A stretch of DNA of 54,668 bases, from the NCBI GenBank assembly GCA_021734245.1, contig JAIPJH010000009.1:1-54668 (forward strand). Direction: 5' to 3'. The DNA is from Candidatus Cloacimonadota bacterium. GTDB lineage: Bacteria; Cloacimonadota; Cloacimonadia; Cloacimonadales; TCS61. Made by a program: the position numbers and the translations under genes. Positions within the stretch are counted from its first letter, which is position 1, and each line of letters starts with the position of its first letter. This document shows positions 1 to 54,668 of the stretch, one piece after another. The notes beneath the pieces were generated by a model. The model saw nothing but the letters and a program-made list of their open reading frames with translations, was not told where the DNA came from and ran no database searches.

Positions 1-756
1 GGTGATGGCACATATCTTGTAGATTTTATGATAACAGGAACAACTGAACAACCACTTGATTTCACTTTAAGTCAAGCTTGGAAGAAAGTTAATTTGTGGG
101 ATTTAGCCGATTTTCAGATTGGCCGAAATGTTTTATCATATGGAAGAATTTGTACTTCCCGTGGTTCCAGAAATCTTCAGATTCAACCTTTACATGTAGC
201 ACCAGTTGTCTGGAGTTTCAAGCTTCATAAACAATTAGGAAAAATTCATCTTTATTCAGATGCTGTCTGGCCACAAGTTGGTTTAGCAGATGCTGCTGGA
301 AGATTGGCTTATGAATCAGATAAATTGACCATCGGTGCTTCCGGAGTTATGGGACATTTATCAGAATGGTTTAAAGAAGATGGTACAACAGAAGGAGCTT
401 GGGCTTTCGATATTGATTTTGTACTGGCAAATTTTTTAAGAGTTTCAGGACAATTTAGTAGAGAACGCGTTGGCAGCGAAGATAACTATTATGTAATCGC
501 CAGTTATGATCCTGGTTTTGAGATGCCATACATGGGTAAAAGAATTGGCCGTGTTATTTACGGTGAATGGAGACCTTACTTTGGCATGATAACCAGAAAT
601 GGTGATGATGATGGAGAAGGAATGGGAGATAGTAATATGTTTGGCGGTATAAACTACCAATCATTTGAAAAATCTTATATGAAGTTTGAAGTAAATATCG
701 ATTCTAATGATGATATCGATCCTACATTCCTAGTACAATTGGGTTATAAATTCTAA
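1..756 (+). CDS. Outer-membrane beta-barrel protein, 3' part (5' end outside window)
   Basis: The frame is open from the first base of the window (G-D-G-T-Y-L-V-D-F precedes the first internal Met at 28), so this is the C-terminal part of a longer gene. The 251 visible residues alternate short polar turns with amphipathic strands (for example KIHLYSDAVW, LTIGASGVMG, YYVIASYDP). The last strand is FLVQLGYKF and ends in Phe, as many outer-membrane barrels do. The seen features support a porin or barrel protein of the outer membrane. The substrate and family cannot be told, although the layout resembles phosphate-selective-porin-like proteins. A bidirectional terminator follows 22 bases after the stop. 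Confidence 0.6.
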   Translation, partial: GDGTYLVDFMITGTTEQPLDFTLSQAWKKVNLWDLADFQIGRNVLSYGRICTSRGSRNLQIQPLHVAPVVWSFKLHKQLGKIHLYSDAVWPQVGLADAAGRLAYESDKLTIGASGVMGHLSEWFKEDGTTEGAWAFDIDFVLANFLRVSGQFSRERVGSEDNYYVIASYDPGFEMPYMGKRIGRVIYGEWRPYFGMITRNGDDDGEGMGDSNMFGGINYQSFEKSYMKFEVNIDSNDDIDPTFLVQLGYKF

Positions 757-777
757 AGAAAAAATAATATAGATTAA

Positions 778-806
778 AAGGTCATGTTTGTTCATGACCT
801 TTTTTT
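778..806. terminator. Bidirectional rho-independent terminator
   Basis: A 9-bp perfect stem AAGGTCATG/CATGACCTT (778-786 with 793-801) has a 6-base loop. It is followed by a T run on the plus strand and by TTTT on the minus strand. It lies between the convergent barrel gene and the YgiQ-like gene, so it can end both transcripts. Confidence 0.85.
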
Positions 807-2538
807 ATTTCAAAAAATTATCTATCAGATCGTTCCGATCATATTTTCTTAAAATTTCAATTATATATTTTTTATTACTTGGTTCAAACCATTGGACTAA
901 AGCTTTTCTCAGCCTAATTTTTCTTCCTCTGGGAATATCAATGTTTCTTCCTTCCATGTCCATTTCTGTATAGTACATAGTAGTGCTCAATGACATTGGA
1001 GTAGGAGTAAATTCCTGAATCTGTTTTAGTTTTATGTTATTTTTCTTTAGATAAACAGCTAATTCTAATATATCTTCAAACGTTTCACCAGGATGGCCAA
1101 TAATAATATAAGGAACAATAAATTGTTTCTTACCAATTTTCTTGTTATAAATTCTAAATAATTTTCCGAATTTTTCATACAATTCAAAAGTTGCTTTATT
1201 CATCAAATCAAGAACTTTGCTGCTTTTATGTTCAGGAGCAAGTTTCAATAAGCCCTGCACATGATTATCCGATATTCTTTCTATAAACTTCGAATCTTCT
1301 AAAGCAAGATCAAAACGGATTCCAGAAGAAACATAAACATTATTCACCTTATTCAATTCCAGGCATTCTTTCAAAACATTTGCATATTGGTCATGTGAAG
1401 AATTCAGATTTTCACAAATCTGTGGGAAAAGACAGGAATTCCTTTTACATATTTCGCTGATATCAAGCTTGCAGTACATGCCATACATATTTGCCGAAGG
1501 ACCACCAATATCCGAGATCGTTCCTTTAAATTCATTATCATTAGAGATTTTTTTAGCTTCTGAAACAATCGATTTTTTGCTTCTTGATTGAATAGTTTTA
1601 CCTTGATGAAATCCAATTGCACAGAAACTGCAGCCGCCAAAACAACCTCGATGAGAAGTGATCGAATCTTTGATTTGAACGAAAGCGGGATTTTTTGATT
1701 TTCCATACATCGGATGTGGTTTTCTGATAAAAGGTAAATCATAGATCTCATCAATTTCTTTCTTACTCAAAGGGCTGGCTGGTTTATTATGAAGCAGATA
1801 TTTTCCTGCAAATTTATAGCTCAGCACTTTTCTTGTATTGTTTTCGTAGAATTTCTGATATAGTTCCCAGAATTCTTTCTTTGTTAATTGACCTTTAAAT
1901 TCTCCAAAAGAGATTTCTCCGAGATCCTTTTTGGTGGATGTAACTGTTCCTCTAATTTCTTTAAGTTCATCAATCCTGTGGCCATTATTCAATCTTTCAG
2001 CAATTTCCAGGATCGGCATTTCCCCCATCCCATAAACCAGCATGTCCGCTCTGGAATCGAATAAAATAGAATTCCTTACTTTATCGCTCCAGAAATCGTA
2101 ATGTGGAAGGCGACGCAAACTTGCTTCGATTCCACCTAAAATTATCGGAGTTTCCTTGTAGATTGATCTAAGTTTCTGAGAGTAAACAATAGTTGCCCTA
2201 TTTGGACGCAAACCCATTTTCCCATCGGGAGAATAAGCATCATTTGAACGTATTTTACGTTGTGCTGTGTAATGATTTACCATTGAATCCATATTTCCGG
2301 ATGAAACTCCAAAAAATAAACGTGGTTTTCCCAACTTAGTAAAATCTTTATCAGATTTCCAATCAGGCTGAGAGATGATTCCTACTTTGAATCCTTTGGA
2401 ATGCAGATAACGAGCTATTAAAATAGGGCCAAAACTGGGATGATCGACATAAGCATCGCCAGTAATAATAATTATATCGAGTTGTTTCCAACCAAGACGA
2501 GTTAATTCTTCTTTGGTAGCTGGTAAAAAATAGGACAT
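805..2538 (-). CDS. ygiQ: YgiQ-family radical SAM protein
   Basis: The 577-residue product belongs to the YgiQ (UPF0313) group of radical SAM proteins, whose reaction is unknown. The N terminus carries the family signature TGDAYVDHPSFG (about 26-37) and then IISQPDW. The radical-SAM cluster motif CxxxCxxC is at Cys299, Cys303 and Cys306 (in SHRGCFGGCSFC), and should bind a 4Fe-4S cluster. It is shorter than many family members (600-740 residues) but reaches the conserved C-terminal region. The start matches the family N terminus. No Shine-Dalgarno is visible, because the terminator of the cold-shock gene ends directly at the ATG. Cytoplasmic. Confidence 0.9.
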   Translation of the reverse strand: MSYFLPATKEELTRLGWKQLDIIIITGDAYVDHPSFGPILIARYLHSKGFKVGIISQPDWKSDKDFTKLGKPRLFFGVSSGNMDSMVNHYTAQRKIRSNDAYSPDGKMGLRPNRATIVYSQKLRSIYKETPIILGGIEASLRRLPHYDFWSDKVRNSILFDSRADMLVYGMGEMPILEIAERLNNGHRIDELKEIRGTVTSTKKDLGEISFGEFKGQLTKKEFWELYQKFYENNTRKVLSYKFAGKYLLHNKPASPLSKKEIDEIYDLPFIRKPHPMYGKSKNPAFVQIKDSITSHRGCFGGCSFCAIGFHQGKTIQSRSKKSIVSEAKKISNDNEFKGTISDIGGPSANMYGMYCKLDISEICKRNSCLFPQICENLNSSHDQYANVLKECLELNKVNNVYVSSGIRFDLALEDSKFIERISDNHVQGLLKLAPEHKSSKVLDLMNKATFELYEKFGKLFRIYNKKIGKKQFIVPYIIIGHPGETFEDILELAVYLKKNNIKLKQIQEFTPTPMSLSTTMYYTEMDMEGRNIDIPRGRKIRLRKALVQWFEPSNKKYIIEILRKYDRNDLIDNFLK

Positions 2539-2562
2539 AAAAAAAGCGACGTTAAACGCCGC
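2539..2562 (-). terminator. Terminator of the cold-shock gene, touching the next start codon
   Basis: On the minus strand GCGGCG-TTTAA-CGTCGC (one G-T pair) is followed by seven T and then directly by the ATG of the YgiQ-like gene. The stem begins 4 bases after the cold-shock stop codon. Confidence 0.75.
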
Positions 2563-2566
2563 ATGA

Positions 2567-2779
2567 TCATGGATTTAACCGCACCACATTTATGGCTTGT
2601 GTGCCTTTATCAGTCTCCATCAAATCAAACTGAACTTCTTCATCCGGAACCAAAAACTTCCGCGATTTCTCTGAGATGGTCACAATAGATTTCCAATGTA
2701 CAAAATATTCCTTTCCATCATCGGTTAAAACGAATCCATAACCTTTTGAATCGTCAAACCACTTTACTCTTCCGTTCAT
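2567..2779 (-). CDS. Cold-shock domain protein (CspA family)
   Basis: A 70-residue single OB-fold protein with the RNP1 motif KGYGFV (about 13-18) and an RNP2-like YFVHW (25-29). It opens with the typical MNGRVKWFDDSKGYG. Family members bind single-stranded RNA or DNA and act as RNA chaperones in the cytoplasm. The acidic, slightly longer middle (ISEKSRKFLVPDEEVQFD) is ordinary variation. GAGAGG five bases before the ATG supports the start. A TTGACT box lies at 2810-2815 on the minus strand. The transcript should end at the hairpin 4 bases past the stop. Confidence 0.93.
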   Translation of the reverse strand: MNGRVKWFDDSKGYGFVLTDDGKEYFVHWKSIVTISEKSRKFLVPDEEVQFDLMETDKGTQAINVVRLNP

Positions 2780-2844
2780 GTAAACCTCTCAATTTATTGA
2801 TAAATACAAAGTCAAAATTTAATCATAATTAAGCAAGTATTTTT

Positions 2845-4014
2845 TTATGAATTTTCTTCTGAGATCATCATTTGATGATCATCTTTTCTTCGAATTATGA
2901 ATAGAATCTTCTTATTCCTGCCGTTGAGTTTCAAATTAATTTTTCTTCTCAATTTTTCGACCGTAAGGGGAAATCCTCGTGTTTTAATTACTAAATCTCC
3001 AACATCAAACTCTTTACAGAATCTTTTAAGTTTCTTTACATCATAACCAAAAACTGTGATTACTTTAAAGCATTTTCCCAGGTTCGAGTTAATTTGTTTA
3101 CTTCCCGTCAGCAAAGCCAATTTCTCATCAATAAGATCATAACCAATTTCCCAGCCGCATTCCTGCACCAATCCGGCCCGAATTACAGCATTATCAGGTT
3201 CAAAAATAAAATTATTAATTGGTCTCACAGCAACTCTTTTATCACTATTCAAAATCTCAGTTTTCTGAGGAAGTAAAACAGCTTTCCTGGTAATTCCAAT
3301 TGTATGCAATTTTCCTGAACAAAGCAGGATTTCTTTTAATTTTCCATTTTCAGAAATGAACTCAAATGTATGCTCAAAGGGCAATTCCATTTTATTGTAA
3401 TCCATTGCAGGAGATAACTTTACAGCAATATTTTCGGTTAAATTCCGTAAACTCAAAATATCTGTTAACTTTGGTGACAATTCATTGGGATCTATTTTAC
3501 GTTTGTTGGAAGGTCTTCTGTCAGGGTCAGAAAATATCGCATCTACTTTTCTATCAAAATCTTCTGCATTTTGGTTTTGGAATGTAACATTTTTTCTGTT
3601 TACAATCGAGCAATTATATTTTGCAACTTCAAGTGTATCAGGATCAGAATCAACTGCAAAAACAGAATCTTTATCTTCAGCAAGATGAATAAGATCTATT
3701 CCAATTCCACAGCAAAGGTCGGCAATTCTAGAAAACTTCACAAATTTTTCAGCATGATATTTTGCTAACATTGTTGAACTGGCTTGCTGCCCACCTTTAT
3801 CTGTAAATATCATTTTTTCTGAATTATCTATTTTATGTTTAAATCTCTGTTGAATTTTAATCAAAGATAATAGATCTTTTATCGGAAAATCAGAATATTG
3901 TTCTTCTAATTTTGTTATTTCATTAATCGAATAAGGATAATTATCTCTTAACATATCCAGAATTATTCGCTTTTTTTCATCTCTGAGAAAATCAATAATT
4001 TTCTTAATATCCAT
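2845..4014 (-). CDS. Class I SAM-dependent methyltransferase, THUMP-like type
   Basis: A 389-residue protein. Residues of roughly 90-200 form a Rossmann methyltransferase core with a glycine-rich SAM loop (IADLCCGIGIDLIHLA) and an acidic ribose-binding strand (VFAVDSDPDTLEVAK), then an FSDPDRRP motif in the catalytic position. The C-terminal third resembles the THUMP-like domain of Bacteroidota relatives. The methylated substrate is unknown; an RNA is plausible for this family. I chose Met at 4014, not the earlier in-frame codon at 4053, because bases 4018-4044 form the upstream gene's terminator. No Shine-Dalgarno is visible at the chosen start. Confidence 0.75.
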   Translation of the reverse strand: MDIKKIIDFLRDEKKRIILDMLRDNYPYSINEITKLEEQYSDFPIKDLLSLIKIQQRFKHKIDNSEKMIFTDKGGQQASSTMLAKYHAEKFVKFSRIADLCCGIGIDLIHLAEDKDSVFAVDSDPDTLEVAKYNCSIVNRKNVTFQNQNAEDFDRKVDAIFSDPDRRPSNKRKIDPNELSPKLTDILSLRNLTENIAVKLSPAMDYNKMELPFEHTFEFISENGKLKEILLCSGKLHTIGITRKAVLLPQKTEILNSDKRVAVRPINNFIFEPDNAVIRAGLVQECGWEIGYDLIDEKLALLTGSKQINSNLGKCFKVITVFGYDVKKLKRFCKEFDVGDLVIKTRGFPLTVEKLRRKINLKLNGRNKKILFIIRRKDDHQMMISEENS

Positions 4015-4017
4015 AAC

Positions 4018-4044
4018 AAAAAAGGCGATCCGAAGATCGCCTTT
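4018..4044 (-). terminator. Terminator of the C25 peptidase gene
   Basis: On the minus strand a perfect 10-bp stem AAAGGCGATC/GATCGCCTTT closes on a UUCG tetraloop and is followed by six T. It lies 15 bases after the peptidase stop and 3 bases before the methyltransferase ATG. Confidence 0.88.
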
Positions 4045-4059
4045 ATAAAGCACTAACTT

Positions 4060-7000
4060 TTATTTAAGCAGTAAACATTTTCTTGTATCGATTTCATTAT
4101 TATCTACTTTTAGTTTATAGAAATATACACCAGTTCCCACAGATTTTCCTGCATTATCTTTTCCATTCCATTCAACCTCGATAACACCTTTTTCAAATGA
4201 TTCCGAAGAGATCAATGTGCGAACTTTTTGTCCTCGAATATTGTAAATATCGAGATCAACTTCAGCACCTTCATTCAAAGCAAAAGAAATGGTTGTTACG
4301 GGGTTGAACGGATTCGGGAAGTTCTGATTTAAAGCCGCTTCAGCAACTTCCGGCAAGATCTCACCAGCATGTGTAAAAAGTTCATTATCGCTATAAAATC
4401 CTGTTCTGCTGTAATTTCCACGATATGTTTTCCAGGGAGTTTTCAAACCTTTTGGAAGTTTTATATCGATAACAAAAGCACCGGTTGACAGACCTGAGAT
4501 CACATCATAATCTCCATCCCAATCAATGTCTTCCAAACTGGCAGGAGTATTGCCAACCATTCCCACCGGAACAGGAGCAAATTCTACTTCGGTTCCATTG
4601 TGATGGTAGACGAACATATTGTTTGCACTGGAAAGAGCGATCAACTCAAGATCATCATCATTATCAATATCCGCTGTGATTGGAGGATTAATAAAATTGC
4701 ATTCTGTATCGATCGGCCAGCCGGAAAGTTCTGTTCCATCCTGCTCGATGATGCTCAATATTCCGTTTAATGTAACATAAGCAATTTCCAGCTCATCATC
4801 ATTATCAAAATCTGCTGCGATCGGGCTTGTAGCAATTTTCTGCGCTGTATCTTTTTGCAATAAAATATTTCCCTCATTATCTATGATATGCAACTTGCTG
4901 TCGTTCGTTCCAATAACTATTTTAAGATTATCCAATACGATCGGTGCTGTGCAGGTCCCGATTCCCAAATCTACAGGAAATCCTGTCAATTCTTCAGCAT
5001 CGTTTGCAATGGCATGAAACTGTCCATTCAAAGAACCTATCAAAATATCGTAAGCTCCATCTTCATCAAGATCAGCAGAAGCCATTTCCTGGAAAGTTAA
5101 CATCGGCATTTCAATTGGGAAGTTGGAAAGCATCGAGCCATCAGTATCTACTACATTCAGGAATTTATCCATTCCAAAACTGACAATTTCGTTTTCATTA
5201 TCACCATCGAAATCTGCTACTATTGGCGTAAGGAGTTGGTCTGAATTTGCCTGATAATCCAAAACTACGTTTCCTGAATTATCGATAGCAAATATCCTGC
5301 CGGTTCTGCTGGCAATAACGATTTCCGGTTCGTCATCGTTTGTAATATCTGCCAACGCTGTACTTTTCCAAACATTTTCTTCATTCGTCCAGGGATAACC
5401 ACTTACCATATTTGCATTATAACCAAGTAAATTCACGTTTGCATCAGCATCGATCAGCATCAGATTTCGTGATCCATTATCATCAAAGTCGAAAATAATT
5501 GGATTACTCAAGATCGAGTTATCGGTTTGCCACGGCCAGTTTTTCTGAAAAAGAGAAACTTCGAAGCTGCGAACATATTCTTTTTCAAAGTTTGCATTAG
5601 CATTTACAGGAGCTGTAACCGTGAGAGTGTAGGAATATGAATCATATTCGCAATCCTGAGGAACTTGCACCAAAAAAGGATCTGCCGTTGCTCCACTACC
5701 ATTTTGGATGGCACCGTAATTTACCGATCCGGTTATCAGCTGAATTGTTGGATCTTCAAAATCAATAGAAGCTGAAACATCAGTAGCATCTGCCCAACCA
5801 TCCTGGTTTATAAGTTCAATATAAATTTCAATTTCTTCACCAGGATTTGGAATTCCATCCCCATCACCGGTATTAGAATCTTCATAAACAACTTCTCCCG
5901 GTGTAATAAATGGGAAATTCCCGTTAGCATATTTTACACCAACGGAAGGATCACCAAATAACACAAGTTCATAATGAACCCATCTTAAAAAATGATTTGT
6001 GGCAGCTTCATTTGCCAATACTACTCTTGATTCACTGAGTGCAGTTCCCAACTCTCTGATATCGTTGGTAAAAATTGCTTTAAAAAACTCTATATCATAA
6101 GGCTGTGAAGGTCCATTTGTACTTCCCGGACTATACCAGCCATAACGCGTATTTCCTACAAATGCGTAAAGTCCTCCTTCAGCAATCACTAGATTTTCAG
6201 CAATACTTTCACCAGAATGACTGGTAGCTTCATCAAAGGCTGCAGGATAACAACCCTGACTGTAAGCAAAACCAAACTCGGTATTTGTGTAGCTGCTGCA
6301 ATGACTGACGTTCTGACCAAAAACCATCGTCTCATTGGAATGTCCCATATGATTTATGATAGCAACTCCATTATTAATAGCAGATTTCACCGTTTGAGTA
6401 CTGAAGGTTCCTTCTCTATCGTACAATTTGAAAATATGGTAATCATCCTGCAGACTGGGAACTTCATCAATAACTTCATCCATGTAATCTCCGCCCCAGG
6501 TGAGTGGATTATTATTCAGATTTTCACCAAATTTATACACCATGTCATCACTTACGGAAACTTCATCCACATATTCATAAGTTTTGTTGAAAAATCTATT
6601 AAATTCATCTTCTGTTTCGGCTGGAATTCTACCTACGGCAATTTCAGGTATCAGGTCAACATCATCTCCAAGTTCACCGTAAATGCCATTTGCATTACCA
6701 TCCCAGTTATTATCCAGGCAGGAATAATAAGCATCACAAGGCATGTGTTCATCAACAGTTCCACTTCCAGTATTTATATAGACGGTCCTGATCGGAATTA
6801 TCTCATCATCTCCACCCAGTAAAATGTGTTCCAATGGTGTATCGGTAGTTGAATAAGCTTGATAAGCATCGATTATGAAGTTCTTTATTTTTTCCTGATC
6901 GTTGACTCCTGTATATTCAGTATAAATATCTTCTACTAGAAATAGAGCTGTGGAAACTCCATGATCATTTCTCCAAACCAGATAATCATCAAAATAAGGT

Positions 7001-7668
7001 GCTCTTTCTGTATCGGTAATTATCAACATTGTAAAAGGATCATTAGGATCGACCAGAGTTCTATTAGAAGCAACTGTGCTCTTTCTATAAGTAATTGCTT
7101 CCTGGTAATTTACAGTCAATCTCTGAAGAGAGTTAATAACATCATCATTTAATATCAGATTATTATTCTGCTTACTTTCCAGTTCCAAATCAATTTCAGT
7201 ATTAAAATCGATCTCGGCATTTTCATACCAGGTCAATTCATTTTTTACAGGATTGAACTTATATGGGTAAAGATTCACCAGTAGTAATTCAAATCCTTTG
7301 TAACGCTGCGTTCCCAACACTTGAAAATCTTGATTTGGATAGAAAGAATTTGACCCGTAAATTTCTGAATTTATAGGAGTATTATCAGGTGTTGCCAGAG
7401 ATATTGGTTGTGGCTTTCTTACATGATCTAATGTGCTGATTTCCATTACATTTTCATTTTGGAATGTAACTGAAATATTCTTCAACTTCTGTCCCATCGG
7501 AAGAAGCAGCTTTACAGGTACGTAAGGAACTGCCGGATTTCCAATATCCAATTTTATTGGAAGTGCATTTACGATCTTATTTCCTTCTACTCGAGGAGTT
7601 TCAATATTAACATTAACAGCATTCAAGATAAAAGGTAAAAGAACTAAAATCAGTAATAATTTTTTCAT
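4060..7668 (-). CDS. Secreted C25 (gingipain-like) cysteine peptidase with beta-propeller and T9SS sorting domain
   Basis: A 1202-residue secreted protein. Order: signal peptide (MKKLLLILVLLPFILNA); an N-terminal propeptide-like region; a C25 peptidase domain at about 205-590; an Ig-like stretch near 600-680; repeated FG-GAP/VCBS-like blades rich in D-x-D-x-D (for example ADFDGDNENE, ADLDEDGAYD, ADIDNDDDLE) at about 690-1090; and a FlgD-like T9SS sorting domain over the last 85 residues. The likely catalytic pair is His443 in INHMGHSN and Cys473 in SQGCYPAAFD. I chose the second ATG because GGAG sits 7 bases before it, inside the first ATG's reading. Inferred role: extracellular protein degradation at the cell surface. 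Confidence 0.88.
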   Translation of the reverse strand: MKKLLLILVLLPFILNAVNVNIETPRVEGNKIVNALPIKLDIGNPAVPYVPVKLLLPMGQKLKNISVTFQNENVMEISTLDHVRKPQPISLATPDNTPINSEIYGSNSFYPNQDFQVLGTQRYKGFELLLVNLYPYKFNPVKNELTWYENAEIDFNTEIDLELESKQNNNLILNDDVINSLQRLTVNYQEAITYRKSTVASNRTLVDPNDPFTMLIITDTERAPYFDDYLVWRNDHGVSTALFLVEDIYTEYTGVNDQEKIKNFIIDAYQAYSTTDTPLEHILLGGDDEIIPIRTVYINTGSGTVDEHMPCDAYYSCLDNNWDGNANGIYGELGDDVDLIPEIAVGRIPAETEDEFNRFFNKTYEYVDEVSVSDDMVYKFGENLNNNPLTWGGDYMDEVIDEVPSLQDDYHIFKLYDREGTFSTQTVKSAINNGVAIINHMGHSNETMVFGQNVSHCSSYTNTEFGFAYSQGCYPAAFDEATSHSGESIAENLVIAEGGLYAFVGNTRYGWYSPGSTNGPSQPYDIEFFKAIFTNDIRELGTALSESRVVLANEAATNHFLRWVHYELVLFGDPSVGVKYANGNFPFITPGEVVYEDSNTGDGDGIPNPGEEIEIYIELINQDGWADATDVSASIDFEDPTIQLITGSVNYGAIQNGSGATADPFLVQVPQDCEYDSYSYTLTVTAPVNANANFEKEYVRSFEVSLFQKNWPWQTDNSILSNPIIFDFDDNGSRNLMLIDADANVNLLGYNANMVSGYPWTNEENVWKSTALADITNDDEPEIVIASRTGRIFAIDNSGNVVLDYQANSDQLLTPIVADFDGDNENEIVSFGMDKFLNVVDTDGSMLSNFPIEMPMLTFQEMASADLDEDGAYDILIGSLNGQFHAIANDAEELTGFPVDLGIGTCTAPIVLDNLKIVIGTNDSKLHIIDNEGNILLQKDTAQKIATSPIAADFDNDDELEIAYVTLNGILSIIEQDGTELSGWPIDTECNFINPPITADIDNDDDLELIALSSANNMFVYHHNGTEVEFAPVPVGMVGNTPASLEDIDWDGDYDVISGLSTGAFVIDIKLPKGLKTPWKTYRGNYSRTGFYSDNELFTHAGEILPEVAEAALNQNFPNPFNPVTTISFALNEGAEVDLDIYNIRGQKVRTLISSESFEKGVIEVEWNGKDNAGKSVGTGVYFYKLKVDNNEIDTRKCLLLK

Positions 7669-7811
7669 ATCATTCTCCATTTTATATTTTTATTTAATGG
7701 TATGCAATTTCTAATCCATTTTCAGTCAAGTGAATTGTTTGTAACGATTACATTTCAAAATTTGTTTAGGAATTATTGACAATAAAATGTGTATTCAGAA
7801 TTTGGATTTGT

Positions 7812-7889
7812 CGGGATGTAGCGCAGTCCGGTAAGCGCGTTCGGTTCGGGACCGAAAGGTCGGAAGTTCAAATCTTCTCATCCCGACCA
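7812..7889 (+). tRNA. tRNA-Pro (anticodon CGG)
   Basis: The cloverleaf is complete. The acceptor CGGGATG (7812-7818) pairs with CATCCCG (7879-7885). The D stem is GCGC/GCGC (7821-7824, 7835-7838). The anticodon stem TTCGG/CCGAA encloses loop TTCGGGA with anticodon CGG at 7847-7849. The T stem GGAAG/CTTCT has loop TTCAAAT. Discriminator A and an encoded CCA end at 7889. A TTGACA box lies at 7776-7781, 30 bases upstream. Confidence 0.96.
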
Positions 7890-7892
7890 TTT

Positions 7893-8397
7893 ATATTGTG
7901 GTTCGCAAAGCGAGCACAATAAAAACGAGATTTGACTTTGCGTTTCTTTCATTTTTTCTATGCAAAACATATCGGTTTTTTAATCAATTAAAATTGACTT
8001 TCCAGTATCTTTAAAAGACCGAAAGGTCGTCCCGAAGTTGAAATACAAAGTTTGAATTCATCGGGAAAATCTTCTCATCCCGACCATTTTATTTGTAGTT
8101 TTCTAAGCAAACCAGTTAGATCAGATTTAGCTTAATATTTTTTCTAGAACCTTAAAAAACATTGATTTCCAAAATAAATCTCGAAAATGAGAAACTAATA
8201 AATTTTGAATTTGAAATGAAAAAACAGCATCTTTCTTAGGTGTCTTTTTTGCTTCAATGCCAAGGAATTTCGTTAGGAAGTTATCAGCTTTCCATGTTAA
8301 CTGGTGTTCGCTTCAAGCAGGGTTTCAGAACAAAGCCTTATAAATTTACGCTCTCAACCCCAGTCTCATTTCATTTTTCTGAAGTCGAGTTCAAAAA
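7893..8397. other. Gene-free stretch with a tRNA-derived duplication
   Basis: No convincing gene is present in these 505 bases. Just past the tRNA an imperfect hairpin (ATTGTG...CACAAT, about 7896-7920) is followed by AT-rich DNA and then by the second copy of tRNA 3' sequences (8017-8089). From 8090 to 8397 I see only AT-rich sequence. A 73-codon plus-strand frame there (8240-8461) has no family resemblance and runs into the surface-protein gene. Confidence 0.5.
8017..8089 (+). repeat. Partial duplicate of the tRNA-Pro 3' half, split by an inverted repeat
   Basis: Bases 8017-8029 repeat 7850-7862 (13 of 13, GACCGAAAGGTCG). Bases 8067-8089 repeat 7870-7892 (23 of 23), which is the T-arm, acceptor 3' strand, CCA and following bases. 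Between them lie 37 bases (8030-8066) bounded by TCCCGA and TCGGGA. The copy lacks the 5' acceptor and D arm, so it cannot be a working tRNA. Confidence 0.85.
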
Positions 8398-10785
8398 TCA
8401 CTTTAGTAAAAGCATTTTCCTACTAATTACTCCTTTTCCAGCTCTTAATCGTGCAAAATAAATGCCTGATGAAACAGGTTTGTTGTTAGCATCGGTTCCG
8501 TTCCAAACAACGGAATAACTGTTTGGCGTGCCTGATCCTTCGATACGATTTTGCGAATCACTCAGGATGACAGGCAGAGTTCTCACTTTCTGGCCTTTCA
8601 GATTATAAATTTCAATTCGTGCTGATTCGTGTAAATTCGTGGTTTTAAAATAGATCGTCGTGGAAGGATTGAAAGGATTTGGGTAGTTGCTCATTTGTGA
8701 ACTTGTCACTGGTAACTGGTAATTTGATACTCCCACAGAATCTGCTCCGAACTCATAACAACCCATATCGATGATGGCTTCTCCATTATTATCTCCATCC
8801 CAAACTCGTTGATTGAACAACAAATCATGATTGGGAAGATACAAACCTGTAATATTGGGTGTACCACTATCAACACAAGGTGAAAATTCTGTTAACTGAT
8901 ACGGATGCTCTCCGCTTAGTAAAAACAGAGGATCTGAATCAATATTACCATCCAACCAGTTGATTGTTGCCAGATTAGGTGGATTGCCAGGATAGATAGC
9001 AGCTTCTCCACCTTCAATATCACTATAACACACATTAAGAGTTGAAGTGATATCGGGCCAATTACCTGTATTAATCTCGTATTCGTAATCTGATGTATTG
9101 TTATATAATACATTGTTATTGAACTCTACTTCACCAAATAGACCAAGTGGGCATGTTTGAGAAGTGTTCTGAGTGAAAGTATTATTATTCATCTCAACGC
9201 TTCCTGGAGATTTTACAAAAACAACGTAATTTCCATTAGGTGTATAATTATTGGTAAACAGACAGTTACTGATTTTTATATCTGGACTGCAATTTGGTCG
9301 TGCACCAATTTGGACAGTATAATTTTCCTCCATTGGAAATGGAGGGATATCGGAATTTGTAAAAACACAATTTTCAAGTTCCAGATAATCATCCGTCATA
9401 CTATAAAAATTAGATACAAACTGGTTAGGACCTAAAGCATCATTATTATCAAATACACTATTCTTGATTATCGCATTTCCTCCATCTAAACTGAAACCAG
9501 ATCCTTTTTCCGAATAATTATCAATTACAAACAATTTATCAATGAGTACTTCATAACATAGATACATGTCTATAGAAAAATTTGAATCAAGAAAATTATC
9601 TTTTACAATTATATTTGAAAAACCTACATCATTACATTGAAATATATTGATCACATCCATCATAATTTGATCTAAAGATGTAAATGTAAGGTTTTTTAGC
9701 AAAGTATGATCTTCTCCTGTAAGATATGACATCTCACAATAATCATTCAATAGTATTGTGTTTTCCATGTTTTCGCCGATCAAGCTTACACATTTCTTAC
9801 CAGCCAATGGAAATATCTGATTATTTAATGCCTGAGAATATGTTCCAGCAGCCACATGTACCGTTTTTGGATTTAGACTATCAGACTCTATTCTCTGTAA
9901 GGCAATGGCAATTGTCTTTAATGGCGTATTCGGAGTGAGTCCATCATTAGAGTCATCACCCAAAGTAGAAACATAGAGGTCATGATTAATTCGATCAAGA
10001 AAGTGATTCTGGAATTCTATTGTTAATTCACCTGTACTGGCAATAGAATGTGTATAATATGCATAATATTTAAAATCAGAATCAACTGTAAATGTATCCA
10101 CAATGACATCTACATCATTGACAGCGTCAGATACGAATAAGTCTAATCGATTACCAGAAAAGTTATTATATAAATTACATAAATTATCTGGATCGAATAA
10201 AAGTGTTGATTCATAAAGAACATAAATCCCACCACCAGTAACTGCTTGATTATTGTAAATATTTACTCCAGATAATTCTACATTGGATCTTTGAATGCGC
10301 ATTCCACCACCACCAACAGCAGAATTTTTAAAGATACGACAGTTTCTTATACTTACATTGGGTGAAGGATGATTGATAGGAGTATATACTACAATTCCCC
10401 CACCCAACCTTTTTATATCTCCATAAAGAATCGTTCCTGAACCATTAGTGATGGAAAGTCCTTGTAGTACTGCTCCATCCTCTTCATTGATGAAATGAAC
10501 ACAAGAACCTTGTTGATTACCATCGATTATCGTTGTTGCAATATAAGATTCATCTCCGGTGATCATCTCAAGACTACAAACTGTTATACTCTTGCCATTG
10601 TAGTTGATGTTCTCATAGTATCTGCCAGGATAAACAATTACTGTATCAGCATCTACTGAAGCATTGATTCCTTCCTGGATGGATGTGAAATCACCAGTAC
10701 CGTCGAGGTTAATTTCCCAGATGGTGGAAAAAAGCAACGAACAAATGCTAACAAATACGAATAAAAAAAAGAGTTTAGTTTTCAT
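8398..10785 (-). CDS. Secreted right-handed beta-helix surface protein with T9SS sorting domain
   Basis: A 795-residue protein with signal peptide MKTKLFFLFVFVSICSLLFS. The central part has many short beta-helix coils (for example VSIRNCRIFKNSAVGGGGMRI, VELSGVNIYNNQAV, VEMNNNTFTQN), and SIQEGINASVDADTVIVYPG is the usual opening of pectate-lyase-like helices. Near 265-320 a DUF1565-like segment reads LYVSTLGDDSNDGLTPNTPLKTI. The T9SS sorting domain begins at SNYPNPFNPSTT (about 700). No catalytic residues are recognisable, so binding or adhesion is as likely as polysaccharide cleavage. AGGA precedes the ATG. Two pieces of the sorting domain are encoded by short DNA repeats (8525-8575 and 8614-8642). 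Confidence 0.82.
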   Translation of the reverse strand: MKTKLFFLFVFVSICSLLFSTIWEINLDGTGDFTSIQEGINASVDADTVIVYPGRYYENINYNGKSITVCSLEMITGDESYIATTIIDGNQQGSCVHFINEEDGAVLQGLSITNGSGTILYGDIKRLGGGIVVYTPINHPSPNVSIRNCRIFKNSAVGGGGMRIQRSNVELSGVNIYNNQAVTGGGIYVLYESTLLFDPDNLCNLYNNFSGNRLDLFVSDAVNDVDVIVDTFTVDSDFKYYAYYTHSIASTGELTIEFQNHFLDRINHDLYVSTLGDDSNDGLTPNTPLKTIAIALQRIESDSLNPKTVHVAAGTYSQALNNQIFPLAGKKCVSLIGENMENTILLNDYCEMSYLTGEDHTLLKNLTFTSLDQIMMDVINIFQCNDVGFSNIIVKDNFLDSNFSIDMYLCYEVLIDKLFVIDNYSEKGSGFSLDGGNAIIKNSVFDNNDALGPNQFVSNFYSMTDDYLELENCVFTNSDIPPFPMEENYTVQIGARPNCSPDIKISNCLFTNNYTPNGNYVVFVKSPGSVEMNNNTFTQNTSQTCPLGLFGEVEFNNNVLYNNTSDYEYEINTGNWPDITSTLNVCYSDIEGGEAAIYPGNPPNLATINWLDGNIDSDPLFLLSGEHPYQLTEFSPCVDSGTPNITGLYLPNHDLLFNQRVWDGDNNGEAIIDMGCYEFGADSVGVSNYQLPVTSSQMSNYPNPFNPSTTIYFKTTNLHESARIEIYNLKGQKVRTLPVILSDSQNRIEGSGTPNSYSVVWNGTDANNKPVSSGIYFARLRAGKGVISRKMLLLK

Positions 10786-10944
10786 AGTATCCTATTTCAT
10801 TCAATCATTTCAATTCCTTCTGATTTCAAATGCTGTTCCAAACATGATATTGTGTAGTCTTATTGTCAAAAGAATAATTGCTTTGCCTTATCGCATGATC
10901 TTCCAACTTGTGATAAATCTTATAAGCAATACGTTATAATACTT

Positions 10945-11000
10945 TTTAATTTTTTACCTTTAATTTTTTACCTTTAATTTTTAACCTTTAGTCTTTGATC
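10945..11000. repeat. Four 14-bp tandem repeats
   Basis: The unit TTTAATTTTTTACC occurs at 10945-10958 and 10959-10972. A one-base variant is at 10973-10986 and a degenerate copy (TTTAGTCTTTGATC) at 10987-11000. It lies between the stop of the GRAM-like gene and the beta-helix gene's upstream region. The rest of 10786-11043 holds nothing recognisable. Confidence 0.8.
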
Positions 11001-11043
11001 TTTGCTGCTTTGCTTCACAAAGTCTCATCTCTCAACTCTTATT

Positions 11044-11541
11044 TTACCACTTTCCCGCTTCTCTTATCCAAACTTCTGGATTTTCCACCATGAAATTTAC
11101 GACTTTATCATCATGTAGTATTTTGATTCCATAGTGTATAAAAACGAGTATTTTGTAGATCCTAATATCATCGATATCAGAAAGCTGGAATTGTAAATTA
11201 TATGTTTTGATATTTGCACCATGAGATTTGAAAATTATGCGTTTATTAGTGAGGAATAACTTTCCACCAGCACTATTCATTCTCTTAATGTGATTGGCAG
11301 TATCTTCCAGGATGATCTTCTCATTTTCTAAAAGTTCAATATCTATCAATTTGATATTATTTTTCATATTCTGAACAAATGCATAAAGCATTATACTGAA
11401 AAGAATTCCACTGAAAACTCCTACGGCAAATCCCCAATAGACCAGTTTTACGCTAAAACCATTTTGCAGCGAAAATAATCCGACAACAAACAGAGTCATA
11501 AAGAATCCAAAAACAGATGCGGCAATAAAATATTTTTTCAT
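11044..11541 (-). CDS. Membrane protein with GRAM/PH-like domain
   Basis: A 165-residue protein. Two hydrophobic segments lie near the N terminus (about 4-22 and 30-52). A soluble domain follows, with the pattern LLENEKIILEDTANH, then GGKLFLTNKRIIFKSHG and LSDIDDIRIY, which is the usual look of bacterial GRAM/PH domains (a beta sandwich often linked to lipid or membrane binding). The start is the ATG at 11541, which overlaps the upstream stop codon as TAATG, with AGGA six bases before it. Translational coupling to the upstream hydrolase-like gene is likely. Role unknown. Confidence 0.65.
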   Translation of the reverse strand: MKKYFIAASVFGFFMTLFVVGLFSLQNGFSVKLVYWGFAVGVFSGILFSIMLYAFVQNMKNNIKLIDIELLENEKIILEDTANHIKRMNSAGGKLFLTNKRIIFKSHGANIKTYNLQFQLSDIDDIRIYKILVFIHYGIKILHDDKVVNFMVENPEVWIREAGKW

Positions 11542-12044
11542 TATTTTCCTATTACAAATAAACGGAAATAAACTGCAATTATTATCAGCACATAATTTCC
11601 TATAAAAACCACAGGTTTTGACCAATGCAGTCCATTTACCTGAAAACGCGAAATTGGATATAAAAACTGAACCGGAAATGAGTTGAAATTGTGAGTCGGA
11701 ATATCCATCAGAATATGAAGCGGGGCTGCCAGAAGAAACCAGGGAGCTTGCCCAGAAAATCTAATCCAGAAATAAAATAGCGGGATCAGCAAGACAGTCC
11801 ACACGGTCAGAGAATGAGTCCATTTATAAAAATTCAAAACCCATTTATTTTCAGGTCGATGATACCATTTCATCATCTCATCTCTAGTTTTGAAGCCAGG
11901 CTGCATTTTGCCTTTGAAGGCTTGTTTAGCTAAACTGGTTGTAAAAACGATCAGATCGGGAGCTACGCCTAAAGCAACTTTTTCTACTGACGGCGGTCCC
12001 GGCAGTAAAACCAGTGACCAGAGAGAATGAGCGAAGATATCCAT
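11541..12044 (-). CDS. Putative membrane-bound metal-dependent hydrolase (YbcI/DUF457-like)
   Basis: A 167-residue integral membrane protein. It has spaced histidines and acids typical of this family: MDIFAHSLWS at the N terminus, FYKWTHSLTVW in the middle, and HILMDIPTHNF followed by FLYPISRF. About four hydrophobic segments surround these motifs. Known members are predicted hydrolases of the inner membrane with no settled substrate. It is co-transcribed with, and overlaps by one base, the GRAM-like gene. AGGAA lies a somewhat long distance before the ATG. Confidence 0.65.
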   Translation of the reverse strand: MDIFAHSLWSLVLLPGPPSVEKVALGVAPDLIVFTTSLAKQAFKGKMQPGFKTRDEMMKWYHRPENKWVLNFYKWTHSLTVWTVLLIPLFYFWIRFSGQAPWFLLAAPLHILMDIPTHNFNSFPVQFLYPISRFQVNGLHWSKPVVFIGNYVLIIIAVYFRLFVIGK

Positions 12045-12255
12045 TTAAACTTATGTTCCTATTTCTTCCCCTGACAAGAGGAGATGTTCTGCTTTTTCTT
12101 TTTGATTTTCTAAGCAGATCAGAGGGATTATTTTAGTTTCCAAAATTCTCAGGCCTCCTATATCGGACAGCTCCCTTCCCAGGGAGCGAATGTGGAATTC
12201 ACTTTTTTTCATTCCATATTTAAAGGCAGAGGGGTTAATTTTAAGTCAAAACATC
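12045..12255. other. Intergenic stretch with small hairpins
   Basis: No gene is seen. It contains GCTCCC-TTCCCA-GGGAGC (12170-12187) and a looser TCTGCTT/AAGCAGA pair near 12083-12118. The glyA terminator follows at 12256. Confidence 0.5.
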
Positions 12256-12290
12256 AAAAAACCTTCCAGGAATTAGAAAACCTGGAAGGT
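12256..12290 (-). terminator. Terminator of the ptb-rpiB-glyA operon
   Basis: On the minus strand a perfect 10-bp stem ACCTTCCAGG/CCTGGAAGGT (12261-12270 with 12281-12290) is followed by TTTTT. It lies about 20 bases past the glyA stop. Confidence 0.9.
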
Positions 12291-12310
12291 TGAATGTTAT
12301 TATTTTAAAT

Positions 12311-13609
12311 TTATTTCAAAAGATCAGCATAAAGAGGGAATTGAGCACAGAAGTCACGCACATTGTTTTTGATGGAAGCAAGTTTTTCATCATCTTCGTA
12401 GTTTGTATAAACCTGATGAATGAAGTCTGCGATCTGGATCATTTCTGTTTCTTTCATACCGCGAGTTGTAACAGCTGGTGTTCCCAGACGTATTCCAGAT
12501 GCAACGAAAGGTTTACGAGTATCAAAAGGAACTGTATTTTTATTGGCAGTAATTCCAGCCAGATCCAGACATCCTTCGATTTTCTTTCCGCTTGGTCCAC
12601 CTTCTTCTTCGGTTCCCAGATTCAGCAACATAAGATGCGTATCGGTTCCGTTTGAAACAAGATTGAATCCCTTTTCATTCAAAGCTTTGGCCAGAGCTGC
12701 TGCATTTTTTATCACCTGCTTCTGATATGTTTTGAACTCCGGTTGTAAAGCTTCGTGGAAAGCTACTGCTTTTCCTGCGATCACGTGCATTAATGGTCCA
12801 CCCTGAATACCAGGAAAAACCCAGCGATCTACATCTTTGGCAAATTCTTCTTTACACAGGATCATTCCACCACGAGGGCCACGCAGAGTTTTGTGAGTGG
12901 TTGTAGTTACCAAGTCGGCATAAGGAATTGGAGACATGTGCTCACCTGCTGCAACTAAACCGGCAATATGTGCCATATCAACCACTAATTTTGCGTCAAC
13001 TTCATCTGCTATATCACGGAATTTAGCAAAATCAATAGAGCGTGGATATGCACTTGCTCCTGTCAGGATCATCTGTGGTTTCACTTCCAAGGCTATTTTG
13101 CGCAATTCATCATAATCAAATTGTTCGGTTTCTTTATTTACTCCGTAAGGCACGATATTGAAAAGTGATCCTGAAAAACTGAGTGGATGACCATGAGTGA
13201 GATGACCACCATGAGAAAGTTCCAAACTAAGAATCGTGTCACCTGGTTTGATGATGGCAAAATAAGTTGCCATATTTGCCTGCGAACCGGAATGCGGCTG
13301 TACATTGGCATGATCTGCTCCGTAAATTTCTTTGGCGCGTTCAATTGCCAGTTCTTCCACATCATCGATGTATTCACAACCACCGTAATAACGGCCATAC
13401 AAACTATATTTCAGTTTTCCTGTCTTTCTGCTCCAACGATAGGGATAGCCTTCTGCATACTTATTCGTTAGAACAGATCCAACAGCTTCCAGAACTGCCC
13501 GGGAAACAAAATTTTCTGATGCGATCAGTTCCAGATTTTCGCTCTGTCTTTTCAACTCATTGTGCATTGCTTCAAAAAGTTCGGGATCTTGATTTTTAAT
13601 AAAACTCAT
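12311..13609 (-). CDS. glyA: Serine hydroxymethyltransferase
   Basis: A 432-residue PLP enzyme that interconverts serine and glycine with tetrahydrofolate, feeding one-carbon units. Clear motifs are [31 protein letters not shown] and the PLP lysine (Lys240) in [15 protein letters not shown]. The oddity is at about 57-73. Most bacterial enzymes read EGYPGKRYYGG, but here [16 protein letters not shown] stands between EGYP and RYYGG, so an insert separates two conserved active-site tyrosines. AAGGAG sits six bases before the ATG. It is the last gene of the operon, 23 bases after rpiB. Confidence 0.97.
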
Positions 13610-13632
13610 TTCATTCTCCTTTATTTTGGAAA

Positions 13633-14067
13633 TTATTTACTTTCATATTTTGTGATTTTATCAATTCTTTTTTGATGTCGATTTCCTTCAAATTCGGTAG
13701 TAAGCCAGGTGTCAATAATATCTTTTGCCAGATATTTGGAAATGAACCTTCCTGCCAGAATAAGAATATTTGCATTGTTGTGCATTCTGGAAAGCTGTGC
13801 ATATTGAACAGTGTGGCACAAAGCTGCCCGAATTCCTGGAACTTTATTGGCAACAATACTCATGCCAATTCCACTTCCGCAAATTAGAATTCCCCTTTTA
13901 CATTCTCCCTTTGCTACAGCTTTAGCAGCAACAAATCCGGTATCGGGATAATCCATGGAATCAAGAGAATGTGTGCCAAAATCTTTGATCTCATGATCGG
14001 ATAAGTATTCTTTTATTGCTTCTTTCAATTCATATCCAGCGTGATCGGAAGCTATTGCTATTTTCAT
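13633..14067 (-). CDS. rpiB: Ribose-5-phosphate isomerase B
   Basis: A 144-residue protein of the RpiB/LacAB family, interconverting ribose 5-phosphate and ribulose 5-phosphate in the cytoplasm. The motifs are SDHAGYELK (about 7-15), the catalytic cysteine in [13 protein letters not shown], and [14 protein letters not shown]. The length is normal. Its ATG overlaps the ptb stop by four bases (ATGA), so it is translationally coupled. The rpiB-glyA order is common in bacteria. Confidence 0.95.
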
Positions 14068-15008
14068 AAAAGCTCCTCGATTTCAATGTTATTTTCCAAT
14101 TCTTTTTCTGCTCTTATGCAGGCAAATGCCATGGAATAAAGTTTATTGCGAACTGAATCGCTCCTGGAAGAAAGTGTTGTAGGGATTTTTGTTCCCACAA
14201 TTGCAGTAGCCATATCGGCATTGGCAAAATAAGAGAGTGATTTATAAAAAACATTTGCAGCTTCCAGGAATGGAAAGACCAGACAATCAGCATCACCTTT
14301 CACACAACTCTTTACACCTTTGTATTTTACACTATCTGCATCTATAGAGAGATCAATGGAAAGAGGTCCATCAACATCAGCATTTTTTATCTGTTTCCTT
14401 TCTGCCATTTTTGCAATGAAAGCAGCATCCATAGCTGTTGGAATTTTGGGATTAAGTTTTTCCGAAAAAGAAATTATCGAAACTTTTGGTCGCTTGACCC
14501 CAATTTTCTTAGCAGTTTCAATCACATAATTCGTCATAGCAATTTTCTGATTTATATTGGGTCTTGGAATAAAGGCTGCATCAGCAAATATCAATAATTT
14601 ATGATAGTTTGGAATTTCCGCAATAGTGATAGAAGTAAGTGTTGCATCTGGCAACATTATGCCATATTCTTTGTCCAGCATGCATTTCAATAATTTGTCG
14701 GTTGAAATCAATCCCTTCATTAAAACATCACCTTCACCCTTGCTTACAAGGCGAACAGCTTCATATCCGGCAGACATTTCATCAGGCACATCAACTATTT
14801 TATAAATACTGCAATCAATATCATTATCAGCACATATCTTCTTGATAACTTTTGCTTTCCCAACCAAGGTGAAATCTGCAATTTTCAATTCATTAGCCCT
14901 TTTTGTCGCCAGGATGGTCGTTTCATCCTGCGCATAAGCAACCACCACTCTTTTCCTGGGAATTTTCTTAGCTAATTCGATCAATTTTGTCAATTTCTTG
15001 ATCGCCAT
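14064..15008 (-). CDS. ptb: Phosphate butyryl/acetyltransferase (Ptb family)
   Basis: A 314-residue member of the phosphate acetyl/butyryltransferase family, which moves an acyl group from CoA to phosphate. The motifs GDVLMKGLISTDKLLKCML, AFIPRPNINQKIAMT and the C-terminal VGTKIPTTLSSRSDS are typical of Ptb rather than long Pta proteins. Chain-length preference cannot be read from the sequence. No acyl kinase gene lies in the window, so ATP formation would need a partner elsewhere. GGAGGAG precedes the start. A TTGACA box is at 15056-15061 on the minus strand. First gene of ptb-rpiB-glyA. Confidence 0.85.
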   Translation of the reverse strand: MAIKKLTKLIELAKKIPRKRVVVAYAQDETTILATKRANELKIADFTLVGKAKVIKKICADNDIDCSIYKIVDVPDEMSAGYEAVRLVSKGEGDVLMKGLISTDKLLKCMLDKEYGIMLPDATLTSITIAEIPNYHKLLIFADAAFIPRPNINQKIAMTNYVIETAKKIGVKRPKVSIISFSEKLNPKIPTAMDAAFIAKMAERKQIKNADVDGPLSIDLSIDADSVKYKGVKSCVKGDADCLVFPFLEAANVFYKSLSYFANADMATAIVGTKIPTTLSSRSDSVRNKLYSMAFACIRAEKELENNIEIEELL

Positions 15009-15143
15009 TTCTCCTCCGAATTTTTTCTTTACTTAAAATTGAAGTCTGCATTTAATGTCAAGTTTTGAATAGGTATTGCAGTTTCAAAAAATGCCTTATT
15101 AAATGAAATTTTGTAATACAAATTTTACTCTTTGTTCATATAA

Positions 15144-15186
15144 AAAAACAACTGGGTGAAATAAGAATTTCTTCATTCCACCCAGT
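15144..15186 (-). terminator. Terminator of the acyl-CoA synthetase gene
   Basis: On the minus strand ACTGGGTG (15179-15186) pairs with CACCCAGT (15151-15158) across an imperfectly paired interior, followed by GTTTTTTTA. It lies 20 bases past the stop. Confidence 0.75.
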
Positions 15187-15208
15187 TTTATGATTGATTA
15201 TCTATTGT

Positions 15209-16849
15209 TTATTCTATACTGAGTTTTTCTACAAGTTGATCTCTAAGTTTGAATTTTTGAATCTTACCAGATGCAGTCATGGGATATTCATCCACAAAAA
15301 CAACATAATAAGGCTGATTATGGCGAGCAATATTTTCCTGGCAATATTCTTTGATTTCTTCTACAGTAGCTGTTTCCCCTTCTTTCAGTTTGATGGCAGC
15401 CAGAATTTGTTCGCCAAAATTTTTATCGGGAACACCGATTACCTGAACATCGCGAACTTTTGGATGAGTATAAAGAAATTCCTCGATCTCACGAGGATAA
15501 ACATTTTCTCCACCTCGAATGATCATATCTTTTATGCGACCCGTAATTTTAAGGTATCCATCTTCATCCTTCACTCCCAGATCACCGGAATGCAGCCAGC
15601 CGTCTCTGATAGCCATTTCATTTTCTTTTTTCATTTTATAATAACCGGACATCACACATTCTCCAGCCATTATCACTTCACCTTGTTCACCAGGTTTGCA
15701 CTCCTCTTCAGTTTCCAGATTCATTACTTTCATCTGCATTGGAGATAATACTTTTCCCACAGTTGTGGTTCGATGCTCTACATCATCATCCACAGAAGTC
15801 ATGGTGATAACCGGTGAATTTTCTGTCAGGCCATAAGCTATCGTGATCTGATCACAATGCATTTCGTTGATTACCTGATTCATAACTTCAACCGGACAGG
15901 GAGAGCCTGCCATAATTCCTGTACGCAAGGTTGAGGTATCATATTGATCTCTATTTTCAACACCAAGTTCGGCAATAAACATGGTCGGAACGCCATGCAG
16001 AACTGTACATTTTTCACTATCGACCAGCTTCAGTACTTCTTCTGCATCAAAAGTTACAGTTGGCAACATGGTCGTGCCGTGCGTAACAGCTGCCAGAATT
16101 CCAAGAACACAGCCAAAACAATGGAAAAACGGCACAGGAATACACATGCGATCTTTTTCGGTAAGTTTCATCTGCTCACCAATAAGATAAGCATTGTTGG
16201 CAATATTATGATGCGTCAGCATTACACCTTTAGGAAATCCTGTAGTTCCCGATGTATACTGCATATTCACAACATCATATTCATCCAGGTCTTCTTTAAT
16301 TTTATTCAAATCGTCATCAGAAACATGTGCTCCCATTTCGCTGAAATCATCATAACCCAGAGCGTGGTCTGTAGTTTCATGATCAAACATGATAACGTTC
16401 TTCAGCATGGGAAGTTTCTCTGATTCTACTTTACCATTACCAGGCCATTTCGCATCGCTGAGCACCTTTTTGAGCCAGTTGAAATATTCACTTGTTTTAA
16501 ACTTATCAATCAAAAAGATCGCTTTGGAATCTGATTGCTTCAGCAAGTATTCCAATTCATGTGATCTGTAATTTGTATTCACCGTAACCAGTACAGCTCC
16601 AACTTTTGCCAGAGCGAACATTAAGACCGGCCACTGCGGAACATTGGTAGACCAAATTGCTACATGATCACCTTTCTTGATATTCAAAGCTATAAGTGAT
16701 TTGGCAATTTTATCGACTTCTGCATTGAATTCTTTATAAGTAAGTCGTATATTATGATCTGGATAAACCAGAGCTTCATTATCAGGAAATTTTGAAGCAA
16801 TTCTTTCTATCAGCTCTCCCAGAGTTTCATTAAGCGGCATTTTATTCAT
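15209..16849 (-). CDS. Fatty acyl-CoA synthetase (AMP-forming)
   Basis: A 546-residue enzyme of the ANL superfamily that activates a carboxylic acid to its CoA thioester with ATP giving AMP and pyrophosphate. The motifs are the P-loop MQYTSGTTGFPKGVMLTH (about 196-213), IAYGLTENSPV, HSGDLGVKDEDGYLKITGR and the C-terminal catalytic lysine in MTASGKIQKFKLR. The pattern matches medium- or long-chain fatty acyl-CoA ligases rather than acetyl-CoA synthetase. AAAGGAG lies 7 bases before the ATG. It follows the other synthetase (16894-18540) by 44 bases on the same strand, so they are probably one operon. Substrate not determinable. Confidence 0.88.
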   Translation of the reverse strand: MNKMPLNETLGELIERIASKFPDNEALVYPDHNIRLTYKEFNAEVDKIAKSLIALNIKKGDHVAIWSTNVPQWPVLMFALAKVGAVLVTVNTNYRSHELEYLLKQSDSKAIFLIDKFKTSEYFNWLKKVLSDAKWPGNGKVESEKLPMLKNVIMFDHETTDHALGYDDFSEMGAHVSDDDLNKIKEDLDEYDVVNMQYTSGTTGFPKGVMLTHHNIANNAYLIGEQMKLTEKDRMCIPVPFFHCFGCVLGILAAVTHGTTMLPTVTFDAEEVLKLVDSEKCTVLHGVPTMFIAELGVENRDQYDTSTLRTGIMAGSPCPVEVMNQVINEMHCDQITIAYGLTENSPVITMTSVDDDVEHRTTTVGKVLSPMQMKVMNLETEEECKPGEQGEVIMAGECVMSGYYKMKKENEMAIRDGWLHSGDLGVKDEDGYLKITGRIKDMIIRGGENVYPREIEEFLYTHPKVRDVQVIGVPDKNFGEQILAAIKLKEGETATVEEIKEYCQENIARHNQPYYVVFVDEYPMTASGKIQKFKLRDQLVEKLSIE

Positions 16850-16893
16850 CTTGTATCTCCTTTGGAATTATTGCGTATTATTCCATTTAAAAA

Positions 16894-18540
16894 TTAATTA
16901 CCTGAATCTTTTCTAAGTTCTCTTCTCAGCAGTTTTCCAGAAACAGTTTTCGGTAAAGTTTCTCTATATTCGATAATGCGTGGATATTTATAAGGAGCTG
17001 TTTTCTCTTTAACGAACATCTGAATTTCATGTGTCAGTTCGTCAGAAGGTTTGTAACCTTTGGCTAACACAACAACAGCTTTTACAACGATACCTCGAAT
17101 TCCTTTTGGGTCTGGCGCACCGATAACAGCCGATTCAGCAACCGCCGGATGTTCAATCAGCACTGATTCCACTTCGAATGGTCCAATTCGATATCCGGAA
17201 GATTTGATGACATCGTCGTTACGACCAACGAACCAGAAATATCCATCTTCATCACGATAAGCTTTATCTCCAGTAAGATAATAATCACCTCGGAAAGCCT
17301 CTTCCATTATTTTGGGATCTTTCCAATATTCTTTCATCAAACCAGGAGGTTTTGGTTTGCTTTTATCCAAATAAACAGCAATTTGTCCTTCTTCATCGGG
17401 AGGGCATTCATTCAGGTCGTCATCGACAATTCTAACATCATGACCCGGAGTTGGTAATCCCACAGATCCCAATTTGATCGGGGTAAATGGGAAATTGGAA
17501 AGAAGGCACACAGTTTCTGTCTGTCCGAAAAAGTCATAAATATCCAGTTTAAAGTATTTTTTCCAAACTCTGATCACCTCAGGATTCAAAGGTTCTCCTG
17601 CTGCCATACAATATCTCAGACTTAAATTAAATTTACTGAGATCAGTTTGGATAAGCATCCTGTAAACAGTTGGTGGTGCACAGAAAGTGGTAACTCCAAA
17701 ACGTTCCATCAAGCCAAGTAATTTGTTTGCATTGAATCTCCCAGGATTATTCCACTGAATAACTGCAGCACCCACGATCATCTGACCAAACAGTTTTCCC
17801 CAGGCACATTTAGCCCAGCCGGTATCGGAAACCGTCCAGTGCAGATCAGTATCTTTCAAATTCTGACAATATCTGGCAGTTACTTCGTGACCCAGAGGAT
17901 AATGATGAGAATGAAGCACCATTTTAGGATGACCTGTAGTTCCAGAAGTAAAATAAATCATTAAAGGATCAGTACTTTTTGTTTTGGGAATGTTTTCTTT
18001 ATCGATGAAAATCGGCATTTCTTTTAATTTTTCATTCAGATCAATCCAACCTGGCATTGAGCCATCAAGAAGGATTTTGTGTTTTACCTTTCCGTAGTTC
18101 TTTAAACCTTCTTTAACTGCATCTGTATATTTTTTGCTGGTGATAACACCAACAGCATCGGATCGTTCCATTCTATATTCAATATCCTTTGGAGTAAGAA
18201 GTGAAGTTCCCGGCATTGGAATAACACCAAGCTTGAACATTCCCAACATGCAATAATACCATTCCGGGATAGAATCGGAAATTATCAGGACCTTATCTTC
18301 TTTTTTGAAACCAAGTTCCTGAAGAAGGTTTACCATTTTGTTTGAGTAAACCTTTAATTCATAAAAAGTATCAAACTTTGCAGTTTCTGTGTCTGGTGCA
18401 ATTGAAACTAAAGCTAATTTTGTTTTATCGGTATCTGCCCATTTATCAACTACATCAAAGGCAAAATTATAATATTCTGGAATCTCCCATTTCCAATTAT
18501 TATAAATTTCCTCATATTTTGTTTTGTCTACTTTAGACAT
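16894..18540 (-). CDS. Acyl-CoA synthetase, medium-chain (MACS) type
   Basis: A 548-residue AMP-forming acyl-CoA synthetase. The motifs are MIYFTSGTTGHPKMVLHSH, WTVSDTGWAKCAWGKLF, the FGQTET motif, YYLTGDKAYRDEDGYFWFVGR and PKTVSGKLLRRELR with the catalytic lysine. The WxxSDxGWxK motif and overall layout are those of the MACS/butyrate-CoA ligase group, so butyrate, isobutyrate or branched/aromatic acids are plausible substrates (inference). The start is the ATG at 18540: AGGAGG lies just before it and after the alternative upstream ATG. The next gene on the strand is a second synthetase. Confidence 0.87.
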   Translation of the reverse strand: MSKVDKTKYEEIYNNWKWEIPEYYNFAFDVVDKWADTDKTKLALVSIAPDTETAKFDTFYELKVYSNKMVNLLQELGFKKEDKVLIISDSIPEWYYCMLGMFKLGVIPMPGTSLLTPKDIEYRMERSDAVGVITSKKYTDAVKEGLKNYGKVKHKILLDGSMPGWIDLNEKLKEMPIFIDKENIPKTKSTDPLMIYFTSGTTGHPKMVLHSHHYPLGHEVTARYCQNLKDTDLHWTVSDTGWAKCAWGKLFGQMIVGAAVIQWNNPGRFNANKLLGLMERFGVTTFCAPPTVYRMLIQTDLSKFNLSLRYCMAAGEPLNPEVIRVWKKYFKLDIYDFFGQTETVCLLSNFPFTPIKLGSVGLPTPGHDVRIVDDDLNECPPDEEGQIAVYLDKSKPKPPGLMKEYWKDPKIMEEAFRGDYYLTGDKAYRDEDGYFWFVGRNDDVIKSSGYRIGPFEVESVLIEHPAVAESAVIGAPDPKGIRGIVVKAVVVLAKGYKPSDELTHEIQMFVKEKTAPYKYPRIIEYRETLPKTVSGKLLRRELRKDSGN

Positions 18541-18828
18541 ACTGCCTCCTTTCATATATTATTTTTCGAATTAATTATAAGATAAAAAAAGTTTTTGAAT
18601 CAATTTGAGCAAAGATTTTTCATCAGTTTCAATTTCAAAGGGATCAACTAAAGTAATTACCATCATTCATCCTCAACATTTTTTCCATCAATTTTGAAAC
18701 AAAAAATTTAACCACATGTGTCAAGAAAATTTCGAATTATTAAAAAATGTTAAAAAAATAAGAATTATTATTAAGTTAATTGTTGTTTAATATTGTCATT
18801 TTTCGTAAATGATTCTGATTAAGAAGAT
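18541..18828. other. AT-rich upstream region of the acyl-CoA synthetase pair
   Basis: No gene is seen. It presumably holds the promoter of the minus-strand synthetase pair. A minus-strand TTGACA lies at 18719-18724, far from the start (about 180 bases), with no clear -10 partner. Confidence 0.4.
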
Positions 18829-18869
18829 AAAAAAAACCGGTAATCACTCAATAAAAAGTGAATTACCGG
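18829..18869 (-). terminator. Terminator of the OFA transporter gene
   Basis: On the minus strand CCGGTAATTCACT pairs with AGTGATTACCGG (one bulge), followed by a run of eight T. It begins about 20 bases past the transporter stop. Confidence 0.88.
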
Positions 18870-18887
18870 AAATAAAAAAAAATATTG

Positions 18888-20141
18888 TTAAACTGCTTTT
18901 TTGGGAGGCTTCACACCAGCAATAATTCCAGCAGCGATAAGACAGAGAATTCCGCAAATGATGAAAGCAAGTGAGAAGTTGTTCATATCACCAAGTTTTC
19001 CACCCATGATCGGTCCAAAAATACCACCAATTCCGTATGCCAGGAAAACCCAGCCATAGTTTTGACCAATATATTTTGTTCCAAAAGTTTCTGCCGTAAT
19101 GGTTGGGAAAAGAGCAAAATTTCCACCGAAATTAAACCCGATAAGTGCAGCACCAAGATAAAGCAGTCCGGGAGTTCCGGCAATCCATTGGAAGAGAATA
19201 ACAAAAATTCCCTGAGTTGCCATCATTACTACGATAGATTTCTTACGACCCAATTTATCACTGATTGCGCCCCAGGCGATCCGTCCCAGTCCATTGGCAA
19301 GAGAGAAGAATACTGCCATCGCTGTTCCGGCAATGCCAGATGCAACAGCTTCACTAAAACCATTAGCCTGCAAAGCATCCATCGGGAATAATTTCATTAG
19401 TCCAATGCTCATCAAACCGGCACTTGCACCAAATACGAAAGTAAGTAAAATCATATAATATTGGGGAGTTCTAAGCATTTGTCCACTTTTCAGCTGTTTG
19501 CGTGAATCATCAGATTTTTTCTGTGTTTCGGTTGGTTCCCAACCAGCAGGTTTCCATCCTTCAGGTGGGAAAACCATCCAGAGACTGCCAATGAAAACAG
19601 CAACGAAGAAGACAATTCCGTAGATCGTGAATGTAGTGCTCAATCCCAGATTTGCTATCAAATTTCCCCAAGTACCTGCCAGTTTTACCCAGAGTGTAGC
19701 TCCAAATCCAAAACCGGCTACTGCTAATCCTGTGATAAGTCCTTTTTTATCGGGGAACCAGCGCATTCCTACAGCGATCGGTACAACATAAGCCAGACCG
19801 ATTCCTGATCCGCCAATAATTCCTACAAATATAAAAATCAACCAGAAATTTGTGCCACCGAAAAGACCGGCCAGTAAATAGCCAAGACCGAGTACAATTC
19901 CGCCGGCCATAGCTAATTTTTTAGGACCCAGTTTTGGCATCAAACGACCGGCAATCACCATGACGATGGCAAATAAAGCCAAACCGGCTGCAAAAACAGC
20001 CTGTGTTTGAGTTTTTGTCCAATCGGCATCAACCAATGGCTTGGTGAAAACCGACCAAGCATATATGGCACCCAGGCAAAGCTGGATCATGATTGCACCA
20101 ACAACTACCAAATTTCTATTCATAACTTTTTTTTCAGCCAT
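18888..20141 (-). CDS. OFA-family MFS transporter (monocarboxylate/oxalate-formate type)
   Basis: A 417-residue protein with 12 hydrophobic helices. The OFA family hallmarks are LGAIYAWSVFTKPL in helix 1, GGSGIGLAYVVPIAVGMRWFPDKKGLITGLAVAGFGFGA around helices 4-5, and LGRIAWGAISDKLGRKK in the central loop. Family members exchange or import small carboxylates at the inner membrane. Its place between acsA and two acyl-CoA synthetase genes suggests uptake or release of acetate or another short acid (inference). The start at 20141 is preceded by GAGAGGAA. A terminator lies between it and acsA, so it may be expressed partly by read-through. Confidence 0.85.
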   Translation of the reverse strand: MAEKKVMNRNLVVVGAIMIQLCLGAIYAWSVFTKPLVDADWTKTQTQAVFAAGLALFAIVMVIAGRLMPKLGPKKLAMAGGIVLGLGYLLAGLFGGTNFWLIFIFVGIIGGSGIGLAYVVPIAVGMRWFPDKKGLITGLAVAGFGFGATLWVKLAGTWGNLIANLGLSTTFTIYGIVFFVAVFIGSLWMVFPPEGWKPAGWEPTETQKKSDDSRKQLKSGQMLRTPQYYMILLTFVFGASAGLMSIGLMKLFPMDALQANGFSEAVASGIAGTAMAVFFSLANGLGRIAWGAISDKLGRKKSIVVMMATQGIFVILFQWIAGTPGLLYLGAALIGFNFGGNFALFPTITAETFGTKYIGQNYGWVFLAYGIGGIFGPIMGGKLGDMNNFSLAFIICGILCLIAAGIIAGVKPPKKAV

Positions 20142-20153
20142 TTCCTCTCCTTT

Positions 20154-20187
20154 CAAAAAAATACCGGAACCGTTTTACCAGTCCCGG
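20154..20187 (-). terminator. Terminator-like hairpin between acsA and the transporter gene
   Basis: On the minus strand CCGGGAC (20181-20187) pairs with GTTCCGG (20164-20170, one G-T pair), followed by TATTTTTTT. It then runs straight into the transporter ribosome site, so it may attenuate rather than fully stop transcription. Confidence 0.6.
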
Positions 20188-20205
20188 CTATGTTTTAATA
20201 AATTT

Positions 20206-22191
20206 TTACTTTATTAATTTTCTTTCTTCAATCAGGTGCTCAACAACACTCGGATCTGCCAGAGTAGTGATATCACCCAGATTGCCAGTATCGTTTTCGG
20301 CGATCTTACGAAGGATGCGGCGCATGATCTTTCCTGAACGAGTTTTAGGAAGAGCAGGAGCCCATTGAATAGCTTCTGGAGCTGCAATTGGTCCAATTTC
20401 TTTACGGACATGCATAATAAGTTCTTTCTTCAATTCATCTGTCTCTTCAATGCCGCCAATCAGAGTAACATAAGCATATAGTCCTTGACCTTTGATTTCG
20501 TGTGGAATTGGTGTAACTGCTGCTTCTGCAACTGCTTCGTGGCTTACAAGGGCACTTTCTACTTCGGCTGTACCGATTCTGTGACCGGATACATTCACAA
20601 CATCATCGATTCTTCCCATTAACCAATGGTCGCCTTCGTTATCTACACGACAGCCGTCACCAGCAAAATAAATGTCATCATACATTGTGAAGTACGTATC
20701 AATAAATCTATCGTGGTCGCCCCACATAGTTCTCATCATTCCGGGCCATGGTTTACGAATGCAAAGTTTTCCGCCTTCATTTCTATCACATTCGGAAGAA
20801 TCATCTCTTAAAACTGCTGTTTCTACGCCAAACCATGGTCTTCCTGCTGCGCCAGGTTTAAGTGTATGAGCACCTGGGAAGTGGGTGATCATAAATCCGC
20901 CAGTCTCAGTTTGCCACCAGGTATCTACGATCGGGCAATTACCATGACCGACTTTTTCATAATACCACATCCAGGCTTCGGGATTAATTGGCTCACCAAC
21001 TGTTCCCAGAATTCTTAAAGAACTCAGGTCATATTTTTCGACCCACTCATCACCCAGTCTCATCAAAGCTCTGATAGCTGTGGGAGCTGTGTAGAATACA
21101 GTGATGCCGAATTTATCAACGATTTGCCAAAAACGTCCTGCATCAGGATAAGTTGGAACGCCTTCAAACATAACAGAAGTAGCTCCGTTTGCCAGCGGTC
21201 CGTAAACAATATAACTGTGTCCGGTTACCCAACCAATATCAGCTGTGCACCAATAAACATCATCTTCGTGAATATTGAAAATATGTTTGTGAGTAAGGGT
21301 TGTATGCATCAAATAACCACCCGTTGTATGAACAACACCTTTTGGTTTTCCTGTGGAACCTGATGTATAAAGAATGAATAATTCATCTTCAGATTTCATG
21401 GGAACTGCTTCGCAGACTGCGTCTGCTTTTGCCATTTCATCATGATACCAGAAATCTCTTCCGTCTTCCATATGACATGGTTCTTCATTAACTTTAGTTA
21501 CGATAACGCTTTCGATAGTAGGAGTTTCTTTGAGAGCTTCATCTGCAATGTCTTTCAATCTGATATGCTTTCCAGCACGATTGGAAACGTTGGAAGTGAT
21601 AAGCATTTTGCAATCGGAATCGTTTACACGGCCTTTGATAGCATCAGAGCTGAATCCACCAAAGATGATAGAGTGGATAGCACCGATACGAGTACAAGCC
21701 AGCATCACAATAGCCAATTCTGGAACCATCGGCATATAAATAGCAACTCTATCGCCTTTTTCAATTCCTTTAGATTTCAGCACATTGGCAAATTTACAAA
21801 CTTCAGTATGTAGTTCTTTGTAGGTGTATTTTTTTACTGCATCTTCTTCTTCACCTTGCCACAGGATAGCTGTTTTATTTTCGATTGGAGTTCCCAAATG
21901 TCTGTCTAAACAGTTGTAAGAAACGTTCAATTCACCATCTTTGAACCAGGTATGCTCAATTATTCTGTTTTGAGTATCCCATTTGTATTCTAAACTTTTT
22001 GTAGGTTTTTTGAACCAGTGAAGAGTTTCTGCCTGCTCCAGCCAGAAGCCATCAGGATCCTTAATTGATCTTTCCCACATTTCTTTGTATTGTTCATCTG
22101 AAGAAATCCAGGCGTTTTTCTGTAATTCCGCTGGTGGTGGGAATTTTCTACCTTCATGTGATAACGAAGTTATCGCTTTTTTTTCTGCCAT
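20206..22191 (-). CDS. acsA: Acetyl-CoA synthetase (AMP-forming)
   Basis: A 661-residue enzyme of typical length for Acs, converting acetate, ATP and CoA to acetyl-CoA. The motifs are LNVSYNCLDRHL, FILYTSGSTGKPKGVVHTTG (about 276-295), VDTWWQTETGGFMITHFPGA, GRIDDVVNVSGHRIGTAE and LPKTRSGKIMRRILRK with the catalytic, often acetylated, lysine. In this cluster it can assimilate acetate or, run in reverse, release it. AAAGGAGG precedes the ATG. An upstream palindrome (22244-22272) overlaps a TTGACT box. Confidence 0.97.
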   Translation of the reverse strand: MAEKKAITSLSHEGRKFPPPAELQKNAWISSDEQYKEMWERSIKDPDGFWLEQAETLHWFKKPTKSLEYKWDTQNRIIEHTWFKDGELNVSYNCLDRHLGTPIENKTAILWQGEEEDAVKKYTYKELHTEVCKFANVLKSKGIEKGDRVAIYMPMVPELAIVMLACTRIGAIHSIIFGGFSSDAIKGRVNDSDCKMLITSNVSNRAGKHIRLKDIADEALKETPTIESVIVTKVNEEPCHMEDGRDFWYHDEMAKADAVCEAVPMKSEDELFILYTSGSTGKPKGVVHTTGGYLMHTTLTHKHIFNIHEDDVYWCTADIGWVTGHSYIVYGPLANGATSVMFEGVPTYPDAGRFWQIVDKFGITVFYTAPTAIRALMRLGDEWVEKYDLSSLRILGTVGEPINPEAWMWYYEKVGHGNCPIVDTWWQTETGGFMITHFPGAHTLKPGAAGRPWFGVETAVLRDDSSECDRNEGGKLCIRKPWPGMMRTMWGDHDRFIDTYFTMYDDIYFAGDGCRVDNEGDHWLMGRIDDVVNVSGHRIGTAEVESALVSHEAVAEAAVTPIPHEIKGQGLYAYVTLIGGIEETDELKKELIMHVRKEIGPIAAPEAIQWAPALPKTRSGKIMRRILRKIAENDTGNLGDITTLADPSVVEHLIEERKLIK

Positions 22192-22243
22192 CTTGTTATA
22201 TCCTCCTTTATTTTTAAAAAATTTTCATAAATTCGGACTCAAA

Positions 22244-22272
22244 TTCTTGAGCTTGCTTCACAGAGTCAAGAA
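22244..22272. promoter_or_regulatory. Palindrome over a -35-like box upstream of acsA
   Basis: TTCTTGA (22244-22250) and TCAAGAA (22266-22272) form a perfect 7-bp inverted repeat with 15 bases between. The minus-strand TTGACT box (22264-22269) lies inside one arm, about 75 bases before the acsA start. It could be an operator or a leader hairpin. The rest of 22192-22427 shows nothing else. Confidence 0.35.
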
Positions 22273-22427
22273 CTTTCTCTTTAACTTTTTGAATGTATTT
22301 AACCTTATTAGTTATAAAACCTTATGCTTCGGGTAGCTAATGAATAACTTATGATTGAACATATTTCATTTTCATCACAGATTAATCTGAAATTATTAGA
22401 TTTCAGCACAATTTTTGAGTTTATAAA

Positions 22428-23030
22428 TCAATCCAAATCCAACCAAACATTTTCCAATCTATTATAACTGGAAATTTTCCCATCTTTAAGATCGTATAAC
22501 CAACAATGAATTTCAAGATTGCCATTTTCTACGATTTCTTTTACGTAATCGAAACTCAGTAGATTCTTTTTCTGCTGAAGTACATTTTCTTTGATCGTAT
22601 CAAGGATCAGGTCTTCACCATTTTTATTTTTTGCTACTTTTTTTGCAGGTTCGGCAAATTGCAGCCAATCGTGAATGTGATTTCCTTCTTCCACTCCCTG
22701 TACACAAGCTGTAATTCCGCCACAGTTTGTATGACCACAAACTATTATGTGTTCAACTTTTAAATGTTGAACTGCATATTCCAAAACTGATCCTGTGCAA
22801 CTGATATCAGCATCTTTCGGTGGGATTATATTTGCGATATTCCTCATCACAAATAGTTCACCTGCTTTGGCATTGACCACAAATTCCGGAACAACACGAG
22901 AATCTGAACAACCGATCCATAATACTTTGGGATGTTGACCATTTTCTACAAGGTCCAGATAAAATTCCTTTTCTTCACTAAATTTCTGAGAAAACGTTTT
23001 ATTTCCTGCTCGTATTTTTTCTAAGCTCAT
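22428..23030 (-). CDS. Beta-class carbonic anhydrase
   Basis: A 200-residue zinc enzyme interconverting CO2 and bicarbonate. The zinc ligands are Cys41 in WIGCSDSRVVPE, then His100 and Cys103 in CGHTNCGG. The Asp43-Arg45 pair of the CxDxR motif is present. Length and motifs fit plant/bacterial-type beta carbonic anhydrases. No signal peptide, so cytoplasmic. It is a single gene with a minus-strand TTGACA at 23083-23088. Its neighbours (acsA, acyl-CoA dehydrogenase) suggest a housekeeping or CO2/bicarbonate supply role, which is inference. Confidence 0.95.
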   Translation of the reverse strand: MSLEKIRAGNKTFSQKFSEEKEFYLDLVENGQHPKVLWIGCSDSRVVPEFVVNAKAGELFVMRNIANIIPPKDADISCTGSVLEYAVQHLKVEHIIVCGHTNCGGITACVQGVEEGNHIHDWLQFAEPAKKVAKNKNGEDLILDTIKENVLQQKKNLLSFDYVKEIVENGNLEIHCWLYDLKDGKISSYNRLENVWLDLD

Positions 23031-23210
23031 TTCTTCTCCCGATAATAATTCTTTTGATTCCAGATTTTTGTTTTCATCTGGATGTCAAACATTTTTAAGT
23101 AAATATACATCTGTTGTAAGCAAATAACCATTACGATTTCGATTATTACACTTGACATTCAATAGCACTCAAAAAAAAATCTAATTATAAAAAAAATTGG
23201 TGAGGAATAT

Positions 23211-23483
23211 ATGAGCAAGAAATCATTTACAGTAAATCTAAATGAAGAGTTAATTGCCAAGATCAAGAAACTGGCAAAAATGAACGAGCTGAAAACTTCG
23301 GAATTAGTCAGCTGGGTATTATCGAATTTTGTAAACAATTTCGACATCCTAAAAGAGAAAACAAAAACCGAACAAACAGCAGAATCTGATGATGAAGAAT
23401 ATGTGAAATATTACAAATCACTTCGTAAATTTCTTTCCACCGGAGATATTCCAAAAGATGCTAAAGAATTTTTGGTAGGATAA
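23211..23483 (+). CDS. Small protein with ribbon-helix-helix-like N terminus
   Basis: A 90-residue, highly charged protein. The first 45 residues (SFTVNLNEELIAKIKKLAKMN, then ELKTSELVSWVLSNFV) have the strand-helix-helix pattern of RHH DNA-binding proteins such as CopG. The C-terminal half is acidic and not recognised. GAGG lies before the ATG, and a TTGACA box is at 23152-23157. It is a lone plus-strand gene, with no toxin gene next to it, so an antitoxin role is not supported. A transcription regulator of unknown target is the best guess. Confidence 0.6.
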   Translation: MSKKSFTVNLNEELIAKIKKLAKMNELKTSELVSWVLSNFVNNFDILKEKTKTEQTAESDDEEYVKYYKSLRKFLSTGDIPKDAKEFLVG

Positions 23484-23638
23484 TAATTTCCGATTAACAG
23501 TAAGCAATTAGCTTAATCCTTTCCATTTTTTTTTAAGCTATACTTATAAGCCTAATTGGAAGTAAAAAACGAAGAGTAATATTTTTTTTTTACTACTCAT
23601 GTTTTTATTTTAAATAAGGATACCGTTTAAATAAAAAA

Positions 23639-23670
23639 AACTTCGAGCAATCACCTCGAAGTTTTTTTTT
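23639..23670. terminator. Bidirectional terminator
   Basis: A perfect 9-bp stem AACTTCGAG/CTCGAAGTT (23639-23647 with 23655-23663) is flanked by A and T runs on the two sides. It lies between the convergent RHH-like and acyl-CoA dehydrogenase genes. Confidence 0.92.
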
Positions 23671-23699
23671 ATATTATTTTGTAATAACTTAACTTTTAT

Positions 23700-24842
23700 T
23701 TACTTCAAAATCCCTTTCGAAATCACAATTCTTTGAACCTGGTTTGTTCCTTCATAGATCTGGCAGAGTTTTACATCTCTCATTATTTTTTCTACAGGAT
23801 AATCTTTAGAATAACCATCACCAGCCATAACCTGTACAGCATTTGTAGATACTTTCATCGCCACATCGGATGCATACATTTTGGACATTGCGGATAAAAT
23901 CGAAAGATCTTTTTGACCGTTATCATAAGCCCAGGCAGCTCTCCATGTCAGCATTCTGGCAGCTTCAATTTCGGTAGCCATATCAGCCAGCATAAATCCA
24001 ACAGCCTGGTTTGCTGCGATCGGCTTGCCAAACTGGATGCGATCTTTGGCCCATTCTCGTGAAATCTCATAAGCTTCTCTGGCAGCACCCAAACTAAGCG
24101 CAGCTACACCGGTTCTGGTTCTATCAAAAGTTTTCATCGCCACCAAGAAACCGCGACCTTCTTTGCCTAATCTATTCTCTACCGGAACTTCAACATCGTT
24201 ATATTTAATTTCGTTTTGCACGGAAGCATTCTGACCCATTTTTTTCATTTTACTCACGATTTCTACCCCAGGAAGATCGGTAGGAACGATAAAAGGCGTA
24301 AGGCTTCTGGCACCTTTTTCCGGATTCGTGAGGGCAAATACAGTATGAAATGCTGCAACTTCACCATTTGTGATAAAGCGTTTATGACCGTTCAAAATAT
24401 ATTTATCACCCTTTAGAATAGCAGTAGATTTGATTCCTGCAACATCGGATCCGGCATTTGGTTCAGTAAGGCAGTAGGCAGCAACAGCTTGTTGTTCTTT
24501 TATCAAACCGAAATATTTTTTTTGCTGTTCGTCTGTTCCGCTAAGAAGTAAAGGAGTAAGAGCTAGTGTATTTGCATCGATGCAAATGCCTATTCCTACA
24601 CATGCTGCACCGAGTTCTTCGGAAGTTATAGCGCTTTCAAAAATTCCATATCCATTTCCACCCCATTCTACCGGAACGGGACCATTCATCATTCCTTCTT
24701 TATAGGCTTGTTTTACAATATCCCAGGGAAATTCACAAGACTCATCATACTTCATTCTGTTGGGTCGAATTAATCTATTTGCGAAATCACGGTATTTTTC
24801 CCGTATCTCCATCTGCTTATTGGTCAATGAAAAATCAATCAT
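23700..24842 (-). CDS. Acyl-CoA dehydrogenase
   Basis: A 380-residue FAD enzyme that oxidises a short-chain acyl-CoA to the 2-enoyl-CoA. The motifs are CLTEPNAGSDVAG, KRFITNGEVA, the FAD-binding GYSKDYPVEKIMRDVKLCQIYEGTNQ region split over the C terminus, and catalytic Glu364 in QIYEGTNQVQR, the position used by short-chain dehydrogenases. It fits butyryl-CoA dehydrogenase in length and motifs, but the substrate is not certain. It passes electrons to ETF, whose genes are not here. GGAGG lies five bases before the start. TTGACA is at 24896-24901. It is divergent from the mutase operon. Confidence 0.93.
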   Translation of the reverse strand: MIDFSLTNKQMEIREKYRDFANRLIRPNRMKYDESCEFPWDIVKQAYKEGMMNGPVPVEWGGNGYGIFESAITSEELGAACVGIGICIDANTLALTPLLLSGTDEQQKKYFGLIKEQQAVAAYCLTEPNAGSDVAGIKSTAILKGDKYILNGHKRFITNGEVAAFHTVFALTNPEKGARSLTPFIVPTDLPGVEIVSKMKKMGQNASVQNEIKYNDVEVPVENRLGKEGRGFLVAMKTFDRTRTGVAALSLGAAREAYEISREWAKDRIQFGKPIAANQAVGFMLADMATEIEAARMLTWRAAWAYDNGQKDLSILSAMSKMYASDVAMKVSTNAVQVMAGDGYSKDYPVEKIMRDVKLCQIYEGTNQVQRIVISKGILK

Positions 24843-24915
24843 TAAATCCTCCGTTTTTTTTAAATTTGTTTCTATTCATTTTTTAAAAGTATTTGTGTCA
24901 AACAAAAAAAACAAG

Positions 24916-25237
24916 CACGCATCCCCCGAAAAATTTGGGAAGGTATAAACCTAATTTATTGTAATAAATGAAATTTTTGCTAGTTTACCCGTCCAAAACC
25001 TTATCCAGCAAAGAATCTTGATACCAGAAATATATCGGACAACTGTTTCAACCGTTTGCACAAATAATAAGCCATTGAAATGGTTACTATAAAAGGCTTT
25101 GTTTGCTTTTCACATGACTAACCCAGTGAAATTGAATTGATTTCACAGGTTAAAAATTCATGGGCTTGAAAAAAATGAAATTATTGTGTTTTTTTTTGTT
25201 GCTTACTGAAAAATAAATATTTTTCGGGGGATGCGTG
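24916..25237. mobile_element. MITE-like element with 19-bp terminal inverted repeats
   Basis: Bases 24916-24934 and 25219-25237 are perfect 19-bp inverted repeats (outer end CACGCATCCCCCGAAAAAT). They enclose 284 bases without a coding frame of note. An inner GTGAAAT/ATTTCAC hairpin lies at 25126-25146. I see no clear target-site duplication, so mobility is inferred from the end structure alone. Confidence 0.5.
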
Positions 25238-25324
25238 AAAAGATAAGAAACATGTTTCAAACATTTAGAACCGCTTGAAATTGATTTAAACATGAAAAGC
25301 TGAAAATCGAATTTTCATTATTTA

Positions 25325-25395
25325 CCCCTCTGCCTTTGGCATCTCCCCTCAAACAGAGGGAGAAATTTCGGAAAACCCCGACGCAAGCGTCGAGG
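25325..25395. repeat. Cluster of two palindromes
   Basis: CCCTCTG (25326-25332) pairs with CAGAGGG (25354-25360). CGACGC-AA-GCGTCG is at 25379-25392, followed by AGGAG. Both motifs resemble the palindromes in the 41061-41446 tandem array (CCCCTCTTGAGAGGGG). No gene lies in 24843-25603. Confidence 0.6.
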
Positions 25396-25563
25396 AGTTC
25401 TATTGATTAAATGAATGGTTATCAGCTTGCTTTGGAAACAGCAAATGAGATTTTTCCTGTTCAAAATTAAAATTGAATTATTTTCAATATTACTAATTTC
25501 TGTTACTCAATTGAACTTGATATGATTAACAAATCACTTGACGATTTGACGCTGAAAAAATGC

Positions 25564-25585
25564 ATATCATTCTTAAAAATGATAT
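25564..25585 (+). promoter_or_regulatory. Leader hairpin before the mutase gene
   Basis: ATATCATT (25564-25571) pairs perfectly with AATGATAT (25578-25585) across a 6-base loop, ending just before the AGGA ribosome site. Two TTGACG boxes (25538-25543, 25546-25551) lie upstream. It could affect translation starts; no known riboswitch consensus (including cobalamin) is visible. Confidence 0.35.
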
Positions 25586-25603
25586 TATTATGAGGATTAA
25601 TTA

Positions 25604-28600
25604 ATGGTAAAAGATCATAACAAAATCAAAAAATATAAGCCCAAAAACCATATCAGAATGGTTACTGCATCTTCACTATTTGACGGCCATGATGCTACTA
25701 TAAACATAATGAGAAGAATCATCCAGTCAACTGGTGCAGAAGTGATCCATCTAGGACATAACAGATCAGTTCAAGAAATAGTAGATTGTGCTGTTTGTGA
25801 AGATGTACAGGCTATTGCGATCACATCCTATCAGGGTGGTCATATTGAATTTTTCAAGCACATGCTGGATCTTCTCAGGAAGAAAGATTGCGCTCATATA
25901 AAAGTTTTTGGCGGTGGTGGTGGAGTAATTCTTGCCGATGAAATAAAAGAGCTTCATGAGTATGGCGTTTCACGAATTTATTCACCTGACGATGGAAGAG
26001 TCATGGGACTTCAGGGTATGATCAATGATATGCTCGAAGCTGTCGATTTTCCTACCGGAAAAAACAACAAAACCACAATAAAGGGATTAACATCTACAAA
26101 AGATAAAATCAATAATATTGCCAGGCTCATTTCAGCTGCCGAAAATTATCCGGAAGAAGTAAAAGACATTTTAGCTGAAGTCACCTCTGTTGCAAAAGAT
26201 CAATCAGCACCTGTAGTTGGCATAACCGGAACCGGTGGCTCAGGTAAATCATCCTTGGTTGATGAAATAGTAAGAAGATATTTAGCTGATTCTGCAGATA
26301 AAACGATTGCGATAATCTCAGTTGATCCTTCTAAAAGAAGAACCGGAGGTGCACTGCTGGGTGATAGAATACGCATGAATTCTATCAATAACTCTCGGAT
26401 CTATATGAGATCGCTGGCTACTCGACAATCAAATCTGGCTTTATCAAAATATGTAAGTGATGCTGTGAATATTGTGAAAACAGCAGGTTATGATCTTATT
26501 ATTCTGGAAACCTCGGGTATCGGTCAATCCGATACAGAGATTGTTGATCACTGCAACGTTTCGATGTACGTGATGACTCCTGATTATGGCGCTGCAACCC
26601 AATTGGAAAAAATCGATATGCTGGATTTCTCCGATATAATTGCCTTGAATAAATTCGATAAAAGAGGATCGCTCGATGCTTTAGCAGACGTAAAAAAACA
26701 GTATCAGAGAAATCATGGTCTCTGGGATGATGATCTTAATAGTATGCCTGTTTATGGAACAATTGCTTCACATTTTAACGATCCTGGTGTGAACAAATTT
26801 TATCATGCCCTAATGGACAAAGTAAAAGAAAAAACAGGTATAGATTTTTCTTCTACAATCGAGCATCCAGATGAAATAAGTGAAAAGATCTTCATAATTC
26901 CTCCCAATAGAACTCGATATTTGTCTGAGATCAGCGAAACTGTTAGAAATTATAATACATGGGTGGAAGAACAAAGTGAAATAGCGCAAAAACTCTACAA
27001 TCTGAAGTGTTCCCAGGAAATTCTTGATGAAGAAAACCCGAAAGAAGCTCTGAAACAAAAATATGAGGAAATCGAACTGGAATTGGATGGTTACAATAAG
27101 AAGATCATTGATGACTGGGAAGATAAGAAAAAGGTTTATGAGGATGATTATTACTTCTTCAAAGTTCGAGATAAAGAGATCAAAATTGCAACTAAAACCG
27201 AGAGTTTATCTCATTTGCAGATTCCCAAGATTTCTCTGCCATCCTATAAAGCCTGGGGAGATATCCTGAGATGGAATTTAAAAGAAAATGTTCCTGGTGA
27301 ATTTCCTTATGCTGCCGGAGTTTTCCCTTTCAAACGAGAGGGTGAAGACCCTACCCGAATGTTTGCTGGAGAAGGTGGACCGGAAAGAACTAACAAAAGA
27401 TTTCATTATGTTTCACTGGGATTGCCAGCCAAGAGACTTTCTACTGCTTTTGACTCTGTAACTCTATACGGAGAAGATGCAGACCGAAGACCGGATATAT
27501 ATGGAAAAATCGGCAATAGCGGTGTTTCAATATCCTGTCTTGATGATCTGAAAAAACTTTATTCCGGATTCAATTTAGCTGATCCCAAAACATCTGTTTC
27601 GATGACCATTAATGGCCCGGCTCCCATGATGGTCGGATACTACTTCAATGCCGCTATAGATCAGCAATGTGAAATCTATATTAAAGAAAACCATCTGGAA
27701 GACGAAGTAGAGAAGAAAATTGCAGCAATCTATAAAAAGAAAGGTACAAAGCGTCCAGAGTACCAAGGAGAGCTACCTGATGGGAATGATGGCTTGGGAT
27801 TAATGCTGCTGGGAGTTACAGGAGATCAGGTTTTACCGGAAGATGTTTATGAAAAGATCAAAACTGATACGCTTTGCAGAATTCGCGGTACAGTTCAAGC
27901 TGATATTCTGAAGGAAGATCAAGCCCAGAATACCTGCATTTTCTCAACGGATTTTTCATTGAAGCTAATGGGTGATATTCAGGAATATTTCATTCAACAC
28001 AATATTAGAAATTATTATTCGGTTTCCATCTCCGGGTATCACATAGCAGAAGCAGGAGCAAATCCTATTACACAGCTTGCGCTCACTCTTGCCAATGGAT
28101 TTACATATGTAGAATATTACGTTTCAAGAGGAATGGATATCAATAAATTTGCCCCTCATCTATCCTTCTTTTTCTCCAATGGTCTTGATCCTGAATATTC
28201 TGTTCTGGGCAGAGTTGCCAGACTAATCTGGGCTAAAGCTATGAAATTGAAGTATAAGGCAAATGAACGTTCTCAAAAGCTGAAATATCACATTCAAACT
28301 TCAGGAAGATCACTGCATGCCCAGGAGATAGATTTTAATGATATTCGAACTACTCTGCAGGCACTTTACGCAATTTATGACAACTGCAACTCTTTGCACA
28401 CAAATGCTTATGATGAAGCGATCACAACTCCCACCGAGGAATCAGTGCGAAGAGCGATGGCAATTCAGATGATCATCAATCACGAGCTTGGTCTGGCAAA
28501 AAATCAGAATCCTCTGCAAGGCGCATTCATTATAGAAGAACTTACTGATCTGGTAGAAGAAGCTGTAATGGCCGAGTTTGATCGATTGACAGAAAGAGGT

Positions 28601-28984
28601 GGAGTTTTGGGAGCGATGGAGACGATGTATCAAAGAAGCAAGATACAAGAAGAATCGCTTTACTACGAAACTATGAAAAATACAGGACAACTGCCGATCA
28701 TGGGTGTAAACACATTCCTTTCATCCAAAGGTTCTCCCACAGTTTTACCTGGAGAAGTAATCCGTGCTACCACGGAAGAAAAAGAGTATCAGATCATTAT
28801 GCTGAAGGAGCTTCACAAAACTCAGGAAAAAAAAGTAGAAGTTGCTTTGAATAATTTGAAGGAATGTGCTTCCAGTAATAGAAATGTCTTTGAAATGATG
28901 ATGGAAGCTACGAAAGTCTGCTCGATCGGGCAGATAACTCACTCCCTATTTGAGGTGGGTGGCCAGTATAGAAGAAATATGTAA
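25604..28984 (+). CDS. icmF: Fused acyl-CoA mutase with B12 and G-protein chaperone domains (IcmF type)
   Basis: A 1126-residue cytoplasmic fusion, slightly longer than most IcmF proteins. Residues of about 18-145 bind adenosylcobalamin; His29 in [14 protein letters not shown] is the expected cobalt ligand. Residues of about 200-430 are a MeaB-like GTPase with the P-loop [12 protein letters not shown] (206-217), [18 protein letters not shown] and a NKFD specificity motif. From about 550 on is the mutase barrel ([47 protein letters not shown]). Known IcmF proteins interconvert isobutyryl-CoA and n-butyryl-CoA, and some act on pivalyl- or isovaleryl-CoA. First gene of an operon with three beta-oxidation genes. 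Confidence 0.93.
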
Positions 28985-29017
28985 CAATATTTTAAAATAA
29001 ATTATTGAGGCAGGAAG

Positions 29018-29785
29018 ATGGATTATAAAATACTGAAATTAGCTGTTGAAAATAGTATTGGTGTTATCACAATATCAAGACCGGAAGCTTTGAATGCACT
29101 CAACACAGATTTCTTTAAAGAAATGGATTCACTGTTGGATGATATTGCAGGGAACAATGAAATAAGTGTAGTTATAATTACTGGAGAAGGTAAAGCTTTT
29201 GCAGCTGGAGCAGATATTGCCGAAATGTGCGATAAAACACAGCAGGAAGGCTATGACTTTTCCAAATTTGGACAAGCAGTTTTTGATAAAATAGAAAAGC
29301 TGTCTAAGCCTGTTATTGCAGCAGTTAACGGTTTTGCTCTCGGTGGTGGATGTGAACTGGCGATGTCCTGTGATTTTAGAATTGCCAGCAGTAAAGCCAA
29401 ATTCGGTCAACCTGAAGTAAACTTGGGTTTAACTCCCGGATTTGCCGGAACCCAAAGATTATCTCGCCTGGTTGGTTTAGCAGATGCTTTGTACTTACTA
29501 TATACTGCTGATATGATAAATGCTGATGAGGCTTACAGACTGAAACTTGTGCAAAAGGTTGTAGAACCTGAGCAGCTTATGGAAGAAGCTCTGTCAATTG
29601 CTCGCAAAATTGCTTCCAAAGGTCCGGAAGCAATAAAACACATTAAAAAATCAACTCGGAATGGTTTCAATACAGATTTTGCTTCAGGGTGTGAAATCGA
29701 AGCAAAAGCTTTTTCTTCACTTTTTGAAAAAGAAGGTGCAGAAGGAATGAAAGCGTTTTTAGAGAAACGTAAACCTAAATGGTAA
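29018..29785 (+). CDS. crt: Enoyl-CoA hydratase/crotonase
   Basis: A 255-residue crotonase-fold enzyme adding water to crotonyl-CoA or similar enoyl-CoA. Both catalytic glutamates are present: Glu113 in LGGGCELAMSCDFRIA and Glu133 in KFGQPEVNLGLTPGF. The oxyanion-hole motif is AFAAGADIAEM (about 60-70). Length is normal. It follows icmF by 33 bases with GAGGCAGGAAG before the ATG, so it is the same operon. It supplies the hydration step between the acyl-CoA dehydrogenase and the 3-hydroxyacyl-CoA dehydrogenase next door. Confidence 0.95.
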   Translation: MDYKILKLAVENSIGVITISRPEALNALNTDFFKEMDSLLDDIAGNNEISVVIITGEGKAFAAGADIAEMCDKTQQEGYDFSKFGQAVFDKIEKLSKPVIAAVNGFALGGGCELAMSCDFRIASSKAKFGQPEVNLGLTPGFAGTQRLSRLVGLADALYLLYTADMINADEAYRLKLVQKVVEPEQLMEEALSIARKIASKGPEAIKHIKKSTRNGFNTDFASGCEIEAKAFSSLFEKEGAEGMKAFLEKRKPKW

Positions 29786-29840
29786 ATAATACTAATAAAT
29801 ATTAACATAGAAAAAAATATACAGGAGAACATAAATAATT

Positions 29841-31178
29841 ATGAATTATGCTGAAAGATTACAAAATGTAACCGTTCTGGGAGCTGCCGGCAAAATGGGA
29901 AGTGGCATCTTGCTGCTTACAGCCATTGAAATGGTGGATAGTAGTTTTCTTCCTGAAAACAAGGACAAAAGATTTGTTCTGAATGCGATGGATATTTCCG
30001 ATGAAGCTTTATCGGGATTGATGAAATATCTGAAAGTTCAGGTAACAAAAATTGCTGAAAAGAAAATGGTATTATTGAGGAAAATGTACAAAGATCGAAA
30101 GGATCTGATTGAAAATGGCCAAATTATCGATGAATATGTATTTGATGTGATGAATATTGTACGTCCGGTTACTACTTTAGAATCTGCTTATAAATCCAAT
30201 CTTATCTTCGAAGCAGTTGCAGAAAATGCAGATCTTAAGATCAAAATTTTCAAAGAGATCGACGAAAACAATCCTAACAAGCCCTGGTTTTTTACCAATA
30301 CTTCTTCAGTTCCAATTACAAAATTAGAAAATGAAGCAAATTTAAAAGGACGCATTTTAGGATTCCATTTCTACAATCCGCCAGCAGTGCAAAAACTTGT
30401 AGAACTTATTCTCACGAAAAATACAGATAAAGAAACCGAAGAATTCGCTTTAATTTATGCCAAGAAACTTAAGAAGAAGATAGTGTATTCCAATGATTTC
30501 GCTGGATTTATCGGTAATGGTCACTTCATGCGTGATGCTCTTTATGGCATCAACAAAGCTCTGGAACTTGCAAAAAATGAAAACATCTCAATTGCTGAAG
30601 CAATATACATTGTTGATAAGATCAGTAGAGATTTTCTGATTCGTCCTATGGGAATATTTCAATTGATCGATTATGTTGGAATTGATGTCTGCAGTTTTAT
30701 AATGGATGTGATGAATCCTTATCTGGATGATGAAGATTTGTACAGTCCTGAACTTCATAAAATGCTGGAACTGGGTGTGAAAGGTGGACAACTCTCCAGT
30801 GGAGCTCAAAAAGATGGTTTCCTGAAATATGATGGCGGAAAACCGGTTGCAGCTTATGATTTTGAAGCAAAGAAATATGTGGATTATGCAGATATTCAAG
30901 CTAAATGCGATGAAAAAATCGGTGCAGCTCCAGCTACTCAAAAACCCTGGAAAGCTGTTAATTTCAATAAACAGAAATCTGATATTCTGACAGAATATTT
31001 CCGTGAATTGAATGCAACTGATTCTTTTGGCTGTAAACTTGCAATCGATTATTTGCATAATTCCAAACAAATTGGTAAGAAGCTTGTCAGTATGAATATT
31101 GCTAAAACTGATGAAGATGTGAACACTGTTCTTTTGACAGGTTTTTATCATGCCTACGGACCCATAAATAACTATTGA
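29841..31178 (+). CDS. 3-hydroxyacyl-CoA dehydrogenase, long form
   Basis: A 445-residue NAD-dependent dehydrogenase. The Rossmann motif is VLGAAGKMGSGI (12-23), and the catalytic histidine lies in ILGFHFYNPPAVQKLVELI. Classical Hbd proteins have about 282 residues. Here a 35-45-residue charged insert (LRKMYKDRKDLIENGQIIDEY region) sits in the N-terminal domain, and the C-terminal helical part is longer, including LGVKGGQLSSGAQKDGFLKYDGGK, close to the AQKDGF style of doubled C-terminal domains. Substrate is probably 3-hydroxybutyryl-CoA given crt and the thiolase on each side. AGGAGA precedes the ATG at a long spacing. Confidence 0.88.
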   Translation: MNYAERLQNVTVLGAAGKMGSGILLLTAIEMVDSSFLPENKDKRFVLNAMDISDEALSGLMKYLKVQVTKIAEKKMVLLRKMYKDRKDLIENGQIIDEYVFDVMNIVRPVTTLESAYKSNLIFEAVAENADLKIKIFKEIDENNPNKPWFFTNTSSVPITKLENEANLKGRILGFHFYNPPAVQKLVELILTKNTDKETEEFALIYAKKLKKKIVYSNDFAGFIGNGHFMRDALYGINKALELAKNENISIAEAIYIVDKISRDFLIRPMGIFQLIDYVGIDVCSFIMDVMNPYLDDEDLYSPELHKMLELGVKGGQLSSGAQKDGFLKYDGGKPVAAYDFEAKKYVDYADIQAKCDEKIGAAPATQKPWKAVNFNKQKSDILTEYFRELNATDSFGCKLAIDYLHNSKQIGKKLVSMNIAKTDEDVNTVLLTGFYHAYGPINNY

Positions 31179-31192
31179 GAGAGGATGATATC

Positions 31193-32434
31193 ATGAAAAA
31201 ATTACGAAGAAAAGTATATATGGCTGCAGGCTATAACACGATTTCTCTTGGAACCGGTAGAAAAGAATTTCATCCCAAAAAGCCCCGTCCGGGTTTGGAA
31301 CATTATCTTAAAGAAGCTGGAAAAGCAACACTCGAAATGATCGGTGGTGCACAGAACGTAGATGAAAGTGTGGTTGGAAATTTCATGGCAGCCCGTTTTA
31401 ATAAACAGGGACACCTGGCTGCTTTTGCACCTATGATCGATGAAGGTCTTCGCTACAAACCTTCTGTTCGTGTAGAAGGTGCTTGTGCTTCGGGTGGATT
31501 GGCTTTGGCAACTGGGATCAAATCAATTTTAGCTGAAACTGCTGAAGTTGTATTATGCCTTGGTGTGGAAGTTCAGAATACTATGAAAGCAATTTATGGT
31601 GCAGACGTTCTGGCTGGAGCTGGCTGGTTCGGAAAAAGAAAGGACGGACACGCCTATTTCTTCCCCGGACAATTTAGTAACAGAGCAGGAGCTTATTACG
31701 ACAAATATGGTTTTGATTATGCCAGAAAAGGCATGGCAACCTGGTATAAAAATGCAATTGAGAATGCCAGACTTTCTCCAACTGCTCAGGAATATCATAA
31801 TACAACTGATGATTTGATGGCAGTAGGACTTACAAAACCAAACGGAAAAAATTTTGTAGATCATCTGAGCGTTTACGATTGTTCTAAAGTGTCTGATAGT
31901 GCCAGTGCGATTGCTATTCTTTCGGAAGAAGGCTTGCAACGCTGCGGGATTAATAAAGAAGATGCAGTTGAAATTATGGGCTACGGCCAATGTGAAGAAG
32001 ATCTTACAGAGGAACCCGGAAATATGACAGAAGTGAGTACGATCAAACACACAGTTCATCAAGCTATGGAAAATGCAGGTATCACTAAAAGTGATCTTGC
32101 AACAGTTGAATTGCACGACTGTTTCTCTATTGCTGGTATTTTGGGAATAGAAGCTCTTGGTTTTGCTGAACCGGGAAAAGGTGCAGGTTTTGTAGCTGAT
32201 GGAAATACTGCCAGAGATGGTATTATTCCTACAAACACAACTGGTGGCTTGGTAGGTTGGGGTCATCCAACAGGGGCAACCGGAGTTCATCAAGCGGTTA
32301 CTATTTGGGAACAGCTTACCGGCAAAGCTGGTGCTGCACAGATCAAAATAAAAGAAGAAAAACCTTACGGCATGACGATAAATATGGGTGGAGACGATAA
32401 AACTGTTGTTTCTATAGTTTATAAAAGACCATAA
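31193..32434 (+). CDS. SCP2-type thiolase (acetyl-CoA acyltransferase)
   Basis: A 413-residue thiolase-fold protein. The nucleophile is probably Cys98 in VEGACASGGLALATG. Later come VELHDCFSIAGILGIEALG and GGLVGWGHPTGATGVHQ. The HDCF motif and the lack of the C-terminal CxGxG loop (NMGGDDKTVV instead) place it with SCP2/SCPx-type thiolases rather than AtoB/ThlA. It should cleave acetoacetyl-CoA (or condense two acetyl-CoA) as the last step of this operon. The start is ATG 31193, after GAGAGG; an upstream in-frame TTG at 31175 is less likely. The operon's terminator follows. Confidence 0.88.
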   Translation: MKKLRRKVYMAAGYNTISLGTGRKEFHPKKPRPGLEHYLKEAGKATLEMIGGAQNVDESVVGNFMAARFNKQGHLAAFAPMIDEGLRYKPSVRVEGACASGGLALATGIKSILAETAEVVLCLGVEVQNTMKAIYGADVLAGAGWFGKRKDGHAYFFPGQFSNRAGAYYDKYGFDYARKGMATWYKNAIENARLSPTAQEYHNTTDDLMAVGLTKPNGKNFVDHLSVYDCSKVSDSASAIAILSEEGLQRCGINKEDAVEIMGYGQCEEDLTEEPGNMTEVSTIKHTVHQAMENAGITKSDLATVELHDCFSIAGILGIEALGFAEPGKGAGFVADGNTARDGIIPTNTTGGLVGWGHPTGATGVHQAVTIWEQLTGKAGAAQIKIKEEKPYGMTINMGGDDKTVVSIVYKRP

Positions 32435-32461
32435 TCTAAGGTGTTAGATGAATATACTACG

Positions 32462-32492
32462 AAAGCGGTGCAGATTTGTACCGCTTTTGTTT
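32462..32492 (+). terminator. Terminator of the icmF-crt-hbd-thiolase operon
   Basis: A perfect 8-bp stem AAAGCGGT/ACCGCTTT (32462-32469 with 32480-32487) is followed by TGTTTT. It starts 27 bases after the thiolase stop. Confidence 0.85.
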
Positions 32493-32619
32493 TGACCCTA
32501 TCCCGCTTGCATTTTCGGAGGTACGCTATAAAGAATTTGGTATAAGAAGAGCATGAGGATATTATAAATAAGTGGTTCTAAAGTTAGAACCTGGAAACTA
32601 TATAAATTGAAGGAGAATT

Positions 32620-33561
32620 ATGATGAACAATAAAATTACAAAATTATTTAATATAAAATATCCAATAATCCAGGGTGGCATGATCTGGTGCAGTGGAGCG
32701 AAATTAGCAGCTGCTGTCAGCAATGCCGGCGGATTAGGTTTGATCGGAGCCGGATCGATGTTCCCTGATGTTTTACGGGATCACATCAGGAAATGCAAAA
32801 CCCTTACCGATAAACCTTTTGGAGTGAATCTGCCGCTTTTGATGGGAGATGCGGAAGAAAAGATCAACATCATTTTATCTGAAGGTGTGAAGATCATTTT
32901 TACTTCAGCCGGCAACCCGAAAACGTGGACTTCGTATTTGAAAGAAAAAGGCATGATCATGGTTCATATTGTTCCCGGAACAAAATACGGCATCAAAAGT
33001 GAAGCCGCCGGTGTGGATGCTATCGTCGCAGAGGGTTTCGAAGCAGGTGGGCATAACGGCAGAGAAGAAACAACTACCATGTGTCTGATCCCGAAAATTA
33101 CGGAAGAAGTAAGTATTCCGGTAATTGCTGCAGGTGGAATTGGCAGCGGTAAAGCAATGGCTGCGGCTTTTGCCCTGGGAGCAGATGCAGTTCAGATCGG
33201 TTCTCTTTTTGCAGCATGCAGAGAATCATCCGCACACGATAATTTCAAACAAAAGATATTCGAAGCTAAAGAAGGTGAAACGCTTTTGATGCTGAAAAAA
33301 CTGGCTCCGGTTCGACTTCTGAGTAACGATTTTGCTTTTGAAGTTTATAAACAGGAGTCCACAGGTGCTTCCAAAGATGAACTCAATGAACTTCTGGGAA
33401 AAACCAGAGCTAAAAGAGGAATGTTCGATGGAGATATGCAGGAAGGTGAGCTTGAAATCGGGCAAGTTTCATCAATGATAGATAGGCTAAAATCTGCTGG
33501 AGAAATTGTTGAAGAGATTTGGTTTGAATATAAGAAAGTATTGAAGAAAATTTCGCTGTAG
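32620..33561 (+). CDS. FMN-dependent nitronate monooxygenase / FabK-like enoyl reductase
   Basis: A 313-residue TIM-barrel flavoprotein. Motifs: YPIIQGGMIWCSGAKLAAAVSNAGGLGLIGAG at the N terminus, DAIVAEGFEAGGHNGREETTT (about 130-150) and VIAAGGIGSGKAMAAAFALGADAVQIGSLF at the phosphate site. The family holds both nitronate monooxygenases and FabK enoyl-ACP reductases, and the two are hard to tell apart by motif. A FabK role in fatty-acid synthesis is as likely as nitronate oxidation, and in an anaerobe more likely. It is separated from the thiolase by a terminator. AAGGAG precedes ATG-ATG. Confidence 0.8.
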   Translation: MMNNKITKLFNIKYPIIQGGMIWCSGAKLAAAVSNAGGLGLIGAGSMFPDVLRDHIRKCKTLTDKPFGVNLPLLMGDAEEKINIILSEGVKIIFTSAGNPKTWTSYLKEKGMIMVHIVPGTKYGIKSEAAGVDAIVAEGFEAGGHNGREETTTMCLIPKITEEVSIPVIAAGGIGSGKAMAAAFALGADAVQIGSLFAACRESSAHDNFKQKIFEAKEGETLLMLKKLAPVRLLSNDFAFEVYKQESTGASKDELNELLGKTRAKRGMFDGDMQEGELEIGQVSSMIDRLKSAGEIVEEIWFEYKKVLKKISL

Positions 33562-33624
33562 AGTAAAACCTAACTATATAATGTAGTTTAATTTGCTATA
33601 CTCTCCATTTTATATCGATAATGT

Positions 33625-34128
33625 TCAAATTTCGAATTTCCAGGCACAATAAAATTCTTTAGGGTGACGATCGGGAGGACAAGCAATACAGGTGGTTTTT
33701 ATTCTTGGATCAATAGTTTTTGCAAACTCACTGTATTCTACAATTCCAACGCTTTTGCACGGAAAGTCTGGAAGTCCTTTCTTTGATCGAGCATATTGTA
33801 CTCTGCATCTATTCATTTTAAAAACAAAAGAGTTCTCCGATTCTTCTGAAATACTCTGAATATTCAATCTGCTATATAATCTAAAAGATAGAGCTTTTTT
33901 TAATCCCCTTAAACCACTGTTTTCCGGAATATTATGTCGTGCCATAATTCGCTTTGCTTCAATCCGTGTAAATATTCTCCAAGCTTCTGTATCCAATTCA
34001 ATTGCTTTTTCAAGTCCATAATTTTTTTCTACCTGTTGAAACCACAGACCATCATGAGCTAACCAATTCTTTGCAAAATCATCCAGCATTCCGATCAGTT
34101 GCTCCTTCGACATTTTCCTTAAATCCAT
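33625..34128 (-). CDS. Conserved protein of the DUF6125 type
   Basis: A 167-residue soluble protein. The N terminus MDLRKMSKEQLIGMLDDFAKNWLAHDGLWFQQVEKNYG and the later EAWRIFTRIEAKRIM are the pattern I associate with DUF6125. The C-terminal half has Cys pairs (MNRCRVQYARSKKGLPDFPCKSVG and TTCIACPPDRHP) that could bind a metal or act as a ligand site. Function unknown. GGAGG precedes the start. TTGACA is at 34213-34218 on the minus strand. It is convergent with the FabK-like gene. Confidence 0.6.
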   Translation of the reverse strand: MDLRKMSKEQLIGMLDDFAKNWLAHDGLWFQQVEKNYGLEKAIELDTEAWRIFTRIEAKRIMARHNIPENSGLRGLKKALSFRLYSRLNIQSISEESENSFVFKMNRCRVQYARSKKGLPDFPCKSVGIVEYSEFAKTIDPRIKTTCIACPPDRHPKEFYCAWKFEI

Positions 34129-34308
34129 AATTTTCCTCCATTTATTTTTCTCTTATATCTTCTGCATAATTAATTTCTTATACCGACCTGTTAGTTATTC
34201 TCAGCTAGAATATGTCAAACATTTTTCTTGCTAAAGAAAGTCTTAGAAACAAATTTGCAATTGAAAAGAAGATAAAGTAAATTAATTAAGAAAAATTGGA
34301 GAAAAAAA

Positions 34309-34710
34309 ATGAAAGAAAACACCTTACTTTTGATCAAACCTGATGCCACTGGCAGAAACGAAATTGGTCGGATCCTGGCGAAAGTAGAAGAAAACGGATT
34401 TGAAATTAATAAGCTGAAAATGTTCAAAATGGATAATGAATTGGCTAACAAATTCTACGCTGAACATGTGGGAAAACCTTTCTTCCCAGATTTGAGCGAA
34501 TTCATGATGTCCGGCAAGATAATTGGGGCTATGCTGACCAGGGAAGATGCTATATTGAAATTGCGTGAACTGGTTGGAAATACAGACAGCACAAAGGCGA
34601 ATCTCGGTTCAATTCGAGCAGTACATGGAACATCTAAGGGTGAGAATTCTGTACACGCTTCCGATAGTCCTGAAAGTGCGAAAAGAGAATTGGGATTGAT
34701 CTTTCCTTAA
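34309..34710 (+). CDS. ndk: Nucleoside diphosphate kinase
   Basis: A 133-residue kinase that equalises nucleoside di- and triphosphate pools. The phosphorylated His116 lies in GENSVHASDSPESA; the N terminus TLLLIKPDAT and MMSGKIIGAML are typical. Length is slightly short of the usual 135-145 residues. GGAG precedes the start at a spacing of about 8. A strong terminator follows the gene. Confidence 0.96.
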   Translation: MKENTLLLIKPDATGRNEIGRILAKVEENGFEINKLKMFKMDNELANKFYAEHVGKPFFPDLSEFMMSGKIIGAMLTREDAILKLRELVGNTDSTKANLGSIRAVHGTSKGENSVHASDSPESAKRELGLIFP

Positions 34711-34737
34711 TTCGAGTTTTTATTAGTTCAAATAGCA

Positions 34738-34772
34738 AACCTTCCAGGTTTTCGAAAACCTGGATGGTTTTT
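34738..34772. terminator. Terminator between ndk and the aminotransferase gene
   Basis: AACCTTCCAGGTTTT pairs with AAAACCTGGATGGTT (one mismatch) across CG, followed by five T. It is near-symmetric and lies between convergent genes, so it may serve both. Its arms share the CCTTCCAGG core with the glyA terminator. Confidence 0.88.
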
Positions 34773-34796
34773 CTTTTACAATAATTTCAGCAAAAC

Positions 34797-35990
34797 CTAT
34801 TTCAATTTCTTATATTCTGTTAAACCTTCCCGCAAAATCTGCATGGCTTTTTTCAGATCAGTTTCATTCAAAATGTAGGCAATTCTAAGTTCGTTTCTGC
34901 CCATGTTTGGAGTGGCATAAAAACCCTGCGCAGGAGCAAACATCACGGTTTCAGCTTGGTGATCAAATTCTTCCAGCATCCATCTGGCAAAATCTTCCGC
35001 ATCTTCGATAGGCAGTTTGGCAACTATGTAAAAAGCACCCTTCGGAATCACACAAACCACATCTTCAATCTTCTGTAATTCTTCGAAAACAAGGCGGCGG
35101 CGTTTGTCATATTCACCCAGAACTTCATTAAAATAATCTTCTTGCAGATCGATTGCTGCGGTTGCAGAAAGCTGTTCCAAAGTAGGTGGACACAATCGAG
35201 CTTGCGCAAACTTCAGGGCTGAAGCAATCAGTTCTTTATTTTTGGAAATTATACAACCGATCCTGGCACCGCAAGCACTGTAGCGCTTGGAAATACTATC
35301 CACCATGATCGCTCTGTCTGCGATTTTTGGGAAAGCAAGAATACTTGTGTGAGAATATCCATCATACACGAATTCACGATAAACTTCATCGGCGATAACA
35401 TAAAGGTTGTGTTTTATTGCCAGTTCAGCGATTCTTTCCAGATCTTCTTTTGTATAAACTGCTCCGGTGGGATTGCCGGGATTGCACAGCATGATCGCTC
35501 TGGTTTTAGCATTGATCAATTCTTCGAATTTTTCGCTGGCAGGAAGTTGAAATCCATCTTCAGCATAAGTTGTTATCGCTCTTATCTTGATTCCGGTCAT
35601 TGTGGCAAAACCGTTATAATTGGTATAAAATGGTTCGGGAATAATTAGTTCATCACCCGGATTGCAGGTAACTAACATAGCAAAAACAATCGCTTCGGAA
35701 CCGGCAGTAGTAACTAAGATATCTTCTGTTTCGAGATTGATTTTGTAGCGAGAATAATATTCGACCAGTTTTTCACGGTAACTTTCCAAACCCTGAGAAG
35801 GACCGTAAGCCAGAACTTTATCGCTGTAATTATGATAAACATCTATCATTTTGGCAGGTGTTTCAATATCGGGTTGTCCAATATTCAAATGATAAATTTT
35901 CAATCCTTTTTTCTTAGCAGCAATGGCATAAGGCATCAATTTTCTAATCGGTGATGCCTGCACATCTGTGGCACGACTTGATAATTTCAT
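34797..35990 (-). CDS. Class I/II pyridoxal-phosphate aminotransferase
   Basis: A 397-residue PLP aminotransferase of the aspartate-aminotransferase fold (Iγ-like). Motifs: HLNIGQPDIETP, VTTAGSEAIVFAM, LCNPGNPTGAVY, VIADEVYREFVYDG and the PLP lysine in DSISKRYSACGARIG. The C-terminal GRNELRIAYILNE carries the substrate-binding arginine. Donor specificity (aspartate, alanine, aromatic) is not readable. The start is ATG 35990, with GAGGAA before it. It lies 7 bases after the DUF374 gene, so it is co-transcribed with the lpxB group. Confidence 0.9.
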   Translation of the reverse strand: MKLSSRATDVQASPIRKLMPYAIAAKKKGLKIYHLNIGQPDIETPAKMIDVYHNYSDKVLAYGPSQGLESYREKLVEYYSRYKINLETEDILVTTAGSEAIVFAMLVTCNPGDELIIPEPFYTNYNGFATMTGIKIRAITTYAEDGFQLPASEKFEELINAKTRAIMLCNPGNPTGAVYTKEDLERIAELAIKHNLYVIADEVYREFVYDGYSHTSILAFPKIADRAIMVDSISKRYSACGARIGCIISKNKELIASALKFAQARLCPPTLEQLSATAAIDLQEDYFNEVLGEYDKRRRLVFEELQKIEDVVCVIPKGAFYIVAKLPIEDAEDFARWMLEEFDHQAETVMFAPAQGFYATPNMGRNELRIAYILNETDLKKAMQILREGLTEYKKLK

Positions 35991-35997
35991 TTTTTCC

Positions 35998-36609
35998 TCA
36001 CAATGTATTAATTTTATTTTCTTTTTCCAATTTATCCATGGCATCTTGAACTTCAGCCAATCGAGTGTCTATTTCCGATTTTTCCATAATTTGTAAAGGT
36101 TTTCCATAAGTGATGTTTACATGGCTGAATAAATGCGGTAATCTGAACTTGTCCCAGGAATTAAAAACCTTCTCTTTCTGAAGATCTAAAGCTACTGGAA
36201 CTATCGGATTTCTGGTGAAATACGAAATATATAGAAGCCCGTCTTTGATCTTCTGATTTGGACCTTTAGGACCATCCGGAGTAACGGCAAGAGAAAATTT
36301 TTTACTCATTTTTATCATTTTTTTTACAGCAGAACTTCCACCTCTTCGAGATGATCCACGGGCAGTATTATAACCCAGAACATGAGCCGGGCCTGCGATC
36401 AATTCTCCATCTTTAGAAGATGAAATTAAAATGACATTTCCCTGTTTGCGATGCAAATATAATAGAGGAATCATGTTGCGATGCCAGAAAGCATAAATTA
36501 CATTTCCTTTGGGTGGCTGATTGCGTAGATTGAAGCGCAGAGTTTTGCCCAGGATCAGCACGAACCAGGCTGCCAGATACTTTTCCAGAAAAAATAGAAT
36601 TCTACTCAT
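35998..36609 (-). CDS. DUF374 / lysophospholipid-type acyltransferase
   Basis: A 203-residue membrane-associated acyltransferase-like protein. It has an N-terminal hydrophobic segment (FFLEKYLAAWFVLILG), the DUF374 motif YAFWHRNMIPLLY with the histidine, ISSSKDGELIA, RGSSRRGGSSAV and TPDGPKGPNQKIKDG. Members next to lpxB are thought to modify lipid A or KDO-lipid, which fits here (inference). Its ATG overlaps the lpxB stop by eight bases. Confidence 0.85.
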   Translation of the reverse strand: MSRILFFLEKYLAAWFVLILGKTLRFNLRNQPPKGNVIYAFWHRNMIPLLYLHRKQGNVILISSSKDGELIAGPAHVLGYNTARGSSRRGGSSAVKKMIKMSKKFSLAVTPDGPKGPNQKIKDGLLYISYFTRNPIVPVALDLQKEKVFNSWDKFRLPHLFSHVNITYGKPLQIMEKSEIDTRLAEVQDAMDKLEKENKINTL

Positions 36610-37732
36610 CGATCAATTCTGTTACTATCTTGGCAACTTCAGTTGAAGCTGTTTTCTTCTGTAAAAGATCATGAATTTCTTTTAACTCGTTTTTCATCTC
36701 TTCATATTCGATTTCAGATTCCAGAAATCTTTTTATATTCGCTGCGATGTTCACGCCATTTACTTCATTCTGAATCAATTCCGGAATCAGATCTTTATCC
36801 AGAACAATATTGGGAAGACCAATTCTGTCGATCTTGATAAATCTTTTTCCCAGCTCATAAGAGAGTTTACTGGTTCTATAGGCTATCAAAAACGGCGTTC
36901 CCAGAAATGCAGTTTCGATAGTAGCTGTACCGGAAGTTACCACCATGAAATCTGAATGTTTGATCATTTCATAACGGTCAGATTCGATTATTTTAGGTTG
37001 AGTTTTTGCTTCCTTCAAAAAGCTCTTGAAAACATCATCATTCACAGAACTGGCTCTGGAAAGCAGAAATTCATGTGTTTCAGGATTGAATTCTGTCATT
37101 GCTTTTAAATATTCAGGCAGCATCTTTTTTATTTCGTTATCTCTACTGCCGGGTAAAAATCCCAGCCATTTCTTGTTGGAATTCAATTTGTATTTTTTTG
37201 CAAAATCAATTTTGTTCAAATTAATTTCAATTTCTTCAGCAATCGGATGACCAACATAAACGGAATTGACTTCATGCTTAGCGAAATATTTTTTCTCGAA
37301 AGGAAGAATGTAAGCTATCTGATCGGTAAATTTCTTAAGTTTAAAGATCCGTTTATATTTCCAGGCCCAGAATTGTGGAGAAATGAAATAAAGAACTGGT
37401 ATCTGAAAGCTTTCTGCCATTTTGGCAATTCTCATGTTCAGTCCGGGATAATCAACCAAAATAATTAAATCAGGTGAATTTTGACGAAAAATGTTTTTGA
37501 TCTTCTTTTCCACTTTCCAGAAGAATAATATGTGTTTTAAAATCTCACTAAAACCCATCACGGAAAAACGTTCAAATGGAAAAAGCGGTTTAAAGCCAAA
37601 TTCCTGCATGTGAGGCCCGCCAATTCCGAAGTTTACCCAATCAGGTTTCAGATCCTTTAATTTCTGCAAAACTATCGAAGCATGCAGATCACCCGATTTT
37701 TCTCCAGCGATCCAGAAGATCTTTTTTATCAT
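36602..37732 (-). CDS. lpxB: Lipid-A-disaccharide synthase
   Basis: A 376-residue glycosyltransferase of family GT19, joining UDP-diacylglucosamine and lipid X to form the lipid A disaccharide at the inner membrane. Motifs: IAGEKSGDLHASIVL, FGIGGPHMQ, MGFSEIL, FISPQFWAWKY and FLPGSRDNEI. Length is normal. I chose ATG 37732, since the codon at 37735 is TTG; the ATG overlaps the upstream stop as TGATG, with AGGA before it. This shows that the organism makes lipid A. Confidence 0.95.
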   Translation of the reverse strand: MIKKIFWIAGEKSGDLHASIVLQKLKDLKPDWVNFGIGGPHMQEFGFKPLFPFERFSVMGFSEILKHILFFWKVEKKIKNIFRQNSPDLIILVDYPGLNMRIAKMAESFQIPVLYFISPQFWAWKYKRIFKLKKFTDQIAYILPFEKKYFAKHEVNSVYVGHPIAEEIEINLNKIDFAKKYKLNSNKKWLGFLPGSRDNEIKKMLPEYLKAMTEFNPETHEFLLSRASSVNDDVFKSFLKEAKTQPKIIESDRYEMIKHSDFMVVTSGTATIETAFLGTPFLIAYRTSKLSYELGKRFIKIDRIGLPNIVLDKDLIPELIQNEVNGVNIAANIKRFLESEIEYEEMKNELKEIHDLLQKKTASTEVAKIVTELIDE

Positions 37733-38436
37733 CAAAGGCTTTCCTCAAACAGTTCTTCAATACTGGAAAGTTTGGAACGGTCGATACTGAAATTTACATA
37801 ATTGGCAAAGTTATCCAAGATGATGAGAGAATTTACATTGGCATCTTTTCCTTTCAAATAGGAAAGTCTTTTGAAAAATGCCAGATTTACATCATGAACT
37901 TTTTCGTAAATTTTGATTAAACCTTCTAATTCCCAATCCGGTTCTTCCCCTTTTTTATTTTTAAAATATTGCTGAACCAGATACATGCTCATGGCTCGAT
38001 ACAACGTTTCCTGTGGACTGGCAAAAGGCAGATGGAACCGGACCATAGGTTTCAGTTTGGAAAGGATCGGACAGCCGGAAGTTGCCATGATAATTCCGAT
38101 CATCGCACTAACTCCCTGCTGTAAGGAAGTATGCTTGCTGTAATTTCGATTTTTGGTTTCCAACACAAATACAGAATCTTCAAAACTTACAGAATCTTTA
38201 AAAAATTCCATGATGGGAAACAGATTTTTGGCGACCGGACAGTATTTCACTTCTTCAGAGTTCAATGAACAATTCGGGCATTGTTTGAATTCCAGCAATG
38301 ACCATTCAGGTAGATCTTCAGTTTCTTTTGGAATGATGCTCAAAGTTTTTGCATCCACCTGAATCTTGAAATCTTTTTGATTTCCATTCACGTCAATTAT
38401 GTGATATTTAAAATCTAAAATCAAATCTTCACTCAA
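37732..38436 (-). CDS. Conserved cysteine-containing protein (DUF6901-like)
   Basis: A 234-residue soluble protein. A CPNC...YCPVA motif (Cys53, Cys56, Cys66) could bind metal, and IIMATSGCPILSKLKPMVRFHLPFASPQETLYRAMSMYL is the strongly conserved core I associate with DUF6901. Function unknown. The start is a rare TTG at 38436, decided by GGAGGAGAA right before it. It is coupled to lpxB by a one-base overlap. The ribosome site is the end of a structured repeat (38438-38621). Confidence 0.65.
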   Translation of the reverse strand: MSEDLILDFKYHIIDVNGNQKDFKIQVDAKTLSIIPKETEDLPEWSLLEFKQCPNCSLNSEEVKYCPVAKNLFPIMEFFKDSVSFEDSVFVLETKNRNYSKHTSLQQGVSAMIGIIMATSGCPILSKLKPMVRFHLPFASPQETLYRAMSMYLVQQYFKNKKGEEPDWELEGLIKIYEKVHDVNLAFFKRLSYLKGKDANVNSLIILDNFANYVNFSIDRSKLSSIEELFEESL

Positions 38437-38437
38437 T

Positions 38438-38621
38438 TCTCCTCCTCGTTAGATCACGGCAAAGTTCCAAAACTGGAACGAAGCCGGATAATTCCCGGCG
38501 TAGCTTTGCAACGCCGGATTTTTCTTAATAACATCCGATTGTGCATAGCTCATCGGATCGTTGATCATAAAGCAAAAAACATTCGGAAGAATCCGGCAAA
38601 AGCCGGATGCATTCCGAAGTT
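38438..38621 (-). repeat. Intercistronic structured repeat, copy C
   Basis: Read on the minus strand: a long hairpin (38581-38621; ATCCGGC-TTTT-GCCGGAT inside TTCGGAA/TTCCGAA) followed by TTTTTT; one ATCCGAT/ATCGGAT unit (38530-38560); and a 57-base end (38438-38494). The end matches copy A without gaps and closes on GAGGAGGAGA, one base before the TTG start of the DUF6901-like gene. It sits between two co-directional genes. Confidence 0.8.
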
Positions 38622-38648
38622 TCTCAACAACAGATCGCAATAAATTCA

Positions 38649-39830
38649 TCACAACAACACCAAAGCTGCTATATACGAACAACCAAAACCAATTAAACTG
38701 GGCAATAAAAGTTTTCCAGCAAAATCTTTATATTTTGCCCCATAAAATTCGATAGAAACCGACACGCAGGGATGAACAGGCGAGATCATGTAGCCGATAT
38801 AAACTGCTACATACATGATGGCAAAAGCCAGCGGAGTTAGCTCTGCAGCACCATAAGTGGAAATGTAAATTGGAATCAGAATTGAGATGGGAAGTTGAAC
38901 TCTACCCGTTGCCAGGCTCAGAAAAGCACCTATAAAAATTATCAAAAAGCTTTTGGAAAATACAATTTTGGAAATCTCTTCCGAAACGGGCGAAGCCTGA
39001 AAAACATGCAGAAACAGGAAAACTCCAATTATGATCAAGAAATATTTCCAGGGTCTCATTTTTTGGAAAATAGTTTTAAAATCAGTGAAATTCAATTTAC
39101 CGATTATTGCAGTTAAAATCAAACTGGATGAAATCCCAATCAGCAGAGATATTTCGTCCATCATGCCCAGATTTGATAAAGTTATGTGAATGATCGGTGC
39201 TGTTAAAATGATGATCAAAGGAACCAATAATTTACTTATATTCAATTTCTGCGGTCTTGGCATATCTCCTTTTATAGATCGCAAAAAGAAAAAATAACCA
39301 AGAAAGAAAAGCAGAAAAAATGCTGGTAAGATGAACAATATTATGCTGTAAATATTTAATCCAGCCATTTTTGATGCTGGCAACAAAGCTCCCAGTGGAT
39401 AGATCAAAATTAAAATATGACGAAACCAGACGTTGATCGCTGCATAGTGATCATCGGAAATATCTTCACCAGCCCGAATCAGCATGGGAGCAGAAAGCAG
39501 CGCACCGCCGGGAATCGGTAAAATCCCCATCAAAGCCGGAGATAACCCCAGGAATACCTGACGTTTCAACTGTAGATTATCCACCAGATCTCTCAGTAGT
39601 CCACTCACCTGCAGGCTTCCACCGATCATCGGGATCAAGCCAACCGCGATCGCTAATAATAGAATATCAGTTTGTGTGATCGTTCTGACGATTTCTTCAC
39701 CAAGTTTGGGAAGTGAAAGATTGAATAATCCTAAAACAACTGCCCCGATTATCAGGGCCAGCCACAAACTTTTCCTGGCAATGATAACAATCAACGCCAA
39801 AGCTACCAGAAAACTGATCCAGATGAGCAT
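38649..39830 (-). CDS. DUF401-family permease
   Basis: A 393-residue membrane protein with about 10-11 hydrophobic helices. LPIPGGALLSAPMLIRAGE and MISPVHPCVSVSIEFYGA are typical of the DUF401/TIGR00529 group, which resembles the gluconate/citrate (ion transporter) superfamily. The substrate is unknown. No strong ribosome site is seen before the ATG, which lies 10 bases after the YjbQ gene stop, so it is probably translated from the same message. Confidence 0.75.
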   Translation of the reverse strand: MLIWISFLVALALIVIIARKSLWLALIIGAVVLGLFNLSLPKLGEEIVRTITQTDILLLAIAVGLIPMIGGSLQVSGLLRDLVDNLQLKRQVFLGLSPALMGILPIPGGALLSAPMLIRAGEDISDDHYAAINVWFRHILILIYPLGALLPASKMAGLNIYSIILFILPAFFLLFFLGYFFFLRSIKGDMPRPQKLNISKLLVPLIIILTAPIIHITLSNLGMMDEISLLIGISSSLILTAIIGKLNFTDFKTIFQKMRPWKYFLIIIGVFLFLHVFQASPVSEEISKIVFSKSFLIIFIGAFLSLATGRVQLPISILIPIYISTYGAAELTPLAFAIMYVAVYIGYMISPVHPCVSVSIEFYGAKYKDFAGKLLLPSLIGFGCSYIAALVLL

Positions 39831-39840
39831 CTGAAACTAC

Positions 39841-40239
39841 TTAATTTCCTAATATTTTTATATACAGTTTCCTATTTCTAGGACCGTCAAATTCACAAAA
39901 ATAAATATCCTGCCAGGTTCCCAGAACCAATTGCCCGTTTTCCACGATGATCTGCTGATCACAACCTATCAGAGAACTTTTTACATGAGCATCAGAATTG
40001 CCTTCCAGATGACGAAATTCTTTGTAGATTGGTGATATCTTTTCCAGAGAAAAAAGCATATCTCGCGGAACAGTGGGATCAGCATTTTCATTGATTGTAA
40101 CAGCCGCTGTGGTATGCGGTACAAACAAGGTTATTATTCCATTCTTAATTCCTGATTCGCGGAGAATCTTATTTACTTGAGAAGTTACATCGACCATCTG
40201 CTGCCGGCTGGATGTACTCACATTGATCATTTTCAGCAT
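39841..40239 (-). CDS. YjbQ-family protein (UPF0047)
   Basis: A 132-residue protein of the YjbQ/UPF0047 family, some of whose members have weak thiamine-phosphate synthase activity; the true role is unclear. Motifs: FVPHTTAAVTINENAD, LEGNSDAHVKSSLIG and LGTWQDIYFCEFDGPRNR, with conserved histidines that can bind metal. The start is ATG 40239, with GGAGG five bases before; the earlier in-frame codon is TTG. TTGACA lies at 40287-40292. Confidence 0.9.
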   Translation of the reverse strand: MLKMINVSTSSRQQMVDVTSQVNKILRESGIKNGIITLFVPHTTAAVTINENADPTVPRDMLFSLEKISPIYKEFRHLEGNSDAHVKSSLIGCDQQIIVENGQLVLGTWQDIYFCEFDGPRNRKLYIKILGN

Positions 40240-40373
40240 TCTTACCTCCAATTTTCACAGATCAGAATTTACTTCACAGTTTTATATGTCAATCAATTCG
40301 CATCATATTTTTCTTGACGAATAAAATCATCAATCGAGCTTCTGAGAAAAGAAAATTCGAAGTTGGAGGTCGT

Positions 40374-40784
40374 ATGAAAAAACTTTATGTTTCACAAGAC
40401 GATAAAGTGATTCTGGGAATTTGCGGAGGAATTGCTGAAAGCTATGGATTTAATGCCAACCTGGTTCGCTTCTTCTTTATTGTCTCACTTTTCGTGGGAA
40501 CGGCTGGTTTCTGGATCTATCTGGCTTTAGCTTTCATAATGCCAAAAAAAGATGCTGCTCAGCAGATCATCGACGTGGAGCCGCAAACAGATGAAGAAGG
40601 AAAGAAAAAACTGATTCGACTTTGGGAAGGCAGAATGCTGGGAGGCGTCTGCATTGGAATTGCCAGATATTTTGGCTGGGATGTTACTCTGGTTCGGGTT
40701 GGGTTTGTAGCTCTTTCTTTTGCCGGCTGGATCGGTGTTATCGGCTATGTAGCTCTCTGGTTTATTCTTCCAAATGAAGATTAA
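40374..40784 (+). CDS. Tandem PspC-domain membrane protein
   Basis: A 136-residue protein with two PspC units in a row: KVILGICGGIAESYGFNANLVRFFFIV... and RMLGGVCIGIARYFGWDVTLVRVGFVA..., each with hydrophobic segments. PspC proteins sit in the inner membrane and take part in the phage-shock envelope response, but no pspA or other psp gene is near. The start is ATG 40374 with GGAGG before it. The earlier in-frame start at 40314 would lie on the TTGACG box. The tautomerase gene follows 9 bases after its stop. Confidence 0.85.
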   Translation: MKKLYVSQDDKVILGICGGIAESYGFNANLVRFFFIVSLFVGTAGFWIYLALAFIMPKKDAAQQIIDVEPQTDEEGKKKLIRLWEGRMLGGVCIGIARYFGWDVTLVRVGFVALSFAGWIGVIGYVALWFILPNED

Positions 40785-40793
40785 GGAGTTCTG

Positions 40794-40973
40794 ATGCCGA
40801 TAATTACAATGGAAAATGCGGGAAGCTTAAGCAATGAACAAAAGCAAGAATTGATAAAACGATTTACCGATGCTGTTGTAGACATTACAGGCAAACCTGC
40901 TAATTATGTTTACGTTCGCATCGATGAAGTACCACGCACTAATTTTGGCATTGGTGGTAAAAGTTTAGGATAA
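40794..40973 (+). CDS. 4-oxalocrotonate tautomerase family protein
   Basis: A 59-residue protein starting M-P-I-I-T-M-E. After Met removal, Pro1 is the catalytic base of this family. The helix SNEQKQELIKRFTDAVVDIT and the strand NYVYVRIDEVPRTNFGIGGK match 4-OT/DmpI proteins in both order and length. AAGGAG lies before the ATG, and the gene sits 9 bases after the PspC gene, so they are an operon. The substrate is unknown. The C-terminal arginine/aromatic pair varies across this family. Confidence 0.88.
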   Translation: MPIITMENAGSLSNEQKQELIKRFTDAVVDITGKPANYVYVRIDEVPRTNFGIGGKSLG

Positions 40974-41060
40974 AAAATTTTGAACTGGAGTTCAGGCTTG
41001 ACTGGACTTAAGAGCAAAAATTCTCGAGCACAGACGGAACTTAACTCAAGTCTTTTTCCC

Positions 41061-41446
41061 GTCATTTTGAAGCAATTCCCCTCTTGAGAGGGATGCGACT
41101 TTAGTCGCGGGGTGTGTTCACGTTGTGCTTACGGCTTCGCAAAGCTTCGCCGGACACAGTCGAGGGTAAAGCTAAAAAACCTCAGGAAGACGATGTTTTT
41201 TTTAGTCATTTTGAAGCAATTCCCCTCTTGAGAGGGGTGCGACTTTAGTCGCGGGGTGTGTTCACGTTGTGCTTACGGCTTCGCAAAGCTTCGCCGGACA
41301 CAGTCGAGGGTAAAGCTAAAAAACCTCAGGAAGACGATGTTTTTTTTAGTCATTCTGACGCAATTCCCCTCTTGAGAGGGGTGCGACTTTAGTCGCGGGG
41401 TGTGTTCACGTTGTGCTTACGGCTTCGCAAAACTTCGCCGGCACAG
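41061..41446. repeat. 144-bp direct repeats, 2.7 copies
   Basis: Copies start at 41061, 41205 and 41349, exactly 144 bases apart. The first two are nearly identical; the third ends about 41446. Each holds CCCCTCTTGAGAGGGG, GCGACTTTAGTCGC and further palindromes, plus a T run at its end. No gene lies in 40974-41706; the remainder is AT-rich leader of the next gene. Confidence 0.92.
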
Positions 41447-41706
41447 GTTGGAAGAATCTCATTGCAATTGCGAGATGTAAAGCTAAAAGAATGTTCACGA
41501 GATATTTCGAATGTAAAGTTAGAAGAATCCTCAATATGACGAATTACTTTTTCTTCCTTTTTTCGTCTCATTGCGGAATAAAAATTGCATCAAATATTTC
41601 CGCTTCAAGCTCTTGGGCAAAAAATTTTGCAGAAGCTTGACAGCAGAAATGAAATAAGTTAACATAAAATTAAGAGTTGGATTTGAACTTTGAAGGAAGG
41701 GGGAAG

Positions 41707-44613
41707 ATGATGAAAAAGATCGTACTATTGGGTTTTGTATTGCTTTCTGTTTTATTAACTGCACAATTTGAACCATTTGAATCAGTTGATGAAACCCCTG
41801 GTAACGAAAGCTTCCTAGGAAATGAAAGCTGTGCAACTTATAATGGAACAGCTTATTGGACATATTTGAAAAAAAATAATGGTCTGTTGGAAGTAATGCT
41901 AGCAAAAAAGCAAAATGACTTAATTGAATATTTTGTTGTCGTCGATAATCAAACATCCTACACTGATTTTTCCAAACCCACAATTTCAATTTCCGAAACA
42001 GGTTATATTAACGTAGCTGTATATACTCATAATGGTAGTTTACAACTATTAAAAATTTTCAGGTCTATGGATAATGGCAACACTTTTCAAAATATTGCTA
42101 GTTACCAGATTGGAAGCCAGGCGATTGATTCAAATCCATTTTTTAGTGAATCCGATAATATCTATCTAATGGGAAAAACCTACGATTCAGGAGTCTTTGA
42201 AAGATCATTAGCCAGCTTTCAGGTTTTCACAGAATACGAAACGAATGAAAATGGTATTCCTGCTCAATCTGGACCTATGACATATTGTGGAGCGAATGGA
42301 GAATATTTTGGACCGATTCATTCCAATGATGATATTTACATCAGTGAATATGGCGGCTGGCCGGTATTTCATGATTCTGTAACAACAGCAGGACAATTTA
42401 TCTCAATTAATGGAACAATTCCCTATGATGATGTTTTTTTAGGTGGATATACCGAAAACGTTGATCATCGTAATATCGATGCGAGCGTTCTACCAAACAA
42501 CGCTGCTCATATTGGAATGGGTGTAGATATTATTTATATGAAATTGAATGGTGGATCAATTCAAACAAAATATGGTAATATTGTAATAAGTGACACCCTC
42601 GAGATTCCAGTTTACAGTTGGTTTCCGCAAGAAGCTGCAACTGCAAATATCATGGCAAATGCCAATCAAAACTGGTTTGAAGAAACTGACGTGATCTGGA
42701 CAAATGAAGTAACCATCTACGATACAATCTGGTCGACTGGACCAACGCTTCCCATTTCTCCTTACGGATCAGCTTATTATTTGCCGGATTCCGAATTATG
42801 GATAGAAGGAGTGCTATCAGGTAAACTTGTTGTTGGAACATCAAAAAATGTATATATAGTTGATGATATTACTTATGCCAATACAACACCAGGTACACCG
42901 CCAGACGATCCAAATAATCCAAATACGACAGATTTTTTCGGTTTGGTTTCTGAACAAGATATTGTTATAAAATATAAACATCGCGATCCTTTTATGAATA
43001 ATGTAATAAGATCCGGAAACTGCAATGATGTATACCTTTATGGTGCTTATGCAGCTTTAGGATTAGGATCGGGAACAAATCCTCAAGACGATGGAATCTT
43101 TACTTTCGAATATCAGCATCCGCACGGTTCAACACCAGATTTTGTCGCTTTAAGCCCTTACACGATGCAGGATACTACTTACACTTTTGTTGATCTTCAC
43201 AAATACATTTTTCCAATTCAAGATAATTTACCGGCTAATATCGATGGATTCAATTTACACGGCAATATGCCAGTTGCTGCATATTTTTGCTGTGGCTATC
43301 CTTATGAAAGTGATGAATATGCAAACTCTTATCCCAATAACGATCCGCAAAATTACATCTATCCATATGGAACGGATTTTCCCTGGTACAATCCTGTTTG
43401 GCCGGAATCATCGGAAGATATCGTTTTTGAAAGGGGAACAATTCACCTTTGGGGTTCTATGGCTCAAATGAGAAAAGGTTACATTCATCGCAGTGGTAGT
43501 GATGATTTCAATCATCCACCTGGAAATAATGAATGGGATATCGATAATTTCCATTTCGATGGACCTCATCCTAGTACAGGTTATGATAAAAATTATCATT
43601 ATGACAGCAGATTGAACAGTGTCGAAATTCCAAATTATCCCACACTAAATTATGATGTTATGAATTTTGAAAGTTTAAATCTATATAAATCAGATAATAA
43701 CGGTTTCAGTTTTGAAGAAACCCATTCTTTTCCCATTTCTTCTGAAATCTCAAATTACCATTTCGATACAAAATGTGAAAAAATAGTAATCGCTTATCAA
43801 CTTGTAAACGATGATTACCTTCATTTAATTTATACTGAGAATAATCTAAATTATGAAGTATATGCTCTTCCCATTATAGATGGTACATTCAAAAAAGTAG
43901 CATTAGCCAATGATGTAATCATACTTCTAATTTCATACCCAAATCAAGATGTGGTTGCCGAATTCGATCCAATTAGTTTGGATTTTAATGTTTTAGGAAA
44001 CTACGAACCAAGTAATTTGACCTCACTTGTTTCAAACCCAGCTGGTTCTGTAATCTACATCCAGGAATCAGCAAACACTACTGAAACAGATTTTGATTTC
44101 AATTATACTAATACGAATTCCATTTTGGGTGGAATGTACAATTGGCAGTCACAGTTTTCGAATATCAACCAGGAATATTCCGATCTGGGAATAAATATTA
44201 TTTCTGATGATCAGGTAATATTAAATCTTCTTTTTGCTGAAGAAAATGCAGTTGAAAACTGGGGTAATCTTCATTCTTCTACTGGTTTTCTAGATGATTT
44301 CGTTGGTATTGTTCATTATGACGTTATAGAATCAGGAATATTACTCTCCAATTACCCCAACCCCTTCAATCCATCCACAACGATCAGCTTCAACGTAACG
44401 CAAAGTTCCGACTTTGCGACAATAGAAATCTACAACTTAAAAGGTCAAAAAGTGAAGACTTTCCCGATCTACCCATCAACTGATCAACCGATTAACTCGG
44501 TTACATGGAATGGAACAGATAATGACAACAAACCCGTTTCATCAGGAATTTATTTTTACAAATTGAAAGCTGGACAACTTGAGAAAACAAAGAAAATGTT
44601 GCTGTTGAAATAG
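41707..44613 (+). CDS. Large secreted protein with T9SS sorting domain
   Basis: A 968-residue protein with signal peptide MMKKIVLLGFVLLSVLLTAQ. I do not recognise the main body, which is acidic, aromatic and rich in Asn/Asp. The part FERGTIHLWGSMAQMRKGYIHRSG recalls adhesin-like proteins with GSI-x-Q-x-x-RG motifs. The sorting domain begins at SNYPNPFNPSTT (about 880) and ends MLLLK. It contains a 20-base DNA palindrome (44399-44418) translated within the first loop. The start is decided by GGAAGGGGGAAG before ATG-ATG. Inferred place: cell surface or secreted. Function unknown. Confidence 0.75.
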   Translation: MMKKIVLLGFVLLSVLLTAQFEPFESVDETPGNESFLGNESCATYNGTAYWTYLKKNNGLLEVMLAKKQNDLIEYFVVVDNQTSYTDFSKPTISISETGYINVAVYTHNGSLQLLKIFRSMDNGNTFQNIASYQIGSQAIDSNPFFSESDNIYLMGKTYDSGVFERSLASFQVFTEYETNENGIPAQSGPMTYCGANGEYFGPIHSNDDIYISEYGGWPVFHDSVTTAGQFISINGTIPYDDVFLGGYTENVDHRNIDASVLPNNAAHIGMGVDIIYMKLNGGSIQTKYGNIVISDTLEIPVYSWFPQEAATANIMANANQNWFEETDVIWTNEVTIYDTIWSTGPTLPISPYGSAYYLPDSELWIEGVLSGKLVVGTSKNVYIVDDITYANTTPGTPPDDPNNPNTTDFFGLVSEQDIVIKYKHRDPFMNNVIRSGNCNDVYLYGAYAALGLGSGTNPQDDGIFTFEYQHPHGSTPDFVALSPYTMQDTTYTFVDLHKYIFPIQDNLPANIDGFNLHGNMPVAAYFCCGYPYESDEYANSYPNNDPQNYIYPYGTDFPWYNPVWPESSEDIVFERGTIHLWGSMAQMRKGYIHRSGSDDFNHPPGNNEWDIDNFHFDGPHPSTGYDKNYHYDSRLNSVEIPNYPTLNYDVMNFESLNLYKSDNNGFSFEETHSFPISSEISNYHFDTKCEKIVIAYQLVNDDYLHLIYTENNLNYEVYALPIIDGTFKKVALANDVIILLISYPNQDVVAEFDPISLDFNVLGNYEPSNLTSLVSNPAGSVIYIQESANTTETDFDFNYTNTNSILGGMYNWQSQFSNINQEYSDLGINIISDDQVILNLLFAEENAVENWGNLHSSTGFLDDFVGIVHYDVIESGILLSNYPNPFNPSTTISFNVTQSSDFATIEIYNLKGQKVKTFPIYPSTDQPINSVTWNGTDNDNKPVSSGIYFYKLKAGQLEKTKKMLLLK

Positions 44614-44615
44614 TA

Positions 44616-44844
44616 AACTTCGGAATGCATCCAGCATCTGCTGGATTCTTCCGAATGTTGTTTGTATTTTATTAATTTAACAATCTGATGAACTGCGGAC
44701 AATCAGATGTTGAGAAACAATCTGATGAACTGCGGACAATCGGATGTTGAGACACAATCCGATGAGCTTCGCACAATCGGATGTTGAGGATTATCCGGCT
44801 TCGTTCCGAAAATCGAAACTACGCCGGGATCTTCGAGGAGGAGA
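44616..44844 (+). repeat. Intercistronic structured repeat, copy A
   Basis: Begins 3 bases after the stop of the upstream gene. Hairpin 44616-44659 (ATCCAGC-ATCT-GCTGGAT inside TTCGGAA/TTCCGAA); three 37-bp tandem units at 44681-44717, 44718-44754 and 44755-44791; then a 57-base end at 44788-44844 that closes on GAGGAGGAGA, one base before the lipoprotein ATG. The first 144 bases match copy B with two differences. Confidence 0.88.
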
Positions 44845-44845
44845 T

Positions 44846-45469
44846 ATGTTATTTAGAAAATTTAAAATCGTTCTAGTTATTTGCTCGATCTTGTTTTTAC
44901 TTTCCTGTACAAAATCTACCGAACCAACTGATCAAACAGTTTTCCAGCCATTGAATATTAGCGATTTCTGGGATTTCTATTTTAGTACGAATGACTCCGT
45001 TCTTAGATATTCAGTAGAAGAAAAACTTGATTTGCAAGTTGATGGTGAGTTGAAAGAAGTAAGCAGGATTAAAATGGCTAATCTTAATTACTATCAATTC
45101 AATGATGACGACGGTTTGCATGCTGTAAGAAAATTGCAAAGTACAACTGGGCAAGACAGTTTACTGGATTATTCTTATCTGCTTTATAAATTCCCTGTCG
45201 AATTAGATGAAACGTGGATTCAAGATCTCGATAACGATGGATTTACAACAGGAGATAATACTGTAAAATGTGTTTCCAAAGATTACTTGATCAATTATGA
45301 TGGTGAAAATTTACACTGCCTTGTTTATAAAACCTATAGCCCTGATTTAAGTGATAACTACGTTCTCTCTTATTTCTGTCCTGGAATCGGTTTGATAAAG
45401 CAAACAATTTTCGACTTGGAGAATAACTCCATCCAAGAAAAGTATTTGGTTGAATATGAATTGAACTAA
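44846..45469 (+). CDS. Putative lipoprotein
   Basis: A 207-residue protein with a lipoprotein signal: MLFRKFKIVLVICSILFLLSCTKS, with the lipobox cysteine in LLSC. After it comes a low-complexity linker (TEPTDQT) and an all-beta, acidic soluble domain not recognised. I chose the ATG at 44846, directly after the GAGGAGGAGAT ribosome site; the longer upstream frame (from 44744) is only translated repeat sequence. Its flanks are near-identical repeats (copies A and B), so it may be a movable or duplicated cassette. Anchored to a membrane; role unknown. Confidence 0.72.
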   Translation: MLFRKFKIVLVICSILFLLSCTKSTEPTDQTVFQPLNISDFWDFYFSTNDSVLRYSVEEKLDLQVDGELKEVSRIKMANLNYYQFNDDDGLHAVRKLQSTTGQDSLLDYSYLLYKFPVELDETWIQDLDNDGFTTGDNTVKCVSKDYLINYDGENLHCLVYKTYSPDLSDNYVLSYFCPGIGLIKQTIFDLENNSIQEKYLVEYELN

Positions 45470-45625
45470 CTTCGGAATGCATCCAGCATCTGCTGGATTC
45501 TTCCGAATGTTGTTTGTATTTTATTAATTTAACAATCTGATGAACTGCGGACAATCAGATGTTGAGAAACAATCTGATGAGCTGCGCACAATCGGATGTT
45601 GAGACACAATCGGATGTTGTGAAAG
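45468..45625 (+). repeat. Intercistronic structured repeat, copy B
   Basis: Starts inside the lipoprotein stop codon. The same hairpin as copy A (45468-45511), then two 37-bp units (45533-45569, 45570-45606) and a truncated third (to about 45625). The SD-bearing 57-base end is missing; the following 45 bases before the next gene are unrelated. Confidence 0.85.
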
Positions 45626-45669
45626 ATTCTGCTTGCTTCTTTGCAGCCTGCCAAAATATTTTGGGCTGC

Positions 45670-48600
45670 ATGAAGAAATGGAAGTTAAAAAAAAATATAA
45701 ATAGAAGGTTATTATTCTTTTTTGGAATGATATTAATTTCCAATATCCTGTTTTCTTTCAATTTCTTCTCCCCCATTTCAAATTCGGAACGCATTAACGT
45801 AACTAACGAAAAACGTGAATTTGTTCTGTCGCACAATCCTGTAATTATCAATTCTGAATTTGTAATTAAGGACTCCATCCAACTCAAAAGAAATCAGGAT
45901 TACACAATTGACTATCTAACTGGAAAAATAACCTTCACTCAAAATTTGGGAAACGTTTTTGTTGAATATCAAAAATATCCAGCAGATCTAAAAGAAAAAT
46001 TTTACCTGTTTGAAGAACAGGAATATTCAGTTGATAAAAAAGTAAAACTCCCGCCAAAACGAAATCCGCTGTTTTCCAATACAACTAAACTGCAGATCTC
46101 GGGAAGTAAAACCATCGCTGTCTCTGTTTCCCGAAATGAAGATTTCAGTTTAGATCAATCTCTGTTCCTGAAAATGGATGGTGAATTAAGCGAAAATTTA
46201 AACATCGAAGCTCAACTTTCCGACAGCCAAACTCCTATCACACCAGAAGGAAACAGCCGGGAAATCAGCAATCTGGACAAAGTTTTTCTGCGGCTTTACA
46301 GCACAAATTACGAACTGGCTTTTGGTGATCTTGAAGTTGATTATCATAACACGAAGTTTATGAATTATGCTCCCAAATTCGAAGGCTTGAAAGCAACCTG
46401 GCAACGCCGAAATACTTATCAAGCTGCTTTGGCAATTTCCAAAGGAAAAAGTACTTCCATCCAGTTTGCAGGCGTTGAAGCTAAACAGGGTCCGTATTAT
46501 CTGACCAATAATTCCTCTCAACTTATTCAGGTGGTGGCGGGAACGGAACAGGTTTTCTTGAACGGAAAACAGATGCAGCGCGGTGATGATTATATCATTG
46601 ATTATGCGGAAGGAAGTATCACATTCGACAATAAACATTTCATTTCTTCCAACTCTCTGATCCAGGTAAATTTCCAATACAGCGACGAATATTTCCGTCA
46701 GAACATGTACCTGGCGCATTCAGAAGTAAATATTTCAGAAAAATTCAAGATCAGGAATTACCTTGTTTTTCAGAACGATGACAAAGATAATCCTCTGCAG
46801 ACCGAATTTACCGAAGCGGATATCGATTCTCTTACAAGCGGCGGCGATAAGGAAATTTGGGGCAGCGGTGTTTATGAGACAGAAGATGGAGATTATATTT
46901 TAACCGATAACGGCTTTTATGAGTATGTTGGGAATGATTCTACGATTGTGGGAAATTATACAATTCATTTTGAATTTGTAGGATTTGAGCAGGGAGATTA
47001 TGACTTGGTAGATAATGAAAATTACTACATTTTCGCGGGAACTGGAGAAGGCGATTATCTACCGATTACCAAGCTTACAGCACCTCAGAAAAAAGCCAAT
47101 TATGATTTAATCCTGGATTACGAAACCGAAACTTTCCAAACTTCTGCTGAAGCCATTTATACTCAACATGACAGAAATACTTACAGCAAAAAAGATGATG
47201 GAGATAACGAGGGATTCGCAGCAAATTTTTCTACTCGCTATTTTCCAGACCTTGATCTTATCAAGCCAGATTTTTCTGTTAATTACAGGCTGATCGGAAA
47301 AAACCTGAATACTTTTGCTGAGCTTTCCAATCCGCTGGCAAATTATGAATCTGTGCAAATTCCCGATTCTGTTGCCAATAACACTTTCAACGGAAATTTA
47401 AAATTCAATATAAAAGATTTCATCTCTCCTGAATTCAGATTTTCCCAAAAAAAAGCCAAAGATTTTGCCGATCAGAATTATTATTACTTATCAAGTATTT
47501 CTAAACAATTGAAGTATATTCCTGCCATCAATTACAAATTCGCAAAATTGGCTAGAGAATATGAAACCAGTCAAACTTTCAGATTTGATCAACACGATCT
47601 TGACAGCAGATACAAGATCAACTGGCTGCAGTTCAATTTTATCTATCATAACAAAGAAACAGATCAGAAATTAAACATTTATTCATCCCAAATCTCAAAC
47701 AAAAACTGGCAAATTGGGATGCAGACAATTAATACAAAAAAATTTGGTGTTGAGTTCTTTCTGAAAAAAGAACTTCAAAAAACTGTGATCGATACAACAG
47801 ATGTTCCTTTTAAAGATGAAACATCCTATACTTTTGGCATCAATTCCAAACTTAATCTAAAGAATCATAATGCAGATCTTCAATTTTCGCATAGAGAAAT
47901 TTATGATGATGTGGAGAATGATAAGAAAAATTTTGATCTGGCAGAGATAAATACGGGAAATTCTTTCTTTAAAAGATCAATTTCTCTTACTTCCGGTTAC
48001 GCTTTCCAAAATGTGGAATTCTATCCCAAAATCCGGGAACTGCAGCTTATCGGAGAAGGAATGGGTTCTTACGATGAAGATTCACTTTATGTTGGTTTTG
48101 GACAAGGAGATTACGATTGGAAGATAGTTGAGATCGATTATGATAATCCACAAATGAGCGTGGAAGTAAATACAAATTTTACTCTGAACTTAACTCCATC
48201 CATGATCACCGAATCTTTCCTGAAAAAAATAAAGACCGAATCTAATCTGCAGATCTCAGAAAATTCTAAAGCAGCCGATAAAACAAAAATCTACCTGCTG
48301 AATCCTGATATTCTAATGAATAAGGAAAGTTCTCTGTACAGTAGAATACTGCAGCAGCAGACGGTTTGGCTGGATATCATAAAGAATAAATTGAGAGCCA
48401 AATTGCGCTATAAACAGGAAGATATTCTAGATAATCGATACAATGAGATTTCGGAAGAAACCAATAAACTGAATTGGGAAGGCAACCTGAGATTTTCGGC
48501 AATTTCCAAAACTGTCATCGAACTGATTTTAGAAAGAAATGAAACCGAAGAATCTCGCTATCAATCCTTCTCGGAAATCGATAGCTATGCTCTGGAAATC

Positions 48601-48969
48601 CGCAATCAAATTACCGATGATGCCAATTTGAAATCCGCTCTGGAATACGGTAGAGAAGCAGGAAGAAAAACAGATAATTCAAGTGATTATGAGATTGCTT
48701 CTTACAAGTTAACAGAAATATTAACTTATTATCTGAGTAGCAAATACAGATTTTTTGGAAAGGTCAGCTGGAAAAGAAATGAACGTACCGGATCGGAATT
48801 TCTGAGTTTTTTGGATGACAAGAAAGACGGTAATATTATTAAGTGGAATCTGAATTTTGATTATAGAGTGAGTTCGATCACTTCTGCCCATTTTGAATAT
48901 TCAGGAGAAGTAATTCCCGATAAACCGACCGAACACAAAATAAGTTTGGAAGTGAAAGCTGAATTTTAG
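45670..48969 (+). CDS. Large outer-membrane barrel-like protein
   Basis: A 1099-residue protein with an N-terminal hydrophobic stretch (RLLFFFGMILISNILFSF) after a basic start, like a signal peptide. Two units read as Y-x-I-D-Y-x-x-G-x-I-T-F: QDYTIDYLTGKITFTQ (about 81-96) and DDYIIDYAEGSITFDN (about 303-318). The latter half is made of amphipathic strands, ending HKISLEVKAEF with a terminal Phe. The DYxIDYxxGxITF pattern recalls SprA, the T9SS outer-membrane channel, but this protein is half as long. The start at 45670 is uncertain; no Shine-Dalgarno is seen. Cannot assign a function beyond an outer-membrane barrel. Confidence 0.6.
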   Translation: MKKWKLKKNINRRLLFFFGMILISNILFSFNFFSPISNSERINVTNEKREFVLSHNPVIINSEFVIKDSIQLKRNQDYTIDYLTGKITFTQNLGNVFVEYQKYPADLKEKFYLFEEQEYSVDKKVKLPPKRNPLFSNTTKLQISGSKTIAVSVSRNEDFSLDQSLFLKMDGELSENLNIEAQLSDSQTPITPEGNSREISNLDKVFLRLYSTNYELAFGDLEVDYHNTKFMNYAPKFEGLKATWQRRNTYQAALAISKGKSTSIQFAGVEAKQGPYYLTNNSSQLIQVVAGTEQVFLNGKQMQRGDDYIIDYAEGSITFDNKHFISSNSLIQVNFQYSDEYFRQNMYLAHSEVNISEKFKIRNYLVFQNDDKDNPLQTEFTEADIDSLTSGGDKEIWGSGVYETEDGDYILTDNGFYEYVGNDSTIVGNYTIHFEFVGFEQGDYDLVDNENYYIFAGTGEGDYLPITKLTAPQKKANYDLILDYETETFQTSAEAIYTQHDRNTYSKKDDGDNEGFAANFSTRYFPDLDLIKPDFSVNYRLIGKNLNTFAELSNPLANYESVQIPDSVANNTFNGNLKFNIKDFISPEFRFSQKKAKDFADQNYYYLSSISKQLKYIPAINYKFAKLAREYETSQTFRFDQHDLDSRYKINWLQFNFIYHNKETDQKLNIYSSQISNKNWQIGMQTINTKKFGVEFFLKKELQKTVIDTTDVPFKDETSYTFGINSKLNLKNHNADLQFSHREIYDDVENDKKNFDLAEINTGNSFFKRSISLTSGYAFQNVEFYPKIRELQLIGEGMGSYDEDSLYVGFGQGDYDWKIVEIDYDNPQMSVEVNTNFTLNLTPSMITESFLKKIKTESNLQISENSKAADKTKIYLLNPDILMNKESSLYSRILQQQTVWLDIIKNKLRAKLRYKQEDILDNRYNEISEETNKLNWEGNLRFSAISKTVIELILERNETEESRYQSFSEIDSYALEIRNQITDDANLKSALEYGREAGRKTDNSSDYEIASYKLTEILTYYLSSKYRFFGKVSWKRNERTGSEFLSFLDDKKDGNIIKWNLNFDYRVSSITSAHFEYSGEVIPDKPTEHKISLEVKAEF

Positions 48970-49076
48970 AAAATTTATCGTCTACTTTCACTCCCTTTGT
49001 AAGAGAGCTGTTCGACGAAGGAGAACTGTGGGTTTTGAAATAATAACAAAAAAATGAAAAATTTGCTAACTCCTTA

Positions 49077-49132
49077 GTTCTGCATTGTTGTGTAAGAAAA
49101 AAAACGCAGAACATTTCCCCTTAACAGGGGAA
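49077..49132 (+). promoter_or_regulatory. Two hairpins in the leader of gmhA
   Basis: GTTCTGC (49077-49083) pairs with GCAGAAC (49106-49112). TTCCCC-TTAACA-GGGGAA follows at 49115-49132, ending 9 bases before the ribosome-site region. Neither is followed by a T run, so they are leader structures rather than a terminator. Confidence 0.45.
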
Positions 49133-49164
49133 CAAAAAGGAGATAAGATTTAGAAGGAAAAAGT

Positions 49165-49749
49165 ATGATAGAAAATGTAATGAATTCGTTGAAGGAAGCA
49201 GCAACTCATTTTGCTCGTTTTTTGCATGAAACAGAAAATTCCGAAACAATCCTGGCAGCTTCGGAAATGATAGCTGCAGCGTTTTCCAAAGGCAATAAAG
49301 TTCTTATCTGCGGAAATGGCGGCAGCAGTACAGATGCCATGCATTTTGCCGAAGAATGTACCGGCAGATTCCGCAAAGACCGCCAAGCTTTGCCAGCAAT
49401 TTCTCTCACCGATCCATCACACATCACTTGCGTTGCCAACGATTTTGGATTTGATCAGATTTTTGCCCGGGGAGTGGAAGCTTACGGAAATGAAGGTGAT
49501 ATTTTCATTGGAATTTCTACCAGCGGAAATTCTAAAAATGTGATCGAAGCTGTGAAAACTGCTAAAGAAAAAGGCATGAAAACGATTTTTTTGACTGGAA
49601 AAGATGGTGGGAAACTGTCTGGGAAATGCGATCTGGAAATCATCGCTCCCGGAGAAACAACAGATCGTATTCAGGAAATTCATATCTGCGTGCTGCACAT
49701 TATTATAGAAACTGTAGAACGAATTGTATTCCCGCAAAACTATAAATAA
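49165..49749 (+). CDS. gmhA: Phosphoheptose isomerase (SIS domain)
   Basis: A 194-residue SIS-domain enzyme that isomerises sedoheptulose 7-phosphate to D-glycero-D-manno-heptose 7-phosphate for the LPS core. Motifs: LICGNGGSSTDAMHFAEECTGRF (about 48-70), GISTSGNSKNVIEA and the C-terminal DRIQEIHICVLHIIIE with the zinc histidine. Normal length. AAGGA precedes the ATG. It overlaps dtd by one base. Together with lpxB it supports a heptose-containing LPS. Confidence 0.95.
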   Translation: MIENVMNSLKEAATHFARFLHETENSETILAASEMIAAAFSKGNKVLICGNGGSSTDAMHFAEECTGRFRKDRQALPAISLTDPSHITCVANDFGFDQIFARGVEAYGNEGDIFIGISTSGNSKNVIEAVKTAKEKGMKTIFLTGKDGGKLSGKCDLEIIAPGETTDRIQEIHICVLHIIIETVERIVFPQNYK

Positions 49750-50186
49750 TGAAATTAGTAGTGCAGAGAGTATCACAAGCTTCAGTTAGCGTCGATGAAA
49801 AAATCATTTCCACGATTGGAACAGGATTTCTGATCATGATTGGCGTAAGCATCCATGATGATGGAAACCAGATCGACTGGCTGGCAAAAAAGGTGAGTGA
49901 ATTACGCGTATTTCCCGATGAAAAAGGTAAAATGAATTTATCGATCAAAGATATTGGCGGAGAAGTGCTGTTGGTTTCTCAATTTACTTTGTATGCCAGT
50001 TGTCAAAAAGGCAGACGACCAGATTTCAATAATGCAGCCAAGCCGGATCTGGCAGAAAAACTTTACCTGAAATTCGGTGAAAGCCTGAAGCTAAAAGATG
50101 TGCCAGTCAAATTCGGTGAATTCGGTGCTATGATGCAGGTGAAACTTTGTAATGAAGGTCCGGTAACGATAATTCTGGAACGATGA
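49749..50186 (+). CDS. dtd: D-aminoacyl-tRNA deacylase
   Basis: A 145-residue protein that removes D-amino acids from mischarged tRNA. It has both active-site motifs of the family: SQFTLYASCQKGRRP (about 77-91) and the cis-proline motif NEGPVTIILE near the C terminus. Length is standard. It overlaps gmhA by one base (TAATG) and the HAD gene by four (ATGA), so all three are translationally coupled. Confidence 0.95.
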   Translation: MKLVVQRVSQASVSVDEKIISTIGTGFLIMIGVSIHDDGNQIDWLAKKVSELRVFPDEKGKMNLSIKDIGGEVLLVSQFTLYASCQKGRRPDFNNAAKPDLAEKLYLKFGESLKLKDVPVKFGEFGAMMQVKLCNEGPVTIILER

Positions 50187-50767
50187 TAAAGAACATAATT
50201 TTTGATCTGGGAAAAGTTCTGATAGATTATGATTTCAATCTTTTTTTCCAGGCTTGTGGTTTGGAACCTGATAAAATTGATTTTAAAGATGACATTTCAC
50301 TAATTTTGAAATTTGATTCTGGTCTTATCTATCGTAAAACATTCTATAAAGAAATGAAAACAAGTTTCAATTTTGATCTTATTCAATCTGATTTTGAAAA
50401 AGCCTAGTGCAGTCTGTTTTGGGAAAATACTAAAATGATCGATTTTGCCAAAAAGTTATCTTCCAAATATAAGATATTCATTCTTTCCAATACAGATGAA
50501 ATTCATTTTCCATATATTTGGAAAACTTTTCCTTCGCTACATATTTTTGCTCAGAACTTAATGCTTTCCTACCAATTGGGCTGTATGAAACCAAATCTCG
50601 AGATTTATTCCAAAGCCTTATCTATGCACAAATTAAAAGCAGAAGAATGTATCTTCATCGATGATAAACTGGAAAACATGAGAGCTGCCGAAAAATTTGG
50701 CATGACATCAATTTTGCACATCAACAATAAAAAAACTTTCATTGATGTCTCTAAACACTTGACGTAA
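50183..50767 (+). pseudogene. HAD-family hydrolase interrupted by one in-frame TAG
   Basis: The two halves are in the same frame. The first 74 codons read MIKNIIFDLGKVLIDYDF (the nucleophile Asp8), and then TAG at 50405-50407 follows FEKA. After it the frame reads CSLFWENTKMIDFAKKLSSKYKIFILSNTDEIHFP, the second HAD motif (SNT), then GCMKPNLEIYSKAL (Lys) and CIFIDDKLENM (acid pair). Thus all HAD motifs are there, and only one codon is broken. The family often has Trp at this place (AW-x-x-LF), and TGG to TAG is one base. TAG ends other genes here (44613, 54355), so it is a real stop. It may be a broken gene or a sequencing error. Confidence 0.85.
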
Positions 50768-50793
50768 TAGTAAGGATATAAACCTTTAGTTTT

Positions 50794-51285
50794 ATGAATA
50801 AAAAAGGAAGTATGAGAGTTGTGGTAAATGCCAAAAAACAGCTCATGACTATCTACAAGAATGATGAAGTATTCAAAACTTTTCCTGTTTCTACATCAAA
50901 ATTTGGAATCGGAAATAAAATCGGCAGTCGAAAAACGCCTTTAGGAAAACACAAAATCAGTGCAAAATTCGGCAAAAATGCACCTGAAGGATCAATATTT
51001 AATGGCAGTCGTAATACTGGCGAGATCATCAGTCAGAATGAAGATTTTTACAAAGGGCAAGATCTGATAACCACCAGAATTCTACAATTGGAAGGCTTGG
51101 AAGAAGGCATTAATAAAGGTGATGGTATCGATTCTGCCAAAAGATATATTTGGATTCATGGAACTACTCAGGAATCAATGATCGGTAAACCAGCATCACA
51201 AGGTTGTATCCGCATGAAAAATAAGGATATCATAATTTTTTTTGATATTGTGCGCGTAGGAACAAAAGTAGAGATTACTAAATAA
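50794..51285 (+). CDS. L,D-transpeptidase (YkuD) family protein
   Basis: A 163-residue YkuD-domain protein. The active site is His122 and Cys138 in YIWIHGTTQESMIGKPASQGCIRM. Such enzymes make 3-3 or protein links in peptidoglycan or handle murein peptides. I see no signal peptide or membrane anchor in the N terminus (VVVNAKKQLMTIYKNDEV is already domain sequence), although a periplasmic enzyme would need one. The start is unsure: 50794 or 50812, the latter with GGAAGT in front. It follows the broken HAD gene by 26 bases. Confidence 0.88.
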   Translation: MNKKGSMRVVVNAKKQLMTIYKNDEVFKTFPVSTSKFGIGNKIGSRKTPLGKHKISAKFGKNAPEGSIFNGSRNTGEIISQNEDFYKGQDLITTRILQLEGLEEGINKGDGIDSAKRYIWIHGTTQESMIGKPASQGCIRMKNKDIIIFFDIVRVGTKVEITK

Positions 51286-51292
51286 AAAAAAA

Positions 51293-51317
51293 GAACCTGT
51301 ATGGAGAGTGCAGGTTC
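51293..51317 (-). terminator. Hairpin with minus-strand T run before the last cargo gene
   Basis: GAACCTG (51293-51299) pairs with CAGGTTC (51311-51317). The T run lies on the minus strand (A8 on the plus strand), so it looks like a terminator for minus-strand RNA, or a leader hairpin for the downstream plus-strand gene. Confidence 0.45.
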
Positions 51318-51346
51318 AAATCAATATATGACTTAGGAGGTCAAAA

Positions 51347-54300
51347 ATGAAAAAAATGGTTATTTTATTCGTATTAGCAATCCTGGTTTTTTCTTTGAAC
51401 GCTGTAGATACAGCTGAAATCAATGAAGAACAGGGAATTGATGTTGTAAATCATCATTCAAATTCTGGAACACGCTCCACAAGAGATATTCCCGATGATG
51501 GACTGCTCTTGATTCCGGATTCCGGTGATGATCGTGTAATGGCTTTTGATCCAGCCACAGGTGATCTTTATGATGCAGATTTTATTCCCATGAATGCTAA
51601 TTTGTCAACTCCAATTGCAGCAGCTCTTCATCCCGATGGCAATAGCATTCTGGTTTCAGATCAAATAGAAGATGGCGTTCTTCAATATGATCTGGATGGA
51701 AACTTTATGGGTTGGTTTGCCCCAGCCGGAGGTGTTAATACAGCTGTTTTAGATAATGTCCGCGGCTGGGATTTAAAAGCTGATGGCAACATTCTAGTGA
51801 CAACAGCTGGTGGCGGAAATACTGATGCAGTAGCAGAATTTGATGCGTCTGGCAACTATCTGGGAAATTTCATTGAGCCCAATTCTGCCATTATGGATGG
51901 TCCATTTTGTGTTTTATACCGAGATGCTCAGGATGATTATCTGGTAACTGCCAGCACATCCGATGCAGTACACCAATACGACAATGCCGGTGCTTATATC
52001 GGCGATCTGGTTTCTGGAATTCAATTTCCTGAACAAGTTTCAATTGCTTCCAACGGCAATCTGCTGGTAGCAGGATTCAGCGTTCCATCCGGAGTTTACG
52101 AATATACCAGCGATGGAACTCAAGTCGGTTATTATGACGTAGTCGGCAGCCCGCGTGGAGTTTATGAACTTCCCAATGGAAACATTTTAGTTACAAATGG
52201 TGCCGGAGTTTATGAGATAGATAGAAGCAACAACCTGGTATCCACAAAAATCGACGGAGTAAATGCCAGATTTGTATATTTCGTAGAAGGCAGCGGCGGT
52301 GGTGGAAACACTGTAGTATTTGAAGATGACTTTGAAAGTGGACTGACAAATTGGGTATTGGAAGCAGATCCTGCCGCAAATAATACGTGGGATCTGGTAG
52401 ATGGTCAATACCATTCTGCTACACATTCACTAACAGAAAGTCCCGGTGGAAACTATTCTCCCGATGTAACCTATACAGCAACAATCGCCAATCCTCTGGA
52501 TTTTTCTACCGCCATGGAAGCCAGCCTGAACTTCTGGATGAAATACGATATTGAAGGTGGATTGTTTGATTTCTTGTATATTGATGTTTCTCCTGACAAT
52601 GGTGCAACCTGGGTAAATATCGGAACCTATTATGGAGAAGGAAACGACTGGGATGAATATACAATTTCTCTGGGAGGATTTGTAGGAAATTCTCAGGTTC
52701 TTGTTCGCTGGCAGATCGTTACAGACGGTGGATACGAAGTTAATGGAATGTATCTGGATGACGTTGTTATCTCTACTTCCGACGTAGATAACACTCCACC
52801 ATTGATCTTGCATGATGGTCCGGATTTTTATGAAGGAACCGATGAAGATTATACCTTTGAAGCTGAGATCATCGATATTTCCGGTTTAGCTTCTGCTGAT
52901 GTTGTTTTCACTGTAGAAGGTGGAACAGAACAAACATTACCATCTACCGGAAATACCGGAAACATCTATTCATTCACAATTCCATTCCATGATTATGGCG
53001 ATCAAATCGATTATAAAGTAGTTGCTGTGGATGCTTCTCCTCAAGCTAATGAAGGTGAAACAGTAATAAATTCTTATATTGAAGGTACTCATCTCATCTA
53101 TGATAATGGCGTTGTAGATTTCTATATTACTTTTGCCGAAGGCACGGGCGCAGCAGTGAAAATGCTTAATCCAGCCGGAATGGATCTGAATTTGGATTTT
53201 GCTCTTATTAGAAATTATACAGATACAAACAATACAAATGATGATTTTGAATTCCATGTTTGGGATGATAACGGCGGAGTTCCTGGTGATGATCTGATCA
53301 CTCCATTTATGGTTACACCCGAAGCTACTTTAGCAAATAACAGCCCCATGACCAGAATAGATCTGCGACCTTATGCTGCACAACTTGATGATATCCAGGG
53401 TGATTTCTATATTGGATTTCTTATTCCAACTGGCATTGTAGCTTGCACAGAAACTTCTCCTGGTTCATTTGGCCAATCTTATGCCTGGAATGGTGCAAGC
53501 TGGACTCTGGATACTGCTGATTTCCATTTCAGATCGGTAGTAGAACTTGTTCAAGGTGTTGTTCCTGGTACTATCGCAGGTGTAGTAACAGATACAGATA
53601 CCGGTGATTTCATCGAAGGTGCATTGGTTACTGCAGGTGTGTATACTACAACAACCGATGCTGATGGTGAATATTCTTTTGATGTTGATCCTGATACATA
53701 TGATGTAGAATGTTCATTCGATGGTTATGAAACTTCCACTCAAACTGGAATTGTTGTAACTTCTGGCAATACATCTCAAGTAGATTTTGCACTTCAGCAT
53801 ATGTACAATCCTCCAGTAAACTTAACTTATACTTACACAGCTCCAAATGTAATCCTGCAATGGTCTGCTCCTGTTGGACCAGGATTGACCGGATACAATA
53901 TTTATAGAAATGATGAAGTTATCAACACAGTAACTTCTCTTCTGTTTATCGATCCAAACGTTCCTGCCGGAACTTATACATATTACATTACAGCATTATA
54001 TGGAGATTACGAATCTGTTCCATCTAACGAAGTAGAAGTAGAAGTTCCTGTTGGCAACGATCCAAATCTATTACCAACAGTTACCAAGCTTGGTGGAAAT
54101 TATCCAAATCCATTCAATCCGACTACATTGATCAATTTCAGCGTAGCAGAACATGGTCATGTAAGCATCGAAGTTTATAACATCAAAGGTGAAAAAGTAA
54201 GTACACTCAGAAATAATGAAATGGATGCCGGTAATTACAGTGTAACCTGGAACGGAATCGACGATAACGGAAGATCTGTTTCCAGCGGAGTTTATTTCTA

Positions 54301-54355
54301 CAAAATGAAAGCTGGTAAATATGGTGAAACTAAAAAAATGATCCTGATGAAATAG
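51347..54355 (+). CDS. Multi-domain T9SS cargo protein (propeller, MAM-like, carboxypeptidase-regulatory, Fn3)
   Basis: A 1002-residue secreted protein. Order: signal peptide MKKMVILFVLAILVFSLNA; an NHL-like propeller of about 45-315 with repeated VYELPNGNILVTNGAG-type blades; a MAM-like/choice-of-anchor J domain at about 325-480 (FEDDFESGLTNWVLEADP ... YLDDVVIS); Ig-like stretches; a carboxypeptidase-regulatory-like domain near 745-825 (GTIAGVVTDTDTGDFIEGALV); a fibronectin type III domain (LTYTYTAPNVILQWSAP) and the T9SS sorting domain from NYPNPFNPTT (about 920). No enzyme active site is recognised. Binding or adhesion at the surface is likely. AGGAGG lies before the start. Confidence 0.85.
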   Translation: MKKMVILFVLAILVFSLNAVDTAEINEEQGIDVVNHHSNSGTRSTRDIPDDGLLLIPDSGDDRVMAFDPATGDLYDADFIPMNANLSTPIAAALHPDGNSILVSDQIEDGVLQYDLDGNFMGWFAPAGGVNTAVLDNVRGWDLKADGNILVTTAGGGNTDAVAEFDASGNYLGNFIEPNSAIMDGPFCVLYRDAQDDYLVTASTSDAVHQYDNAGAYIGDLVSGIQFPEQVSIASNGNLLVAGFSVPSGVYEYTSDGTQVGYYDVVGSPRGVYELPNGNILVTNGAGVYEIDRSNNLVSTKIDGVNARFVYFVEGSGGGGNTVVFEDDFESGLTNWVLEADPAANNTWDLVDGQYHSATHSLTESPGGNYSPDVTYTATIANPLDFSTAMEASLNFWMKYDIEGGLFDFLYIDVSPDNGATWVNIGTYYGEGNDWDEYTISLGGFVGNSQVLVRWQIVTDGGYEVNGMYLDDVVISTSDVDNTPPLILHDGPDFYEGTDEDYTFEAEIIDISGLASADVVFTVEGGTEQTLPSTGNTGNIYSFTIPFHDYGDQIDYKVVAVDASPQANEGETVINSYIEGTHLIYDNGVVDFYITFAEGTGAAVKMLNPAGMDLNLDFALIRNYTDTNNTNDDFEFHVWDDNGGVPGDDLITPFMVTPEATLANNSPMTRIDLRPYAAQLDDIQGDFYIGFLIPTGIVACTETSPGSFGQSYAWNGASWTLDTADFHFRSVVELVQGVVPGTIAGVVTDTDTGDFIEGALVTAGVYTTTTDADGEYSFDVDPDTYDVECSFDGYETSTQTGIVVTSGNTSQVDFALQHMYNPPVNLTYTYTAPNVILQWSAPVGPGLTGYNIYRNDEVINTVTSLLFIDPNVPAGTYTYYITALYGDYESVPSNEVEVEVPVGNDPNLLPTVTKLGGNYPNPFNPTTLINFSVAEHGHVSIEVYNIKGEKVSTLRNNEMDAGNYSVTWNGIDDNGRSVSSGVYFYKMKAGKYGETKKMILMK

Positions 54356-54402
54356 TCCTTCGGAATTTCACGGGACAGGTTCTGATGAAATAGAAATATG
54401 AA

Positions 54403-54489
54403 AACCTTGCGGATGGTCATTTGACCTCCGCAATGGTTTATTATGCAACCATTCGTAAGGTCTTATAAATTAAACCATTACGAAGGTTA
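54403..54489 (+). repeat. Two related long hairpins downstream of the last cargo gene
   Basis: Bases 54403-54438 form AACC-TTGCGGA / TCCGCAA-TGGTT around an inner GGTC-ATTT-GACC. A second hairpin (54447-54488) pairs AACCATTCGTAAGGT with ACCATTACGAAGGTT imperfectly. The two resemble each other. The stretch 54360-54393 also repeats CTGATGAAATAG from the gene end. Confidence 0.65.
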
Positions 54490-54499
54490 GTTTTATATC

Positions 54500-54526
54500 T
54501 GCCCCGGTTTCTGCCGGGGCATTTTT
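54500..54526 (+). terminator. Terminator after the last cargo gene
   Basis: A GC-rich 8-bp stem TGCCCCGG/CCGGGGCA with loop TTTCTG is followed by five T. It lies about 145 bases past the stop, behind two other hairpins. No gene is visible from here to the window end. Confidence 0.9.
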
Positions 54527-54668
54527 ATATTAACCCAAGTTTCGGCAAAATGCCTCTAAGTTCTTATTTTGCAAGGGCGGCTTTTTTGTTTGGGCACTAC
54601 ATTCTTACTTTCACATCATGATATTTCCGATTAAATTTGAACTTGAGATTTAATTTCTGATATATTTC

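Follow-up and report, generated by a model that had tools for sequence, protein, structure and literature searches.

Architecture of the repeats

The window, i.e. the whole analysed stretch of 54,668 nucleotides from a Candidatus Cloacimonadota bacterium, harbors copies A, B, and C of a repeat that is composed of a leading hairpin and one to three 37-bp units. Copy A (44616-44785) begins 2 bp past a stop codon (44611-44613) with a long-loop hairpin on the minus strand (44616-44659; DNA fold of -12.9 kcal/mol, z of -6.25), which is followed on the plus strand by three 33-nt hairpins, namely unit 1 (44679-44711; stem ATCTGAT/ATCAGAT), unit 2 (44716-44748; ATCTGAT/ATCGGAT, with a T.G pair in the stem), and unit 3 (44753-44785; ATCCGAT/ATCGGAT, with a C-G pair in the stem and the first base of the tag changed to C). 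The long-loop hairpin and unit 1 form an inverted pair with a spacer of 19 bp. Copy B (45468-45620) consists of a first hairpin on the minus strand (45468-45511), the AAC of which overlaps the TAA stop codon of a lipoprotein-like gene, two plus-strand units matching the stem-free pattern described below (45531-45563 and 45568-45600), and a plus-strand remnant of unit 3 (45604-45620), which carries a 19-nt deletion between ACAATC direct repeats, as judged from the comparison with copy A. A small gene lies between copies A and B, which are 98% identical across 149 bp, so that they should be regarded as nearly one observation. Copy C contains a long-loop hairpin on the plus strand (38578-38621), which is a G-C variant (ATCCGGC/GCCGGAT), and a 33-nt unit on the minus strand (38530-38562; ATCCGAT/ATCGGAT) with G instead of A as the bulged base. 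An Rfam search of the window at the gathering score returned only a tRNA and nothing that coincided with the repeats.

The leading hairpin and the 37-bp unit represent one element, present in two loop sizes and in opposite orientations, a relation that was overlooked in an earlier note on this DNA. The common plan is AAC-[A]-7 bp-G[A]-inner hairpin-[A/G]C[A]-7 bp-GTT, which reads AAC-A-TTCGGAA-GA-[inner hairpin]-GCA-TTCCGAA-GTT for the leading hairpin on the minus strand and AAC-A-ATCTGAT-GA-[inner]-ACA-ATCAGAT-GTT for the 37-bp unit on the plus strand. Feet of AAC/GTT, one bulged A, and a stem of 7 bp are thus common to both, as is an inner hairpin whose length varies, and in both sizes there is a G-C pair with each base next to an unpaired A. 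The 37-bp unit is in itself a tandem of two half-units of 18/19 bp. We refer to the element as the AACA hairpin.

Covariation of the stems

The earlier note had taken paired base changes in these stems as a sign of selection on the structure of an RNA or a hairpin-forming DNA, as opposed to chance palindromes. The changes are read directly from the window: the unit stems have T-A in unit 1, T-G in unit 2, and C-G in unit 3 and copy C, and ATCCAGC/GCTGGAT in the leading hairpins of copies A and B corresponds to ATCCGGC/GCCGGAT in copy C. Inside the window alone, the evidence is thin, since the unit stem and the leading hairpin contribute a single variable pair each and the only other one is an inner pair, which had escaped notice and is an A.G mismatch in units 1 and 2 and G-C in unit 3. 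Because each unit consists of two half-units, the sequence ATC-N-GAT is half self-complementary and pairs with itself except at N, so that only one pair of the unit stem truly covaries in the window. It is the genome-wide set that settles the matter.

The genome was scanned with the pattern AACANTCNGANGAN{6,32}CANTCNGANGTT, in which the N's, representing three stem pairs, and the loop are free. This stem-free pattern retrieved 44 copies of 33-47 nt from the genome of 3.1 Mb, whereas its reversal, used as a control, retrieved none. As the bases in question are left free by the pattern, complementarity at these positions is an unbiased test, and Watson-Crick pairs were present in 44, 41 (plus two G.T), and 44 of the 44 copies, compared to shuffle means of 30.4, 20.9, and 23.6 (maxima of 40, 31, and 36). 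The three pairs occur as T-A, A-T, or C-G, as G-C, C-G, or T-A, and as A-T or T-A, respectively, and the inner pair, which is likewise free, is seen as G-C, A-T, C-G, and T-A. An alignment of 37 distinct 33-mers from the window genome and related genomes yielded a covariation score of 0.336 vs. 0.069 for shuffled and at most 0.044 for slid sequences; 98.8% of its cells pair, and four column pairs change on both sides. The check by a larger alignment, on which the earlier interpretation had been made to depend, thus supports it, and selection on structure holds for both the genome-wide set and the 37 sequences.

The unpaired bases, which had also been overlooked, are as conserved as the stem. 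None of the 37 distinct 33-mers deviates at A4, A13, A23, or either foot, and hardly any at A21, bearing in mind that the pattern fixes the feet, A4, GA, and CA, and that their invariance in that set is by construction; a relaxed scan and the scan of relatives revealed few departures from the fixed bases, such as the bulged G at 38530-38562. These bases also bear on a purely mutational origin of the paired changes, by template switching at quasi-palindromes during replication, in which one arm is copied from the other. Such a process would yield double changes in one step, and the tandem units and the deletion in copy B indeed show local replication slippage, but neither the bulged A nor the internal mismatch would survive it, contrary to the constancy of the unpaired adenines, and the changes are common to dispersed copies and genomes. 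Template switching instead of selection is therefore considered very improbable.

Genomic setting and distribution

Of 63 pairs of neighbouring copies, 46 are inverted (-/+), with the AACA ends turned towards each other, and the gaps are mostly 9-21 bp. Nearly all copies are intergenic, either single or paired, and often located 1-4 bp past a stop codon; in the 12 cases with a gap of at most 14 bp, it is always the GTT end, as read on the AACA strand, that points to the stop codon. The flanks of the copies do not, as a rule, show a T-run after the hairpin. An array of units of about 65 bp, built from pieces of the AACA hairpin, was observed on contig C23 of the window genome (L014).

The element is present in 17 of 59 relatives, and a scan of the GTDB collection returned 86 stretches, nearly all of which belong to Cloacimonadota (including Candidatus Tenebribacter) or to MAGs labelled as Armatimonadota. 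The Armatimonadota-labelled JAUWNO MAG is genome G022, which is placed in the window genome's own family. Outside these main groups, there is one Spirochaetales copy and one Omnitrophota-labelled contig with five AACA hairpins in alternating orientation (L165, 5414-5633), which reflects either a transfer or a misbinned contig. Single matches from the same scan in Hydrogenophaga and Prevotella formed no hairpin and were dismissed as chance. Two phage-like IMG/VR contigs (L196-L199) carry inverted AACA pairs, and in L199 the pair begins 3 bp past a gene adjoining the portal-protein gene, with genes for a head-maturation protease and a major head protein downstream. The location of inverted pairs among these head and portal genes indicates that phages can carry them, and the phage contigs are possible vehicles for AACA pairs between hosts. 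In the searched literature on Cloacimonadota or Cloacimonas, nothing relevant was found on such repeats (REP, hairpins, or transposase repeats).

A view on orthologous gene junctions shows that the copies are missing from most relatives. The MoxR/DUF58 junction measures 0-66 nt in most of them and contains no hairpin, while the window genome (G000) has one AACA hairpin 2 bp past the stop codon and G008 an AACA pair of its own, roughly 100 bp farther along. The junction that follows the prolyl-tRNA synthetase (ProRS) gene, with 0-40 nt and no hairpin in most relatives, contains an AACA hairpin 3 bp past the stop codon in the window genome, an ACCG-type hairpin 6 bp past the stop codon in G002 from the same genus, and neither of these in G001. 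Because the gains affect different positions and involve different families, the junction copies are not ancestral there. These comparisons, which were made between genera or distant congeners, show the gain of copies rather than its mechanism, and no insertion or excision intermediate was seen in them.

The location behind stop codons may suggest a function in RNA, in which the hairpins at mRNA 3' ends serve as a barrier to exonucleases or as transcription terminators and the covariation results from base pairing in the RNA. This would agree with the short distance of only a few bp between many copies and a stop codon, with the constant end facing it in the 12 cases mentioned, and with the role of REPs in mRNA stability elsewhere (PMC3733652). 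Terminators were rejected, however, for want of a regular T-run after the hairpins, and neither the absence at orthologous junctions nor the sequence-specific unpaired bases and tags, which track the transposase clades described below, are expected of a conserved mRNA element. Moreover, RNA stems usually tolerate many G-U pairs. In a tally of 228 copies from all loci, each with at least five of seven Watson-Crick pairs, the 1596 stem pairs comprise 1566 of the Watson-Crick type and only 11 (about 0.7%) G.T, next to 6 A.C and 13 other mismatches. This rarity of wobbles is more in line with DNA than with RNA. An RNA function therefore appears improbable. The choice between RNA and DNA had been left open in the earlier note; the evidence now points to DNA, and the covariation is best explained by the recognition of folded single-stranded DNA.

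The associated transposase

In G022 (L110/L200), a gene for a REP-associated tyrosine transposase (RAYT) has pairs of precisely the AACA hairpin on either side, and a RAYT gene of G031 (L201) is likewise enclosed by AACA pairs on both sides; L128 represents the same kind of locus. The two RAYTs are 72% identical and are the only AACA-type ones seen, being sisters of each other. The AACA-flanked RAYT belongs to the Pfam family Y1_Tnp (9.7e-10) and has kept the HUH and catalytic tyrosine motifs, with H55, H57, and Y115 invariant in 12 homologues. A 12-row RAYT profile gave TnpA-REP (4er8; 1.3e-6) as best match in the PDB, while a PDB search with one single RAYT sequence found nothing. The predicted structure (pLDDT 84) matches IS608, ISDra2, and TnpA-REP, and the fold alone ranks IS608/ISDra2 and TnpA-REP alike.

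The window genome, which is 98.5% complete, contains nine Y1_Tnp (PF01797) genes, and no AACA hairpin is located less than about 1.5 kb from any of them. Its own RAYTs were rejected as cognates of the AACA hairpin, several of them being flanked on both sides by other palindromes. Since no AACA-type RAYT was found there, the AACA copies of this genome look like orphans, and probably are. Searches of relatives revealed no AACA-flanked RAYT in G008 (45 copies) and no Y1_Tnp gene at all in G041 (26 copies). In the latter genome, positions 1-924 of contig C78 (L067) consist of tandem 166-bp units with one AACA hairpin each. As a separate observation, the C-terminal tail of one Y1_Tnp protein of the window genome is apparently encoded by its own palindromic repeat (GTTCCCAAACGGGAGTTTGGGAAC; L060, 1147-1895), a feature that is also known from RAYT subclass 2.4.

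The terminal AAC and GTT and the extrahelical bases recall attC sites, and copies A and B enclose a small gene, which raises the question of recombination sites of an integron-like system with AAC ... GTT boxes. This idea is largely refuted by the flanks, which do not contain RYYYAAC or GTTRRRY boxes and lose conservation at once outside AAC and GTT. As the copies are also dispersed and enclose a Y1 transposase gene rather than forming an IntI array, and sister families carry ACC/GGT in place of AAC/GTT, attC sites were rejected, their probability being close to nil.

Sister hairpin families

These sister families surround more distant RAYTs of the phylum (42-48% identical), whose flanking hairpins have the same plan with ACC/GGT feet and other unpaired bases, i.e. 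ACC-A-stem-GG..CA-stem-GGT or ACC-G-stem-GG..CG-stem-GGT. RAYTs flanked by this hairpin plan belong to one clade (94/93) and the AACA ones among them to one subclade (100/98). The flank labels require 4 changes on the RAYT tree vs. 8.7 when shuffled, in a tree with a not fully settled bootstrap and with one member (L209) unlabelled by the scan. The window genome carries two of the families, the AACA type and 43 copies of the ACCA type as counted with one pattern. The latter plan (ACC-A-stem-GG..CA-stem-GGT) is represented in the window by a hairpin at 54404-54437 on the minus strand, which forms an inverted pair, with a spacer of 10 bp, with a partner hairpin at 54448-54487 on the plus strand.

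The sister families thus differ in foot triplet and unpaired bases in step with the RAYT tree. It may tentatively be proposed, with somewhat more doubt than confidence, that the foot triplet and the three extrahelical bases constitute an address that RAYT lineages have changed in step, with AAC going with A/A/A and ACC with either A/G/A or G/G/G. From a single scaffold, one clade of Cloacimonadota transposases would then have derived several hairpin codes that exclude each other, so that two families could live side by side in a genome and reach the same sites behind stop codons independently of each other. As the scaffold is the same and its letters differ with the RAYT tree, the bases which a RAYT reads are directly testable by letter swaps.

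Probable assignment to the REP/REPIN elements

The hairpins are scattered between genes and surround the gene for a single-strand DNA transposase in two relatives, which makes their membership in the REP/REPIN class very probable. It appears highly likely that they represent a Cloacimonadota family of REP/REPIN elements, i.e. imperfect palindromes of 33-47 nt, usually in inverted pairs, that would be recognized as single-stranded DNA by a RAYT, a Y1/HUH nuclease. They are very probably a new branch of REP/REPIN miniature mobile DNA rather than an RNA device, as indicated by a hairpin plan that tracks one Y1/HUH clade, the inverted pairs, the absence at junctions, and the scarce G.T pairs. As expected for the class, a palindrome within the range of 20-65 nt is present in many intergenic copies (44 in the window genome), and inverted pairs have short spacers. 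Copies flank a RAYT gene, as in a REPtron, in G022 and G031, but not in the window genome, and the RAYT has the Y1_Tnp domain, the HUH motif, and a single catalytic tyrosine of TnpA-REP, with a profile nearer to TnpA-REP than to TnpA-IS200. The tag of the copies is AAC(A)/GTT and not GTAG/GTGG or CGTC, which bars them from the GTAG and CGTC super-families, not from the REP class, because RAYT-flanking REPs without GT[AG]G have been described for RAYT subclass 2.6 and class 3 (PMC6006769). As judged from arrangement and partner, this is a REP/REPIN-RAYT system in neither of the two super-families. Such systems are thereby extended to a candidate phylum, in which the tag resembles neither GTAG nor CGTC.

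The REPs of other taxa are also paired, located 3' of genes, and found next to RAYT genes (PMC3733652, PMC6006769). With the E. coli REP (GTAG-3 family; RAYT subclass 2.2), the Cloacimonadota element shares the short intergenic imperfect palindrome with a mispaired region, the many copies, mostly 3' of genes, the inverted pairs with short spacers, and the flanking of a Y1/HUH gene (PMC3733652, PMC6006769, PMC8266576). It differs in the phylum, in the missing GTAG/GTGG tag, in its fixed unpaired adenines, and in its paired end triplets AAC/GTT, which are set off by one extrahelical A. The "double foot" REPs of RAYT subclass 2.4 (PMC6006769) are likewise bounded by a tag and, at the opposite end, by the reverse complement of this tag, but theirs are GT[AG]G ... 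C[TC]AC, whereas the Cloacimonadota hairpins have AAC ... GTT or ACC ... GGT, the tag being interrupted by a bulged base. The atypical REPs of RAYT subclass 2.6 (Bacteroidetes) and class 3 are also REP-like RAYT flanks without GT[AG]G and with copies elsewhere in the genome (PMC6006769); they have been described as weaker and as detected by hand, whereas the Cloacimonadota hairpins are strong and have a fixed plan. Finally, the ends of IS200/IS605 elements (IS608, ISDra2) resemble the repeats in their single-stranded DNA hairpins, foot tetranucleotide, and Y1/HUH transposase of the same fold, but no element with left and right ends around TnpA was found here, and the hairpins are mainly dispersed pairs.

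TnpA-REP of E. coli cuts folded single-stranded REPs, requires the tag and a mispaired bulge, and is inactive on a fully paired stem (PMC8266576). By homology, each Cloacimonadota repeat would fold when its DNA becomes single-stranded during replication, and the RAYT would read the stem, the extrahelical adenines, and the AAC/GTT foot of the folded form. Cutting and joining by the enzyme may then copy or move pairs to new intergenic sites, often just behind stop codons. A change in the stem would survive only when the hairpin is restored, which would account for the compensatory changes. The orphan AACA copies of the window genome are probably now altered by local slippage, as in units 1-3 and the deletion in copy B, and mRNA ends would be affected, if at all, only in a secondary way. 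As a warning for the study of metagenome-assembled genomes, covarying hairpins between their genes may be DNA substrates of a transposase and not RNAs.

Further repeats of the window

Copies A and C are each followed by another hairpin of the type ATCCGGCTTCG...GCCGGGAT (44786-44825 and, on the minus strand, 38430-38510), which sits just before GAGGAGGAG ribosome-binding sites and possibly represents another repeat family. Two copies of a palindrome, AAACCTTCCAGG...CCTGGAAGGTT, at 12259-12291 and 34737-34769 are 88% alike and may constitute a further REP type. In addition, a 144-bp tandem repeat with 2.7 copies, which are 97% alike, extends from 41053 to 41484 and adjoins a mosaic of small repeats.
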